Source: Dactylonectria macrodidyma (taxonomy: Eukaryota; Ascomycota; Sordariomycetes; Hypocreales; Nectriaceae). Taken from it: 64,000 bases of DNA. Shown in pieces: positions 1 to 64,000 of this stretch. The position numbers and the translations under genes were made by a program. The first letter of the stretch is position 1; every line of letters begins with the position of its first letter. The stretch is taken from the NCBI GenBank assembly GCA_020744425.1, contig JAGMUV010000001.1:6200001-6264000 (forward strand). Reading direction: 5' to 3'. The notes below the pieces were generated by a model. That model did no database searches and was not told where the DNA came from. It saw nothing but the letters and a program-made list of their open reading frames with translations.

Positions 1-338
1 AATCTGCTCCCGCTGTTATTTTCGTATGGCGCGCCAGATACGCGAAGGATCTTGTCAACCTCTTGCGCCGGATCGACATCAGCATGAGTGGCGAGCCACC
101 CGCAGACATTTTGCGAGGCGACGTCGACTAACTGAATGGCGTTCCATGTTCCATTTTCTGCGGGAAGGTTGTATTTAAAGTCGAATTGCTTGATGGTTCC
201 GCCTTGGAGAGCCGAGAAGGTAGGGACGCCGTGAACCGGCTCGGTGGAGGCACCTTGCCAGATATTTTCCAAGTCGCCGAAACAAAGACGACCCGACGTC
301 ACAGAAAAAGTGGCGTGGACGGTTGGAGTAGTTGCCAT
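1..338 (-). CDS. hypothetical protein, 3' part outside window
   Basis: An open frame of about 112 codons starts at the ATG read from 338-336 on the minus strand and runs off the left edge without a stop. The codons look used (many C/G third positions), and the frame is not interrupted by any stop over the visible length. The translated piece begins MATTPTVHATFSVT and contains single Trp and Cys residues scattered through a hydrophilic sequence. There is no signal peptide or membrane segment. I do not recognise the family. It could be a small beta-rich protein or the first exon of a longer gene. Confidence 0.55.
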   Translation of the reverse strand, partial: MATTPTVHATFSVTSGRLCFGDLENIWQGASTEPVHGVPTFSALQGGTIKQFDFKYNLPAENGTWNAIQLVDVASQNVCGWLATHADVDPAQEVDKILRVSGAPYENNSGSR

Positions 339-1020
339 TGGGGGAGAAAGACGATGATGGTTAAGATTGTGTACCACACTAAGTTTACAATCAAGGCCGA
401 TTTAAGTACTTTTTATCTAGCCCCGTCGCTACTGACTGCTGCCTAGAGAATTCACGGTCGAGCTCATTGCGGGACAAAAATAGCCCGTGCTGATGGTTAC
501 AAATTGTTTTCCAAATAGCAAGAGCTTGACTTGTATCTTCGACTATGAATATTTTATATTGCTTTGTTGTTTGTCGATATGGAGGGCCATGGTGCTTTTC
601 TCGTGTATTGTATTACGCTCGCATACTTCTGAGTGCCATCATACATTACTAAGCAATCTAGGGCTAAGGGTTTCTGAACATTGGCCACTTGCCTGACAAA
701 TTTGTTATGTCAGTATCGGCAAAACGCTTCCTAATTCGTCTCGATTATGGCTAACGTCTCAGCCACATCCCACCTTTCACCGCTCTTTGATTTTTAACTA
801 CGGGGTAGCTCTCAAGAGATTCGTGGCGTTACGAGGTTAGTGTTCATTCCGCAACAAATCATGGGTATATTGAGCTTCTAAGCTGTATGACCTGTGGGTT
901 ACCCCGTGAGTTATTTCCCTCCTGACATGTTCCAGTAGTGGCCATTTCCCAACATCCGAACATGAATGTGATCGAATGGAGATAGGTTTAACCAATTCTA
1001 TCTTCAGCATTCTTAAGGAA
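339..1020. other. gene-free stretch
   Basis: No frame here looks like a used gene. It presumably holds the promoter of the gene cut by the left edge and the 5' flank of the decayed membrane-protein gene that follows. No repeat was noticed. Confidence 0.4.
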
Positions 1021-1023
1021 CCC

Positions 1024-2859
1024 TTAACAGTCGCTTCGCTTTTTACCTAAACTGCACTTTTCCTTCCAACGCGCCGGTTTTCGTTGCCGTCCCCAATGTC
1101 CGATCAACGCTGGACATCGTCTGGAGTTGTGTCTCGATCCTCGTGCTCTGCAGCTAGTCGATTCTACACCTGAATGTTCCACGTCAGTTTCATGCAAAGA
1201 CAGCAACGCAGAAGGCACTGCGAAAGACACTGTTCTTGATGCAGAAGTTCAAGTGGATGCTCATAACTCTGATTGCGCCCGAGGCACTTCTTGTCAAAGC
1301 AGTCACAGATTATCGATCCGTAAAACACCATTCCCAGATGTTACGGAAGGTTGCGGACGAAGATAATGTCCCCTGGAGCAAGGCCCACACCTTCTTCGCT
1401 GATATGGGGGGTTTTGCGATCCGATTTGTTTCGGAAGCAGCGGTTGAAAGACGATCCTCGCCACACTCTACACATACTACTCTACCCCGGCCTACTCCAG
1501 CCTATCCTGAAATACTTGAGAAACAGGTCTCAGACCCACAAGATCCTGCAGATCACCCTCAGAGTCGTGTTCAAATCACCGACTATTCATCTCCGCTTCA
1601 GCTGCGGATCAACCAATGGAGCGCAGATTCTACACCACCTGGTGGTCCGCCGGATGATGGTCTGCTATCAGGCAACGCTGTCCAAGCCAATAGTATTCAA
1701 GCAGTTCAGAGACCTGACAAAGGTATGGATATTGAACTGGCGCAATGTTGCCTAGATGCTCACACGCCTAGCGACCAAGACTAGCGAGTTGCGAAGCCCA
1801 TGTTTGACATGGGCAGGTGGCTCAGCAGAAGAGTGTGGGATGAGCAGGACTGGAGAAGACATCGCGAGCGCTTCAGGTCTGCAATGAACGCGGACTCTCG
1901 TTTGTACGGTGCTATTGAATGGCGCCCACATGCTATCCACACCTTGCATGGCAAAAAGATTCTTCCTGGCTACCGTCTTACTCTTTCAGGCCCCCACCAC
2001 ATAACCATCACCACTATCAACACCTTACTAGCTCTCGAAGGAGATGTCTGGGTTTTGACGGCATCCTAGCTTTACCAGGCGAGACATGACAACATCGTCA
2101 CTAGGCTCCCGCGCATTACGGACGACGAGCTCTCGGACAAGAATAAGGGGGACCGATTGATCAAGCTCCTTGCCCTTGTTCAGGTCATTTGGATGGTCTT
2201 CTAAGTAGCCGCTAGGGGAGTGCGGCACTGGCCATCGTCTCCTCTCGAGGTCATGACGCTGTAGTTCGTCGTATGTGCTTTCATGATATACGTTTTGCTT
2301 TGGAATCACTCCCAAGACGTCACGACGCCCATCTATGTTCCTGCTGATCAGAACGCCACTGCTGAGGACATGAAGAAGATTGCTTCTCTTTGTCCAACCC
2401 ACTTCTGGGGCTCTAAAGGAGTTAGAAATAAGATTCCGAATAATGCCTACCATCACAAGTGGCCCAAGAATGGTGCAGGTCCATCCACCTCAGTCCTGCT
2501 CGCCAGTGACGTCTTCGGTGCCTTCATTTGTGGCGGATTGCACCTGATCGCGTGGGACTTCCCTTTTCCCAAAAAACAGAGAACGGCTGCTATGGAGAGT
2601 CTCCTCGTTGGTAACCATGTGCAGTCCGCTAGCTTCGGCCTGCTTCTTCTGGGGTTATGACCACTGGTCGAGATGTTGGAGAGATCGAAACATCGCGCTG
2701 GGAAAGGTCTATCCTTACATAGCATTTGTAGTGATGTCTACGCTTGCTCTCGTATTGGCACGTCTGTTTTTGATCGTTGAGTCGTTTCGGTCGTTGTACT
2801 ACCTCCTTCCGGAGGCATACATGGCTACTTGGGCGGCGAACATACTGCATATTCGCTGA
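1024..2859 (+). pseudogene. decayed fungal integral membrane protein gene
   Basis: Pieces of a fungal multi-pass membrane protein of unknown function can be followed across frames. The segment around 1080-1430 contains the family-like stretches VPNVRSTLDIVWSC, ILHLNVP and HTFFADMGGFAIR. The segment 2095-2290 contains LPRITDDELSDKNKGDRL and VQVIWMVF. At 2283-2500 there is IYVLLWNHSQDVTTPIYV and IPNNAYHH. The C-terminus at 2690-2859 contains ARLFLIVESFRSLYYL and PEAYMATW. Breaks are a TAG at 1155-1157 where the family has Trp, TAA at 2202-2204, TAG at 2262-2264, and at least one frame change between 2500 and 2690. The stops fit CpA-to-TpA changes (TGG to TAG, CAA to TAA, CAG to TAG), the RIP type. 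The middle, 1430-2090, is poorly preserved. The true start was not found. Confidence 0.75.
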
Positions 2860-2927
2860 GCTAATTACCCGCTCTGGTTGTGGGTAGGTATGCTAGAGTA
2901 TTCATAGATAATGGCCACAAATAATAT

Positions 2928-2932
2928 GCATT
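2928..2932. repeat. target-site duplication, left copy (GCATT)
   Basis: GCATT lies directly before the solo LTR and recurs at 3153-3157 directly after it, as expected for a 5-bp integrase-made duplication. Confidence 0.85.
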
Positions 2933-3152
2933 TGTTACATCTATCAACTGTTAAGACTGAAGACCAGTCTCAAAGGCTCGGATTTCTAGCAAGCCGGTCT
3001 CGAAGACCCGGATCCCTTGGGATCCGGTCTAAAGAAAACCTTATCATAGCTATGAGAGCAACCTACAAATAGGTCTGCCGCAAGACCTCAGTTATATAGA
3101 AATCAAGAGCTTCTATTCACATCATAATGCACCCTTCCTATCTGATGTAACA
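2933..3152 (+). mobile_element. solo LTR, 220 bp (short form)
   Basis: The element begins TGTTACATC and ends GATGTAACA, a perfect 9-bp inverted end pair with the TG...CA ends of LTRs. It is flanked by GCATT on both sides. No retrotransposon internal region is present, so this is a solo LTR left after LTR-LTR recombination. A second copy in the opposite orientation is at 9831-10111. The inside contains the palindrome around GGATCCCTTGGGATCC and one to two copies of a 30-bp GGTCTCGAAGACCCGG-type unit that is expanded in the other copy. The family could be Copia or Gypsy; nothing internal survives to decide. Confidence 0.85.
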
Positions 3153-3402
3153 GCATTCTACGCGTCTCGTAAAGAGTTACTGCTTTCATCTGATGGTGAT
3201 AATCCAAATTCTCCAAATTTTCAACTTCAAGTTCCCGCGACGTTTCCGCGTCTTCAAGCAACTGATAGGCTTTCTCCGAGTCTATATGACTAGTGGTTTT
3301 GCTGATCAAGACTTGGGTCTTGATGGCAAAGTCCTTGGCCGCTGAAAAGGGACCCTCAGCGGCGCGGTTAATGCTTTCCACTGCATCGTTTATACCTGTC
3401 AT
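3103..3402 (-). pseudogene. hypothetical ORF whose 3' end is replaced by the LTR
   Basis: A 99-codon frame starts at ATG 3402-3400 and encodes a polar, helix-prone sequence rich in Glu and Leu (for example LLEDAETSRELEVENLENL), with no signal peptide. Its last 17 codons lie inside the solo LTR inserted at 3152, so the present C-terminus is not original. Across the insertion point the old frame would have ended about 8 codons later. A GCTAAC branch-like site and an ACAG acceptor lie just upstream of the frame, so it may be the last exon of an older gene. The family is not recognised. It may be a relic or a chance ORF. Confidence 0.35.
3153..3157. repeat. target-site duplication, right copy (GCATT)
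   Basis: Second copy of the 5-bp GCATT duplication, immediately after the LTR end. Confidence 0.85.
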
Positions 3403-4177
3403 AACCGGATGTCAATAGCTGGAGATAGGTTGGCTTTTGTTAGCAATTTGCGTCAGACATGGGATGATGCCGACTTGGACCACTCGTTGGCGTTGCTATC
3501 TCTCGCCGCGACCGGAGTGGAATTGTCGGCGGGGTTGCATCGGAGCACTGCACTCCGATGGTAGTGACGGTGGTCAATGGGCCATGTCGTCGTAGCTTTC
3601 TCCAGGAGAGTCAATAGCTGAGAAAAATAGAACTAATAGTCATGATTCATATTTTGTCAGTGTGATCCTGTAACTTAACGCACAATGCTTGAGTAAGTTT
3701 TGTTGGATGTCCTCAGTTTGAACTTGCATACGGCTATCTGCTCCATCGAGGGCGAGTTGCTGCTGGCACAGAGTCATGAGAACACAGTTTTTTTTTCCAC
3801 AATTTCAGTAGTTTAAAACCCAAGTGCCTCCACGGCTCAGTTTGAACTGAGTAGCTAGAACCAGCCAAGCACCACCGCTTGGAGATAGTACATCCAATGT
3901 ACAGGCCCTCGATAACTGGGCTCAACACAAATAGATTGCAAATAATTATTTTTTTTCGATCGGCAATCTATACTTCACTACGAGTTATCTTACTATCGGA
4001 CGACATCGTCCCGTCATTCTGTAGCACTTCACACGTCAGACGCGGGGTAGTCGGAGGACAGCCACCCGCTTACTGGACTATTTAGATGAACAATTTACTA
4101 TGTCTAGGTATTATATATCTACTCAAGAAAATTCTTATGCTAATTATAATCTGACAACAATACATCATTTTTCAACC
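3403..4177. other. gene-free stretch with weak repeat and CreA-type site
   Basis: No convincing gene. The part at 3740-3850 (GGCGAGTTGC... then TTTAAAACCCAA) resembles 16930-17020 and may be a diverged non-coding repeat. GCGGGG at 4042-4047 fits the CreA consensus SYGGRG and lies upstream of the dehydrogenase gene. Confidence 0.4.
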
Positions 4178-5358
4178 ATGACTCCAAACGTGCGCCATTC
4201 GCTCACCAAGAAATCCGTGATACAATGCTAATCAGCAATGCCAGAACCTGTCCTGTCTTCTTTACGGCCCTGGGGACGCTCGCTTCGAAGATAGACCAGT
4301 CCCGGAAATCACGGATCCTCATGAGATATTGATTCGAATCTCGTACGTCGGCGTCTGTGGAAGTGATGTATGTTGATGTTGTTCCCGACTCCTCATCCTG
4401 GCTCCAACACTTATTCCATCAGGTTCACTTCTGGAAGCATGGCGGAGTGACGAGAAAGGTCTCCGAGGAGAGCCCACTCGTCATGGGCCACGAAGCATCG
4501 GGAATCGTTCACTCAGTCGGCGAAGCAGTGGCAAGCGTAAAACCAGGTGATCGCGTCGCCATCGAACCGGGGTTTCCATGTCGACGCTGCAGGCGATGCA
4601 AGGCCGGACGATATAATCTCTGCTCCGAGATGCAATTTGCCGCCGACCCGCCTCGCACTCACGGCGCGCTCGCCCGCTTCTTCAAGATCCCAGAGGACTT
4701 TGCCTACAAGATTCCTGATTCTCTCAGCTTGGAAGAAGCCGTTCTTGTGGAACCTTTGAGCGTCGCGGTCCACGGCGTTCGGCTCGCGGATGTAAGGCCG
4801 GGTCAAGATGTTCTCGTCCTCGGCTCGGGAACAATCGGCCTGCTCGTCGCGGCGACGGCAAAAGCATTTGGTGCTGGAAATATCTTTATCGCTGACATCA
4901 ACGAGAAGAAGCTCGAGTTCGCAAGGGGCTTTGTCGATTGCGCCACTTTCGTTCCGGCGGCCGATTCGACGCCAAAGGAAAACGCGTCGCGATTACAAAA
5001 GGAATTCCATCTCGATGATGGCGTAGAAGCCGTCTTGGAATGCACCGGCGTCGAGTCGTCGGCCCAGACGGGTATATATGCGTCGGCACCCGGCGGTGTC
5101 TTTGTGCAGATCGGCATGGGGAAGCCAGACCAGACGCTACCTATGGGGGCAATGTGTGAGAAGGAGACAGTGGTCAAGACATCGTTTCGGTACGCACCTG
5201 GGGACTACGACATTGCTCTTGGCTTGTTGGGCTCTGGCAAGGTGTCGGTCAAGTCGCTGATCAGCAGCGTTGTGCCGTTTGAGAGTGCCACGGAGGCGTG
5301 GGAGAAGACGAAGAATGGCGAGGGTATCAAGAACCTGATCCGTGGCTTGCAGGGCTGA
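4178..5358 (+). CDS. xylitol/sorbitol dehydrogenase (zinc MDR family)
   Basis: NAD-dependent polyol dehydrogenase of the medium-chain zinc family, oxidising xylitol or sorbitol to the ketose in the pentose pathway. The proposed model is 4178-4189, 4236-4367 and 4423-5358, giving 359 residues, the usual length. The second intron (4368-4422, GTATGT...CAG) is clear. The first (46 bp, GTGCGC...CAG) is needed to reach an ATG and is tentative. Catalytic zinc ligands are Cys45 in GVCGSD and His71-Glu72 in GHEASG. The four structural-zinc cysteines are in CRRCRRCKAGRYNLC. The Rossmann motif GSGTIGLL is followed by an acidic residue in ADINEKK, which favours NAD over NADP. The enzyme looks intact and cytosolic. 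A CreA-type GCGGGG lies about 130 bp upstream, consistent with carbon repression. Confidence 0.87.
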
Positions 5359-5499
5359 TGTTACAGCTTTGAGGTGGGCAATGAACGCCTTTCTGTGCCC
5401 TAGCCGCTGCAACATACTCTGTTGAGCTCCAAGTGCTTCTCTGAGTTCCAAGTTCGAATAATGTGATGTTGAAATCAATTCTTATAGGCGCCGCATATC

Positions 5500-8034
5500 T
5501 CATCTCTGGAAAAATATCCCCAAGGCCGTAGCCGTCGAAGGAAAAGCGGCAGCAAATCGTGCAGGAGCGGCTTGGGTGCTGATGGCGTTGTAGAGAAACT
5601 TCTGCAACGGATCCCTCTGTTTGACAATCTGTCCCATAAGATTTCCGACGTAGGACTTCCAAGAATCACTATCAGGTTTTTCGCTTTCGGGCTCCTTGTC
5701 GATGGGCTTCTCTTCGTCCCGCTTCTCGACCTTGGGCTTCTCAACGACTGGCTTCGGTGAGAGGATCCTGGGAGAAGCAAAGTTCTCTTGTAGCCATCCA
5801 ATGGTGCTGAAGTCCTTGACGAAGTTTGTAATGTTGGAGACGAGGTTGAATTTTGGGGCAAGCTCGGGAGTATCTTGAGACTTCTTCTCATCGACCGTAT
5901 CCAAGGGTGTGTCGGGTCGTATATTCTCGGGTTCGTCGGTCTCGGACTCGTCGGTCTCGGACTCGTCGGTCTCGGACTCGTCGTTGTCTGAATCGTCGGT
6001 CTCAAGCTTGTCGCTCTCTGGCTGAGTGATGTCGGTTTCGGCGTCTTCCCGTTCAAGATCCTCTGATTGATCATCCTCGAAGAAAAAGTCGTCAATCATT
6101 TCGTCGTCCTCGGTACCCTTGTAAATCTGGTATCGTGATTTTAGCGTTCCGTAAACCTCTCCCGAAGCCTCAGTCCAGTATGCATTCAACACGGCCCGGA
6201 ACCAATGCTGCCTCGTCGGTTTCTGCTGGTCGGCTGGTAACAGAGTCCATAGATTTTCCACCAGTCCATCGACGCATTCTTCAAAGTCTAGTCGGTCCTC
6301 CAAACACGTAAACGGATCCGAGCTCGCGTCGTTGAGTTCCTGGAATAGTAGCCGCATGTTTTCGATGTACTCGTCGTAACAGTCCCGGATGTTATCTGAG
6401 AGGGCCATGACGGCTTCGCTTTGGTCGAGCACCAGCACACGACCCCAGGCGCGAAACCGCTCTTGCAGAAACCAGAGGTTGTCGCCGGCTGTGATTCCGT
6501 TCCACTCTCGAGTATTGGAAAACTCCTCGTCAACCGAGTCGAAGTGGGCCTTGAGACATAGCAGAGAAAGTTGGTCGTGGACATGCATGAGCGATGGGCG
6601 GTGGCTTGGGTCAGCTATTAAAGCATCGAGGGAAATGTTGACGAGCGACGGGATCAACCGCTCGTCTGAGCTAAATATAGACAAAGATTCAAGCCACTGC
6701 TCGGCCAGGTATTTAGTCTCGCCGTGCGCGTCATAAAACTGGTGGTCTGTCCATCCTTCACGTCCATGTGGTGACCGATGCTCGGTGAAAGCCTTGACAC
6801 CGGGAGCACTCAACTGCATATAAGTGGCGATCTCAGCAATGAGGCATCCAAACGCCCACACGTCGGTGGCTTCGTCAGCGGTCTGTTCTTCTTCAGCGTC
6901 CATGAATTCAGGAGCAGCATAGTAGCTACGCGTCGGCTGCCGTAGCATCTTAGACTCGGCACTGCTTTCGAGCCCGAACCCCGTGAGCAGGAACTTGTCC
7001 TTGCTCACCGATATCTTTGTGGGCTGGAAGTCATGGTGCCAGCCCATGCCTTGAAAATCGCCATTGTGGGCTTTCTGATCTAGATACAGCTGGTGGATAT
7101 GGGACAATGCAGAGGCAAGCCCTCGCAGTTCTGTGTAAAAGGTGCAATCCGATTCGAAGTGTCCAAACCGGGTGTCCCTCTGGAGAAACTCGCTCAGATC
7201 CATATCCAGACGGGGAAACAAGAAGTGATGCTGCTCCATGTATGTATAGGACCCAAGGAAGCCGACAATGTTGGGATGCTTCAGCTGGTTCAGGAGCCGT
7301 AGGCACAACCTCTCTTGCTGGAGCCGGGTCGGCGCCACTGTTGACTTCAACGTCTTCTTGATGACCTGTACTTGTGCTTGCTCTTGTTCTTGTTTACTCT
7401 ATCACAAATAAGCGAACAGCCCCCGAGAGCAGGTGGAATGATTATGACTGTGGCTTACCTCTTTGGGATAGAAAGCCTGCTCCGACGATGCGATATAGCC
7501 CTTGTAAAAAACGTCCTCATACATGTTGTATCCGATCCTCTCCCACTTTCCAACGAATGGCAGAATTATATGGCTGTCGATGTTCTGGTGGGACTCCCAC
7601 ATGGCTGGCGGGAAGTTGTAGGGCAAGAACTTCCACTGCTCGTCACTCACGAGCCTGGCACCAAACTTGATGCCCATGTTGTCGACATCGGAGTGGCTGA
7701 AGGGTAACCTCTTGTCGAGCAACTCATGGTTGCGGAAGTTGACGATGAAGGCAGGCTCCTTCATCCACACCAGCATGGCAAACAGGGTCTTGCCGGCGGT
7801 GAAGATTGTGTTGGCGAGACGGACGCGGTCGTCAGGCGCGCAAGCGAGCTGCTTGACGGCCTTTTGGATGGCGGTCAAAGTGAAAATGGCAGCAATGCTT
7901 GTATTAGGTATGAAATCTCGCCCTGAATCGGACCGTACAATGCTGTTCTCCAACTTCTTCCGCAGCGTCTGAAGGGCCGTCCCGTGTAGCCCAGCTTCGG
8001 CCCGACGAGCGGGGGTTCGTCGCTTGGGCAACAT
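5500..8034 (-). CDS. protein kinase-like protein, probable pseudokinase
   Basis: Two exons (8034-7459 and 7398-5500) joined over a 60-bp intron with GTAAGC...TAG borders give about 824 residues. The N-terminal 130 residues are of unknown function. A kinase fold follows: glycine-loop-like region RIGYNMYEDVFYKG, a VIKK lysine, LKHPNIVGFLGSY, a catalytic loop reading HHDFQPTKI, a DFG position reading GFG, and APE in SYYAAPEF. The catalytic-loop aspartate remains, but the loop lysine and asparagine are replaced and the magnesium-binding DFG aspartate is glycine. Loss of activity is therefore likely. After the kinase domain come 250 residues with an acidic stretch of repeated SETDE units (DNA 5933-5985), then a basic tail. 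The role is unknown. Similar degenerate kinases occur in fungal signalling and heterokaryon-type gene families, but that link is only inference. Confidence 0.75.
5933..5985. repeat. 15-bp coding minisatellite
   Basis: Three near-perfect copies of a 15-bp unit (GGACTCGTCGGTCTC on the plus strand) encode the repeated SETDE pentapeptide of the pseudokinase-like protein. Copy number probably varies between strains. Confidence 0.8.
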
Positions 8035-9825
8035 CCCGGGCAAGTGCGTGAAAAAGAATTACTTAAAAAAATAAAAAGAGAAAGAGAGAGCGGAGAGAGG
8101 GGACGGGGGCCTAGACTGAAGACGCTGGCTAGATAGGCGGTGATGGGGTTTGAGTGACTTGTTGCTTGAGCAGCAGCTTTGATATTGCCATCCTAGAAAA
8201 CTGAGGGCATCCTGAGATCGGGCAGCGACGACGGGATTTCTACACGATGCCTAGCGTGGGTCTCGACTCCCGCGGCAACCACGAGGGCTTTGATCTATTG
8301 GACTGACTGATCCATTGGAGTTGTCGCTTGCAATTTTTGGTGCCAAAAAGCGACCCTCTCGTCACCAATCGCCTCGAGCAGGGGTGGAAGCGGTGTGCAA
8401 GCATCTGCTGCAGCCGTATTGGCGGCCACCGCTTTCATCGCACCACGTTTGTGGCAGTTCGTCGAGAGCCGTTCCCCACTCAGAATAGCGTTGAGATAAC
8501 TGAGCATAGCGTCCATACAAAAAGACAGCTCATAGGCACGTTGGCTGGTCGTGATGGGGCGAACTGCATAAGACGTCTCCAGCTCTGTCCGTTTTTAGCG
8601 CTCAACAGCTTTAGCCCCCGGCCACATGACACGTCTAGACTAGCACACATGGAGCTACACCGTTCTTGACTCACTCATCAAGTGCTTTGCTGTGCCGGAC
8701 AACGCACAAAAGAGCGGGAAGCGAGTCGAGAAATCGAGAGGCGTTTTGAGGTTGTCAAGCTGAGACATGGAGAGTCTTACCAACTCTCAAGCCATCTCAG
8801 CGCGGTGCCCACGTCATCACTCCGTCTCTCCCGCCCTTAGATCATCTCGGGAAGAAGGAAATTCTCCGTTCGTCTATCTCAAAAAAAAAAAAAAGACTCA
8901 GGGTTCAAGAAGAAAAATCCCAGGGTCCAAGCAGACTCAGCTTGCCACCCTCACGATCTATCTTTTCGTGTCCCACAAGCGAGACCACAGGCGAGACCTC
9001 ATCCTGCGACCAACCAAAACCATACACGCGATTCCATCAAATCAGAAACGCCCCTTTGTCTCACTTCGAACAAGGGTCTTGCGCACACCGCATGGACCAA
9101 AGGATGTTCCCAGCCTCTCGAGGAGTGCGTGCAGAAGACTGCATACACAAGATGATGTCACGTCGGCGTGGTGGTGGCAAGTCTTCATCTAATCATAGGG
9201 CTCAAGATTTTTGAGTGATACACACTTTTGCCCTCCTGACAACTATCTCATGTTGTTCTCTGCTGTTTCTACCGCATGTTTCTGACGTACATGTCACGAC
9301 ACCGCTCTTGTTGAGACTCGACTCGGCTGACTGCTTTGTCCCTCACCCACTCTCAAGACCCACCAGGGATCTCGGGAGCGCTCCGCTCCCTCCGAACCGC
9401 TCCCGGGGATATCCACTAATACCCGCCGGTTCTTACGCATTTAGCTTAAATGTAGTGTCTGTTGAAGAATAGGATGATCATGTGAAAAGGCGTTGTGAAT
9501 GTTGTGAGGTGTTTTCTCCCTTCAAGTCCTCCGTAAATAATAGGTGCGGATGGGCAAGCATCAAAGATTCGTTCATGCACGTTTTACTCCAACCAGCGGG
9601 TTGCATGTCAACGCACAGACCGGCAGATGCGTGTTCTATATTGGCATCGTTATACCTCACTAGATGGAGTGGTACGATTATATATTGAAGTACTTTCGTT
9701 TGCCTGACATATTCAAGCAACTCTCGTGAATGCTTTTTGAGCTGAGCCCTCTGAAGAATCACAGGATACCGCCTGCATTCAGGTTGTTTTACGATTTACC
9801 AAACGATGGAGCGGAATAGGATTGT
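8035..9825. other. gene-free stretch
   Basis: Contains the promoter of the kinase-like gene (pyrimidine/purine-rich tracts near 8060-8100) and a poly-A run at 8881-8894. Short open frames are present, but none has family similarity or a convincing start. Confidence 0.45.
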
Positions 9826-9830
9826 CAAGC
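9826..9830. repeat. target-site duplication, left copy (CAAGC)
   Basis: CAAGC precedes the second solo LTR and recurs at 10112-10116. Confidence 0.85.
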
Positions 9831-10111
9831 TGTTGCATCTGATAGGAAGGGTGCATTGTGATGTGAATAGAAGCTCTTGATTTCTATCTAACTGAGGGCT
9901 CGCGGCAGACCTATTTGTAAGTTGCCCTCATAGCTATAATAAGGTTCTCGGTAGACCGGATCCCAAGGGATCCGGGTCTTCGAGACCGGCTTGTTAGGAA
10001 GCCGGGTCTTCGAGACCGGCTTGTTAGGAAGCCGGGTCTTTGAGACCGGTTTACTAGAGATCCGAGCCTTTGAGACATTATCTTCAGTCTCAACAGTTGA
10101 TAGATGTGACA
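9831..10111 (-). mobile_element. solo LTR, 281 bp (expanded form)
   Basis: Same LTR family as 2933-3152 in the opposite orientation. The plus strand reads TGTTGCATC at the left and GATGTGACA at the right, and CAAGC flanks both sides. It is 61 bp longer than the first copy. The extra length is two more copies of a 30-bp unit (GGGTCTTCGAGACCGGCTTG plus TTAGGAAGCC) at about 9975-10050. Different target duplications show that the two LTRs are separate insertions and not the ends of one element. Confidence 0.87.
9975..10065. repeat. 30-bp tandem repeat inside the LTR
   Basis: About three units of a 30-bp sequence, two of them identical. Each unit contains the short palindrome GGTCTTCGAGACC. The other LTR copy in the window lacks two of the units. 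Confidence 0.8.
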
Positions 10112-10116
10112 CAAGC
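10112..10116. repeat. target-site duplication, right copy (CAAGC)
   Basis: Second copy of the 5-bp duplication, directly after the LTR end. Confidence 0.85.
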
Positions 10117-13100
10117 TTCTGTCGTTGGTGCAATATACTAAATTATGAACAAAGGGACTTTGGTGTCTCCTAAAACTATGCTTTAGTAATGGCATTCGAC
10201 TCTAAAGACCTCTAGCCGCTCCCTATGAGTGGAAATGTGAGCAGTTGAAACATCATCTAATACTCTGGGTAGCATGGCCTGGCAGATCCAGCCGGCAGCA
10301 GGCTGACAATCGTGAGAAGCCAATCGACCAGGAAGGTAAGGAGCACCGAATGGGGTCAAGAACAAAGAGGCATAAACCATTGCCTGCAAGGCTTGTTTTT
10401 TTCGCGTGACGTTTAGAAACCGGGAGATTAGAGACTCTGATTCGAACTCTCAATTACAGAAGAAGATTTTGACACGCAAGTCAAGATAGATATGAGAACT
10501 GGGATGGAAGCTATTTGAGAATCAGTCAATATTTTGCAAGATATTGCCGCTTAGAAGTGCATGCGAACTTTCCTTCATGTGCTTAACTATAGCAATTCCA
10601 ATGATGACCCGAAGCTCATTACACACCAGGAATTCGCTCAAGCTGTTGGCACAAGAACCTAGAGGATGGTAGATACATACGGGGCAGGGTCTAAAGACGG
10701 TTCGGAGCCTTGGGGCACATCGACTCATCGAATACACGGAGCGTCCTTACGGTTATGGTATGTGTCTTTGTTATCAGAGGAGACTCGCAATATCTCCCCA
10801 ACTATCACGACGGCCTAGTTTTATCTCAAGTCTAGGGGGAAGCAGGTGAAAGATTGTTGGTTCAAATTCAGCTGTCTTGCACTACGTGGATGATTTTCAT
10901 TGTTAATCTGACTGTTGAATATTGTTTAATCATCGTCTGGTTCATGTGAGGCCGACCGTGTAGGCACAACTTCCACCTTCGATACTTGGAGCAAGCTAGA
11001 GTTCAAGAAATTGTACTCACGTCAATGATTTTGGGAGAGACTTTGACAAAAGCTGGGAGCACGGTAAAAGTGCCTTGCTCGAGAAGTCACGCTACAGGGT
11101 GAGCACGAGCAGAGACTAGGGTAGAGCCCTAAATTGTCCTCATGGGACAGGGCAGACTGGCTATTCAGATTGTGACTGCCCGGGCGTGGTGGTCAATGCG
11201 GCATTAGCAGTAACTAGATATGAAGGGAAAATGAAACTGTTAGTTGAACCAGGAGGCTGTTTTCGAGTTGAGAGGATAATTGTTTAAGCTGATTCCTCAT
11301 CGCAAAGATGTTAACGACACAGAGTCTAATCAATATGTTTTATGATATACATTCTCTGACGTCAGGAGACAACCAACTAATGACCTCTTCAATTATCATC
11401 TCATACTTCACATATCTATGTTGCGTGGCTCTATTGGCGGTCTCATCGTCTTTTCAATGGCGGTATCAACTATGGAAAATAAATATCGTAAACTAGCAGA
11501 TATCCTAAGCGACTCAACGCCGGAAGTCTATAGCCTAAGATGCTGGAACTCGCGCACAAGGGGCAGACTGTGCTTGTCACTTGTACAGCCACACCTTTGA
11601 AGCCTACCTCTTACATCCCTTATGTGCGTACGATGAAGAGCCTACCTCTTACATCCCTTATGTGCGTACGATGAAGATAGTAGAGAAGCTGCCTACTAAA
11701 TTGAAGCAAAAAAGGTGGCAGCTTATGCTAGACCCCAGCCAGTGTAACTCGTGCTTTGAGCTCCTGTTTTTCTGAGGCCGGCTTGTTAGAACAGACCTGT
11801 CGCTTGTATAGCTTCGTTTGTGCCAAGCTAAATATTGAGTCTAGCCACGATCGCGTCTTGCGTTATTCCAAAGGCCTAACCACTCCGATGCTAAATAAGC
11901 GGGTTTGGCAGTCACAGTGAGAGAAGTTCACATAGTGGCCAGACCCAGCGACTGATCGATCTCGAGGATAGAACCTCGGGAGGGCAAAAGGGAACATGAC
12001 TACAATCATCATTAGCAGTAACCTGAGTGTCAAGTTGCTCCGTGTAGTGTAGTGTGGTTTCAACCGTCGAGCAGAACGACAGCCACGAGTGACTTTAGGC
12101 AAGAAATCGAAGAATTCAGCGATTGAAATAATACAGTTGATGGATTGATTGCAACTCTGGCAGGGCTTTTGATAAACATGCCTGAGCCGTGGGAACTTTG
12201 AGAGTCCGGGAGTTGAACAAGTCTGCTTAAAAATTTCTTATGATGGGAAATGAAAATTCGATGGACACAAATAATTCTCAACCTTTCACTGGCACAGACA
12301 ATTATCTCATCGGTTTCATGGTTTGATGCAGCTGGTCCTTGTTTGGATATTTAAGATTTTCTCGCAAAATGAATATAGACTGAGAGGTCGAATAAGGTTG
12401 GATGAGCAAAAAAGCTACCACCTCTCAGGCCACCAAGGTCAATTGTTGTTTATAGTAAGTAGCGAAAATCCATGTATCTACCTTATCCTGATCATTTGCA
12501 AAATTTGACGAGAGAGGAGGGATATACACATTAGGAAGCATTGGCCGTATTGGAATTTTGCCACCAGTGGTTGAGCTTTAAGCATTTGGAAAACTTATCT
12601 TTGTCTTTGTGGCTCCTGGAAAGTATTACGTGATTAGTTGCCATCGCTCACGACTAGTACCCCTCATCGGGACTACGAATGGTAATCCCTCCGCAAAAGT
12701 TGACTAGACAACTGGTAATTATGACCGTTGTGGATAAGATGGGAGATGATCAAGTTCCCAAGTGGGGTCAACGAAGTGATCATCATTCGAGGGTCTCCGT
12801 TGTCGGCCAACCCTAGTTTGAAGCTGACTTTTCACATGCCGTACCATAGTTTTCGTATCGATTCAGTGTCTATTATCTTGCGCGTAACGGTTGCATGCTC
12901 AGCTCTCGGAGGATGCCCGTCAACGCTGAAGAAGTTATGAAATGGGCTGATGATTAGGCACCTATCATAGAGACTGCAGGCTCACTGTGGTTGTAGGATA
13001 AGCTAGGGTTTGACTCGTAGTACCCGAGATATGCTCGACTCGTACGTCTTAGCATGAAGTAGAGCGGGATTAAAAGTGTCGCCGATATCATTTTCTCCAG

Positions 13101-13484
13101 GACATGGTTCTCCGCTTGGTTCTCCGCTTGTGGGTCGGTCAAAGAAAACTCGTCAGCCCACAGTCTACTCCTAGCCTGGAAGAGGCAACTTGTGCGTGTG
13201 GGAGCGTTACGGGGTTACATCAACATGGACCAGCCAGGGTCCAGCATTGCAGTTTTTCTTGTGCCATTGGCTGTTGTACGTGACTCTTATCACCCCGCAT
13301 CTTCTTTAAAAGCTGGCGCGGACGCCTATCATGCAAGAAGATCAGTCACATTTGTCTATCGTTGCAAGTGTGCTCTTGATGCTATCCGTCACCTGAGGTG
13401 TCGTTGAAGAAGGACGGGTTGAACACTACCAAACAGAACGGATCAAGCAGCCGATTCAGCTCCCCTGCCTTAGATTCGTTCACG
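10117..13484. other. 3.4-kb gene-free stretch
   Basis: No open frame longer than about 75 codons and no family similarity could be supported. It is relatively AT-rich. The only structure found is the perfect 38-bp duplication at 11601-11676. It could be old decayed mobile DNA, but no ends or coding relics were recognised. Confidence 0.45.
11601..11676. repeat. perfect 38-bp tandem duplication
   Basis: AGCCTACCTCTTACATCCCT and the following 18 bases (to ATGAAG) occur twice without a mismatch at 11601-11638 and 11639-11676. Perfect identity suggests a recent slippage or repair event. Confidence 0.9.
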
Positions 13485-15155
13485 ATGGTATCCTTTGCAT
13501 TCTTGAACCGCCTTCCAACGGCAACTAAACACGTCCGCTCCCCAGACGAAAAGTCCTTGGTCCGACGTCTGGATATTTTCCTCATGACCTTTGGTTGCAT
13601 TTCTCAAGGTAATATATCAGTGCTCAAGGCTATAGTGCAGTTTCTGATCAGATCCAGTCATCAAATACCTGGACCAGCAAAATATCAACAATGCCTACGT
13701 CTCTGGAATGCAAGAAGACTTGGAGCTCTATGGAAAGGAGCTCAATTAGTAAGTTCATGCCCTCTACTACATATGACTTAGCTAATGGTGTCAGCTTCTC
13801 CACTTTCTTCAATGTTGCTTATTGTATCATGCTTATTCCCTCACAGATCATCTTGACCTATGTTCGGCCAAGTATCTGGTTACCTGGTCTGGAGATCTGT
13901 TGGGGCATCATCACTGGACTCATCGCTATTACAACAAGCGCAAAGCAGGTGTACATTCTCCGCGTGTTCCTTGGCCTTTGTGAAAGCAGTGCCTGGCCCG
14001 GAATGATGACTTTGTTCAGTATGTGTTCCTGCTGCCCTCTAGTGTCGTTCCTTTGCCTAATGCCTTCTAGTGTACTGGTACACACCCACTGAGCTCGCGA
14101 AACGTATGGGATTTTATCACTCCTGCCAGGCTGTCGGATCTATGATGTCGGGCGCTTTGCAGGTTGCTATTATCGAAACCCTCGAGGGAAGCCATGGAAT
14201 CGCTGGTTGGCGCTGGCTCTTCATCATCAACGCCATCATGACCGTTGTGTGGGGCATTGCAGGAATCTTTATGATGCCGGATCTTCCCAACAAGCCGAAT
14301 CCGCGAGCGTTTTGGTTCAAAAAGATCGATGCAGAGCTCGCTATGGAACGACTCGCTCGCAACGGTCGCGCTGAGCCGAAGAAGATGACATGGGCAGGCG
14401 TTAAGCGAACGTTCTCAAGCTGGGTCGTCTACTTCATTGCCATTCTCTATGTCGCGACTGTTCTCGGCACTTATGGAAATATCTACTTCTCTCTCTTCTT
14501 GAAGTCATTGAAGAACGCTGATGGCACCGCGCGATGGAGTGTATCGCAGATCAACGCTATCCCGATTGGAGCCTATGGTATAAACGTCGCCTTTGTCTGG
14601 ATCTGGGCCCTGCTGTCTGATCTTATCGAAAGCCGATGGACCTTGATTGTGGTCCAAGCAGTCATCGGAATCATCACATGCATCATAATGAGTATCTGGA
14701 CGTCCCATCCGACTTCTGTCGGTCTGTCCGCTGCATATGCAGCTTACTTTATTGCGTTTACATGTTTGGGAACGGCTCCTCTGATTTTCTCTTGGCTTTC
14801 AGACTTGATCCCTCAAGATCCCGAGGCTCGTTCCCTCATCGTGGGTATTTCAGTCGCCCTTTACTACGCTATTTCCGCCTGGTCCCAGGTCTTAGTCTGG
14901 CCTGCCTCGGAGGCTCCATATTATAGCTACGGTTGGCAGACCGGCCTTGCTTTGCTTATTCTCGTCATTATCATGACCTGCACCCTGCGCTATGTTGATG
15001 TGCGCATTCTTTTGCCTAGGCGTATCGCTTTCCGTGCCACCCTTGACCAGACTGCCGAAGATGCCGACCGGCTATCACTAGCATCGATCGATAAAGAGAA
15101 GGAGGAGCAGCAGAAGAATGCAGATATCAAGAAGGATGTACCTTCCCTTGATTAG
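13485..15155 (+). CDS. MFS transporter, Dal5/allantoate permease type
   Basis: Plasma-membrane symporter of the anion:cation family that includes Dal5 and Tna1; the substrate is probably an organic anion, amide or vitamin. Exons 13485-13608, 13658-13748, 13795-14018 and 14071-15155 join in frame to 507 residues, normal for the family. Introns of 49, 46 and 52 bp have GT...AG borders and CTAAT-like branch points. Family hallmarks are [19 protein letters not shown] after TM1, [14 protein letters not shown], the loop [19 protein letters not shown], and [13 protein letters not shown]. About twelve hydrophobic segments are present. No stop or frameshift was found. The 3' end from about 14753 has a mutated duplicate at 31757-32300. 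A GTG-started frame extends 29 codons upstream, but the first ATG is at 13485. Confidence 0.87.
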
Positions 15156-16019
15156 ATAGTGGGAGATGTAAGTCATGTACGAAACTGCTATGAAATGTAA
15201 TTTAAGATGCTCAGTGTTGCACTCATAGCTCGCCTTGACATAAATATCGCTATCAATCGAGAAGCTTTCACCTTGAGAAACGCTTGTGTTTTGTAAATGC
15301 TCATTTCAACAAAATATGCTGTTTATGCACCCTGCGATGCAAGTTAACCATATTACGCGTGGGGTGGGCCTTGCACTCTTCCCGTGACGAGGGCGTCCTA
15401 GATGGTTGATAAAATTGCCAAGAAAACATCCGAGGGATAATATTCCATCTATCCCCAGTGAGCCAGCTCGGCTGGCGTTAATCAGGATAGCTTCGTTGGC
15501 ACCGGATTCTGGTTGGTGTCTAAAATTGAAGCCAGCATGAGGGACTCGCAAACGAGGCTTCTCACAAGAACTAAGTTGAAGACGTGTAAATCAAAGATAC
15601 CATGAAACTAAAACATAGAGGAAATTAAACCGATGGATTCTATGATAGCTATATCAACATGTTTTAGAAGGATACGAGGGGTGGGACACTAGTGGCGCAG
15701 AATACGATAGCCTGAACATTTGGTAAGCTTCTCAACGCCAAAGTCTACACGAACACTGGAGACTTGAACGATCGGACACATCTAATTTATAATGCCAGTA
15801 ATTAGCCCATCGTACGCTTTCCGTGCAGCGTGCTCAGCCAAGATTGCGGCGTTAAATTACATAACGACAGGAATGACATGGTGCTCCAATCTAGCTTGAC
15901 AATGCTAATCGAGGCTTCCTCTCACACCATGGCAAGAGCCCATTCACAACTTCGTGGTCCTGTTATGAACCGAAAAAAAATGTGAATGTTGAAGCTTTCC
16001 TATGTTTCATAGCTTATAA
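15156..16019. other. gene-free stretch inside duplicated segment
   Basis: 3' flank of the transporter gene and downstream flank of the small Cys-rich gene. No gene is supported. Confidence 0.45.
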
Positions 16020-16256
16020 TTACCCAACGTGGGTAAGGCACTTTTGGCAGGCTGCGTGATGACAATTAAGGCACTGCGGCGCTGTTGAGTATTGCCAGAC
16101 ATGGTAACACACATGACACGTGTACATTAAAGTATTTTTCTCGGGGGAATTGCCCGTAAGAGGTTCTCCGTAGTAGCTTTGTATATATGAAGCAGGTTGA
16201 GGGCCAGTCCCTGGCGTAGAGGAGCTAGTGCTCGTCGATGCAGAGGCCACTGGCAT
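16020..16256 (-). CDS. small Cys-rich zinc-binding-type protein, paralogue A
   Basis: A 78-residue protein with a Ser/Thr/Pro-rich N-terminal half and a C-terminal cluster spaced C-x2-C-x11-C-x2-C-x4-C-x2-C (TCHVCYHVWQYSTAPQC, LNCHHAACQKC). Six cysteines plus two histidines after the fourth could bind two zinc ions in a ribbon or RING-like fold. There is no signal peptide. The paralogue at 33017-33256 keeps every cysteine, the His pair and the spacing while the N-terminus has drifted, so both are probably real and under selection. Function is not known. About 380 bp of leader is also shared by both copies, up to a common GGACTCGAACC-like element near 16630. A longer gene with upstream exons cannot be excluded. 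Confidence 0.65.
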   Translation of the reverse strand: MPVASASTSTSSSTPGTGPQPASYIQSYYGEPLTGNSPEKNTLMYTCHVCYHVWQYSTAPQCLNCHHAACQKCLTHVG

Positions 16257-16680
16257 GTTGAGCTATTGCCAATGCGATGCTAGAGCTTGGGCCGTCAGAG
16301 CGAATGTGAGGCGGGAGCTGACTTCGGTAACAGGTACAGAGATTTCGAGTTTCACGAGAGCCGTGAAACTCGATGTGACTTTGGGCAAAGGACGGTGTCT
16401 GTGTGACTGGTCTTTTTTTGTATGTGGCGAAAAGGAGTTTGAGGCGGCGGTAGTTATGAAGAAATCGCTGAGGTTGATCACGAGATGGACAAGAATATAA
16501 ATGATGAGTCCTCGGGCACAAATGTGCCTCAGGCAGCGTGCGGGGTACCTTGCAATGGTGTAACCTATCAGGCTGCCCGATATCGTGATATGCAGGTCGT
16601 GAGCATTTCAACCTCTAGAGCCAATGAGGACTCGAACCTCCTGTCAGTGGTGGCACATTGCGGCATGCAAGAATAGTACA

Positions 16681-17247
16681 GAATTCCGCTTAACCTGAAG
16701 AGACTGAGCCAACGCCCAGCTACAGAGTTGGCAAGGCTACATAGCACATCTTATGTCTCTGACCGCTAGATCAATCCCATCATTCCATAGGGCAATGCCA
16801 CCTCTTCGCTGCAGGATTCATTCAGTACTATCCAGCAGATTAAAATCATGTAGCGAAGCATCTTTAAAATTTATGATTTATTTGGCTCTACAACCGTAGC
16901 AGCTTCCTACTTTGCTCTCCGCACCACCAAACGGCGAGTTGCTTCTTTCACAAAGTAAAAAAAAAAAACACTTTCCTTCACATTTCAAGCATTTTAAAAC
17001 CCAATGCTTTGACAGTTGCCTAGGATCAAGTTTTCCAGCTCATGCGAGCTAGGAAGCTTGAGTCTTGATGAATATATTACCTGTTGGTCGGCTCCAGGAG
17101 CCGTATACTTATGACTTTATAGTAGAGTTCTAAGTTTTCCTTGCAGCATGTTTCTTACAAAACTCGCGGATCTTAAAGCGCAACAGCTCCTCTAGCAAGA
17201 TAACATCCCCTACGAAAATTCAAAATAGAAGTTAAATACCTAACAAA
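16681..17247. other. gene-free stretch
   Basis: 3' flank of the decayed beta-glucosidase gene. The part at 16930-17020 resembles 3740-3850 (see findings). No gene is supported. Confidence 0.4.
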
Positions 17248-20033
17248 CTATGCACTAAATAAAAGGTCTTCTAAAACCTCTAGTGGCGAGGTGCTGATAA
17301 CATCCTTTGGATTGGAACTTGTAGCAACCAGAACTCTATAATGACCAGCAACCACTTTCCACTTGCTCAAATTCTCGTCCCAATATGCAGCAGCTTCGTA
17401 TCCGAATTCAATATTAGCAGTCTGCTTCGTCCCTTCCTTCAGCTTCAGTTTTGAGAAACCTGCTAGGGTCTTCATGGGTCGTTCCAAGTGATCAGATTGA
17501 GGTGCAGCGATATACACTTGAATCGTCTCAGCACCTTCGCGAGTACCGACATTTGCAACAGGCACTGTGACGGTAATCTTTTGGCTGCGATCCTTGCTGA
17601 GAATGCCTGAGACGGACGCCTCGCTGATCTGGAACTTGGTATAGCTGAGTCCGAATCCAAAGGGGAAAAGGACTTCTTTCTCAGAGTTCCAGTGACTGTC
17701 GAAGTGGCGATATCCAACAAAGACACCCTCGATATATTCCACCTTTCGAGATTCGTACGAATCGATACCGAAATTGTCGTAGCAAGCCGTATGCTCGTAT
17801 AATCTAGGCCAGGAGATTGGTAGTCGGCCGGACGGGTTGACATGACCAACCAGCACATCCAAAATTGCATTACCCGTCTCCTGACCAGCATACCAAGCTT
17901 GAACCATTCCTACCACATCATCGAGCCAAAGAAGCGCGACAGCAACACCGGTGGTGTTTACGACGACGGCCTTGAGGTTAACCGCTGCCACTTCGCTCAC
18001 AAGCTTGTCTTGAGTGCGGCTTTCATACATCGGCAGAACCATTGCGTCCATATCTTGGCCCTCGGACTCCCACTGGAAGGAGTTTCCAGTGAAGACAATG
18101 ACAAAGTCGGCGTCTCGGGCGAGCTCGACGGCCTCGGCTTGTAACTGCTGCTCCATCTCTGCCTGTGGCACAAATCCAACGTGGGCGCAGAGCTGCTTGT
18201 CCAAGATGTAATTATCCGACACGCTGTCTACGGGAATGGAGGTGAGGACCTCGATCGTGTAGCTTTTTGATGCTTCGAGATAATGCTGGACCCGTAGCTC
18301 ATCTTGGACACCAGAGATGAAGGCCATTGCATCTCGAATGCTTCCCTTCTGCTCTGCAACATGCTCACCATCAATAAACAGCTTGGTGTTTCCGGCACCG
18401 GAAAGACTGAAGTAGTGAGACCCGGTCTCAGTTGGTAGATACGTTGTGGAAAGGCGAGCGCTCATGGCAGTATCCTTGATCTCGATTTGATCATGGGTGG
18501 TGCAATAGCTTCGAAGTACCTCTTGAGTGGCAAAGGGGTCACCAGTACCGTGGTGGTTACGATAGTACTCAACATCAAATCCAGGGTTGCCGTTCTTAGT
18601 CGAGGTACCCTCGCAGAGGTCGGGGAGGGAACGGAAGATGTGAGCACCTAGAGGTGAAGTCAGTATCTAAGAATTATCTAGTATTGCTATGTTTTAATCC
18701 GAAAAGAGTATAACATGGTTAATAATGGCTAACCTTTTGAGTATGTGAGCTCTACTTGAGATCCGAATCTGTTTTCAAAAGCTTCAAAGGGGCTGATCTT
18801 ATAATGACAATTCAAGAACGAACTTCCACCCCCGTGAGCCGAAGCATGTCTTGCAAGTGGGCCAAGAAGAGCAATCTTCTTGACCTTGCTGATGTCAATG
18901 GGAAGGATTTCATCTTTGTTCTTGAGAAGCACGTTGCCGGCACCACCTATCTCGCGAATCAGAGCGCGGTGGCGAGGGTCGTCTGTAGCTCTCTCCTCGG
19001 GGGTTTCCCTTCAATCTGCAAATTTACCAACCCTCTCTAAGAGTTTAAGAGAATTCCGTACTCGATCATTAATGTCGGTGATGGAAATACGTCCATCCTC
19101 TAGAGCTTGCCGGACGCTGGAAGCTTCACGAGCGCGGGCGGGACCTGGAATCTCTAGGTCAAGTCTAGTGTTGTCAGCGTCCCTTGCTCTTTGTTGGTTT
19201 TAGCGTAACTGTTTAACTTACCCATTACGAACGCTGGCTAACGTTGTCGCAGCTCCCCAATCGCTCATGGTAAGCCCCTGGTATCCCCAGTCTTTGCGAA
19301 GGATGTGATCCATGAATTTAGGAGTCGCATCAATGTAGGATCCATTCACTTTGGGATACGCAGTCATTAAACACCAAGGGTCAGCTTCCTTGACGACGAT
19401 CTCAAATGGCTTGAGATATAGCTCTTTATGAGTCTGTCAGCGCTGGTCGTAACAAATTAAAGAGACGGAAGGTAGTGAAGGGGCTATGGGGCATTCCCTG
19501 CTTGGTAATTACGGGGAATTCTTACCTAAGTGCTCGCTCGGAAATCTTCTCGTCTACCACAAAGCGGCGTGTGTCTTGTTCATTGGCAAGGTAGTGCTTG
19601 ACTGTAGCCGCAACTCTTTGTGACTGAAGACCTTTGACATATTCTGAGGCCATGATACCGGACAGCAACGGATCCTCAGAAAAAGCCTCAAAGTTTCTGC
19701 CTCCAAGAGGTGATCGATGAAGGCAAACAGTAGGGCCGAGGAGCACGTATCAACCTTTCGTCTGTGTTTCTTCAGTGAGGGCTATGCCCATCCTTCTGGC
19801 AAGATGCCGATCAAAGGTGGACGCAAGGGAGACACATGCTGGGAAACATGCGGCAGACTTGCCGTAGTGGAAGTCTTCACCTCGCGCGCCGCTTGGGCCA
19901 TCTGTGACTTTTAGTGAGGGGATTCCAAGACGGTCAATTCATGTGTTTCCCAAAAGTTTTTGCCGGAAAGTAGTAGGACCTTTTCGTCGATTGTCAGCTC
20001 CTTGAGCATCTGGTCAATGTCAACGGAAGCCAT
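17248..20033 (-). pseudogene. GH3 beta-glucosidase, broken
   Basis: Glycoside hydrolase family 3 enzyme with the order (beta/alpha)8 barrel, alpha/beta sandwich carrying an inserted PA14-like domain (TETGSHYFSLSGAGNTKLFIDGE region) and fibronectin-III-like C-terminus. No signal peptide is visible, so it was probably cytosolic and acted on imported glucosides. The catalytic nucleophile is the aspartate in LTMSDWGA. Visible introns are 19434-19525 (joining frame uncertain), 19165-19221 and 18648-18733. The gene is broken by a one-base frame loss near 19934, a TGA at 19752-19750 and a TGA at 19013-19011. The rest, including a 405-codon final exon, is well preserved, so decay is recent. Its divergent neighbour at 21008 is a broken sugar transporter: the pair once formed a glucoside uptake and hydrolysis module. 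Confidence 0.85.
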
Positions 20034-21007
20034 GGTGTAAGCGCTGAGACAGCAATCGGCTGTGATTGAGAAAACGGGCAGGTATAGATATAGAACTGAG
20101 AGGTTGAGACATCAAGAGTCGAGAAGCTAGAGTGATTGCCTGGCATGCCGTCTTTTTATGGGTTCAATCGCCCATAACAAGAGGATAGACAAAGCTGTCA
20201 AGGAGAGGAGACGAAAACACGGGCTCCGGGGTTACTACCTGGTATGTCCGGCCCCTGATCCATGGGCTTTAAACCCGCTATTGTCGTTGGGAAATGGCTC
20301 ATCTCTAATGATGGGACATTTGAACTACCCGCCTCACATCAAGGGCTGACGAATAAAGGCTGTGGCGACTCAGGTTTTTGATGAATGGGGTTATCGAGTG
20401 AGCTGGCGAGCGAACCCACTGTTTGTCCGTCTCTTCTCCGGTAGGCAAAGTCTCGAATACTGTAGAGTCTTAAGTCAGGTGTCTTCACCACTTGGCAGAG
20501 GCAAGGGTTAGAGCTCCACTACGGAGTCATTTGATTCTAATCATCGAACCAGTCCTGACCAGGGCAAGCAAGCAAACCTAGAAGTTACTCGCCTGTGACC
20601 AGACTCCGTTTGATCAGGGAGTGCTGATTGAACTAAATAGTACGGACTCTTATAGTCTTCATGGGCTCCACTACGTCTGTAATACTCCGTGAATTGTCCG
20701 CATTCTTCCTATTCCTCTTTCGACAAGATATCCACCAATTCTCCGTCAATTCCCCAGTAGCGTCTGTCAGTGTCACGCAACCCCAGGCTCTGTCTTATTA
20801 GAGCATAGTACGATATGCAGAACTCTGGGGACGCCCGAGTCCGGGGACTTGGTAAATGCTGTCGCGTGTTCCCCAAGAGTATATATGAATCCCAGATGCT
20901 ACTGCGACACAGAAACAATCTCGACACTCAGCACAGCATTGCAAATCCACTCTACTCTCATCTTTTCCAGTTCCTAATACAACACTGCACCCCGTCTGGA
21001 AGCTGTA
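20034..21007. promoter_or_regulatory. shared divergent promoter of GH3 and sugar-transporter relics
   Basis: Between the two divergent decayed genes. CCGGGG at 20226-20231 and 20841-20846 matches the CreA repressor consensus SYGGRG, one site near each gene. No gene is supported inside. Confidence 0.5.
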
Positions 21008-22640
21008 ATGGCAGAACCCAAGGATGAGCCCGTTGCGGTTCACTTGCAGACTGCGGAGACCACCTCAAACAACCGGACCGTGGTTGGCATGGATGCCACG
21101 CTGAAGCGTTTCCTTGATCATCAACATAACCTCACTCGTACAGAGGCTGTCAAGGAGAGTTGGAAACCCCTGGCTTGGTGTAAGCTTGTTCGCCTCACAT
21201 ACGCAGCTACCTGCCAATAGTTACAGGCGTGAACCCTAACATCTAACATTTTGATGCGTGCTCAGGCTTCTACATGTTTTTTATCTGCATCATGTTTGGA
21301 TACGATGCTCTCGCGGGAAGTGTCGTTGTCTCTATTGCCGAGTTTCGGAAAAACTTTGGATATCTCTATGAAGGCGCGTACGTCGTCGATGCGAGCTGGC
21401 AGCTTGGATTCCAGGCTGGATTTTTCGTGGGTAAGAATGGCCACTCCTGGGCTCCGTCTCCTATTCTAGACCAAGATTCGGAAAGGAATATAGGAGCACT
21501 AACGCTCTCTAGGTATGATCATCGGCGGCATGCTTACAGGCATTGCTGTTCAGCGTTTTGGACCTAAATACACCGTCTTGGGCGTGTACATGATCAACAT
21601 CGCTGGTGTCTTTCTGCAATATTTTGCAACCACTCCAGCCCACTTCTTTGGTAGCAAGATACTTACCGGTGCACCTCTGGGTGCGTTCTCAACAATCGCT
21701 CCCACATATGCCTCCGAAATGGCGCCCTTGGTCGTCCGTGGCGCCATCACCGCTGGCATGAACTTCGCCATTGTGCTGGGTAACCTCCTAGGCTATGGTG
21801 TGATGCGTGAGGCTGGAACCTACTCTGGCAAGGCAACATACCGAATTTTGTTTGCCACTCAATGAGGTTTCGTTGGTGCTGCGCTGATCATCCTGCCCTT
21901 CTTCCCCGAGTAAGTATTGCCTTGGAAGCAAAAGTGAATAGTTGGGACTGGACTCATCTGAATCATCTATCTAGGTCTCCTTTCTGGCTTATCGCCCAGG
22001 GCAAAGAGAAAGAGGCCCGAGAAAACATCACGAAACTTCATGCTGCCGACTACGATGTGGATGGCCGTTATGCTGAAGTCACGTCGGCGCTGGCCCAACA
22101 AGCCGAGTCCCAAAGGAACCAGGGCACGATCAAGGATTGCTTTTCCAGCGACAACTGGCGACGCACAATGGTCGCCATGAGCATGTTCTTCATCCAGAAT
22201 GCATGTGGAACCGGCTGGGTAGTTGGTTATATGAGCTACTTCATGCAGCTCGCAGGAATGCCCGCCGAGCAGTCCTTCAATGCTACAGTTGGCATTGGCG
22301 GAGTTATGCTGGTCGGAAACATTAGCGGCTGGTTTCTGATCGAGTGGCTTGGCCGCCGAGGGACAGCTTTGTATGGCGCCCTGGTACTATGCGTCTCTCT
22401 ATTCATTATTGGCATTCTTTCAGTTGTCAAGTCCTCACACGCACTAGTTGTGCAAGTCGTCTTCATGGGCGTTTGGGCTTTCGGTATGCATGACCTAACC
22501 TCTGTCACTAGGGCTTCATTATCACCACGTACTTACAAACCCCAGTCTACCAAGGAACAACCGGTGCGGTTGCTTGGCCTATCAGCTCAGAGAACGAGTT
22601 GTTTGCTGCTAGTCGCATGCAAGAACAGATAGTCGTCAGT
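21008..22640 (+). pseudogene. MFS sugar transporter (alpha-glucoside type), broken and 3'-truncated
   Basis: Exons 21008-21179, 21266-21430, 21513-21909, 21975-22483 and from 22546 read as a hexose/maltose-family permease. Hallmarks are MFGYDALAGSVVVSI in TM1, GGMLTGIAVQRFGPKY, PTYASEMAPLVVRG, SPFWLIAQGKEKEA, and YQGTTGAVAWPISSEN. A TGA at 21863-21865 replaces the Trp of the family motif QWGF. After the ISSEN motif the frame loses similarity and stops near 22650, so the last 150-200 residues (about TM8-12) are missing. Introns are otherwise normal (62-86 bp). It is divergent from the broken GH3 gene and probably imported the same glucosides. Confidence 0.82.
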
Positions 22641-23085
22641 ATCTAGAGCGCGTGGCCCTTTAGTATTAGCTTGAAAATATGGACGACTTCAGTAGACTCA
22701 CGTGTATTGCTAGATATATTCTCTCCGTAGGAGATTTTTAAAATGACCAGTTCTGTGGCTCGTCGATGGCTCGCATGGCAATTACGAAACACACAATAGA
22801 ATCCCCGTCAGGTCCATCCACGCACAAGGTCAACCAAGGCGACAACTCTTTCTCCCTAGACCAAGCACTCTTCCGCATACAATAGCAACTTCAGACAGCA
22901 TTACGAAATCAGTCACTTGTGTCTGAGCCGCAAGGTGGCGTCAACAAGACACTTGAGATGACTGAGATGGCACAGTTCTCAATGTACATTTGACGATTTG
23001 TCGACAAGAGTCCCTCGGGTTTGTAATCGCCGGATTGGTCCCCGTATATAAACAGGGGACACGTCGAGACGTACGCATCCAGTCT
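22641..23085. other. gene-free stretch
   Basis: Lies between the truncated transporter and the 3' end of the secreted protein gene. No coding similarity was seen. Confidence 0.4.
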
Positions 23086-24600
23086 CTACTTATTCCGGGC
23101 AATGTCTTCAGACCAACTTCTGTGTAGCCTATCATTGTACCTATCCGCCCGACACGAAGGCTCTCCGTCTTCCACGCGTATTCCGTCTGGCCCCAAGATA
23201 CTGCACGATACCCAGGTTTGCAGGTTGGTCATCCAGCTTTCATTCCGGTGCCAGCCACGAGGATACGGGCTTCTCCAGTCTCCTTCCCGAAACGTTACAG
23301 TCACGAGTTTGCTATTAGGTTGCGACTTGTAAAGGAAATTGAACATCTTGCGACCGGCTTCAATGGTCAGTAGCGGCTGCGCTAATGGATATATTTCGGG
23401 GTAGGGAAAGTCGGTGCGATCAACGATTGCAGTCTGGTTCTTTGTCTGCTCGACTCCGAGGTTCAAGTAAATTGTGAGATTGGCGAGATTCGGTACGCTT
23501 TCCGCCAGGGCTGCGAGCTTCTCGTAGGGCCAGTCATTGTTCTCGCGTGTGAGGTCGATGGCAAGGTCTGTCAATTCGGGTGTCCTGTTTCTAAGACTCC
23601 GTAGCTGGCTCGTTGAAAAGATCGGTCTTGGGTAGTGGTCGATTTCAGAACTAGTCCACTCAATCTGCTTCAATGATACGCCGTGGTGTCGCAGCACAGC
23701 TTCAAAAACGGCATTGTCGCATGTCCCACTTCCACTCCAGGCGAGACTAGTCAAGGACTCAGCTGGAAGGGCCAAGATGAAGTCGAGAGCCCTCGGGGGC
23801 CGCGAAGTTTCATCTTCTTGCATATAGGATCCAGTCTTCTCATCGTCCCATCGGCCGCCAATGGTAAGTGATTTAAGGCTTGTCAGTTCCTTAGGGAGGC
23901 GATGAAAAAAGGCGGTCCCATTAGGCTTGGTGATTGGGCTTCTATACCTCCTGACAGAAAGCGTATCGACGTGTGAAAAGTCCATGGCATCAAGCCATAG
24001 AGCCATGTTATCCTTCGAGCGCTGGGTTTTCGCCACATGTCTCCATCTATACCAGGCTTCGGCTCTGCCAGACACACCATACCAATGTTCCGCCGGATTC
24101 CACTGAGCCTGCACCCAATCGACGAACATCCGGGCACGATAGTATCTGTCTAACGCCCATGTCACGATAGGATTGGATGACGTTGAAGTTGGCCAGCTTC
24201 CATCCTCTTCTGCCCAGCTCAGATGGCGAGGAGCGATTGATTGCCACTCGACGTCATCAAATTCGTACCCGTCTAACCTGAGTACTCGAGGAGCAGACAG
24301 GTATCTGTCACTGCCGTCAAGGGCAAACGGCAAATTGAAGCGAACAAAGACATCTGTGCAGCCTAACAATACCCTCTGTATGCTCAACTCGGTGACATTT
24401 CGGCACCGTTTCATAGTCTTATGAACAGCATGAGTGGTATCGAACGGGGAGCCGTAAGGAATGAGAGCATCAATCTTGGTCGGACAGGAGACTTGAGAAA
24501 ACCACTGATGAGCGTGAGAGTAAGGGATGAAAGCGACGAGGATAACGGAAAATAGTGAAAGTCGCTTTGAAAGGTTTGATCTGACTACAGAAGCCATCAT
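23086..24600 (-). CDS. secreted LRR-like protein of unknown function
   Basis: One uninterrupted 504-codon frame with an ATG pair at 24600/24597. The N-terminus has a signal peptide: basic start, hydrophobic core LFSVILVAFIPYSHA, then probable cleavage near residue 30. The mature part contains irregular leucine-rich stretches (LPKELTSLKSLTIGG, ALPAESLTSLAWSG, TPELTDLAIDLTRE, VPNLANLTIYLNLG). These resemble the leucine-rich halves of fungal F-box-like proteins, but no F-box is present. Several N-glycosylation sequons (NVT, NGT, NLT, NQT) support secretion. The family is a fungal hypothetical group that I cannot name. No intron and no breaks. Confidence 0.75.
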   Translation of the reverse strand: MMASVVRSNLSKRLSLFSVILVAFIPYSHAHQWFSQVSCPTKIDALIPYGSPFDTTHAVHKTMKRCRNVTELSIQRVLLGCTDVFVRFNLPFALDGSDRYLSAPRVLRLDGYEFDDVEWQSIAPRHLSWAEEDGSWPTSTSSNPIVTWALDRYYRARMFVDWVQAQWNPAEHWYGVSGRAEAWYRWRHVAKTQRSKDNMALWLDAMDFSHVDTLSVRRYRSPITKPNGTAFFHRLPKELTSLKSLTIGGRWDDEKTGSYMQEDETSRPPRALDFILALPAESLTSLAWSGSGTCDNAVFEAVLRHHGVSLKQIEWTSSEIDHYPRPIFSTSQLRSLRNRTPELTDLAIDLTRENNDWPYEKLAALAESVPNLANLTIYLNLGVEQTKNQTAIVDRTDFPYPEIYPLAQPLLTIEAGRKMFNFLYKSQPNSKLVTVTFREGDWRSPYPRGWHRNESWMTNLQTWVSCSILGPDGIRVEDGEPSCRADRYNDRLHRSWSEDIARNK

Positions 24601-25398
24601 CGGCCAAGCCGGCAGTAAGTTGAGAGCTTGAGGTTGTTGTGTTTATTGTAAGCTTGAGGTGTGGGGAATACGTGTTCCTACTGAGGTCAACCATGACTAA
24701 CCCATGAGTCACATGCTGAGCCAGGATGTCACCACTTTGACCAATAGTAGGGCGACTAATAATTTCATGGGCACGTAAATGCCCAAATGTAGTGGCGGAG
24801 CAGCTGCCCTCTCCCCTTTTGAGGCATCACGAACATTCCAACGGGAAAGAGTCTAGGCAATGTGTGGACGGGCAGTAATGGTAGAGGGAGATCTGGCGGT
24901 GAATCTGAAGGTCGACGCAATGCTGCTGGATATGAACGTCCCGTCCGTTGTACTCTAGGATATCGTGGTGGAAATACTTTCCATTGTGCTTGAGGTGGTA
25001 CGTTGGGGGCCCGTGTTGGCTGTGGCGGCGGGGTCGGGGGTGGACAAGATGTTTATGAATATGGGGGTACGTTCTGGTGTTCCTGAAGTCGTGATGGGGA
25101 GGGCTGTGTTGGTAGTGGCGGCGGTGGATTGGCAAGCGCTGATATGCTCGAAGTGGTTTGATGCGAGAGCTTGGATAATAGGGTTGGAGTGCAATGGCAG
25201 ATCCAATGTGTTTGAGGATGTCGCGGGGCTTCATGAGAGAAGGCGGGTCGGAAATGTATCCGAGAGACAGATCTGAAGGAGCCAGAAAGACTCCGAAAGC
25301 TTATGTAATATGGATCAAATTTAATCAGAGAAAAGTATTAGCAAAGGTATGAATATCCGCGATGAGTTTAAAAGTTGAACCATCCAGTATCATCTATT
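24601..25398. other. gene-free stretch, doubtful small ORF
   Basis: Promoter of the secreted protein gene and 3' flank of the large C2H2-type gene. Overlapping frames on both strands at 24827-25270 reach 135 codons but are His/Thr/Pro-rich without a recognisable domain. I do not support a gene there. Confidence 0.4.
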
Positions 25399-28300
25399 TC
25401 ATGATTCCAGCTGTGGACTTTTAACAGCAGGTATTCCGAGTGTACTCAGGGTTTCTTCATTATGATTTTCCAGCCAGCTGTCATTTAATTCCATGCTATC
25501 CCAATTTATGAATAGGTCAACAGAAGGGGAAAACGTAGAATGGTCAACGGTTCCAGATGCATGTAGACTCTCCAGTATCAAGGCCGGGTTCCCGACCAAA
25601 TCAACCAGCATGTTTCCGTTTGTCAAGGATTCCATGGATGTGGATGCTGTGCTCTCTTCTATTGAGGACTCTAACAAAGGCTGACTTGGCACATTATGTT
25701 GCCGATTTCCTGAGCTTCGTCCAAGCTCCGAGCTGCGAGAATGGGGCGCCATAGAGTGGCGTTGGCTTGTAATTGCTATTGCACTGTCTGCAAGTGAGCT
25801 TATAGGTGTCTCGTGTTGCGTTGGCTGAGTGTGTCTATCAGCTGACGATGTAGAACTGGACGACGAAGTGTGAGTGGACAGCCACTCCTCGTAGATTTGG
25901 TTGAGTCCACGGCGAAGGACTTCTTGTTGGATTGATGTCCTTTCTTCGTCGGAAAATGAAGAAATCCCACTCTGACGTATAAATCGAAGTAAAATAGTTC
26001 CCCCATATGCTTGAAAGTGTTCTCTTAGTCCGCATACATCCTCTGACAAGTCTGAGTTCACGTAAGCCGAACTGGGTCGGGGAGTTCCCGGGAATACGAT
26101 ATCCCAGATGGCGAACCACTGCTCTGCCTCTGAGACCTTGCTTTTGGATTTTCGGGAGAGCTGTCTCTGTTGCTGATATGATATTCCTTCTAATTTTGCT
26201 GACGGATCGCGAATGCAGCCTTCGGATCGGCCCACATGTGCTTCGTAGATATCCGAATCAGAGAAAACAACCAGGCAGCGATTGCAGTAAAACTCCGGGG
26301 CGTGGTTACGGCTGATGTGTTGTTTGACGAAAGAAATCTTGCTAAGTTTGCTTCTAAAGCACTTCCCATGTTTTACAGGGTCATGTTTCCAGAACGGGCA
26401 GGCCAAGGAACCTCTTTCTGGATCTTCCGGTCTCGGCTTTTTCAGGAGTGGCACGTCTCCATTATTTTCGCTACATCCATCATCATCATCATCATCATCT
26501 CTGCCAGCCCGGTCTCGCTTTCGGAGTGGCCGATAGTTACCAATAGAGGCTGCGCTGGGAGGCTGGGGGATGAATGCTGATCCTCTAGTTGTGGTATTTG
26601 GTTGATTGTTGTCATCGGGACCGTCAAAGAGAACGACCTTCTCGAAATCAATCGTTTCATATGCCGTGAGCTTTGAACCAGGGGCTTGACGGTAGTCCAA
26701 GAGTAGATGATGCACAGCAGCGTTGATGATCGGGACCAGATCCGACCTTGGGATCCATGCCGGCTTCATCGGTGTGCCCTCTGAGTTGTCCGATATTGAG
26801 AACATATCAGAATCAACAGAGTTCTGCTGAGACTTCTCTGGCGTGGTGTACGCTGAAGAAAACCCGTCAAGAGAGCCTACAGAGTCATGAACTACTGGCC
26901 GAAGACAAGCCGTAGTAGTTTCAAAAGCATCATCGGAGGCCTTGACGGTGCTGCTGCAAGAGTGGAGGATGTGCCGATATAGCTGGAGCTTGGCCAGATC
27001 AAGGTTGTGTGTCGCTTGAGAAATTTGCTCAGAGAAATAGTGCCGTGTGCAGGTATAGGTCGCATTGGGCGAGCGAACGATATGCCAGACCATAATACCA
27101 TCTGCCCTGTCGATCAAGACAAATGTGTAGCCGGATCCCTGCAGGTAAAGCCGTCGGCGATCGGACTTTAGGATTGCCGTTTCAACTAGACTGAACATCA
27201 TTGTTGAGGATATCTCAATCCCCGAGTAATCTTTCGGGCGACAAAGCGTTGGGAATCCCCGCACAATAACTGGGGCGGCTAGCCGATCCTCCAGGTGGTT
27301 TCGCAATATAGGCGGCTCATCTTGCGTGTGGTTCTCAAGCCCGATGTTCCAATGCTTATGATTAGGCATTCCTTCCCAGAGCTTTTGTTCGTGTGGCTCT
27401 AAAGCCGGACTGGGCCGTGCGGTTAGGGTTGGTGTACTGTGAATAATATGACCTGGACTTGAGGGCTGAAGAGCTGCTCCCAGCCAGGCCAATTGTTCGC
27501 CACACTCAGCAGTGGAGTGAGCAGATCCAACAGCATGAACAACTAAGGTTGATCCTATGATGGTCATTCTGATATTGCTGCTGTTTGGCCTCGAAACTGA
27601 ATGTTGTGTCAGTAGAGCATTCAAGTTGTTCAGGTAGATTGCCGGAAGATCCTACCAAAAGCGAAGTCCCCTGGGAAATTAACCCCTTGTACACTATTAA
27701 GGACTTCTTGAATGGCTCTTAAAAGATCCATGCCATTTCTAGTCCATGTCTGTTCGAAATACTTTTGGACCGTGGTTGCTTGAACCTGGTCCACATCTGA
27801 GCTCGTCAAGACGACAATATCAGATATTGCCGGTGGTGTTGCTCGCTGCCGACGACACTCCTCGCTGACCCGGAGCAAAATTGGCCGCCAGGGAAGCCAA
27901 AAAGTAACTCCATAAACCATAGGCTCTCTTCCTTTACTGATCTTTCCTTTTGGAAGGTTCGACAATATGGGCTGCCGTACTTCCTCAATCATAGTGCGTG
28001 GTAACATCTTGTCCCAGTGAAAGGTGGACTCCTTCAGTAGGCTCACGATCAACCAGTCGTATGCAATACTCGAAAATATCGTCTTATTGTATTGCAAAAG
28101 CTCCGGGTGACTGAGGATTTCGTCTTCATCGTCTTCTTCAACTCCTTGGAACAGTTCAGACTGGTGAATTTCTGGAAACCTTTCGTCCGTCTTCCTGTCC
28201 CATAGACTCATCTTTTCGTGAACAGACATGTTATCTGAAAGTTTTGGGCACTCTGTCGGGTATTCATCGTCTGTATGTTGACAAATGAGCTGCAATTGCT

Positions 28301-30337
28301 GAATGATTTCTCTTTGTAATATGATTAGTAAATCTCATATTAGATTATTGAGCCTCTGAATCACACAAACCTGTGGTGCTTATGAATAAAATACATGATG
28401 CGACGGTTCAACTCGTTCGAAGTGCTAGTCCCCAGCTTGATGGCGAACTCCTTCAATAGGCCGGGTAAGATCTTTGATACGGACGTCCACTGGCTGTCGC
28501 ACAGGTGTCTTCCGATTTTGGCATTAATATCCTTGCAAACCTCCGATATGGACTGCCGCACAAGACCAGGCATAGCCTCAGTCACGGATGAGTACATTGT
28601 TTTCTGGTCATCCTCGATAGGGATTCCATTGGCTGGCCATGTGGAAGCTTTTTCAGTGTCGCTGACTCTCTGAGTCTGTGCAACAAAGTTCAGATTAGGT
28701 ATGGAATCGTATCCAGAGTCTGTGAACGGCACGTCATTCATTTCCACCGACTGAGTAGGCAACAACTGGATATTAACCGGATCCGCTGTGGGTGATTTGT
28801 CTCGCCGATGCACTAGTGAACTTGATTCGTGCTGGCTTATTGGACTAGCTTGCGTCTGCCCAATGTCGTCCGTGGGTAAGCGCTGATCCTCAAGCTCGTC
28901 GATCTCAAGCTCGTTGATAAAGGCCTCTATGTCCGTGAAATCGATCTTTACCATATCAGACAAGCGGACATCTGACTTGGGCGCTAAGGGGTGTATTGAA
29001 TCGGAGGCTGCCTTTTGATTGTTGTCATTCTCTTTACATCGAGCCATCCACCGCATGATTTCTTCCTCATTCTCCCGCTGCTGGCTCAGAGAGCGCTTCA
29101 TCTTGATGGGTGAGTCCGTCACATCGACGGGCTTACCGGTGGCCATGGAGATGTAAGAGCCGTCCTTGCGGGCACGAACAAGCTCAGCGAGTCTGATCTC
29201 GTCGGCTCTTGGTGGAAAGTTAGTTGGGTGGTCCAAGGGAACAAAGTTGGGCACATACGCGTCAACATCCATGTCTTCAGGTCCGTCCTTGGCTGCTACT
29301 AGTTGTCTGTAGTACTTACGAACCTGGTCCTTGAGGTCGATGAAGTATCCGTTAGTGTAAGGTCGATCCTCAAGTCGGGCCTGTTCGCGGTCGCTAAGAT
29401 ATTCGACTGTTGCTTGAATGCATCGGATTGAGGTGAGGCAGAAATGAAGGTACAAGACGGCGTCCTTAGTCATCTCCTTCAAACACAATCTCCGATAAGC
29501 ATTTCCCCAAACTCCATTATCAGTCAGAAGCTGACTTACCGGTGCCATAAAGATCAGGGTCTTCTCGAGATCTCGCAGGCAAATGATTTCCTTTGATTGA
29601 ATGCGTCGTGGAACGTCAAGCACAATAGGCTCAAAGTCCTTTAGGGTGGGCTTGGCCCGAAGAGGTCGAAGAATCTGCTCATGAATGCGGTTGATGGCCT
29701 TAGGGCCTAAGTTCGGGAGCTTCTCCATGGCAGAAGCGGCGGCTGAGCGGGTGATTGCTGAGCGGGTGGCCTGCGTCTTTGTGTCCTTCTTTGATGCAGA
29801 GTCGGCAGCGCCCTTCTCGTTTGTGGAAGCAACAGATGTGTCCAAGCCGCTGTCAGATGCGTGGCGTTGGGAGCGGCGGACGGAACGAGGGCGGAGTACG
29901 CGCCTCTGGACATCCTTAGCCATGGCAGGATCGACGACAGGAACGTCAAGGAAGCCGCGAGGGACGGGAACGCTCGTGTCGGCGCTTGGTGCATCGGACA
30001 AGGGGAGTTGATAGAGACCATCCTCGACAGAAATTACATTTCTGTACAATTCATGGTTCGTTGCGCTTTCACCCTTTGGGCCCAGCCATTGGCGTCGAGT
30101 GAAGTCAGTGGATGACCCCACAGCTCCCTTGAGCTGGGGAACAGGGGCAACGGCGGCAGTAGTAGTGGCCGACTGTTCAGTGATGGCAACATTTTGGTCA
30201 TTGTTCGGTGGTTCCACTGTGACAAAGTCGGGACCTGTACTCGTACTGGACCTTTGACCCCAATCAGCGTTGATGGTGCCAGCCGGAGGAGGGCAGGTCT
30301 GAGTGGCCTGGAACATGGGCACCTGCTGCGCCATCAT
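25399..30337 (-). CDS. large fungal C2H2-type zinc-finger protein
   Basis: Three exons (30337-28371, 28311-27656, 27596-25399) separated by two 59-bp introns (GTTTGT...AAG and GTAGGA...CAG) join in frame to 1606 residues. The first exon has a Ser/Pro-rich, low-complexity N-terminus, then a conserved-looking helical region (FEPIVLDVPRRIQSKEIICL, then LYLHFCLTSIRCIQATVEYL). Next is a segment ending IMYFIHKHHR that leads into exon 2, typical of a fungal domain of unknown function. The third exon has a region of C2H2-type fingers: LACPFWKHDPVKHGKCF, FVKQHISRNHAPEFYCNRC and YEAHVGRSEGC. This LACPF...RHH arrangement is common in large fungal proteins of signalling or immune-like function. A nuclear or regulatory role is possible. 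No break was seen. Confidence 0.72.
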
Positions 30338-30612
30338 ATTTGTAGGGAGATGGACGTGGGCGGAGTAAGGTCTTCATCGTTCAAGATGAAAGCCGAGCTG
30401 TTCTGATTGAGGGCGTACTGGTCATACAAGCTGGCGGAGGTAGGAGAAGTGTTCTCAAGGGCCAGGATCATGGCATCCAGGGTCTCTGGCTGGATGCCGT
30501 AGGTGGAGATCCAATCAGCGTTCATGGTGTCAGAAAAAGAAGCCTGGGAAACTGGGTGAGTGATCGGTGGTGGGAGCCAGGGAGCCGTTACTAGTCGTGG
30601 TCTGGTCATCAA
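30334..30612 (-). CDS. overlapping upstream ORF or first exon
   Basis: A 92-codon frame starts at ATG 30612-30610 and its TGA overlaps the ATG of the large downstream gene in ATGATG. It repeats the motif NADW that occurs early in the downstream protein (TMNADWIS against TINADWGQ). It is either a translated upstream ORF that could dampen expression or the first exon of the large gene joined by an intron I could not place. A chance frame is less likely because of the motif similarity. Confidence 0.35.
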   Translation of the reverse strand: MMTRPRLVTAPWLPPPITHPVSQASFSDTMNADWISTYGIQPETLDAMILALENTSPTSASLYDQYALNQNSSAFILNDEDLTPPTSISLQI

Positions 30613-31756
30613 CAGGAGGCGTCGTTTGCGTTATCCGGGACGTTTCCTGGGTGACGAGCTTAAATCTTCAACTCCGGGAGGGAATCAGATCCTGTTTAGA
30701 AGGTGAAGGTGGCAGCGATGGAGAATGATGTGTCGGAGGCTAATGGCTGATGAGGGTCGTGGAGGAGAGGTCTAACCGTGATGGGGTCAAGGTAGAAAGA
30801 GATTGATAAGAAGGGAACGAACCGCGTACCATGTTGTTGAATAACACAAGCTTTGATAACCAGAAGAATATTCGAGACAGTTGACTGGAGTGGGTCAGGG
30901 GCTGTTAGGCTGTACTGAGAGCTCTCGGAGTTGGTCCCAGATGGTTTTCAGATTCACAATCCCAAGTGAACACTCCGGATAATGCGTTAGAAATAGGACC
31001 GAGCATTCCATGCACTATGTTGGGGAGATAGGAATGCCAACCTGAGTTTGCGGGATAAAGTGTCGTGAAATTGGAAACTGGGCATCTTGTACGAGGCTGG
31101 GCACGTCCAGCTTAGCACAGTTGTGCTTTTGCATCTAATTGGCCCTCAATAGCAGAACAACATGCAGTCATCTGCAGGCGTCGACCATGTGCGGCTAACC
31201 CCGATGCAGAAGGCGGCGAGTCGATTCTGCCGCCGGTCTGGAGAACAGAACACTGATGTGCGGGTAAGCGATGTAGTAGTAAGATATGAGTACATCTACA
31301 TCCACACGGCATGATATGAATGTCACTCAAGGGTTCTTGAGCGGCCTCGCATACCCCCTGTCATCGAACTCCGCGAGAGCTTCTACATCAGCAAGACCGA
31401 GCGGCCGGGGATGAGCGAAGATGGGCTCCAGGCTGCCCTGCATATATCCAGTCTGTTTGCACCGCCCTGGAGATTGGCCATGGCAGCATATCTCATTTCG
31501 CTAGCCCCTCCGCGTACGGACGATGGGACATTTCTAGCGTTTATCCGATCAGATGCTTCCGCAGGTTCGTGGCTCCGCGCTGAGTTCTAAATATCATAGC
31601 ATTTGAACGAATACCGCGCCATCCCTTATGGCTTACGACAGTAGCCCATGACAATGCCGCCCGAAGTATAAGAAGCCGGTGTTATCATGTAAAGCGCATA
31701 TAGGGACTACAACCTCTACAAACTGAGGGGCAAGCCACTCTTTAAACTGACTGCAC
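30613..31756. other. gene-free stretch, promoter region
   Basis: 5' flank of the large C2H2-type gene. No other gene is supported. Confidence 0.4.
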
Positions 31757-32300
31757 TTCATGCGTTTACATGTTTGAGAACGGCTCCTCTGATTTTCTCT
31801 TAGCTTTCAGACTTAATCCTTTAAGATCCCGAGGCTCGTTCCCTTATCGTAGGTATTTCAGTCGCCCTTTACTACGCTATTTCCGCCTAGTCCCAGGTCT
31901 TAGTCTAGCCTACCTCAAAGGCTCTATATTATAGCTATAGTTAGCAGACCGGCCTTGCTTTACTTATTCTCATTATTATTATTATAACCTGCACCCTGCG
32001 CTATATTAATATGCGCATTCTTTTACCTAGGCGTATCGCTTTCCGTGCCACCCTTAACCAGGCTGCAGAAGATGCTGACCGGTTATTAGTAGCATCGATT
32101 GATAAGGAGAAGGAGGAGTAGCAAAAGAATGCAGACAGTAATAAGGACGCCTCTTCCCTCTATTAGATAGTGGAGGTTCAAGTGAAAATCAGCAATTAAC
32201 ATCACTCTAAACTGTCAAGCAATAGTTCACTGCTGCACTCATAATCACCTTGATACGCGTGCCGATATTGATTGAGGAGCTAATGGCTTGAAACACATTC
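31757..32300 (+). pseudogene. RIP-mutated copy of the Dal5-type transporter 3' end
   Basis: This stretch matches 14753 onward of the intact transporter through its stop codon region and then fades. Nearly all differences in the coding part are G-to-A or C-to-T. Examples are TGG to TAG at the family Trp positions (CTTGGCT to CTTAGCT, CCTGGTCC to CCTAGTCC) and CAG to TAG in the terminal Glu/Gln run. Most fall in CpA on one strand or the other, the preference of RIP. Several in-frame stops result and no product is possible. The start of the gene is absent. Confidence 0.9.
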
Positions 32301-33016
32301 CTTTTATTCATTCTTTTCTGAATGATCGACCAATTCAGCCGCGTTCACCGTTTACGCATCTTGATATGCTGTTGAACATGCAGAATGATACCGCGCCTGA
32401 AGTGAGTAATGTACGATCCCCGTAGTATTTCGCAGATGCTTGATATAACTATGACCAAGAAGGCCTGGGCGGCCAACGGTCCTCTTCATAATCACTGAAT
32501 TAACTCAACAAACGCTAATGAGGAAAGCTCCCCTAACGTCGCACTATAATAAACATCCGAGACAATTGGAAGTCCGCAAGAAGGACTTGTAAACAAATCT
32601 TCACACTACAATTCAGGTGGAGACATGGAAGTTAAAGTCAATACGAAAAGACGACCTAAACAAGAGTGTATGAATGAAAACTACTAAACACATATTAACG
32701 TGCGTAGGAGACATGCGAAAGCTGAGACACCGATGTCTCGAATATAATGATTGGTAATCTGTTCAATACAAAGAACATTACAATTTCTAGGGACTTGAGT
32801 AATTGGAGACCTCCGACTTGTAGCATGGGAAATTAAATCGTTACCGCCATCCCGCATAATATGCCTGGTCAAGAATAGAAAGCGGCCGTAGTAAGAACGA
32901 AATGTTGGGCTGGACTCCGTTTTGAAGTACTGACGATTCCTCCTCTATCATGACTATACTCTTTTTTGTGGTTTCGTTATGAGCTGAGATTTTGCTAAAG
33001 GTTCGAATGGTTTCGA
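32301..33016. other. gene-free stretch inside duplicated segment
   Basis: Corresponds to about 15300-16020 in copy A but has diverged beyond reliable alignment. No gene is supported. Confidence 0.4.
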
Positions 33017-33256
33017 TCATTGATGGCTTGTCGCATAATGGATACTGCAGCGGGCGCAGGGTTCGTGATGACAATTCAGACATTGCGGCGTCGTGGCGTA
33101 TACCCACTGATAATCGCACAGATGACAGGTGTACATTAAGGTAATTCCCCTCGAAGCAAATGAAGTTTTCTGGTGTGGAGCAGGTGTGTAACCTGACCCA
33201 GAGGAAGTAGTACCTGGCTTATATGAAGTCGTACTCGCCGTAGAGGACCCTGGCAT
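33017..33256 (-). CDS. small Cys-rich zinc-binding-type protein, paralogue B
   Basis: A 79-residue protein starting at ATG 33256-33254. It has a Ser/Thr/Gly/Pro-rich N-terminal half and the same C-x2-C-x11-C-x2-C-x4-C-x2-C cluster as the gene at 16020-16256 (MYTCHLCDYQWVYATTPQC, LNCHHEPCARC). The fingers are kept while the linkers have changed, as expected under purifying selection on a metal site. It sits in the duplicated segment next to the RIP-mutated transporter fragment yet has no stop. Function is unknown; a protein-binding or RNA-binding zinc ribbon is possible. Confidence 0.65.
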   Translation of the reverse strand: MPGSSTASTTSYKPGTTSSGSGYTPAPHQKTSFASRGITLMYTCHLCDYQWVYATTPQCLNCHHEPCARCSIHYATSHQ

Positions 33257-33798
33257 GACGAGTTTTGGGACAGGCGATGCTGAAATCAGTGCCTTTTTCG
33301 AAAGGAATGCGAAGTTGGAAGCTGATTTCGCCGCTAGCTTTGGAGATATTATATATCCAGAGGAGGCGTGAAAATTGGCGTGACAGTGAGTAAAGGTATC
33401 TGCGAGGCTATCCTTTGCTCATCTTGTATGTCGAAAATAAGCCTAAGGCGGAGATGGGCGCGGTGTCAATGAAGACTATTATCATGGCATGGGTGAGGTA
33501 ATAAATGTCAGGCCTTGGTGGCAAATTTACTTCAGGCTGCGTGCGGGGTATGTTGCGTTTGTGTAACCTATCGTGCCGATAGGTATCGTGATATGCAAGT
33601 CGTCGGCGTTTCAACCCTTGGGGCCAATGAAGACTCGAACTTCCTTTCATTGGAGTAGCGGCTCGAGGCTGAGCTTCACGTGAAGTCGCCTTAGAAGCAT
33701 GAACAAGATGCACAGTCAGCTGCTTCTCGTCACGCAATGAAGGGGCAGGGCTGCTCAACAAGTAGTGCCTGATCCTAGGGAGCTGTATTTCTTGATGT
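33257..33798. other. leader/promoter of paralogue B
   Basis: Homologous to the leader of paralogue A up to about 33640, including GATATGCAAGTCGT and CCAATGAAGACTCGAAC at the same distance from the ATG. Small open frames here are shared DNA rather than supported genes. Confidence 0.45.
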
Positions 33799-36700
33799 CT
33801 ATGACCCTGTCGAGCGCTCTTCCATTACCACTTGTGTCAAATCTTTTGGGAACAAGCCACGCTCGCCCTTCTTGTTCGTACCCATCCACCAATTGTCGGT
33901 CACCATTCTGATGTTTGTGAGGAGCTCGCCGGCGACCAGATCGATCTGGTCGCTATCGGTACTCTGATAATCGCTTTGAACGGACACGGTAAGGCGCGAC
34001 CCTTTTGACATCTGACTTCGCCGATCCGAGTCTTTAACGAGCTCTACATAGTTACTCGGAAACACGCCACGCTGTCCCTTTTCGTTGGTACCAAGCCACC
34101 AGAGTTTGTCAACCCTGTCAATATCCTCAATGCGCTCGCCTTCACGAAGGTCAATCTCGTTGTCCTCAGCCCTATCGTAATCGAATGTGACTATTGCAGT
34201 AGTAGGTGGCATTTGAGACAACTGGTGTTCTGCCGCCGAGTCGTCGACAACCTCGACGTGGTTACTGGGGAAGAGGCCGTGGAATCCTTCTGCGTTGGTG
34301 CCATACCACCAAATGTCGCTCATTTTCTCAATGTTTGTCACGTACTGGCCTTCAGAGAGGTGAGGCTCGTTCTCCAGGGTCCCTTCGAACTCACGCTTAA
34401 TGACTGCTGTGAAGCATTTGTGTGACTTAGTTGCACTGTGTGGTGTCGGTAACTGCTCTTCGATCGACTCTGTGTTGGTTGCTTCTGCAACTGCAGCTTC
34501 GCTCCCAAAATTGTGAGATGTGGGAGCGGTTCCAACATAGATCTCTTTGTATTCAAGAGCGGTTCCAGAGCCTGCGGGATGATCGTTGGCTGAAGGGTCA
34601 TCTGCTGGGGGATCTTCGACAGGATATTGCATTGGACTCTCCACCACGTTGTCCACTGCTGTCGCCTCGGCTCCTTCGGCCGCTTCGGTTTCTATTAATC
34701 ATTTAGTTTTTCCAGTAACAAGATTAGTGAATTTATGACCTTCATACTCAGTTGAAACCCGTGAGCCTTCCTCGTTTCAAAGGATTCGAGAAACTCTTCC
34801 TCTACGTAAATGTGTCTCACCGGGAGATTGACTTTGGTGAGAAATTCGACGGCAGTTTCTCGTTGTTTGAAGTCACCGTCCTGGCTTACAAGGAAATCGA
34901 GTCGTTTAATAAGAGTGACGAGGTTCGAACACAAAGATCCCGGACTTTCTGGATCTGGATCCTCTGATGTTCCTCCGCCGCATTTCCAGGCCACATCCAG
35001 AATCAATGCCCAGTCCTCATCAAGAAGTAGCGGATGTAGGTTGTGTTGCCCATCGTCAAAAAGAGCGTTGATAAGCTCCAAAACAGCGGCGAGATTTGGT
35101 AGATAAGATCTTGTCGTTGCGACAGTACTGAGTCCGTCAACCAGCAAAGCATATTGGACAGACGGGTACCCTTTGTCGATGTCCGAGGACACCAATCTCT
35201 GTAAGACGGAGAGTATAGAACGAAGGCCCCGATTGATATACCGCACGTTGGTGCTTTCTATAGGAGCTTGCTTTAAAAAGTCGACCAGGGTGTTCACGAT
35301 TTGAGGACCATGATCAGATTTGAGAAGGATGGAAAGAGTTCGCCACAAACGGTTATACACAGGCCGGTGCTTTCCAGACTTGCAATAGAGATCATAAATA
35401 ACAACGACGCAATTTTCGAACACAAACTTAAGAATGATTTGAGACGTCAACAGTATATCAATCAGCCTCAAGCTCTGTTTCAGGTTGTCTTCTGAAGTAG
35501 TAGTGCGGCAGATTTTCAAGAGCGCGTCAGCCAAGCTAAGCCCGGCAGCCAGGTTGCTATTAACGAAGGCAGGACTTATGGCATCTAGCAAGATATCAAA
35601 AATCTGAGCAAGGTTGCCTTTTCGTCGGGCAGTCCCCCGTCTCGCAGTCAAATGCTGGCTGCGTTCTGGAGATCCGGGTCTCCGTGGAGTGGGCGGGACT
35701 GGAGCGTAGGCGTGTTGCATCCATTCAACCAATATAGGGAGAAGCGAAATATATTCCACCTCGGTTAGACGCCGCCCGCCGTGTGTTAAGCAAGCAACGG
35801 CTGATATCTGAAGTTGGAAATCATCCGGATGTGTAGGCGAATGGAAAGTTGTGAGGAATGCCAGACGCCCCGGCCCGGGGTGACTGACGAGGATAATCTG
35901 GGTCAAGAGATTCCAAGCGGCAATACGGGCTCGTGCAGGTTGACCGGGATCGACAAGATCCTTCGCAGCGTTCCATATGTCAATGAGGAAGCTGTGGTCT
36001 GAGGATACCGGAATAGACGACCGCAGGGAGTCGGCAGCAGAGGCTCGATCTTCGAGAGTGCCAGTTCGGAGAAGCTCGAACGATCTCATGTCATCCGCAA
36101 GGAACCCATAAGGCAAGTTTGTATCAGAGAATTGGCTAGCAGGTTTATCAGACGAGGATGAAGGAGAAGCAATGGATGGGGATGGCTCAGGAAGCTCTGT
36201 GCCGGCTGTGTCCCCAACGCCAGCAGCATCAACTCGTGATGGGTTCTCCGTTTCGTCATCGTCGACATAGCCCTGGGGCTGCCCACGCGACTGATGCTGA
36301 TTCTGCTGCTGATCGTTATTCTCAGAGTCAGAATCAACATCTTTAAAATTGGGCTTCGTCGTTTGAGCGTCCTCCGATGTCAAGTTGCCGACTGAATCCC
36401 CATCCACCGCTTCTAGATTCGTTTTCATGGCTGATGCATGAATGTTAGCTAGTTGCCGCATGTCAAATGCTCTCCGCAAGGTGTGCAGCATGTGGGGATG
36501 GGCGAGTGGAATGTTCCCCACGTTGTTCAGCCCAACTTCGTTGGCTGCCCAAGCAAAGTCTCCATGCTTGCTGGAATCTAGCCTCACGGAACGATCATCT
36601 TTGATATCAACCTCAAAGAAATATTCAGGAAGATCCTCAGCCGTTTGCTCCGAAAATGTGGCACCTGGCGCTCCGTCCATGCGGTCAAATATGAAGCGCT

Positions 36701-39700
36701 TAATGTGACGAGGATTCAGTCCAGTTTGCTCCTGCAACTTGCGTAGACAGAATTGGTAGCTATTTGCATCAGGGTATTCAGTATCCCAGCCAGGTGGCTC
36801 CCAAAGATCAGGCTCCCCGACATTGGCGGTGCGTTTGAGAAGAAGAAGAGAGCCTCTGTCGTCGAAGACGAGAATAGGTGAGAATACATCGGCCTGAGTG
36901 TTTCTATCCATCCTCGGCGACCCTGGGCTGGCAGTACCATGCGGACTGAGTAAGCCGTCGGAAGTGGATGAGAGCTGCGGCACCACTTCAGCGTTCGGAG
37001 ATGTGCCTGGCTGTTTTGCCTTGGGTTGTCCGGTAGAAGATTGGCCAAATTCAGGCTCATCATCCGCCAAACTGAGTCTCCGTACAATTGAACTGATGCT
37101 CCTTGCATTGTGTGATTTGCTGCCCGGAAGTTTTTGGCCTGTGGATTTGTTAGTAGCTATTGTCAAAATAATGCCCTGGATAGTGGTTGAGGTCGGTGCC
37201 ATATTCTTCAAGAAAGAGAAATAAGGCTTACCTGCTGGTGTTTCGTTCGAGGCTACCGTGTGTTCTTCTTCTTCAGTTGGCAGAGCAGGGAGCCGGCGAA
37301 TCAAGTTTGATGCATACGTAGCGGCTGCCATTGCCGCGTACCCTTCCCACTCAGGGTACTGGTGACCATCCGAATAGTCACATATGCCATGAATTACCAA
37401 ATCAGGAAACTCGCCCTCGACGAACGAAGTAACTCGCTCGATGCAAAGGACTGGGTTGTTATCAATGATCTGATCTCGAAGCTTGCGGTCCCGCCGTACG
37501 CCCTGGCGTAGGAGATGGCCAAAGGCGACTAATCCATAGTGCACGGCAGAATTTTGGTCAATTGCACTATCACATATTATCTGCGATGCATCATCACCAT
37601 GCTTTTCGATGCATGGTTGGCCGTCCACGCGATAGTGGACGACGTCAGGCTTATAAAGTACATCGCTCTCTGGATGGGGATGTCCAAAGTTCTCTTCGTC
37701 TTGCAAGTTACCTTTAAGTACGGCTCTGATGACGGCCTCACATTGTTGGCGACTCATTTTGAGAGCATGTTCCAAACCAGGCAGTAATTCTTCAAGGAAT
37801 TCCGATGGAAGGGTCATGGATGCTCGGGTTCGATAATCTGCGCAGTGGAGGAGTCCCTTCATATCGGGATCCTCGCCGCCACTAACAACAACATCGCCCA
37901 GACGGATGTCATGATTCGTGCTAGGAACACCTCCAGCGATGTCGACAACCAACCTGATTTGGACGTTAGGAAACATATCAGTTATATCCTGCGTGCGAAT
38001 TCCCAACAGGGAGTTCCAGAAGATGATAACGACATTGTGCCTTCCAATCCTACCCATGGTCTGAGGATTGTCTGAATTTCTCTCTTCCGGGTGGCTGTTG
38101 CGATGTTCCTCGTCGAGAAACATCTTGGCTGCTGTGAATGAATCTCTCAATGAGCAGACCCAGGCGATGGTGTATGTTTCGGGGGGGCGTATAGCTGACA
38201 CAGGTGGGGTCCGAAAAAAGGAGAGAGGCAGAAGATGTGCTATAGACTCGGTTGTCATAGGGCCTGTCTCGTCGTGCTCTTCTTCAAGTGATACCACTGT
38301 AAACTTGGGTAATTCAGAAGTCGTACTAAGATATGCGTCGTTAAGGTCATCAGGTTTATCAAGGAACCTCGTGACGAATGGCTTCAGACACGTATCAAAC
38401 TCCCAGTCCTCGTCAAGTCCAGCAGACCGATCGTACAAACCCGAGTCGCGGAGCAAAGTCGGCCAGAAGTCTATATCGACGGGTGGGTCCTGGGATATCA
38501 AATCATGATCTGTAAAGTCTTTCTCCCAGTCTTTACAGTCACAATCTTCGTTGTCGCAGATTGTGGGCTGCTTACTAGATTCAGAGGAATTGTTGGCATC
38601 GATGCTCCGTCGGCGTGTGACGGCGGAGGAGTTGAAGTCACCGCAGTCTTCCAAGATGTCATCTCGGTATGGGGGAAGAAACAAGGCAATATCATGCATG
38701 TGTTGCTTGATATGTCGCCGCAATGCGAGTTGGGCCTCGGGTTGGGCTGGATCTGGGTGGTTCTTTTCGAGGACGTCAGGGTAGCCTCCACAAAATGGAC
38801 AAGTCACGAATAAGAATGCTGTTCTTCGTAGGCTTGTTTCTTTCAAGATGGTCAAGGCATCGCCAGAAACCCCGCCATGCTCTATGACGTAGTTTGTGAA
38901 AAGCCCTTCATCGTCGAATTCTTTAGTTTCTCCGCCAGGTAGATCAGCATGCCACGTTAGAGGAAGATGTTCTTGCAGATGGCCCAAGAGGCCGTTGAAT
39001 GAGTTGGGAACATCAAATGGCGTTTTGCAGTCTTCGGCAATGCAGAAGTACGGTTCAAAATCCTGCATGACATGCTGTCTATGCGTAATATCATTAGCGA
39101 AGGGGATTTGACAACAGTTAAATAATTCAACTTACATCCATCTCGCCTTCTCGGCCTCGCGGGCCCGGAACTCGAGACGACAGTAAGGGCATTGGAAGAC
39201 TCCATCCGTAACCCGGGGCGGTGGAGGAAACCCGATGTGTCGAAGGGCAACCGAGGCCACGCTTTCTGCCCGTTCAGGGAGTTTTGAACCAGGACGCATC
39301 ACCAGCTTAGTGTTCTCAGTTGCTGAGTAGATCGTCCGCTGGTCTTGCAAGATACGCCGCATAGGTGTATTTGAAGGCTTTTCTGGCACAATTGGTTTTT
39401 TGATCGCAACGCTTGAGCCATCAGCTGGCGCAAGTTGTGGCGCGAGTGGGAGAGGCTTTGGCGCAACTATCACAGCAGCTCTCTTCTTTTGGTGTCTCTC
39501 CAAGTACTCAAATCGGATTCTTCGTCTGGCAAAAGACTCTGCAATTCTCTTCTTGATCGTATCTGACGCCAACTTGAACTCGTCGTTAGCTTTTCGAGTA
39601 GCGAGTTCCTTGTAGCCGTTGAAAGCCCAGCTGGGACCCTCTTTCTCACAATAGAGCTTGACTCGCTCTTGTCGATGTTTGGCTCCAGAATTCTCAATTT

Positions 39701-40255
39701 GTCGTTCATGCCCGTGGAGTCGGTCGATAGTATCTTCAATGTGATCGCGCAACTTGATCTTCCGTTTGTCGACATCGTCAGTTGAATCACGCATGCGAGA
39801 GTCATCAGAAGAGGTCAACGAGTCGAATGACAATGAAGAGCCGTCGGAGTCGCCATCTTCTGCATTGTGCTCGTCACCTTCGACTTGAACAATTGGCTCA
39901 GGTGGCCTTTGTAACTCTATTCTATCGTTAGCTTCAAAGGTTTCGATCTAAGTCTTCCCACATCAAACTCACCCTCTAGGTCACATCTCAGTGCCTGAAG
40001 CAGATTCCGTAGAATGTCACATATTTCGGGTACATCTTTGAGTCGGATATCCACAGATCGACGACCCTCGCTGTGCACGCCTACTTTAGTACACCATAGG
40101 CTGAATTCTATCGCTTGGTGAGATGCCCAAGTGCCATCTTTGGGCTTCGTAGCACCTTGCTGCGCCTCCTCTTCTTGTGCAATCGTCCGAAGACGTGTCT
40201 CGCAGTCTTGTGCTAGTTTATTCAAGCTCGCCGTGTCTTCTGGAGTCGCCTCCAT
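33799..40255 (-). CDS. 2064-residue fusion: PNP_UDP-like, Nudix-like, tuberin-like, three SH3
   Basis: Exons 40255-39973, 39916-39136, 39078-37232, 37138-34748 and 34691-33799 join in frame over introns of 56, 57, 93 and 56 bp. The order of parts is as follows. An N-terminal domain of fungal C2H2/NLR-like proteins lies at about 1-95 (FSLWCTKVGVHSEGRRSVD). Zinc-finger-like segments lie at about 335-480 (FQCPYCRLEF, CPFCGG, HIKQHMHDIALFLPP). A nucleoside-phosphorylase-like (PNP_UDP) domain lies at 656-953 (YTIAWVCSL, VDIAGGVPS, HGICDYSDGH). A Nudix-like domain lies at about 1053-1197 with box residues partly lost (RKLQEQTGL). A helical domain like the tuberin N-terminus lies at about 1317-1767 (ICRTTTSEDNLKQSLRLIDIL). 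Three SH3 domains lie at about 1860-2056, each with a WW(Y/L/M)GT and G(L/V)FP signature. PNP_UDP is a usual N-terminal domain of fungal NLR proteins. A sensor or scaffold role is inferred. No NACHT or NB-ARC is present. Confidence 0.8.
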
Positions 40256-40651
40256 AGTAGCCTTTCAGCCAACACTTTGTTCGGAAGTGAAGCTGATGAG
40301 CTCTCCAGCGCTCTAATGGTTGTGAAACGAGGCCTGATTTGCGGCTGAGTATCCGACGAGCGGGGGTTCAGCAAATGACAGTCCGACATTCCAGCTGACT
40401 GTACAAATGCATGTGCTGGTGACGACTCCACCAGACAGCCCGATGTCTCATGCAAGAATTATCCCTCAAGTCAGTCAACCGAGGAGGGGAGACCCTTGCT
40501 TACTTAGCACTTACCCCTGTTACTGATCACGCGCCGCTCGCAACCCAGCCTTGTCAGCGAAGAGCCTAGTCATAACTCCTTCGTCTTCTCCACAACTCTC
40601 ATCTATCGCATCCATCGCTTGATCGCTCACACTTCATCCAGTCCCGCCCGA
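40256..40651. promoter_or_regulatory. shared divergent promoter of giant fusion gene and protease gene
   Basis: About 400 bp separate the two divergent starts, so the genes share one control region and may be co-expressed. No specific operator was identified. Confidence 0.55.
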
Positions 40652-43600
40652 ATGTGGCAGCTGCGGCTCCTCAGCCAGGTTATTCCCGCTTTCGGGGCCC
40701 TCGCCCGGCACTTTATCGAGGAAGAGGAGGAGGATGCAAGGCTGTGCCAGGACGCAAACGACTGCTATTCCGACTTTGTGTCGATAGGCTTGGCGCTGTC
40801 TGTATCCCGCGGCGAATGGACCGCGGGAATTGATGATAGAGACCTTACGAAACTGCTCCAGGCATTGGAGAGCCGGATCCCGACTAGAAGGAGTCCTTTC
40901 GGTTTTTTAACCATCAAAACGATACAGGTTAGCATATTTATGACCCAGTTGCTCAGGTCGCAAAGCGCTTACTCCATCGCTCAATAATGAAGGCACCACC
41001 TATATCACCCGGCCAAGCTGAACAGCATCCCAGGCTAGAGCATCTTTCCCGCTGTATCGAGTCAAAGGGCCTTGGCGGGCTCGAGGAGTGCTCCGCGTTG
41101 CTCGATCAATCCGATCAACACCAGCGGCTTTATTTGGCATTGCTAGGCTCCGACGTGCGTTTGTTTCACTCGAAAGAACAGCAAAATGACGATAAACGCA
41201 GCAAATTTCTCGTTCGGGTCAAGAGAGCAGCGGCCCATCTTCTCGATGTGTATTGCAGAGACCCGCATTCTGGGCGAGATGTTGAAGACCTCAGCCTTTC
41301 TCAGCATCCCAGTCATGGAATGAAGGAGATGGCGGAGAGAGTCTATGGGCTTCTCGAGCAACATTGGAGGTGCGAATGCACTCATAAAGCAATGAGGTCA
41401 ACCGGATCGAGGCAGGCGAGGCTCAGCTTAATCCGTTATCGCCAGCTAGCGCATCAGCTTACCTCGAAGACCATCGCACAACAAGCCCGTCTCTCGGTCA
41501 AATTTGAGATCCTTTTACCTGTCTGCAATGATATCGTTAATTGGAAGGTGACCAACTTCGAAGTCGAGAAATCACGGTAGGAGATGCACAAGATGTCGAT
41601 CTCCTGCTCGCTAACAATATCCGTAGGTCAAAGTCGGAAGATCAGTTCAACTTATTTCGAAAACTCGTCCACCAAGACATTTGTCATTGGTTGGAGCAAA
41701 GCAAACGCTTCCGGGTAGACTTCTTGGCTGAGAGCGAGGGACTTTGGCATCTCAAGCCGGAGCTACTGGATGGGATCAACCACCACACCAGCATGGAGTC
41801 CCTGTATCAACTTCTAGGAGACGATAGCAGGACGTCGCAAATATCAAAGTACACATGGCGAGATCAACTCCTCCTTTGCTACAGTCTTGCCAACTCTATG
41901 TTGTACTTGTATCCCGGGTCCTGGCTACAGACAGCTTGGAGTAGCAACATGGTCTACTTCATTCGACGGATGAATGACTCAACATCAACTCTACTCACAT
42001 TTCCGTATCTCGCGGTGGACCTTCGACAACAGCAAACAGAACCAGAAGATCTGGACCACATGCAATACCACGCACACCCAGTAATATTAGCTCTGGGAAT
42101 CATGTTTCTCGAGATTGCGACAGGTGTGAGGTTCAAGAGAACACCAGGCCTCACTTCTTGCGAACAGTGGAACACAGACGGTCCCGAGGCGTTCCAACTT
42201 CTTAAAGACTTGGAACGTGAGGGACGACAACATCGTTCTAAGCGGATACCTACAGCGCTTAGAGACGCCATCCGAGCGTGTCTGATTCTAAAGCCGCCGT
42301 CCGACTTCCCAAGCAAATCACTGCTGGAAGAAGGTCCAATTCGACACTACATCTTATCGTGTATTCTTCATCCTCTGGCATCCGAACTCAATACCCGGCA
42401 TAATATCAGCTTGGAACAACTTCAAGACATATTAATTCCAGAAGTTGATGTAAATGATGCAGATGAGAGCGCCCTACAAAACGGTGTTGCCCGTCAGCCT
42501 TCATACCCAATCAGCCCGATTGGACCTTCCAATGGAACCAGTATGACCCCATTTCCGACTGCGAGACCCTCTCTGACACTTGTAGATCGATTGGCACGAG
42601 TTGATTCGCAGAAACTCGAGACTTGCTTTAACGGAGGCACTGAAGAGTTAGTCGACCAAGCGAAGTGAGCATCTGAGAGATTGAAGATTCCGTGTATGAG
42701 CGCTAATACAACGCAGGAAGTCTTCAGCGCTGAAGTGGTTCCAGTGGCATAATGAGGCGTTAGCTCGTGTAGATGTATTACGGAATACTCGACTTTGCAA
42801 TGACCAACGAATCAAAATTGCCATCTTAGACAGTGGTATTGAATTATCACAAGATAACAAAGATATCTATGACGACGGCTCTCAAATAAAATACCAGAGT
42901 TGGGTTGATGACAGCCCTGAGTGGAAAGATCAAGTAGGGCATGGCACGCATCTCGCAACGCTGCTTCGCAGAATTGCGCCGAACAGCCTGCTTCATGTTG
43001 CGAGGGTTTTTAAGAAGAAGCCAAGCATGAAGAAGTCAGCAGGGTGTATCTCTGAAGTGAGACGAATTCTCGAGACTCCTTGAGTGCAATAATTACTGAC
43101 TTAGTTAGGCTATCCGACATGCTGTAGACGAGTGGAAGGTCGATATTATCGTCATGTCTTTTGGTTTCGAGGATGAGCAAGAACCACTATCCGAGTCTGT
43201 CAACTATGCGGCTCGAAACAATGTCTTAATGTTTGCAGCAGCGTCCAACGATGGGAAAAACCGCCCTGAGGAGGTTGCGTGGCCAGCAAGGGATATGCAT
43301 GTCATATGCGTTCATTCAGCTGAGGGTTTCGGCACGCCATCTACATTTACCCCAGGCCCACAAGACAACCAGAAGATTATGGTGCTGGGTGAATGCGTCA
43401 AGTCTGCGTGGCCGCAGCGTCTCACGTCTCCAGAGAACCACAAACTAATGAGCGGAACATCCTGCGCGGCTCCGATTGCCGCCGGAATCGCGGCGATCTT
43501 ACTTGACTACGCACGAGGGTTTCTCGAAGATGGCGAGTGGAAGAGATTTCGGCGAGTCGATTCCATGCGGCGGATGTTTGAGAAGATGAGGAGTCCAGGC

Positions 43601-43705
43601 TCACCGTCTGGTTATTGGTGGATTCGGCACTGGAAGCTATTCGATGAGAGGCAGAGCGAAGGTTGGATTCAGGGAGAAATAAGGGGCGCTCTCTATGGTA
43701 TTTGA
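40652..43705 (+). CDS. DUF7580-like plus subtilisin (S8) serine protease
   Basis: Exons 40652-40927, 40993-41576, 41627-42664, 42717-43056 and 43109-43705 join to 944 residues; introns are 50-65 bp and two have clear GCTAAC/GCTAAT branch points. Residues 1 to about 560 form the helical fungal domain often annotated DUF7580 (LLCYSLANSMLYLYPGSWL, then HPVILALGIMFLEIATG). The C-terminus is a peptidase S8 domain with Asp about 671 in IAILDSGIE, His about 708 in GHGTHLAT, oxyanion Asn about 793 in AAASNDG, and Ser about 864 in SGTSCAAPIAAG. The triad is complete, and there is no signal peptide or propeptide, so it should act in the cytosol. Fungal S8 proteases of this kind act in programmed cell death, for example HET-Q2 cleaving the gasdermin HET-Q1. 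The gasdermin-like gene lies 623 bp downstream. Confidence 0.85.
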
Positions 43706-44328
43706 TAATGAGAGACAATTTCGATAATCGCCCTTAGCCTCTGCAGAGTCACGGCATCCTCCCGCGCTAAATTCTCATATCACCTATCAGTGCTCTAGAT
43801 AGTTTAAACAAGTTCATATCACTTGATGTAGATGCCGTTTCGAGCCAAATATCTCCATCCACTCCTAACATATACTATAAACCAGAATGCATATAGAGGG
43901 CCATATTTAGGCAGAGTAAGAGTCCTCTGAGTTATAAACTAATTTGTAGCTTATCTAATGCGTAAAACTTGTTTTAAAAACACTTTTATGTCTAAAGCTA
44001 CCATAAGACCTCAATACAAAGATAGTAACCTCTGAATAAAACTATAGCGTACGCATACTTTCGGTCCAAGGCTATTTGTCAACACTATTGGTTCGCGAGC
44101 GATACAAAATGGATAGCAATTTGCCAGCTGAGCCTCAGATCCACTTTCCAGCATGTGGACAGATGATCCAATCAGTGAACAATTCAGCCTCAGCATCAGC
44201 TCACGTCTTGCGTGCGGGGTTTTTCGACTCTTATCTAACGCTAGGTCTCAACGAACAACACTTGATGTAGCCAATTCCACTTCCATTAGACTCTAAAGCG
44301 ACCGACATCCTAAAAGCAATCCGCGCCA
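43706..44328. other. gene-free stretch between protease and gasdermin-like genes
   Basis: AT-rich spacer holding the 3' flank of the protease gene and promoter of the next. No gene is supported. Confidence 0.45.
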
Positions 44329-45183
44329 ATGGCTAAACTCGCGTACTTTCAAGCCCCAAATTTCGACATCAACCCAGACAGCAGCACGGCGCCGAAGCTG
44401 GGGAGTATCTTCCCCAACCTCGACAAAATCACGGGTCCTCTCAATCAAGATGACTACATCGACATTCCTAAGAAGCTCATGAACGAGACGTCGAATGGCG
44501 ATTTCACAGCAACAGTCAAGAAGACGGTTGGTGTCGCTGCGAGTCTCAACGCGAACATTGCCCAGGGAATCGGTGGGACTGGCGATCTTGTGTACGCATT
44601 CGCAAGAAACACCCAGGACGTTTACCAGTGCGAGCTGCTTGAAACACTAGAATTTGAGCCAACCGAGCAACTTGTGCTTGATTTCATCCACGCATCCCCA
44701 CGGGTCCGCAATTTCCTCGAGAACAGCCTTCTAGGACTGAAAAGAGTGTACATGATCACTGGACTCAAAGTTGCCACTGGGTTCAGTCGGTCAACCTCCA
44801 AGGAGGTTCAAAACGGCCCAAAGGTCAATGTTGGAGTTGATGCCACCGCATTTGGCATACCCGTGGAAGCCGGCCCTAGTCTTGATCTTACGATCGAAAA
44901 TGCCACAACGATTTCTCATGGCCGATCTACCACTAAGATAGTATTCGCGTATCGAGCTATCAAGATCAAACGTAGGAGAAAGGGCGACGTTTCTTTTAGG
45001 TATAAGGGTGGTGGTAAATACACCTCCAACGAGGAGAGTGACGATAACGGAGACAGTGATGATGATTCAGAGCAGGGCTCCTGGGACATAGAGCCTGTGA
45101 ACCAGGAGGAAAGATCTGGAGACTTTAGTGGTTCGGAAGTTGTACAAACAGTCCAGACGAACAGTAACAGAGATTTTCTCTAG
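44329..45183 (+). CDS. gasdermin-like pore-forming protein (candidate)
   Basis: One exon, 284 residues, starting at ATG 44329. It begins MAKLAYFQAPNFDINPDSS and continues with KLGSIFPNLDKITGPLN. A beta-rich body follows with Ala/Gly-rich strands (SLNANIAQGIGGTGDLVYAF), then ETLEFEPTEQLV, the motif VYMITGLKVATGFS, VGVDATAFGIPVEAGP and FAYRAIKIK. This pattern, and the size of about 225 residues for the body plus a short tail, is what I recall of fungal gasdermin-like proteins (RCD-1, HET-Q1). The last 60 residues are acidic and disordered-looking (SDDNGDSDDDSEQGSW), suitable as an inhibitory peptide removed by a protease. The neighbouring cytosolic subtilisin gene supports this reading. The family call is from memory of patterns; a profile search would decide. 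Confidence 0.6.
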   Translation: MAKLAYFQAPNFDINPDSSTAPKLGSIFPNLDKITGPLNQDDYIDIPKKLMNETSNGDFTATVKKTVGVAASLNANIAQGIGGTGDLVYAFARNTQDVYQCELLETLEFEPTEQLVLDFIHASPRVRNFLENSLLGLKRVYMITGLKVATGFSRSTSKEVQNGPKVNVGVDATAFGIPVEAGPSLDLTIENATTISHGRSTTKIVFAYRAIKIKRRRKGDVSFRYKGGGKYTSNEESDDNGDSDDDSEQGSWDIEPVNQEERSGDFSGSEVVQTVQTNSNRDFL

Positions 45184-45639
45184 TTTTTCAGCATATTTAT
45201 TCAGTTGACAGTCCGTAAAGGCAAAACCAGGCTCCATTCAAACCTACAGTTCTTATTTGACAACCAGTATCTCCGAATAAACTGGGTCGTCTTCCCACAA
45301 CATCTGGCGAGGATCCTCATCGGAAAGAAATGCAGCTATAGGGTAGGCTTTAGGGTCAGCAAGTCATCTCTAGCAGCACATTCGGGACATTAAGATGTGT
45401 TGTAAGGGAAGAATAAAACCGACGTCTAACCTTTTAACGGGTTGGAAGTGCTCTTTTACGTAAAGAACTAGCTAGGTGATCATTTCACGAAGTTGCGAAA
45501 TGCTAGGTAGCACAACGTTGATTAATACCCCCGACATTCCAAACTACTAACGCAATTGTCTGCCATGAGCGCCATCCGCCTTATAAGGTGCGAGTCTCGC
45601 CGGAGCGACACATTAATGGCCTCACTATCAAGCTTTAAA
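45184..45639. other. gene-free stretch
   Basis: Convergent 3' flanks of the gasdermin-like gene and the sugar transporter gene. No gene is supported. Confidence 0.45.
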
Positions 45640-47882
45640 CTAAGCAGTTGTGGTCTGGTTCTGGTCTCTGTACTCATCGTCCGCACGGATTTGAACCTCA
45701 GTCACGTAACCCTTGAAATGACGTAGGCCAACCTTCATTTCGAACCTGCAGTGGCAAAATGGGTTAGCTTCGCAATGTGTGAAAAGGAATTGCGTGGAAT
45801 GTTACTCACATCTCATCGATCTCACCAGGGGTTCGGCGCGCTACTTCAGGAAGAATGAACCAGGCGATAATGACAGCAACTGAACCAGTACCAGCGAAGC
45901 TAATGGGGAGATGGTCGTTAGTACTTTTCTCACTCATGAATCCAACATGACTTACAAGAATCCAGTCTTGACACCCCATTTGGTCGATGATCCGTTGATC
46001 ATTAGTGGGGTACAGAAACTAAACATGATGGCAATCATATTAGACACTGCGAGACCCCAACCTGCCGTCTGGGCTCGCAATCGCTGCTGTGGAAGTTCCG
46101 CTGAGTAGGCATAACCGATGGCTGATGCTCCGGTGGTGGAGAATGTTGCTAGGCAGGCAAAGAAGATCTACGATATGCGTTAGTCGAGTATAGTTGATGA
46201 TCGTGCAGCTAGACCCACCAACAAGGCACTTGTGGCCTTTGCAGTGTAGTCAAAGCATCCAATGATGCCAAGACAGAGGACCGAGATAACCGTCACGGCG
46301 TAGGGGTAGACAGTCAGGGGTCGACGTCCAAACGAATCAGTGAGTGTTGCGGTGAGGAGCATCGACAGAAGTTGGACGCTGGATAGAATCAGGGTGACGA
46401 GGAAAGGATCCTTGTTGCCGGCATATTGGACTGAATCGGAAGTTAGAAAGAGTTAAATAGCTAGTGCGTCTATTTAATGATGACTTACAGAAGTACGTGG
46501 CATAGGTGTTGAACACGGCCAGGCCCACAAACTGCTGAGTGATCTTGGGCCACGCGGAGATGATGAAGCGCAGAAGATTGCGGCCTTGGAAGACGGCCCA
46601 AATGCCTTCGTTGGAGTCTCGTTTGGCGATGTGGCGTTCCGTCATGATGGTAGCATTCATAATTCCCTGGGTAACGGTGGTAAGTATAGATTCACCAGCT
46701 ATTTCAACAGATTCAACTGACAATATGTTCCTGAACGTCGTAGCCCTCGACATGGCCGTTGTACCTCTCGAGAATCTTGGAGGCCTTGTCGAATTTTCCC
46801 TTGCTTACAAGCCACCATGGCGTCTCGGGGAGAAGGAGGAAGATGATGGCGATGCCGCCAATCGGGCCCCACTGAGTGTGTCAAAGTCAGTCGCTAGTTC
46901 GTATACCAATGATTTTGATCTGAAGTACCTGGGAATAAATGGCTGTGCGGAAATCGAAGGGATCCGAGGCATTGAGCCTGTTGAGGGCGACGGATGCAAA
47001 GAGTTGACCAAGCACAAACCAGCTGTGCGAAGAATCGTGGTCAGCAATGAAAGACACTTGAAATTGATAATTGACAAAAAGTATCAGGTGATCTTTAGGA
47101 GACTGGGAACCCACAAGGTGTACGCGTTGATAAAGAATCCTCGCAGCTGAGTCGGGGCAATCTCAGTAAGATAGAGCGGTAGCGTAGCTTGCAACATGCC
47201 GACGCCCATTCCCGAGAAGAGCTTTGCCACCAGCCAGTGCTGCCAATGGGTCGCAAACGTTTCGATAAAGATGCTCTAGTTGAAAATCGTCAGCTCCGAC
47301 ATTGTATGTGCAAAGGACCGTGTCGACTTACAATAACCAGGGTTACCCAGATGATATAGAGAGCAATTTTGCGTCCGAATCGTTCAGTAGCGAATTGAAG
47401 GAGCTAGAAGTGGAGGTGAAGTGTCAGTAGATGTCTTATCGAAGAAAGGAGCGAGGGTTGAAGTGGAATGACAATTACTCACAATTTGTCCAACGGTTTG
47501 ACCAGCGGACTGGATTCCTCCCCAAGCAGAGATGTATTTTCCTTGAATGATCTCGGTTCCCTCGCTGGCGAATTGTCGAATGAAGCCCTTGTTGGAGACA
47601 ATGCCACCGTTGAGGTTGATCTCTGCAATTCATCAGCACACGATCATCAACGCGCCTAGATAACGCCTTACGGTAACCATCGAGCGAGGCACTGAAAGCC
47701 GCAGACATGGCAACCACTCCGATAGTCTTGTATCGGAGACTGGTCTCCCAGACGCTGAGGTCATCTTCCCGCGATCGCATCAACGGGACGCCTCCCTTGT
47801 CAAGCGTCTGCTGGACCTCATCGACCCGATCGCGATGCTCGATGGTGTCGATTTCGCCTTTCGGCTGCTGTGGTTTGGACAT
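45640..47882 (-). CDS. MFS sugar transporter (hexose/alpha-glucoside family)
   Basis: A many-exon permease read from ATG 47882-47880 to the stop at 45642-45640. Exon pieces in order contain MSAAFSASLDGY (TM1), NLNGGIVSNKGFIRQF, GGIQSAGQTVGQI, QFATERFGRKIALYIIW, a loop ending LPETPWWLVSKGKFDKA, the segment WAVFQGRNLLRFIISAWPK, AVFNTYATYF, LTATLTDSFGRRPLTVYP, YAYSAELPQQRLRAQT and PEVARRTPGEIDEMFE. All major sugar-porter motifs (RFGRK, LPETPWW, GRRP, PETxxR-like) are present. I found no stop or frameshift, and intron borders checked by eye are GT...AG. It is divergent from the GH79 gene and probably imports the sugar released by it or its neighbours. Confidence 0.82.
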
Positions 47883-48970
47883 GATGGCAGAATGTTTTGG
47901 GATGGAAGTCCCAGTGTTCACAGTATGTCAAAGCAGAGACGAGTGATGGAGAAGGGAAGCCAAGGTTTGTCGTATTGTGGGACTTGGGGTAGATCGGCGT
48001 GGGTCAGGGGAGAGGAGCCAAGGCCGGCTTCTTTATATCTACCGGACTTTGTTGCATTTACGAGTGTCCCATTCCTGCTAACCAGCCCCGGGACATCGTC
48101 CGGTCCTCCCCCGGGACTACGCAACCCTTTACCCCGGACAGCGCGTGCTATTACCCCGGATAGATGCTTGCCTTTACCCCGGACGAACACATGTCTTTCT
48201 CGCGGAGCTGTTGTCGTTTCCAGGCCTTGCGGAGCAAATACGGCCGAGTGTGGGGGAACTTCTTTCACTCACACAAGCGATGGCCTCGTTTGCAAGTCGT
48301 GCCACACCAAAAGTGAAACTTGAACGTGTTGGTTCAGTTGTGCGGGGTAGACTTACCTGGGTCAGACTAGCACACAGGTGGCCAGGGGTTGGCATGCCGT
48401 GCGTGCCGTCCATGACCATGATTTCGAAATCTCGGACAGCTCTGCGAGCTGTTCAGCGGAATTAATTGCGCTGCATTAAGACGCTTCTTTCAGGGCCTCG
48501 TGAGAGACACATGAACGACTCTGGTTAAGCGCCGCCTGGTTATTGGAGGTTGGCTCGGGGTAGACGGAGCCGAGACCCCTGCCATGAGCCCAGATCGGCA
48601 GTGAACTGCGCTTTACGTATCATTTTCATCCCCAAGTTGGTGATTGTTTAGAGTTCAAAGTTTCTGGGGTGCGGGGACCCCAGTGATCCGTCTTGTTTTT
48701 GCTCCTCGTTGCAAATCACCCCGGATCCCACGAGCTCAGAAGAGCTCGGAGGCAAGTTGAATGGAGCGGCATCGTCGAGCTCCTTGTGGAAGTCCTCCGC
48801 TGGGCGTCCGTGCCTTGGCATTCTCGTGAGGAATAGTCGCGACGGTCCGAAGCTACCGGGTATATAGAGTAGTATATAGTCGTATCATCGAGAATGCGAC
48901 TCCAAGCTCCTTTTCAGTCGGTCAACAAAACCTCAAATTTTAAGTTCTAAAACTTGATCGTCGCATCACA
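47883..48970. promoter_or_regulatory. divergent promoter with clustered CreA-type sites
   Basis: CCCCGG (reverse complement CCGGGG, matching SYGGRG) occurs at 48086-48091, 48109-48114, 48132-48137, 48154-48159, 48177-48182 and 48719-48724, and GCGGGG at 48671-48676. Three of the sites (48131, 48153, 48176) share the longer block TTACCCCGGAYA/G at about 22-bp steps. Dense, paired sites between a sugar transporter and a glycosidase suggest strong carbon catabolite repression; a second factor may read the longer motif. Confidence 0.6.
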
Positions 48971-50668
48971 ATGGCACTCCTCTCGCGTCCCATTTTGCTC
49001 TTGAGCCAAATCGCTCTGGCTGCGGCTGTGACTTTCAACGTCCCCACCACCAAGCCAGCCAACATCAGCGGACAGATCCCTGATGCACCCGTGGGCGTCT
49101 CGTAAGTTGCTCGCAGGGATCCTCATTCGAGCACTCTAATCATTTATCAGTCTCGAGTTCTTCACGTTTCCCGCGTACATCAACGACGTTGCGTCGACCT
49201 TGAAATGTTTGGAGAATCTCAAGGACGTCAGCGGTTCGTGGCCGCCAATGCGAATCGGAGGAACTACCCAGTACGTTTACCTGAAATCTTTAGCACCTTC
49301 ATATTTCTCACGCGTAATAGGGATCGCGCCACGTATGACGCCTCTTCTTCCAACGCCGTGACCTACACAGTAGCGAGCTCCGGAGATGCACCATCCTCGC
49401 TTACCTTTGGCCCGTCATTCTTTGACTTGGCCGCAACATATGGCGGCGAGGTGACGATTGGCCTCAACCGCCGTCTCAACAACATTGCCAACACCATCGC
49501 CGCTGCAACAAAGGCCAAGGCTCAGATGACCAATCTGAATGCCATTGAACTTGGCAATGAGCCCAACTGTACGCCACTTAAAGGGTCTTTGCCACTCCTA
49601 AAATCGTACTCTTCACTAACACGACAATCTAGTCTTTTCAAGTTCGGATCCCATTGCCAATGGAGCCTCCTGGACTCCTGCCGCAGACTACGCGTCTCAG
49701 GTTTCGTGGCAGGACCAGGTCGGCGGAAACCTGTCCGCGACAAACATCTTTTCAGCTGGTGTCTACTTCTACACCTCGCCCATGAGCATCCAGGGGCTCT
49801 CGGCCGTCGAGGGCAATGCGAACACCTACGTCAAGGACTACTGCTCGCACAACTATCCGCAGTCTTCGAGCACGGCCAACTTGGCCAGTTTGATGAGCCA
49901 CAGCGGCATTAAATCGCAGATCTCTTCCTTTGCCGGTGAAGTCAGCGCTGCTACGGCGAAGGGAAAATTCCATGTTATGGGAGAGACAAACTCGGGTAAT
50001 TTCTTCAGCTGATTCACTATTGCTGCTGATAGACTGACCGTATCTAGCTACCCAAGGAGGCGGTGGTATCAGCCCTACTTTCGGCGCCGGTCTTTGGATT
50101 CTCGACTACGTGATGCAGCTGGTTCACATGGGTACCAAGGCCATCTACTTCCACCAAGGCACCATTGGTAACTGTGAGTTTTGTTAGGTTTCCATAATAT
50201 CGACGCTGCTAATCCTCCTTGATAGGCCAATACTGCTGGTGGGGACGCTACAGCATGGGAGCCCCTTACTTTGGAGCTTACTTCGCCACTCTGGCGCTTG
50301 CGGATGCCGATCAGATCGCACCTCTCGATGACCAAACCACTGCTTATGCTGGCTATGTTATCTACAAGGCCAATGTCCCCGTTCGAGTTCTTCTGTACAA
50401 CTCCGATTACTACACCAGCGGCACGCGACCCTCACAGACCTTCACCCTCACTGGCTTGTCGTCCTCCACTGTCACTGCCAAGCGCTTGACGGCTCCTTTC
50501 TCGACCTCGCGGGTTGATCGCGGCTCTAACCCAACTGTTGGAGGACAGACGTTTGCCAATGGTACTTGTGTGCTCCAGGGGACTGCTGTCACTGAGTCGA
50601 AGTCGGTGTCTGGTGGGGCTGCAACCTTCACCTTGGCTGCGTCTGAGGCTCTTCTCGTGTACCTGTAA
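48971..50668 (+). CDS. GH79-type secreted glycosidase (beta-glucuronidase family)
   Basis: Exons 48971-49101, 49151-49270, 49321-49568, 49633-49995, 50048-50173 and 50226-50668 join to 476 residues. A signal peptide is clear (RPILLLSQIALAAAVTF). The barrel contains FFTFPAYINDVA, MRIGGTTQDRATYD, the acid/base motif LNAIELGNEPN, the nucleophile motif KFHVMGETNS, then YFHQGTIGNCQYCWWGRY. A beta-sandwich domain typical of GH79 C-termini ends the protein. Both catalytic glutamates are present. It probably removes glucuronic acid or a related sugar from plant glycosides or arabinogalactan outside the cell. It shares its promoter with the sugar transporter. Confidence 0.83.
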
Positions 50669-51069
50669 ATGTGGAGTGGGTTACATCGCTAGGATGATCC
50701 GATCATTCGATTAGGTAGCTCCTAGTTGTTGCTGGAGATGGGGTATCATTGTGAATTCAAGCTTATTCTGTCTCAACTCCACACAATCTCACCGTGCAAT
50801 GTGAAGTCAACACCTGAGGCCTTGATGTTAGTGTATGTAGGGTAGACTTATCAATTGTACGCAATCCACGAGCTTGAGGTTATGATAATTTAATCTCGCG
50901 TGACTCTAATGTCCAACGTGAAGTCATTATATCTCTATCTCCCATTGCATTTTTTTTTGTTTTACTTTGATCTCCCCTTTGTATGCCTTTTATCGAAGCC
51001 TTTACTCAAATATTCTTATTTAATCTATCCCATGTATCTGAGGATGGGTGGAACACCACGTAGAACGAC
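50669..51069. other. gene-free stretch
   Basis: 3' flank of the GH79 gene up to the transposon end. No gene is supported. Confidence 0.45.
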
Positions 51070-51110
51070 GTTATCCCATCAACTGCCAATGGGCTCCATT
51101 TTTGCCAAGG
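51070..51110 (+). repeat. left terminal inverted repeat of piggyBac-like element
   Basis: 41 bp starting GTTATCCCATCAACTGCCAA and ending TTTTTGCCAAGG, matched perfectly in reverse at 53306-53346. Confidence 0.9.
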
Positions 51111-51236
51111 CCAAAATACCCACTATTGTACCCACTTTTACTCCGCACTTCAATCGGTACATGACGAAACATCATTTGCACCTATGTTTTCTTACCTGCT
51201 GCCACCACCAAAACCGTCATTTTGTTCAATGCTGCG

Positions 51237-53225
51237 ATGTCTTCTAGTGATGCTGATGCTTCCAGTGCCTCCGGTGCCTCCGGTGCTTCCGTTGCTTCCG
51301 TACGAAGCTGTATTGTGGTTGAGATCCTTCCAGAAGACCTCGCCGTCGCCTGCACTGCCGACTGTACCGGTACGCCAGAGCGGTGCGATCACAGCACAGT
51401 CCGGCCCCACGAACCTCCGGCTGTCGAGCGCGGGCCGGCGGGCTCCTTTATACCCTTTGACGTGCCGGCCCGACCCCGAGAGATACAGGAGCTGCCGGCA
51501 GCCCCGCTTGACTTATTCTTCCGGTACGTTCCCCGGGGCCTTATTGAGCGGTGGGTGCAATGGACGAATGCAGCGCCGCTATCTAAGGAAGGCCCCCGGG
51601 CTAGAACTTCAAGAGTGAACGTATGGCGGAAGACTTCTGTAGATGAGATTTACCTTTTCTTAGGTATTTTAATCTATATGGGAATACATAGCGAATCTGA
51701 AATATCAAGGTATTGGTCGACTCAACAGCAGAAGGAAGATCCTATCTATCCATTTACTCGGTTTATATCCCGGAACCGCTTTCAGCTATTACTCCGACAC
51801 CTCCGGGTTTTTGACACCTCCGAGTTCCAGCCTAGCCAGTCAGGAGGTCGACGCCAGGCCCGGGCCCAGGCCCCCGCCCAAGCCGGGGACCTGATGCCGG
51901 ATATATATCGGAAGGTTAACGAATGGTCGGCCCATATCCAAGAGACCGGAGATTCCTTCTATACGGCTGGCTCCGACCTTACCGTTGACGAGGCTATGGT
52001 CCGATTTACCGGCCGGTCACTAGAGACGACAATACCGACGAAGCCGACCCCAACCGGCTTCAAGGTCTGGATCCTTGCCCAATCGGGCTACTGCCTCCGG
52101 TGGCTCTGGCACGTACACGGAAAGGGCCCATACGGACTAGTCCCTCAGGCCCGGCCGGCAGGCAGCAAGGCTGGAGCAGCTGCCGCAAAGTGGGACCCGT
52201 TAACGCCAACGCAACGGGTTGTAACGACACTTATTACCCTACTTCCGGCTGCAGTCTACCACGTATTCCTAGACAATCTCTTTGCTTCCGTACGGCTTCT
52301 CCGGGCCCTCCGGAAGCAGCAGGTCGGAGCTTCCGGGACCTGCCGGAAAAACAGTGGGATAGATAAGATCCTCATCGCCGAGAAGGAAGCAGAAGGCCAG
52401 GGTATTCCTTGGGGTCAGATCCATTGCATCCCTATTCTTAGATGGGGAGGTATGGTATTGCAAACTGCTTTCTATAGATATCTCCATACTGATCAATTTG
52501 TCTCTTCATAGGTCAACCAATTCACCTGGAAGGATAACGCCCTTGCCCTCTTCTTGACAACCGTCTTCCGAGACGGCCGGGAGGTTATCCGTCTCCGGCG
52601 CCGGCCGGCCGGAAGCTCTGCTGGAAAGCGGGCTGCCCGGAAAGAAGCCTTCGGCTCAGACGTCCGGAAGAACCTCCCGGTGCCTGAGGCAATTGACGAA
52701 TATAACCATAAGATGAATGGGGTTGATATAAGTGACCAGATGAGGTCTTATTATCAATACAGCCGCCCTATTCGTCGAGGAGGCTGGCAAGCCCTTGCTT
52801 GGAATTTCCTGCTAGAAGTGATCGTTGTGAATAGCTTCTTCCTGCAGCTCTGGGGCAAGCCCGAGTGGCAAAAGGTCAAGAACCAGTACCAATGGCGGCG
52901 ACTGCTTGCATCCCAGCTTATTCAACAGTTTGGACCATTAGCAGGAGGTCGAAGATGTTCACGACCTCAGCGGGCTTCAGATAAGAGGAAAACGTCTATT
53001 CCTTGGCAGCAACATCGCAAGGGATCAAGGGGGGCTAATTCACCTTGCTCCTATTGCGGTAGTAGGAAAGCATTAAGGCGCCAGGCTCTAGGCGACATAT
53101 CTGGGAATAGCCTCACTCAGCAGCCGCAACAGCGAAAAAGGACTCGAAAGGGCTGCTTAGACTGTAACGTACCGCTATGTATTGATGGAGATTGTTGGTA
53201 CCTTTGGCATACCCAAAATCTATAG
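51237..53225 (+). CDS. piggyBac-type DDE transposase
   Basis: Two exons (51237-52454 and 52512-53225; 57-bp intron GTATTG...TAG) encode 643 residues. After a Ser/Ala-rich N-terminus come the piggyBac (DDE_Tnp_1_7) features: LFLGILIYMGIHSESEISRY, RFQLLLRHLRVFD, the first catalytic Asp in LTVDEAMVRFTGR, the second in VYHVFLDNLFAS, and the third in NGVDISDQMRSYY. The C-terminus has the Cys-rich finger expected for DNA binding (CSYCGSRK, GCLDCNVPLCIDGDC). All three aspartates are intact, so the enzyme may be active. An upstream TTG extends the frame, but the first ATG is at 51237. Confidence 0.87.
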
Positions 53226-53305
53226 GGGAATAGAGGTACCTTGAATCTTAGTATATGATTCGATTATTCTAGTGGGCCTATAAGCCCTGATTGGCTTTAC
53301 CCCGC

Positions 53306-53346
53306 CCTTGGCAAAAATGGAGCCCATTGGCAGTTGATGGGATAAC
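53306..53346 (-). repeat. right terminal inverted repeat of piggyBac-like element
   Basis: Perfect reverse complement of the left end; it finishes ...TTGATGGGATAAC. Confidence 0.9.
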
Positions 53347-54206
53347 CAACGAACTTCTCTCCTTGTGCTCTTCGCATCAAAAGAATGCAGCTTGTGATTA
53401 CAGATGCAAATCCGTCGGAAAAGAATCCGCTTACTGGACTTTAATCCGCCGCGGAATGGGAGCGTGGGTGAGGCTACAGGGGTAAAAACCCTGGAAACTC
53501 ACCACTTGGAGTAACTAATGACATGGGTGGCTCCCCCGCATCTAACTAAAACCGGCAACAGATCGACAAAACGGTAACACGGACCTCGCGAGATCACAGC
53601 TTCATCACCCTTTAAGAACCTCGGCTACTTTAGAAGTCATCTCGTGATACGCCACATAGCAACGACAAGTCGCCCGAAAACTCGCTACTTAGTTCTCTAG
53701 TCTTGTATCGTACGTGGCTTTCGGTGCTCATTAACACGACTATGTCGTCACGACCACTAATAAGCCTTTTGGACCCAACTGTCTCATCTTCGTTCCGCAC
53801 TGTCGGTGGTAATTCACGCGATTCTACCATTTCGTTGCCATGGATTTCGGTACAAAATTGTCCTGAATGAGTCGTCCACGCGTGTCGGTGATTATTAACG
53901 CGACTGTACATCGGAGACCATGCCGAACGTCAACTCTGTTCCTCAGACAAGGCTGCATGCAGGTTTAGCCCCTCCAATACGGTGCGATTCTATGTGCCCC
54001 TGCATGCTTTCTCGGTACACTGTTACTGCGCGGCTCAGGTTGAACGACCCCTCATCGCGTGTTGTGCAATTCCCCTCATAGCAAGAATTCAGTGTATAAG
54101 TTTCAACAAGCACCAGTCCGTGCAGCTAGACCGCTCAGTTTGCCATTGGTGATATCCTGAAGTACAGGGATCCACACAACTAAGTCATCCTAGACAAGGC
54201 GTCGCA
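53347..54206. other. gene-free stretch, promoter of GH78 gene
   Basis: Contains CCCCGC (CreA-type) near 53533 and otherwise unremarkable sequence upstream of the rhamnosidase gene. No gene is supported. Confidence 0.45.
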
Positions 54207-56769
54207 ATGGTCTCAGCCGAGGAACAAAAGGTTGCATCCCGTTCCCTCCTTCACCATCTCCCCCTAAACTGACTAAAGCATGGCAGACCATCAACCAGCT
54301 CCAGGCCAACTGGATCTGGACGCCCGACTGGATTGACTCGTCAACAAAGAACACGGCGGGTCGACTTGTCAGCTTCACACGCGATTTTACACTTGAATCA
54401 GTCCCAACAACAGCCCTGTTGCACTTTTCTGCCGACACGCGGTACAAATTCTACGTCAATGGAGTGCGAATAGCCGTTGGGCCGAGTAGAAGCAGTCTTT
54501 TGCTCTGGTACTATGACACGTTGGACATTGCGCCGTTTCTTCAGAGCGGCGTCAACACTGTCGAGTTTCTGGTGATCCGATACTTTGCGGCGTCGCGGGC
54601 GGCTATGCCATTTGAGAGAACGACGCTGCCTGGCTTAACAGTAATTGGAAATGTCCAAGCAGGCGAAGAAGTCGTTGATCTCGACTCTGCCAAAGGGTGG
54701 CAGGCCCGAGTGGATGAGAGCGTTCTCTTCCCGACGGGCCTGATTGACGATGTCTTTCTACACGTGGGATCTCCCGTTCCTGAATTCAATATCATAGGCT
54801 CTTCTAACCCATGTTTGACAGATCAACGAGCGTATCACTCCGACAGCTTCATCACCGCTCGTCACGCCAATCGTATATGGAATCAGGACATTGAACGGTG
54901 ACCTCTCTCCCTGGCGCCTACGCCCTCGCCCGATTCCCGTGCCAGAAGAAAGCCACGTCGCCGTTAATATTGTGCGGGCTTGCCATAGTACCGCGGATGC
55001 TTCTGACTGGGGAGCTTTCCTATCTTCAAACAAGCCGTTGGTCCTTCCTGGTGGATCCTCACACACGCTGGATGTGCAGGCTACAGTTCACTCGACAGCA
55101 TTCCTGAAATGGGTGTTTAAAGCAGACAAGCAGTCTCAAGTGAAGCTCAAAGTAACATACTCGGAGGGATACGAGCTGGAGCCTCGCTCGTATCCCTTCT
55201 TCCGCACCAAAGCTGATCGCTTAGATGCCCAAGGTGGCCATGTCATTGGGCCCTTCGACGACGTAGTGCTGGATATTCTCGATGCGCAGACGATCGCATA
55301 TGAGCCGTTCTGGTTTCGAACTTTCCGCATTCTACGACTTGAAATCACTATTGGACCTGAGCCTGTTGAGTTGAAGTCGTTTGCTGCCACACAGGTCAAT
55401 TATCCCCTCGCAGTTAAGGCTAGCTGGGATGAGCCGGGGGACAAGCAGAGCAAGGATATCTGGGACGTGTCGATTAGGACGATGCGGAATTGCATGTTTG
55501 ACGGGTATTCGGATTGTCCGTTTTACGAGCAGCTTCAGTATGGCCCTCCGTCCAGTGTGTTTTATTGGAGTTTGACGATTAACAAAGACCTTTAGGTATT
55601 CGGGTGACTCTCGAGCAGTGGGCCTGTTCCACTACCTGCTCTCGGGTGATGACCGACTCATGCGTCAAGCCATCACCAATTTTGCCTCTTCGATTGGCGT
55701 CGAGGGACTCACTCACTCCCGATTCCCATCGCATGTGCCCCAACTCATCGCGGGCTTCTCGCTGTACTGGGTTCTTCAAGTCTGCGACCACCACCTCTTC
55801 TTTGGCGACACACGATACGCTCGATCTTTCCTACCCCGTATCGACGGCGTCTTTGACTTTTTCGAGTCTCACATTGACGATTTAGGTCTAGTGAGTGGCC
55901 TACCGTATGATGTGTGGCAGTATGTCGACTGGGTGACGACATGGGGTGCGACAGATGAGCATCCGGACAAGGGCGTCCCCACGTCTGGACGAAAATCGAA
56001 TCGACATACTTACTTCAGCATGTTATATGTGCATGTGCTGCGACAAGCCGCCGTATTAGTTCGTGAGGTTGGGAGACCCGGCTATGCGGAGGAGTATGAA
56101 GCCCGAGCGGACTCTCTCGTGAAAGCGATCCGGACTCATTGCTACGACGGGCGGTTCTTCACTGATTCCACAGCTGATATTGCCGACGAACTGGCATACT
56201 CGCAACACTGCCAAGTATTCGCAGTGTTGTCTGGCGCGGCCCCAGCCGAAGATCAAGCTCGTCTCGTCACAGAAGCATTCGCCCAGCCGCACTTCTCCAA
56301 ATGCTCGTACATGTTTCAATTCTACGCGCTCAGGGCCTTGTCGATCGCGGGAGACGCCGTCTACGAGGCGTACTGGGCTCACGCATGGGACCCGTGGAGG
56401 AAAATGCTTGCTAACAACCTCTCGACGTGGGAAGAGGACGATGTGCGTCAGCGGTCTGACTGTCACGCCTGGGGAAGCGTGCCGCTGTACGAATACTGCA
56501 CCGAGCTAGCTGGCGTTCGTTCTCTGGCACCAGGATTCAAGAAGCTGCTGTTTAAGCCGCGTTTAAGACTGAGCGAGTCAGTGTCTGCAAAAGTTGCATT
56601 AGGAGCGGACAACGTCGCAACTGTGTCGTGGCAAGTTGGAGCGGAAGGGGTTGTGGTTGTTGAGCTGCAATTGGAGAAGAGCATTGAAGTGACGAGTCAA
56701 TTGCCTGGAGGAGAAGAGGAAGATCATGGGGTTGTTTCACAACTGAAGCTGGAGTATAGAGCTCCTTAA
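54207..56769 (+). CDS. GH78 alpha-L-rhamnosidase
   Basis: Exons 54207-54230, 54287-54763, 54822-55537 and 55596-56769 (introns 56-58 bp) join to 796 residues, about the normal length. The order is an N-terminal beta-sandwich carbohydrate-binding part (HFSADTRYKFYVNGV), a second sandwich (TYSEGYELEP), then the (alpha/alpha)6 barrel with the GH78 catalytic region DGYSDCPFYEQLQYSGDSR, followed by GLPYDVWQYVDW and SDCHAWGSVPLYEY, and a C-terminal sandwich. The conserved acidic residues around DCPFYE are present. No signal peptide is seen, so it likely acts inside the cell on imported rhamnosides. It removes terminal L-rhamnose from flavonoid or pectin-derived glycosides. The bZIP factor and transporter downstream probably serve the same pathway. 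Confidence 0.87.
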
Positions 56770-57093
56770 AGATGGGATTGTTGCCGTTCTAGGGTAGCTA
56801 TGATACAAGTCGATCTAAAAAAGAAGATGCATGAACAAACCCCACTGAAGCTACAGTGACTGGACTGAATTGTATCCACTAACTCCGCTGTAATGACTAC
56901 CCCGCATCGTTGAGTCCGGGGTCCCGGAACCCCGTGCAACCGTGCAGCCTGAAAACCCTCCCAGTACTCTGGCTCCATCTCCACTCTTTCACACACATTC
57001 ATCTCTTGACATATCCAACCATTCGACGATTCTGGCAGCGATATTGCTGGGATACTGCCCTGACACTGCATCGATACCCTCTGGTCCTTCCAC
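56770..57093. promoter_or_regulatory. promoter of bZIP gene with CreA-type sites
   Basis: CCCCGC at 56900-56905 and CCGGGG at 56916-56921 fit SYGGRG. The latter sits in TGAGTCCGGGGT, whose complement ACCCCGGACTCA matches the ACCCCGGA block found between the transporter and GH79 genes. Confidence 0.5.
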
Positions 57094-58520
57094 TATGGCT
57101 CCAACACCCTCTGAAAAGGACCTGCTCGAGACGCGTCAGGCCCGCAAGCGAGAGCTGGACCGACGCGCTCAAAGGGCGGCGCGCGAGAGGAATCGCAACC
57201 GCATCGCCTTTCTCGAGGCCACCATCGACGCAATGAAGCAGCAGGAGTCCAGCCGAGGCGTCGCACATCTCACAGATCAGCTGATGGAGATCACGAGGCA
57301 GCGGGATCATCTAGCCGAGACTTTGTCGTCCATCAAGGACACCATTCATTATCGCCACCCGCCTCAGTCCGACGCGGCGGCAAAGGTCCAGCCAGCTACC
57401 GAAGCAGCGACGTCTCTACCACCTCCAGATGACCAGATTAATCTCGGTCAGGACTTGGTTGGCGTCGATATGAATTCACCACCGCTCGACAGCGCCGTCA
57501 GCGAGCTTTGGGGCATCCAGTCTCCCTCAGAGTACTCTAGAGCCCCGCAGAACGATCTGCCCGTCACTTCAACGTCTACGACATTACCGGAAGATCTCAA
57601 CTTCTATTCACTCTTCCAGCCCTCAATCCCGCTATCTGTATCCGATACAACCATCATTCCAGCCCCCGAAATCGCCTGTGACTGTCTGGTCACGTCCCCC
57701 ACCGTCGAGGACGTCACCTCACCCCCCTCTAACATTTGGAGAATGGCCAACGAGGTTTTGGGCAAGAAGGAGATGCTTTGTCGCAATACCCTGCAGCTGG
57801 AGGACGAATTGTTCGAGGACACGCCGATTCGGGCTATTCTTGAAGGGTGGGATGTCGTGGCGAGTGGTACTGGCTTGCCACCGCTTTGGAACAGGCTTCG
57901 CCAGATAGACGAGCTGCAGTTCCGCGACTGTGGCGACACGGAGAGACTGGCCATCATGAGTACGATGCATCGTATGCTTCGACATCGCGCCGACTCAACA
58001 GAGGAGCAGTGGGCTAGGCTACCTCCTTGGCTTCTCAGCAGGTATGGCCATCATCAACTTGCCCAGACTGAGAATCGTCACATCTAACGTCCAAATAGGC
58101 CCTCTCAATCCTTGCCGCATTCTTCGGCCATTGATTTCTTCGTCTGGTAGGTCACGTAGTCAATCGGTGTACTTTGGGATACGGCTCACACTCAACTGTA
58201 GGCCGGGCGTTCGTGAACGGTTCGTCTTCTCGCAACATCAATACTGCTCAAACTCCTTTTGGAAGCTCTTTGTCGAATGTTTTCGAATTTCGTGGCCGTT
58301 CGAATTCAGAGATTGCTATAAGAAGAACACTCGGACAGGGCGGTATTCGATATCTCCCGAGTTCATGGACTGCATCTGGAACATCAACTCCTGGACCATG
58401 ACGACGGATTTCTTTGGGACGTTTCCCGAAATGTACAGCGACATACCTTCATTCATGGAGGTACCCCGGTTCCATTTAAATACACAGGCTGAACGGACAT
58501 GGCACAGGTATGTGGAATGA
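57094..58520 (+). CDS. bZIP transcription factor with DUF3425 domain
   Basis: Exon 1 runs from ATG 57094 to about 58041. A 16-codon middle exon (SLPHSSAIDFFVW) follows, and the last exon starts at about 58201 and ends at 58520. The basic region RQARKRELDRRAQRAARERN and a short leucine-zipper-like helix (RIAFLEATIDAMKQQ) are at the N-terminus. The C-terminal half carries the fungal DUF3425 pattern (PPWLLSRPSQ, DFFVWPGVRERF, WPFEFRDCY, MDCIWNINSWTM). Such factors usually regulate stress, secondary metabolism or local clusters. Its place between rhamnosidase and transporter suggests a local regulator. An in-frame upstream extension to 56942 without a better start was not used. Confidence 0.82.
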
Positions 58521-59178
58521 TGCTGATGCTGCTTTGGGGCATGCAATGCAAAGAGCCGATACTAACCTCGGATAAGAAAGCCACAGGATGGACAGTCTCG
58601 AAATACCCACGGCAAACAGCTGAGGCTGCCAGAAGCCACCAAAAGACTATTGACCGATGCAAACCATAGCTTTGCCTTGACTTGAAGACAGAAACCGCTT
58701 CACTAAGAGCATTACTTCACCACACCAACCAATTCGCCACAGAGGACCAGCGCCGCATATGACTGACGACCCGAACTTGCCTCTCCAAAGAGCCAGGAGT
58801 TCGTTACCCGATCATCCTTGCCGCATTAACTCGATTCGGCCTCCCCTCTTCCCCGTGTCATCCTGACTCGAAGACCATGACTCGGGTGGGGATTCTTGGC
58901 AATTCAGGAATCGCGTCTCCATTGGCCTCATACCCCGCGTTTCCCCCAGACTATCTGCGGGCCCTCCATGTCCTCCGCCGCAATGGCCTGGATCTGAGCT
59001 CGTCGCCCAATGAACGCTGAGATTTTACTGAGGACCATCTTGGACGCCATGGAACGCCAGAGAGTCAGAATGGGGGGTTGGCATCAGTTATATAGATTCC
59101 AAGAACTCGCAATTGAACACCAGATGTTGATCATTACGCCTGGACAAGACACGCTTCTATTGTCCAACAACTCCAATC
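58521..59178. promoter_or_regulatory. promoter of ACS-family transporter
   Basis: CCCCGC at 58933-58938 fits the CreA consensus. No gene is supported. Confidence 0.45.
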
Positions 59179-61036
59179 ATGGCTCCATCCTTTAGTCCGA
59201 AGGCTTCGTGTGATGACGATGCCGGCGCGGTGCAATTCGACGAAAAAATCGATCAGTCCACTCATGTGGAAGACACCGAGGCCGGAAATGGGGTTCCAAC
59301 CTACAATTTGAGTGTTGCCGATCAGAAGAAGACCATGTAAGGCTTTCCATTCTAGCACATGGGTGCACAAGGATAGCGTTCGCTAACAGAAATAGCCGTC
59401 GAGTTGACTGGCGACTTTTGCCGATTCTAGGAATCATGTACTCGATTTCACTTATCGACCGCACCAACCTTGGCCTCGCTCTTGTCGCTGGTATGCAAGA
59501 GGATTTGGGCCTTGCCGTTGGCAACCGATATACAGTCATTGTCATGGTCTTCTTCGTGGCTTACGTGTACGTTGTTCATCCAACCCGTGCTATGATCAAT
59601 GAGTACTAACCAACTTTCTACAGCACCTTTGAAATCCCAAGCGTATGTACTTTGCATTGTAGGCATCATGTAGTATCCTCTAACTCACCGCATAGAATCT
59701 CGTTCTCCCTAGAGCCGGTCCCGCCAACTGGCTCTCCTTCCTTGGAGTTTCTTTTGGCGCAATCTTGATTGGCATGGGTTTCACTCATAGCTGGGGCACC
59801 ATGGCTCTCTGCCGAGCGCTTCTCGGTATCTTTGAAGCCGGTTTCCTACCAGGCAAGTTCCAGTTGGTGGATCAAGGAAATCACTATGACTAACTCGAGG
59901 TTCACAGGCTGCACATACCTCATCACCTGCTGGTACACTCGATATGAAGTTGGAAAACGTCTGTCTGGATTCTGGATCCTCTCTGTTGTGACTAGTGCCT
60001 TTGCGGCCATCTTTGCCTACGCACTGTCCTTGCTGGGCGGGCAGCAGGGTTTGAGCGGATGGAGATGTATGTACCACAGCACCTGCACAAATCTTAACTC
60101 TGACACTCATCTTTCTAGGGATCTTCATCATCGAGGGCGCCATCACAGTCGTCGTCTGCTTCATCGGTTGGTTCATCATCATCGACTTCCCCACGCAATC
60201 CGACAAGTTCCTCTCGCCAGCGCAGAAGGAGTTCATCATCGCCCGCATCAACCACGACCGCGGCGACGCCGAAGAAGACCAGGTCAACCTCGGCCGCATC
60301 TTCCACCACCTCAAGGACTGGCGGCTGTACTGCTGGGCGTTCAACTTGATGGCCTCGACCCTGCCCGGCTATGCCTACTCGTACTTTCTGCCCATCATCC
60401 TCCGCGACGGCATGGGTTTCTCGAGCACACAGGCGCAGCTGCTCAGTGCTCCACCTTATATCCTCGCGGCCATCATGACCTTTGTGTCTGGCTATCTCGG
60501 CGATCGATACAAGCTTCGAGGGCCGATTATCGCAGTCCATCAGGCTTTGACTGCTGCGGGCATGTTGATCACTGCGTACGGGAAATCGAACGGGGCACGA
60601 TATTTTGGTGCTTTTCTGGGTCAGTACTCGACTTTCGTCAAGTCACCCCTCAGGCTAACAAAACTCTAGGCGTTGGATTCCTTCAGTTCTGCGTTCCTGG
60701 CGTCTTGACCTTCCAAGCCAACAACATCACGTCTCACTCGAAGCGGGCTGTTGCCTCAGCTACGTGTTTGATCGGAGGTGGTGTCGGTGGAATTATTGCA
60801 GGCGTCGCTTACCGGGCCGTGGAAAGTCCTCATTATACGGTTAGTGATTTCTCAGTTGGTATGTGGACTCCAGTTAACACAACGAACAGACCGGAATTTG
60901 GACTACGTTTGCTATTTCAATGACCAGCATCTGTGTCATTGGGCTGCTTGATCTTCACCTTTGGAGGCAGAACAAGGCTGCCCGAGCTGGACAGATTGTC
61001 AATGAAGGGATGGAGGGTTGGATGTACACACTCTAA
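59179..61036 (+). CDS. MFS transporter, anion:cation symporter (Dal5/Tna1) family
   Basis: Exons with seven introns join from ATG 59179 to TAA 61034-61036. Hallmarks are WRLLPILGIMYSISLIDRTN (TM1), PRAGPANWLSF, CRALLGIFEAGFLPGCTYL, CWYTRYEVGKR, GWRWIFIIEGAIT, KDWRLYCWAFNLM and NNITSHSKRAVASA. The intron 59853-59907 uses a GC donor (GCAAGT...CAG). All others checked are GT...AG. About twelve membrane segments are present and no break was seen. The family moves organic anions, vitamins and some sugars; because it ends a cluster with GH78 and GH79 genes it may carry rhamnose, glucuronate or an oligomer. The substrate is inference. Confidence 0.83.
59853..59907 (+). other. GC-AG intron
   Basis: The donor reads G|GCAAGT and the acceptor TTCACAG, with GACTAAC as a branch point. 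Splicing restores the conserved FLPG-CTYL junction. GC donors are a small minority of fungal introns. Confidence 0.8.
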
Positions 61037-61111
61037 GAATTATATGTCTAGGCCGCTGTCACATGTATTCAACAAACCAATGAATCACAATGACCAAGGC
61101 TCTGTTTTCAT

Positions 61112-63221
61112 TCAAACAATAACAACATTCCTCCAATCCCAACTATCCCATATTCCTTCAAACGACTCCTTTCTGGGATTCAGTTTCTGCATCCGACTTG
61201 CTCTCTGACGATGTTCAGCCAGTTCCTTCTCATCTCTCGGGCCGGGTTTGACCTCAAACGTCCCGCAACGAACAAATTCTTGGTTTCTCGTATTGGTGGC
61301 AGGGGTGAGGAGCAGCCCAAAGACCACCACGTCTCGAAAATGGTAATTATAGTTCCATTGAGACAAGAAAAACGCAAGAACTTCAACCCGGGCTTGGAAC
61401 GATTGATTGCAGGTCGAGAAGAAAAAGTCATCGTCAAGGCAGATAGAAAGCTCGAACTGCTGTGATGTTGGGATCCAGGCTATAGTGTTGAACCCTTGAT
61501 TGGGCTTCGAATTTAGAATGATTGTCTTCGTCAAGCCCTTCATGTGGAGAGATGCTCGTCGCATTTGACCTATCAAATTGCCATGGATCGGGTCTAGCTT
61601 AACATCCAGTAACTGGGCATCGTTGTCACTCGTCGCATGATATCTAAGAGGCTGCAAGAGCACACTAGACATGAAACTTCCTGAATCATGAAACAAGCTT
61701 GCCCAGCTCCAAGATGGCGCTGTCGAGCTACGGATGGCATCCTGTTCACGCAAGTCCGTAACCTGCCAGAGAAGGCCGCGATGCAACTCGGATTTCCAGA
61801 TGCCAGCTAAGTACGAGTCTTTAGTCAGGTTGCCGAAATGCTCTGCTATTGCCGACATGGCTGGTAGCGCATCGTCAGTGTAGGTAAGACGACGCAAGCC
61901 AAACTCGTCGAGGCACTTGTACCAGTGTTCTGCAAGTGCGCCCCATGCATCTCGGACAGTGGCCGGAGGCGATGACGCGACGATCCGCGAGGGTTTATTG
62001 TAAGGGAACATGCTGCGGTTCCCGTAGTGGAAGTTGTCTAGCGATGTGATTGAAGCCAAGTTCTCTGGGATGTAGCCGCGATGGCACTCCCATAGAAAGA
62101 GGTCATCGTCGAAGAAGACGGTTCGCGTGGCCAAAATCCGCTCCTGGAAGCACCATGCCCTTGATTGCAGGGGTTGACCGAGATGACCAACGACGTTGTC
62201 TGAGTTTTGGTATAAGGGCCGAAGCGCAACGGTACCTTTCTTTCCAGTCTGCGTGCTAGTGAAAGGTAGATGGACATCTGGAGTGAAAGTCCTGGGCCGA
62301 AGAAAGGGAGTGTTGCTGTCGGGGGAAGAGGCGGCGGCAATATTTAGCGTCGCATGGGCATACACAGAAGCCATAAGCATGCTCTCTGCTGCCCAATCTA
62401 ATTTGGAATCTTGAATAATACACAAGGCGTCGATCCAGAGGTAGCGAAGACCGAGGCCGCGAGTCAAGTCGACAGCATCGCGAAAGACGGGCGCGAGACG
62501 ATTGTAGGCAAACTGTGTCGTTAACTCTGCGAGGTTCCCTTCCTTGAGGATCAGTTTCGTGGGATCAAATTTGCCCCAGCAGTGGCTGAGGGTCACATAC
62601 GGCGCCTTGATTTGTTGTCCCTTAGTCTCGAAAATGCGGAGCACGTCTGGGGAGGACAGAGTGAGGTCGAGGACTCGAGTTGGGAGATGTGCATCCTGAA
62701 CTAGAGACGCACACTGCGGGTGATCTTGTTGACACATGTTTAGCAGATCAGAAATTCTCCTCGTGCAAGCTGCGCTTCCTGAATGCGGTTCGACGCAGCG
62801 ATATCTAGTCCTTGTGTCTTCCGATCCAGGGTCACCTTCGCGATATGGTCAGAATTTGTCTTATGTGAGTCTGGAGAGCTACCATACCTGCGGACATCGA
62901 GATGCTGAAAGAAAAATCCGTTGTTTGCAATCCCTCCCCGTCTCGCGATATTTGAACAATGCACTCTCCCAAGCCCTCTGGGTATGGCCAGGCTTTGATT
63001 CGTATGGGCCCTTCACCCATTGCCTCTTTTGTCCAACTTCGGGCAATCTGATCCTCAATATGGTGGAGAAAGGCCTTGCATGATGGGCAACCGTTTCTCG
63101 CGGACTTTCGAAGGTCAAGAGAAGTCGGCTTCAGTGTGTAGTTGAGATCATCCGTGAGTAGAGCGGGGTCCTGGCCGAAGTTGAGACAATCCTTGCACAA
63201 CGTGGTCGGTTCCATGGTCAT
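61112..63221 (-). CDS. HET-domain protein (heterokaryon incompatibility family)
   Basis: Two exons (63221-62888 and 62835-61112; 52-bp intron GTATGG...AAG) encode 685 residues. The N-terminus has a Cys-rich segment (LCKDCLNFG, NGCPSCKAF). The HET domain (PF06985) follows with its three blocks: YVTLSHCWG, DLTRGLGLRYLWIDALCIIQ, and SRAWCFQERILATR. The region after it, with APSWSWAS, is the usual C-terminal part of these proteins. HET domains are cytosolic death effectors in non-self recognition; many copies exist per genome and most are uncharacterised. The gene lies 16 kb from the candidate protease/gasdermin locus, so joint function is only a possibility. Confidence 0.87.
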
Positions 63222-64000
63222 GGGGAAGAAGAATGGGAACTTTAGATTATTTGAAGCACAATTTTGATATTTCCATCGGCTGCGAAATGAAATTGAAGAA
63301 GTTATGCTATGCCATCAACTCTACTGTCTAAAATGCCTCAGGGCTGCCTCCGCATTATATGCATGTCAGACTGGTGGACAAACAGGCCACATGGTGTTAC
63401 GTCATTTGAGAACATCATGATTCGACCTCTCACGACGCGAATGTACAGTGGTTAAGCTTGGGTTTTATGGTGGTTTCAAACACATCTAATGGAGATCAAG
63501 GTTCCGGGACGTATCTGCATTTATAAAACCTAGGGTGTAGACCGAGAAACTTTTGGCGGTACGGACTGTTGGTTCTATTCGAATGGAAGAAGCCACATTG
63601 AATCCGGGTTTATTTGAGCATATAGTGAACAGGCCAGTATCTTGGCAGCCAGTTGCCGCATGCTGCAATGCATTGAAACAGTCTTGAAACGAATCAAAAG
63701 GGCTGCTCTTCTTCCACAAGAATGACGACTTCGGGCTATTTTCTGTCAAGGAACCTCAATTACAACGAATTCAGCTGTCCCACGAGTTTGAATCTGCGAC
63801 TGTCGTTCTGGGTCAGGCAAATAAAAAGTTGCTATTTGATGTACAATCCAGATCATGTAAGGGGCGTCAGATTAGGTTATTGAGCAGGCTACATCGTGAG
63901 AGAGCCAATGGCTCATGGGCTTCGCCTACCTGACGGCAACTTGCGATATCTCTTTATAAAGACCCATCATCTCGCTACCCAACTCTGGGCAAACGGTGCC
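63222..64000. other. gene-free stretch at right edge
   Basis: Promoter of the HET gene, then sequence without a supported gene. An 87-codon minus-strand frame at 63486-63749 has a plausible composition (FNALQHAATGCQDTG) but no recognised family; it may be an exon of a gene continuing past the edge. Confidence 0.35.

Follow-up and report, generated by a model that had tools for sequence, protein, structure and literature searches.

Organization of the locus

The window analyzed here is a 64,000-nucleotide stretch of Dactylonectria macrodidyma contig JAGMUV010000001.1. It contains a minus-strand giant gene, referred to below as the third gene, a divergent gene encoding a subtilisin-like protease and a downstream gasdermin gene. 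Splice and frame models agree with the first-pass annotation in placing these three genes at the positions below with predicted intact frames.

33799..40255, minus strand: third gene, 2064-aa multi-domain sensor-like protein (splice model, frame intact)
33811..34413, minus strand: three SH3 domains, outer borders approximate (Pfam SH3_9, three stretches, E 4e-28)
34830..36056, minus strand: DUF3384, the TSC2/tuberin N-terminal domain, without the GAP part (Pfam, E 2.3e-63)
36549..36875, minus strand: degenerate Nudix domain (Pfam NUDIX, E 0.004, under the cut-off)
37260..38189, minus strand: degenerate PNP_UDP domain (32-40% identity with paralogues)
38667..39197, minus strand: C2H2-like zinc core (CPYC...W plus Cys/His region), split by the intron 39135-39079
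39973..40231, minus strand: N-domain of about 80 aa, common to the third gene and zinc-core genes elsewhere (HMM)
40256..40651, no strand: 396 bp separating the ATG of the third gene from that of the divergent protease gene
40652..43705, plus strand: DUF7580-Peptidase_S8 protease gene (gene model, Pfam)
41670..42392, plus strand: DUF7580 domain, kinase-C-lobe-like (Pfam, E 1.3e-31)
42805..43588, plus strand: S8 catalytic domain on two exons, with ILDSG, GHGTH and SGTSCAAP (Pfam, paralogue comparison)
44329..45183, plus strand: gasdermin, 284 aa, one exon, acidic C-terminal tail (RCD-1 structure matches)

The protease and gasdermin genes

Three introns of the protease gene (41577-41626, 42665-42716 and 43057-43108) are clearly predicted, and for the first intron a 77-nt option (40957-41033) leading to a 940-aa protein stands beside other possible ones. 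Both parts of the protein proposed by the first-pass annotation, a DUF7580-like domain and a subtilisin with a full catalytic triad, are recognized by Pfam, the Peptidase_S8 matches covering both catalytic exons (E 1.3e-4 and 3.7e-14). Throughout the genome, 11 of 12 S8 copies retain an open frame, and the comparison of paralogues shows that the Asp, His and Ser positions are preserved in all 11, which rejects the notion of a dead protease across homologues. Local changes in the S8 motifs were noted in two copies, at C56:2673k (RHGT and GCS) and at C9:445k (GSS). A DUF7580 profile built from 11 copies gave weak matches in the PDB, kinases or pseudokinases accounting for 59 of the 60 matches listed (best E 0.0016; MLKL 0.03).

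The product of the downstream gene is homologous to the pore-forming domain of RCD-1 (phmmer; 8jyz_B, i.e., RCD-1-2, E 4.2e-8; 8jyz_A, E 1.3e-4), as expected of a fungal gasdermin, and its earlier description as gasdermin-like is thus borne out. The PF04598 profile proposed for checking it gave no match: the Pfam scan returned 0 families at E<=1 for this protein, and PF04598 had 0 matches in the whole genome, with an uninformative control. Fungal gasdermins are identified through remote-homology methods, and the gasdermin identity stands despite the PF04598 miss because homology to RCD-1 was detected. The short tail is acidic, with 16 D/E versus 4 K/R among the last 60 residues.

With its S8 domain, its Asp-His-Ser motifs and a gasdermin gene next to it, the protease qualifies as HET-Q2-like (Q2L). 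The same short-tailed gasdermin next to an S8 protease is found in HET-Q1/HET-Q2 and in the fungal gasdermin-Q2L pairs, and HET-Q2 is reported to cleave HET-Q1 (PMC10989679; PMC12881547). Around 80% of fungal gasdermin genes are described as clustered with a protease gene and around 63% with an S8 gene (PMC10197012). The pair is of a known kind, and the new part of the locus is the third gene.

Architecture of the third gene

The third gene is modeled with five exons (40255-39973, 39916-39136, 39078-37232, 37138-34748 and 34691-33799) and four predicted introns, all GT-AG (39972-39917, 39135-39079, 37231-37139 and 34747-34692), its frame running uninterrupted from the ATG at 40255 to the stop at 33799. 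An N-domain HMM made from seven loci, including that of the window, matches 10 of 11 zinc-core loci, seven of which are in the model. The zinc core shows 15 invariant columns across eight aligned loci, with the gaps between the zinc-binding residues differing strongly from locus to locus; the window copy scores E 2.5e-42 against the zinc-core HMM, of which it is itself a row. Its PDB matches are DNA-binding C2H2 fingers (Zif268, GLI; best E 1e-4), which would suit a transcription regulator and speak against a receptor. Single-sequence AlphaFold runs gave pLDDT values of 37 and 32, too low for use.

The PNP_UDP domain assigned to this protein by the first-pass annotation holds up in degenerate form. 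The region shares 32-40% identity with proteins of the same genome, and all five of these relatives that were scanned are called PNP_UDP_1 by Pfam, yet the Pfam scan makes no PNP_UDP call in the third protein. Here the domain is internal and 52 of 117 conserved columns are changed, as compared with 0-25 in 17 paralogues; the conserved CFEMEAAGLM is replaced by CIERVTSFVE, so that the FEMEAAG-type motif, which in PNP_UDP nucleosidases has a role in nucleoside binding, is lost. Given the missing motif and the internal position, we excluded an active N-terminal effector function of this domain. The Nudix domain likewise reads RKLQEQTGL where four relatives in the genome have REL.EE.GL. Neither the Nudix nor the DUF3384 (tuberin) part had been noticed before. 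DUF3384 is 42% identical to a TSC2-like gene of the same genome (C23:3249865), i.e., a duplicated host domain is present, as in integrated decoys, on a protein which we infer to be receptor-like. The SH3 repeats seen earlier were recovered as three SH3_9 stretches, whereas an NLR-type reading of the gene was not upheld, since the Pfam scan detected neither NACHT nor NB-ARC in the 2064 residues.

A chimeric or wrongly modeled giant gene is conceivable, with a system made up of the N-domain and zinc core only and a PNP-Nudix-TSC2-SH3 block that came in by accident and is not under selection. The degenerate PNP and Nudix motifs fit such a history. So does a zinc motif (LMYTCHLC) directly past the stop codon, which resembles the C-terminus of the third gene at C23, as though a block had been inserted, and no other locus combining these domains turned up in the searches. 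Nevertheless, exons 3-5 hold about 1700 codons without a stop, DUF3384 is still recognized at E 2e-63, and with 42% of its residues shared with TSC2 the event was probably an old one; we therefore regard an accidental block as unlikely. LMYTCHLC hints that the PNP-Nudix-TSC2-SH3 part may have entered an older zinc-core gene as a block.

Recurrence of the three genes in the genome

Conservation was assessed among paralogous loci of this one 77-Mb genome. We found 10 gasdermin genes, nine of which have a DUF7580-S8 gene as well as a zinc-core gene nearby, and this recurrence excludes a single-locus accident as the origin of the trio. A zinc-core gene lies within 15 kb of 11 of the 12 S8 copies (0.11 expected), and 18 of the 24 zinc-core genes have a DUF7580 gene within 15 kb (0.31 expected). 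The P values of this linkage assume independent placement of families that are all paralogous, and they are too small because the linkage may be inherited paralogy. The proposed tie between the third gene and the gasdermin/protease pair is thus supported at nine of 10 gasdermins, but it is not exclusive, as zinc-core genes pair with DUF7580 genes generally; in one such pair, DUF7580 is fused to an intact-looking PNP_UDP domain and S8 is absent. For the remaining gasdermin gene (C67), the 9.9 kb examined contained no partner of either type, and its contig gave no S8, zinc-core or DUF7580 hit. At C56:3309k a tandem zinc-core gene occurs and gasdermin is absent from the 10 kb examined. A tblastn search against plasmids returned nothing useful.

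Repeated duplication of one ancestral cluster with its neighbors retained would produce linkage without function, and the common paralogy, with P values that presuppose independent placement, agrees with it. However, apart from C23/C34 the trio proteins share only 14-43% identity between loci and their C-termini differ, while the linkage is still there. It has outlasted changes in gene order or orientation at C9:1363k and C56:3307k, and at C56:2673k it spans 12.5 kb containing transposon-like frames (judged by eye). Linkage by descent only accordingly seems improbable. Distances between gasdermins correlate with those between S8 proteases (r 0.89; 0.74 without C23). If one pair of close loci is left out, zinc-core distances track neither S8 (r -0.06) nor gasdermin (r 0.14). 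Distance correlation without C23 thus gave no sign that the third gene co-evolves with the pair, possibly owing to saturation, and this speaks against the module proposed below.

The constant pairing may also be viewed as that of an antidote or brake, with the third protein holding the protease in check and killing being set off when the third protein is lost or displaced (guard by absence). Decayed S8 and zinc-core copies lying side by side at C5:7-12k are in line with this, while the S8 copy at C1:309k, with an open frame and no zinc-core neighbor, is not, although it has no gasdermin either. Variation of the modules from locus to locus suits sensing more than the holding of a single partner, and we give the brake little credence.

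Sister loci with varied C-termini

Pfam analysis of frames at the sister loci revealed 21 WD40 stretches at C14, Sel1 at C9:1363k and NACHT plus ankyrin at C1:446k, where NACHT resides in a frame adjoining the zinc-core frame and not in the third-gene model of the window. At C21, a zinc-core frame with downstream kinase and HeLo frames is found beside a DUF7580 gene. The full frames at gasdermin loci C34 and C23 and part of that at C1:2766k gave no Pfam family.

A head-to-head arrangement was observed in 17 of 18 zinc-core/DUF7580 pairs. Together with the divergent start codons 396 bp apart and the matches to Zif268 and GLI fingers, it would be compatible with a cluster-specific transcription regulator whose C2H2-like core binds the shared promoter and controls protease and gasdermin. 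Against this, NACHT-ankyrin, WD40, Sel1 and the kinase/HeLo frames of C21 are receptor or death parts, and the spacing of zinc-binding residues is strongly variable, which leaves such a regulator rather improbable. The best reading, in our view, is that sensor and relay, arranged head-to-head, form a chassis to which different outputs can be attached, gasdermin being one of them, and that the receptor is encoded in a separate gene.

A putative receptor-protease-gasdermin module

We consider it somewhat probable that the locus is a three-gene, pyroptosis-like module of regulated cell death, composed of the third protein as receptor or regulator, a DUF7580 relay, an S8 protease and a gasdermin. 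The third protein would be a receptor or regulator built on the N-domain/zinc-core base, with its degenerate PNP_UDP and Nudix domains, TSC2 N-terminus and SH3 domains used for recognition and not for catalysis, either as decoys or as docking sites. We infer that it acts upstream of the protease and on it: upon a trigger it would free or assemble the DUF7580-S8 protein, whose DUF7580 part may relay the signal in the manner of a pseudokinase. Once active, the S8 domain would remove the short acidic tail, and the freed gasdermin domain would form pores.

Several known systems resemble parts of this scheme. The gasdermin-Q2L pairs are described as clusters of two genes, with the protease gene itself in the role of sensor (PMC10197012), whereas the loci of this genome repeatedly include a third gene, of the zinc-core family and in most cases head-to-head. 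The pore-forming domain of Neurospora crassa RCD-1 is detectably homologous to that of the window gasdermin (8jyz, E 4.2e-8), yet RCD-1 is reported to be activated by two antagonistic alleles and not by cleavage (PMC12881547), whereas cleavage is what we propose here. The mammalian NLR - caspase-1 - GSDMD path would share the logic of receptor, separate protease and gasdermin, and at one sister locus NACHT plus ankyrin does adjoin the protease; with S8 in place of caspase, a pseudokinase-like DUF7580 and no NOD, the window offers an analogy and not membership. Plant sensor/helper NLR pairs with integrated decoys are likewise head-to-head with a host-domain copy, here the TSC2 N-terminus, on the sensor side, but both window proteins lack the nucleotide-binding domain. 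For Sordariales NLRs, putative integrated decoys are reported and head-to-head pairs are described as rare (PMC12258605). In het-S/nwd2 and HeLo-NLR clusters the receptor gene adjoins a pore-forming effector, to which C21 with its zinc-core, kinase, HeLo and DUF7580 frames is similar, while the window effector is a gasdermin adjoining a protease.

More tentatively, zinc-core sensors with swappable readers (NACHT-ankyrin, WD40, Sel1, TSC2/SH3 decoys) may be combined with a DUF7580 pseudokinase relay and swappable outputs (S8 plus gasdermin, PNP_UDP nucleosidase, HeLo/kinase). In the window, a captured TSC2 N-terminus would then let this copy guard the TSC/TOR pathway. Such a modular system is absent from the literature searched, and the tables of Clave et al. 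(2022) may already show a third gene.

A 2025 review names the stimuli that activate fungal sensors as a major open question and the control of the protease as a subject for study (PMC12881547). The recurrent separate partner gene provides a named candidate at nine gasdermin loci of one genome, and the question of protease control therefore becomes testable. If our reading is true, the fungal receptor/protease/pore chain divides labor like mammalian inflammasomes, one receptor base serves several death outputs, and the TSC2 fragment would indicate nutrient/TOR signaling as the guarded target. Recurrence of the zinc-core family beside gasdermin/protease pairs suggests a separate receptor for inflammatory-type cell death in fungi.

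Gene models and the gasdermin family

The first-pass annotation had proposed three neighboring intact genes, and the models of the window (C1:6200001-6264000 in the 77.3-Mb genome, whose gene content is fungal; C-numbers denote contigs) uphold this:

33799..40255, minus strand, third gene, 2064 codons over five exons
40652..43705, plus strand, DUF7580-Peptidase_S8 protease, introns clear save the first
44329..45183, plus strand, gasdermin, 284 codons, one exon
33020-33145, minus strand, short frame with a zinc motif (LMYTCHLC...), close behind the third gene's stop

The start codons of the divergent third gene and protease lie 396 bp apart. The gasdermin assignment stands on homology to RCD-1-2 (8jyz_B, E 4.2e-8) and RCD-1-1 (E 1.3e-4; phmmer against PDB sequences), but no Pfam family matched, PF04598 included. 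With the window protein as query we found 8 loci in the genome; a second own-genome query added C67:625k (9 loci), and an HMM run over retrieved stretches only, so that more distant copies elsewhere may be missed, added C9:446361-447215, giving 10. Pairwise identity is low (17–37%; 56% for the C23/C34 pair), and an [IV][TS]GL-type motif is common to all 8 aligned proteins. Counted on the frame ending each protein, the last 60 residues show an acidic excess (13–20 D/E vs. 2–7 K/R) in all 9 cases in which this is the main frame, as they do in the likely last frame of C9:1365k (14 vs. 4). The stretch L064 (C67:625587-626399) holds a gasdermin with an acidic tail.

The DUF7580-S8 protease

Pfam called both the DUF7580 and the subtilisin domain predicted for the window protease. 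The genome carries 12 S8 copies, the window counted; one (C5:7366) has six stops, and in all 11 others DUF7580 lies upstream in the same gene region. The positions of the full triad claimed earlier are likewise kept in these 11: Asp within [LI]D[ST]G, His within GHGT (10/11; RHGT at C56:2673k), and Ser within GTS (9/11; GCS at C56:2673k, GSS at C9:445k). A DUF7580 profile of 11 copies, of which 10 belong to S8 proteins and the other to C21 (a short C1:441k piece was excluded), matched PDB entries weakly, 59 of 60 rows being kinases or pseudokinases (CLK1 0.0016, B-Raf 0.02, MLKL 0.03, JAK2 0.03), and may thus represent a pseudokinase C-lobe. Passages of PMC12881547 mention "other predicted kinase-like domains" fused to fungal gasdermin-linked proteases.

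Recurrence of the three genes

Relatives of the third gene were sought with the zinc core (the C2H2-like Cys/His region) of locus C34. Of 31 rows at E ≤ 1, 25 passed E ≤ 0.01 and represent 23 loci (the six dropped were C15, C1:6102k twice, C76:1107k, C1:4798610, and C18); a second query added C13, making 24 loci in all. A zinc-core gene lies within 15 kb of 11 of the 12 S8 copies, where 0.11 are expected (10 at ≤6 kb), and 9 of the 10 gasdermins are accompanied by both genes. A query with the N-terminal 495 residues of the window's third protein agreed with this (22 rows at E ≤ 1). A model of the N-domain (~80 residues) matches 10 of 11 retrieved loci, 7 of which are in the model itself; C9:441k has the zinc core without a match to this model.

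The C67 gasdermin has neither partner within the 9.9 kb examined (4.0 and 5.1 kb either side), and genome searches gave no S8, zinc-core or DUF7580 match on that contig. S8 C1:309k has neither gasdermin nor zinc core within the 12.5 kb examined, while S8 C56:3309k is followed in tandem by a zinc-core gene, with no gasdermin within the 10 kb examined. At C56:2673k, 12.5 kb separate the zinc-core gene from the DUF7580 part, and the intervening frames read by eye as retrotransposon and transposase. Decayed S8 and zinc-core frames, six stops each, adjoin at C5:7-12k.

A wider pairing of zinc core and DUF7580

The PF24476 (DUF7580) search returned 34 rows at E ≤ 0.01, three of them below the family's cut-off. 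DUF7580 occurs within 15 kb of 18 of the 24 zinc-core loci (0.31 expected) and within 8 kb of 16 (0.17 expected), head-to-head in 17 of the 18 pairs. The six loci without it at ≤15 kb are C76:957k, C2:1288k, C5:272k, C1:4798k, C12:3917k, and C5:12k, the last being decayed and adjoining the decayed S8. Seen from DUF7580, a zinc-core neighbor is present at 17 of the 20 best rows vs. 1 of the remaining 14. The linkage P values (1e-22 to 1e-29) ignore paralogy and signify only that placement is not random.

At C17:771k, one gene joins DUF7580 to a PNP_UDP domain whose motifs FEMESAG and CDYAD are intact; this would be the same base with another output and an intact-looking enzyme domain. Since the pairing is broad and includes a non-S8 partner, what stays constant seems to be the pair of a zinc-core gene and a DUF7580 gene, joined by a gasdermin in 9 S8-output cases. 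The neighbor of the DUF7580-PNP_UDP gene (L072, C17:770100-772000) is a zinc-core gene at C17:774k, and the two stand head-to-head. Weak zinc-core (C1:6102k, E 0.07, excluded from counts) and DUF7580 matches (C1:6105k, E 9e-4, under the cut-off), some 140 kb away from the window locus, are also arranged head-to-head.

The third gene: domains, decay and divergence

The third gene reads N-domain, zinc core, PNP_UDP-like, Nudix-like, DUF3384, then three SH3 domains. The predicted PNP_UDP-like region and SH3 repeats are present, but the former is changed in 52 of the 117 columns that are well conserved among 17 paralogues, compared with 0–25 for each paralogue left out in turn (17 of 20 loci aligned; L015 is the window itself, L026 and L031 were dropped for stops). 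In the Nudix box, K and Q replace two glutamates kept in four own-genome relatives. Because of these changes, both domains look enzymatically dead. DUF3384 is the N-terminal domain of tuberin; since a separate TSC2-like gene (C23:3249865; 42% identical to the window DUF3384) has a longer frame, the copy here is a tuberin fragment without the GAP part. The small frame at 33020-33145 matches the C-terminus of the C23 third gene (phmmer E 1.9e-14), and the central part of the giant gene may be an insertion into a shorter and older one.

Mantel tests over the 9 complete loci gave r = 0.89 for gasdermin-S8 (P 5e-5), which held without C23 (0.74, P 1.5e-4). For the zinc core, correlations with S8 (0.65, P 0.02), gasdermin (0.68), and DUF7580 (0.71) fell to -0.06, 0.14, and -0.04 without C23. 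Either third genes have been exchanged between loci or the distances are saturated; saturation probably accounts for part of the loss, since the correlation between DUF7580 and S8, which belong to the same protein, likewise dropped (0.77 to 0.30, P 0.065). The zinc core moreover resembles DNA-binding fingers in PDB comparison, and this likeness and the co-divergence lost without C23 cut against the sensor role first proposed.

The C-terminal parts vary at sister loci (Pfam on frames of C14, C9:1363k, C1:446k, C21, C34, C23 and part of C1:2766k). C14 has 21 WD40 stretches, C9:1363k has Sel1, and at C1:446k NACHT/NPHP3_N plus ankyrin occur in a frame starting 28 bases past the zinc-core frame end; at C21, the zinc-core frame has kinase and HeLo frames (E 1.6e-52 for HeLo) downstream of it. 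No Pfam family was found at C34, C23 and the examined part of C1:2766k. We infer that such neighboring frames form one protein. By eye, the WD40 stretches (L057, C14:866501-872200) are very alike; arrays of near-identical WD40 repeats are a type known from fungal allorecognition receptors. In L059/L054 (C21:326-334k), zinc-core, protein-kinase, and HeLo frames share one strand beside a divergent DUF7580 gene, at which no S8 was detected.

Known and new components

The portions of PMC10197012, PMC12881547, PMC10989679, and PMC12258605 covered describe two-gene clusters of gasdermin and protease, proteases to which repeats or NLR parts are fused, and also "two- or three-gene clusters" in which a third gasdermin partner is not named; in those of PMC12258605, zinc fingers are counted on 57 Sordariales NLRs. 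The literature searched, which did not include the primary HET-Q paper, showed no zinc-core/DUF7580 pairing and no mention of DUF7580, though the pairing may be in print elsewhere. The gasdermin/S8 pair is of an already known kind. The third partner proposed as new does recur with gasdermins, but not as theirs alone, as the zinc-core gene pairs with DUF7580 generally. The third gene, as a putative separate, recurrent, modular partner, appears to be new, and its linkage in one genome is well supported.
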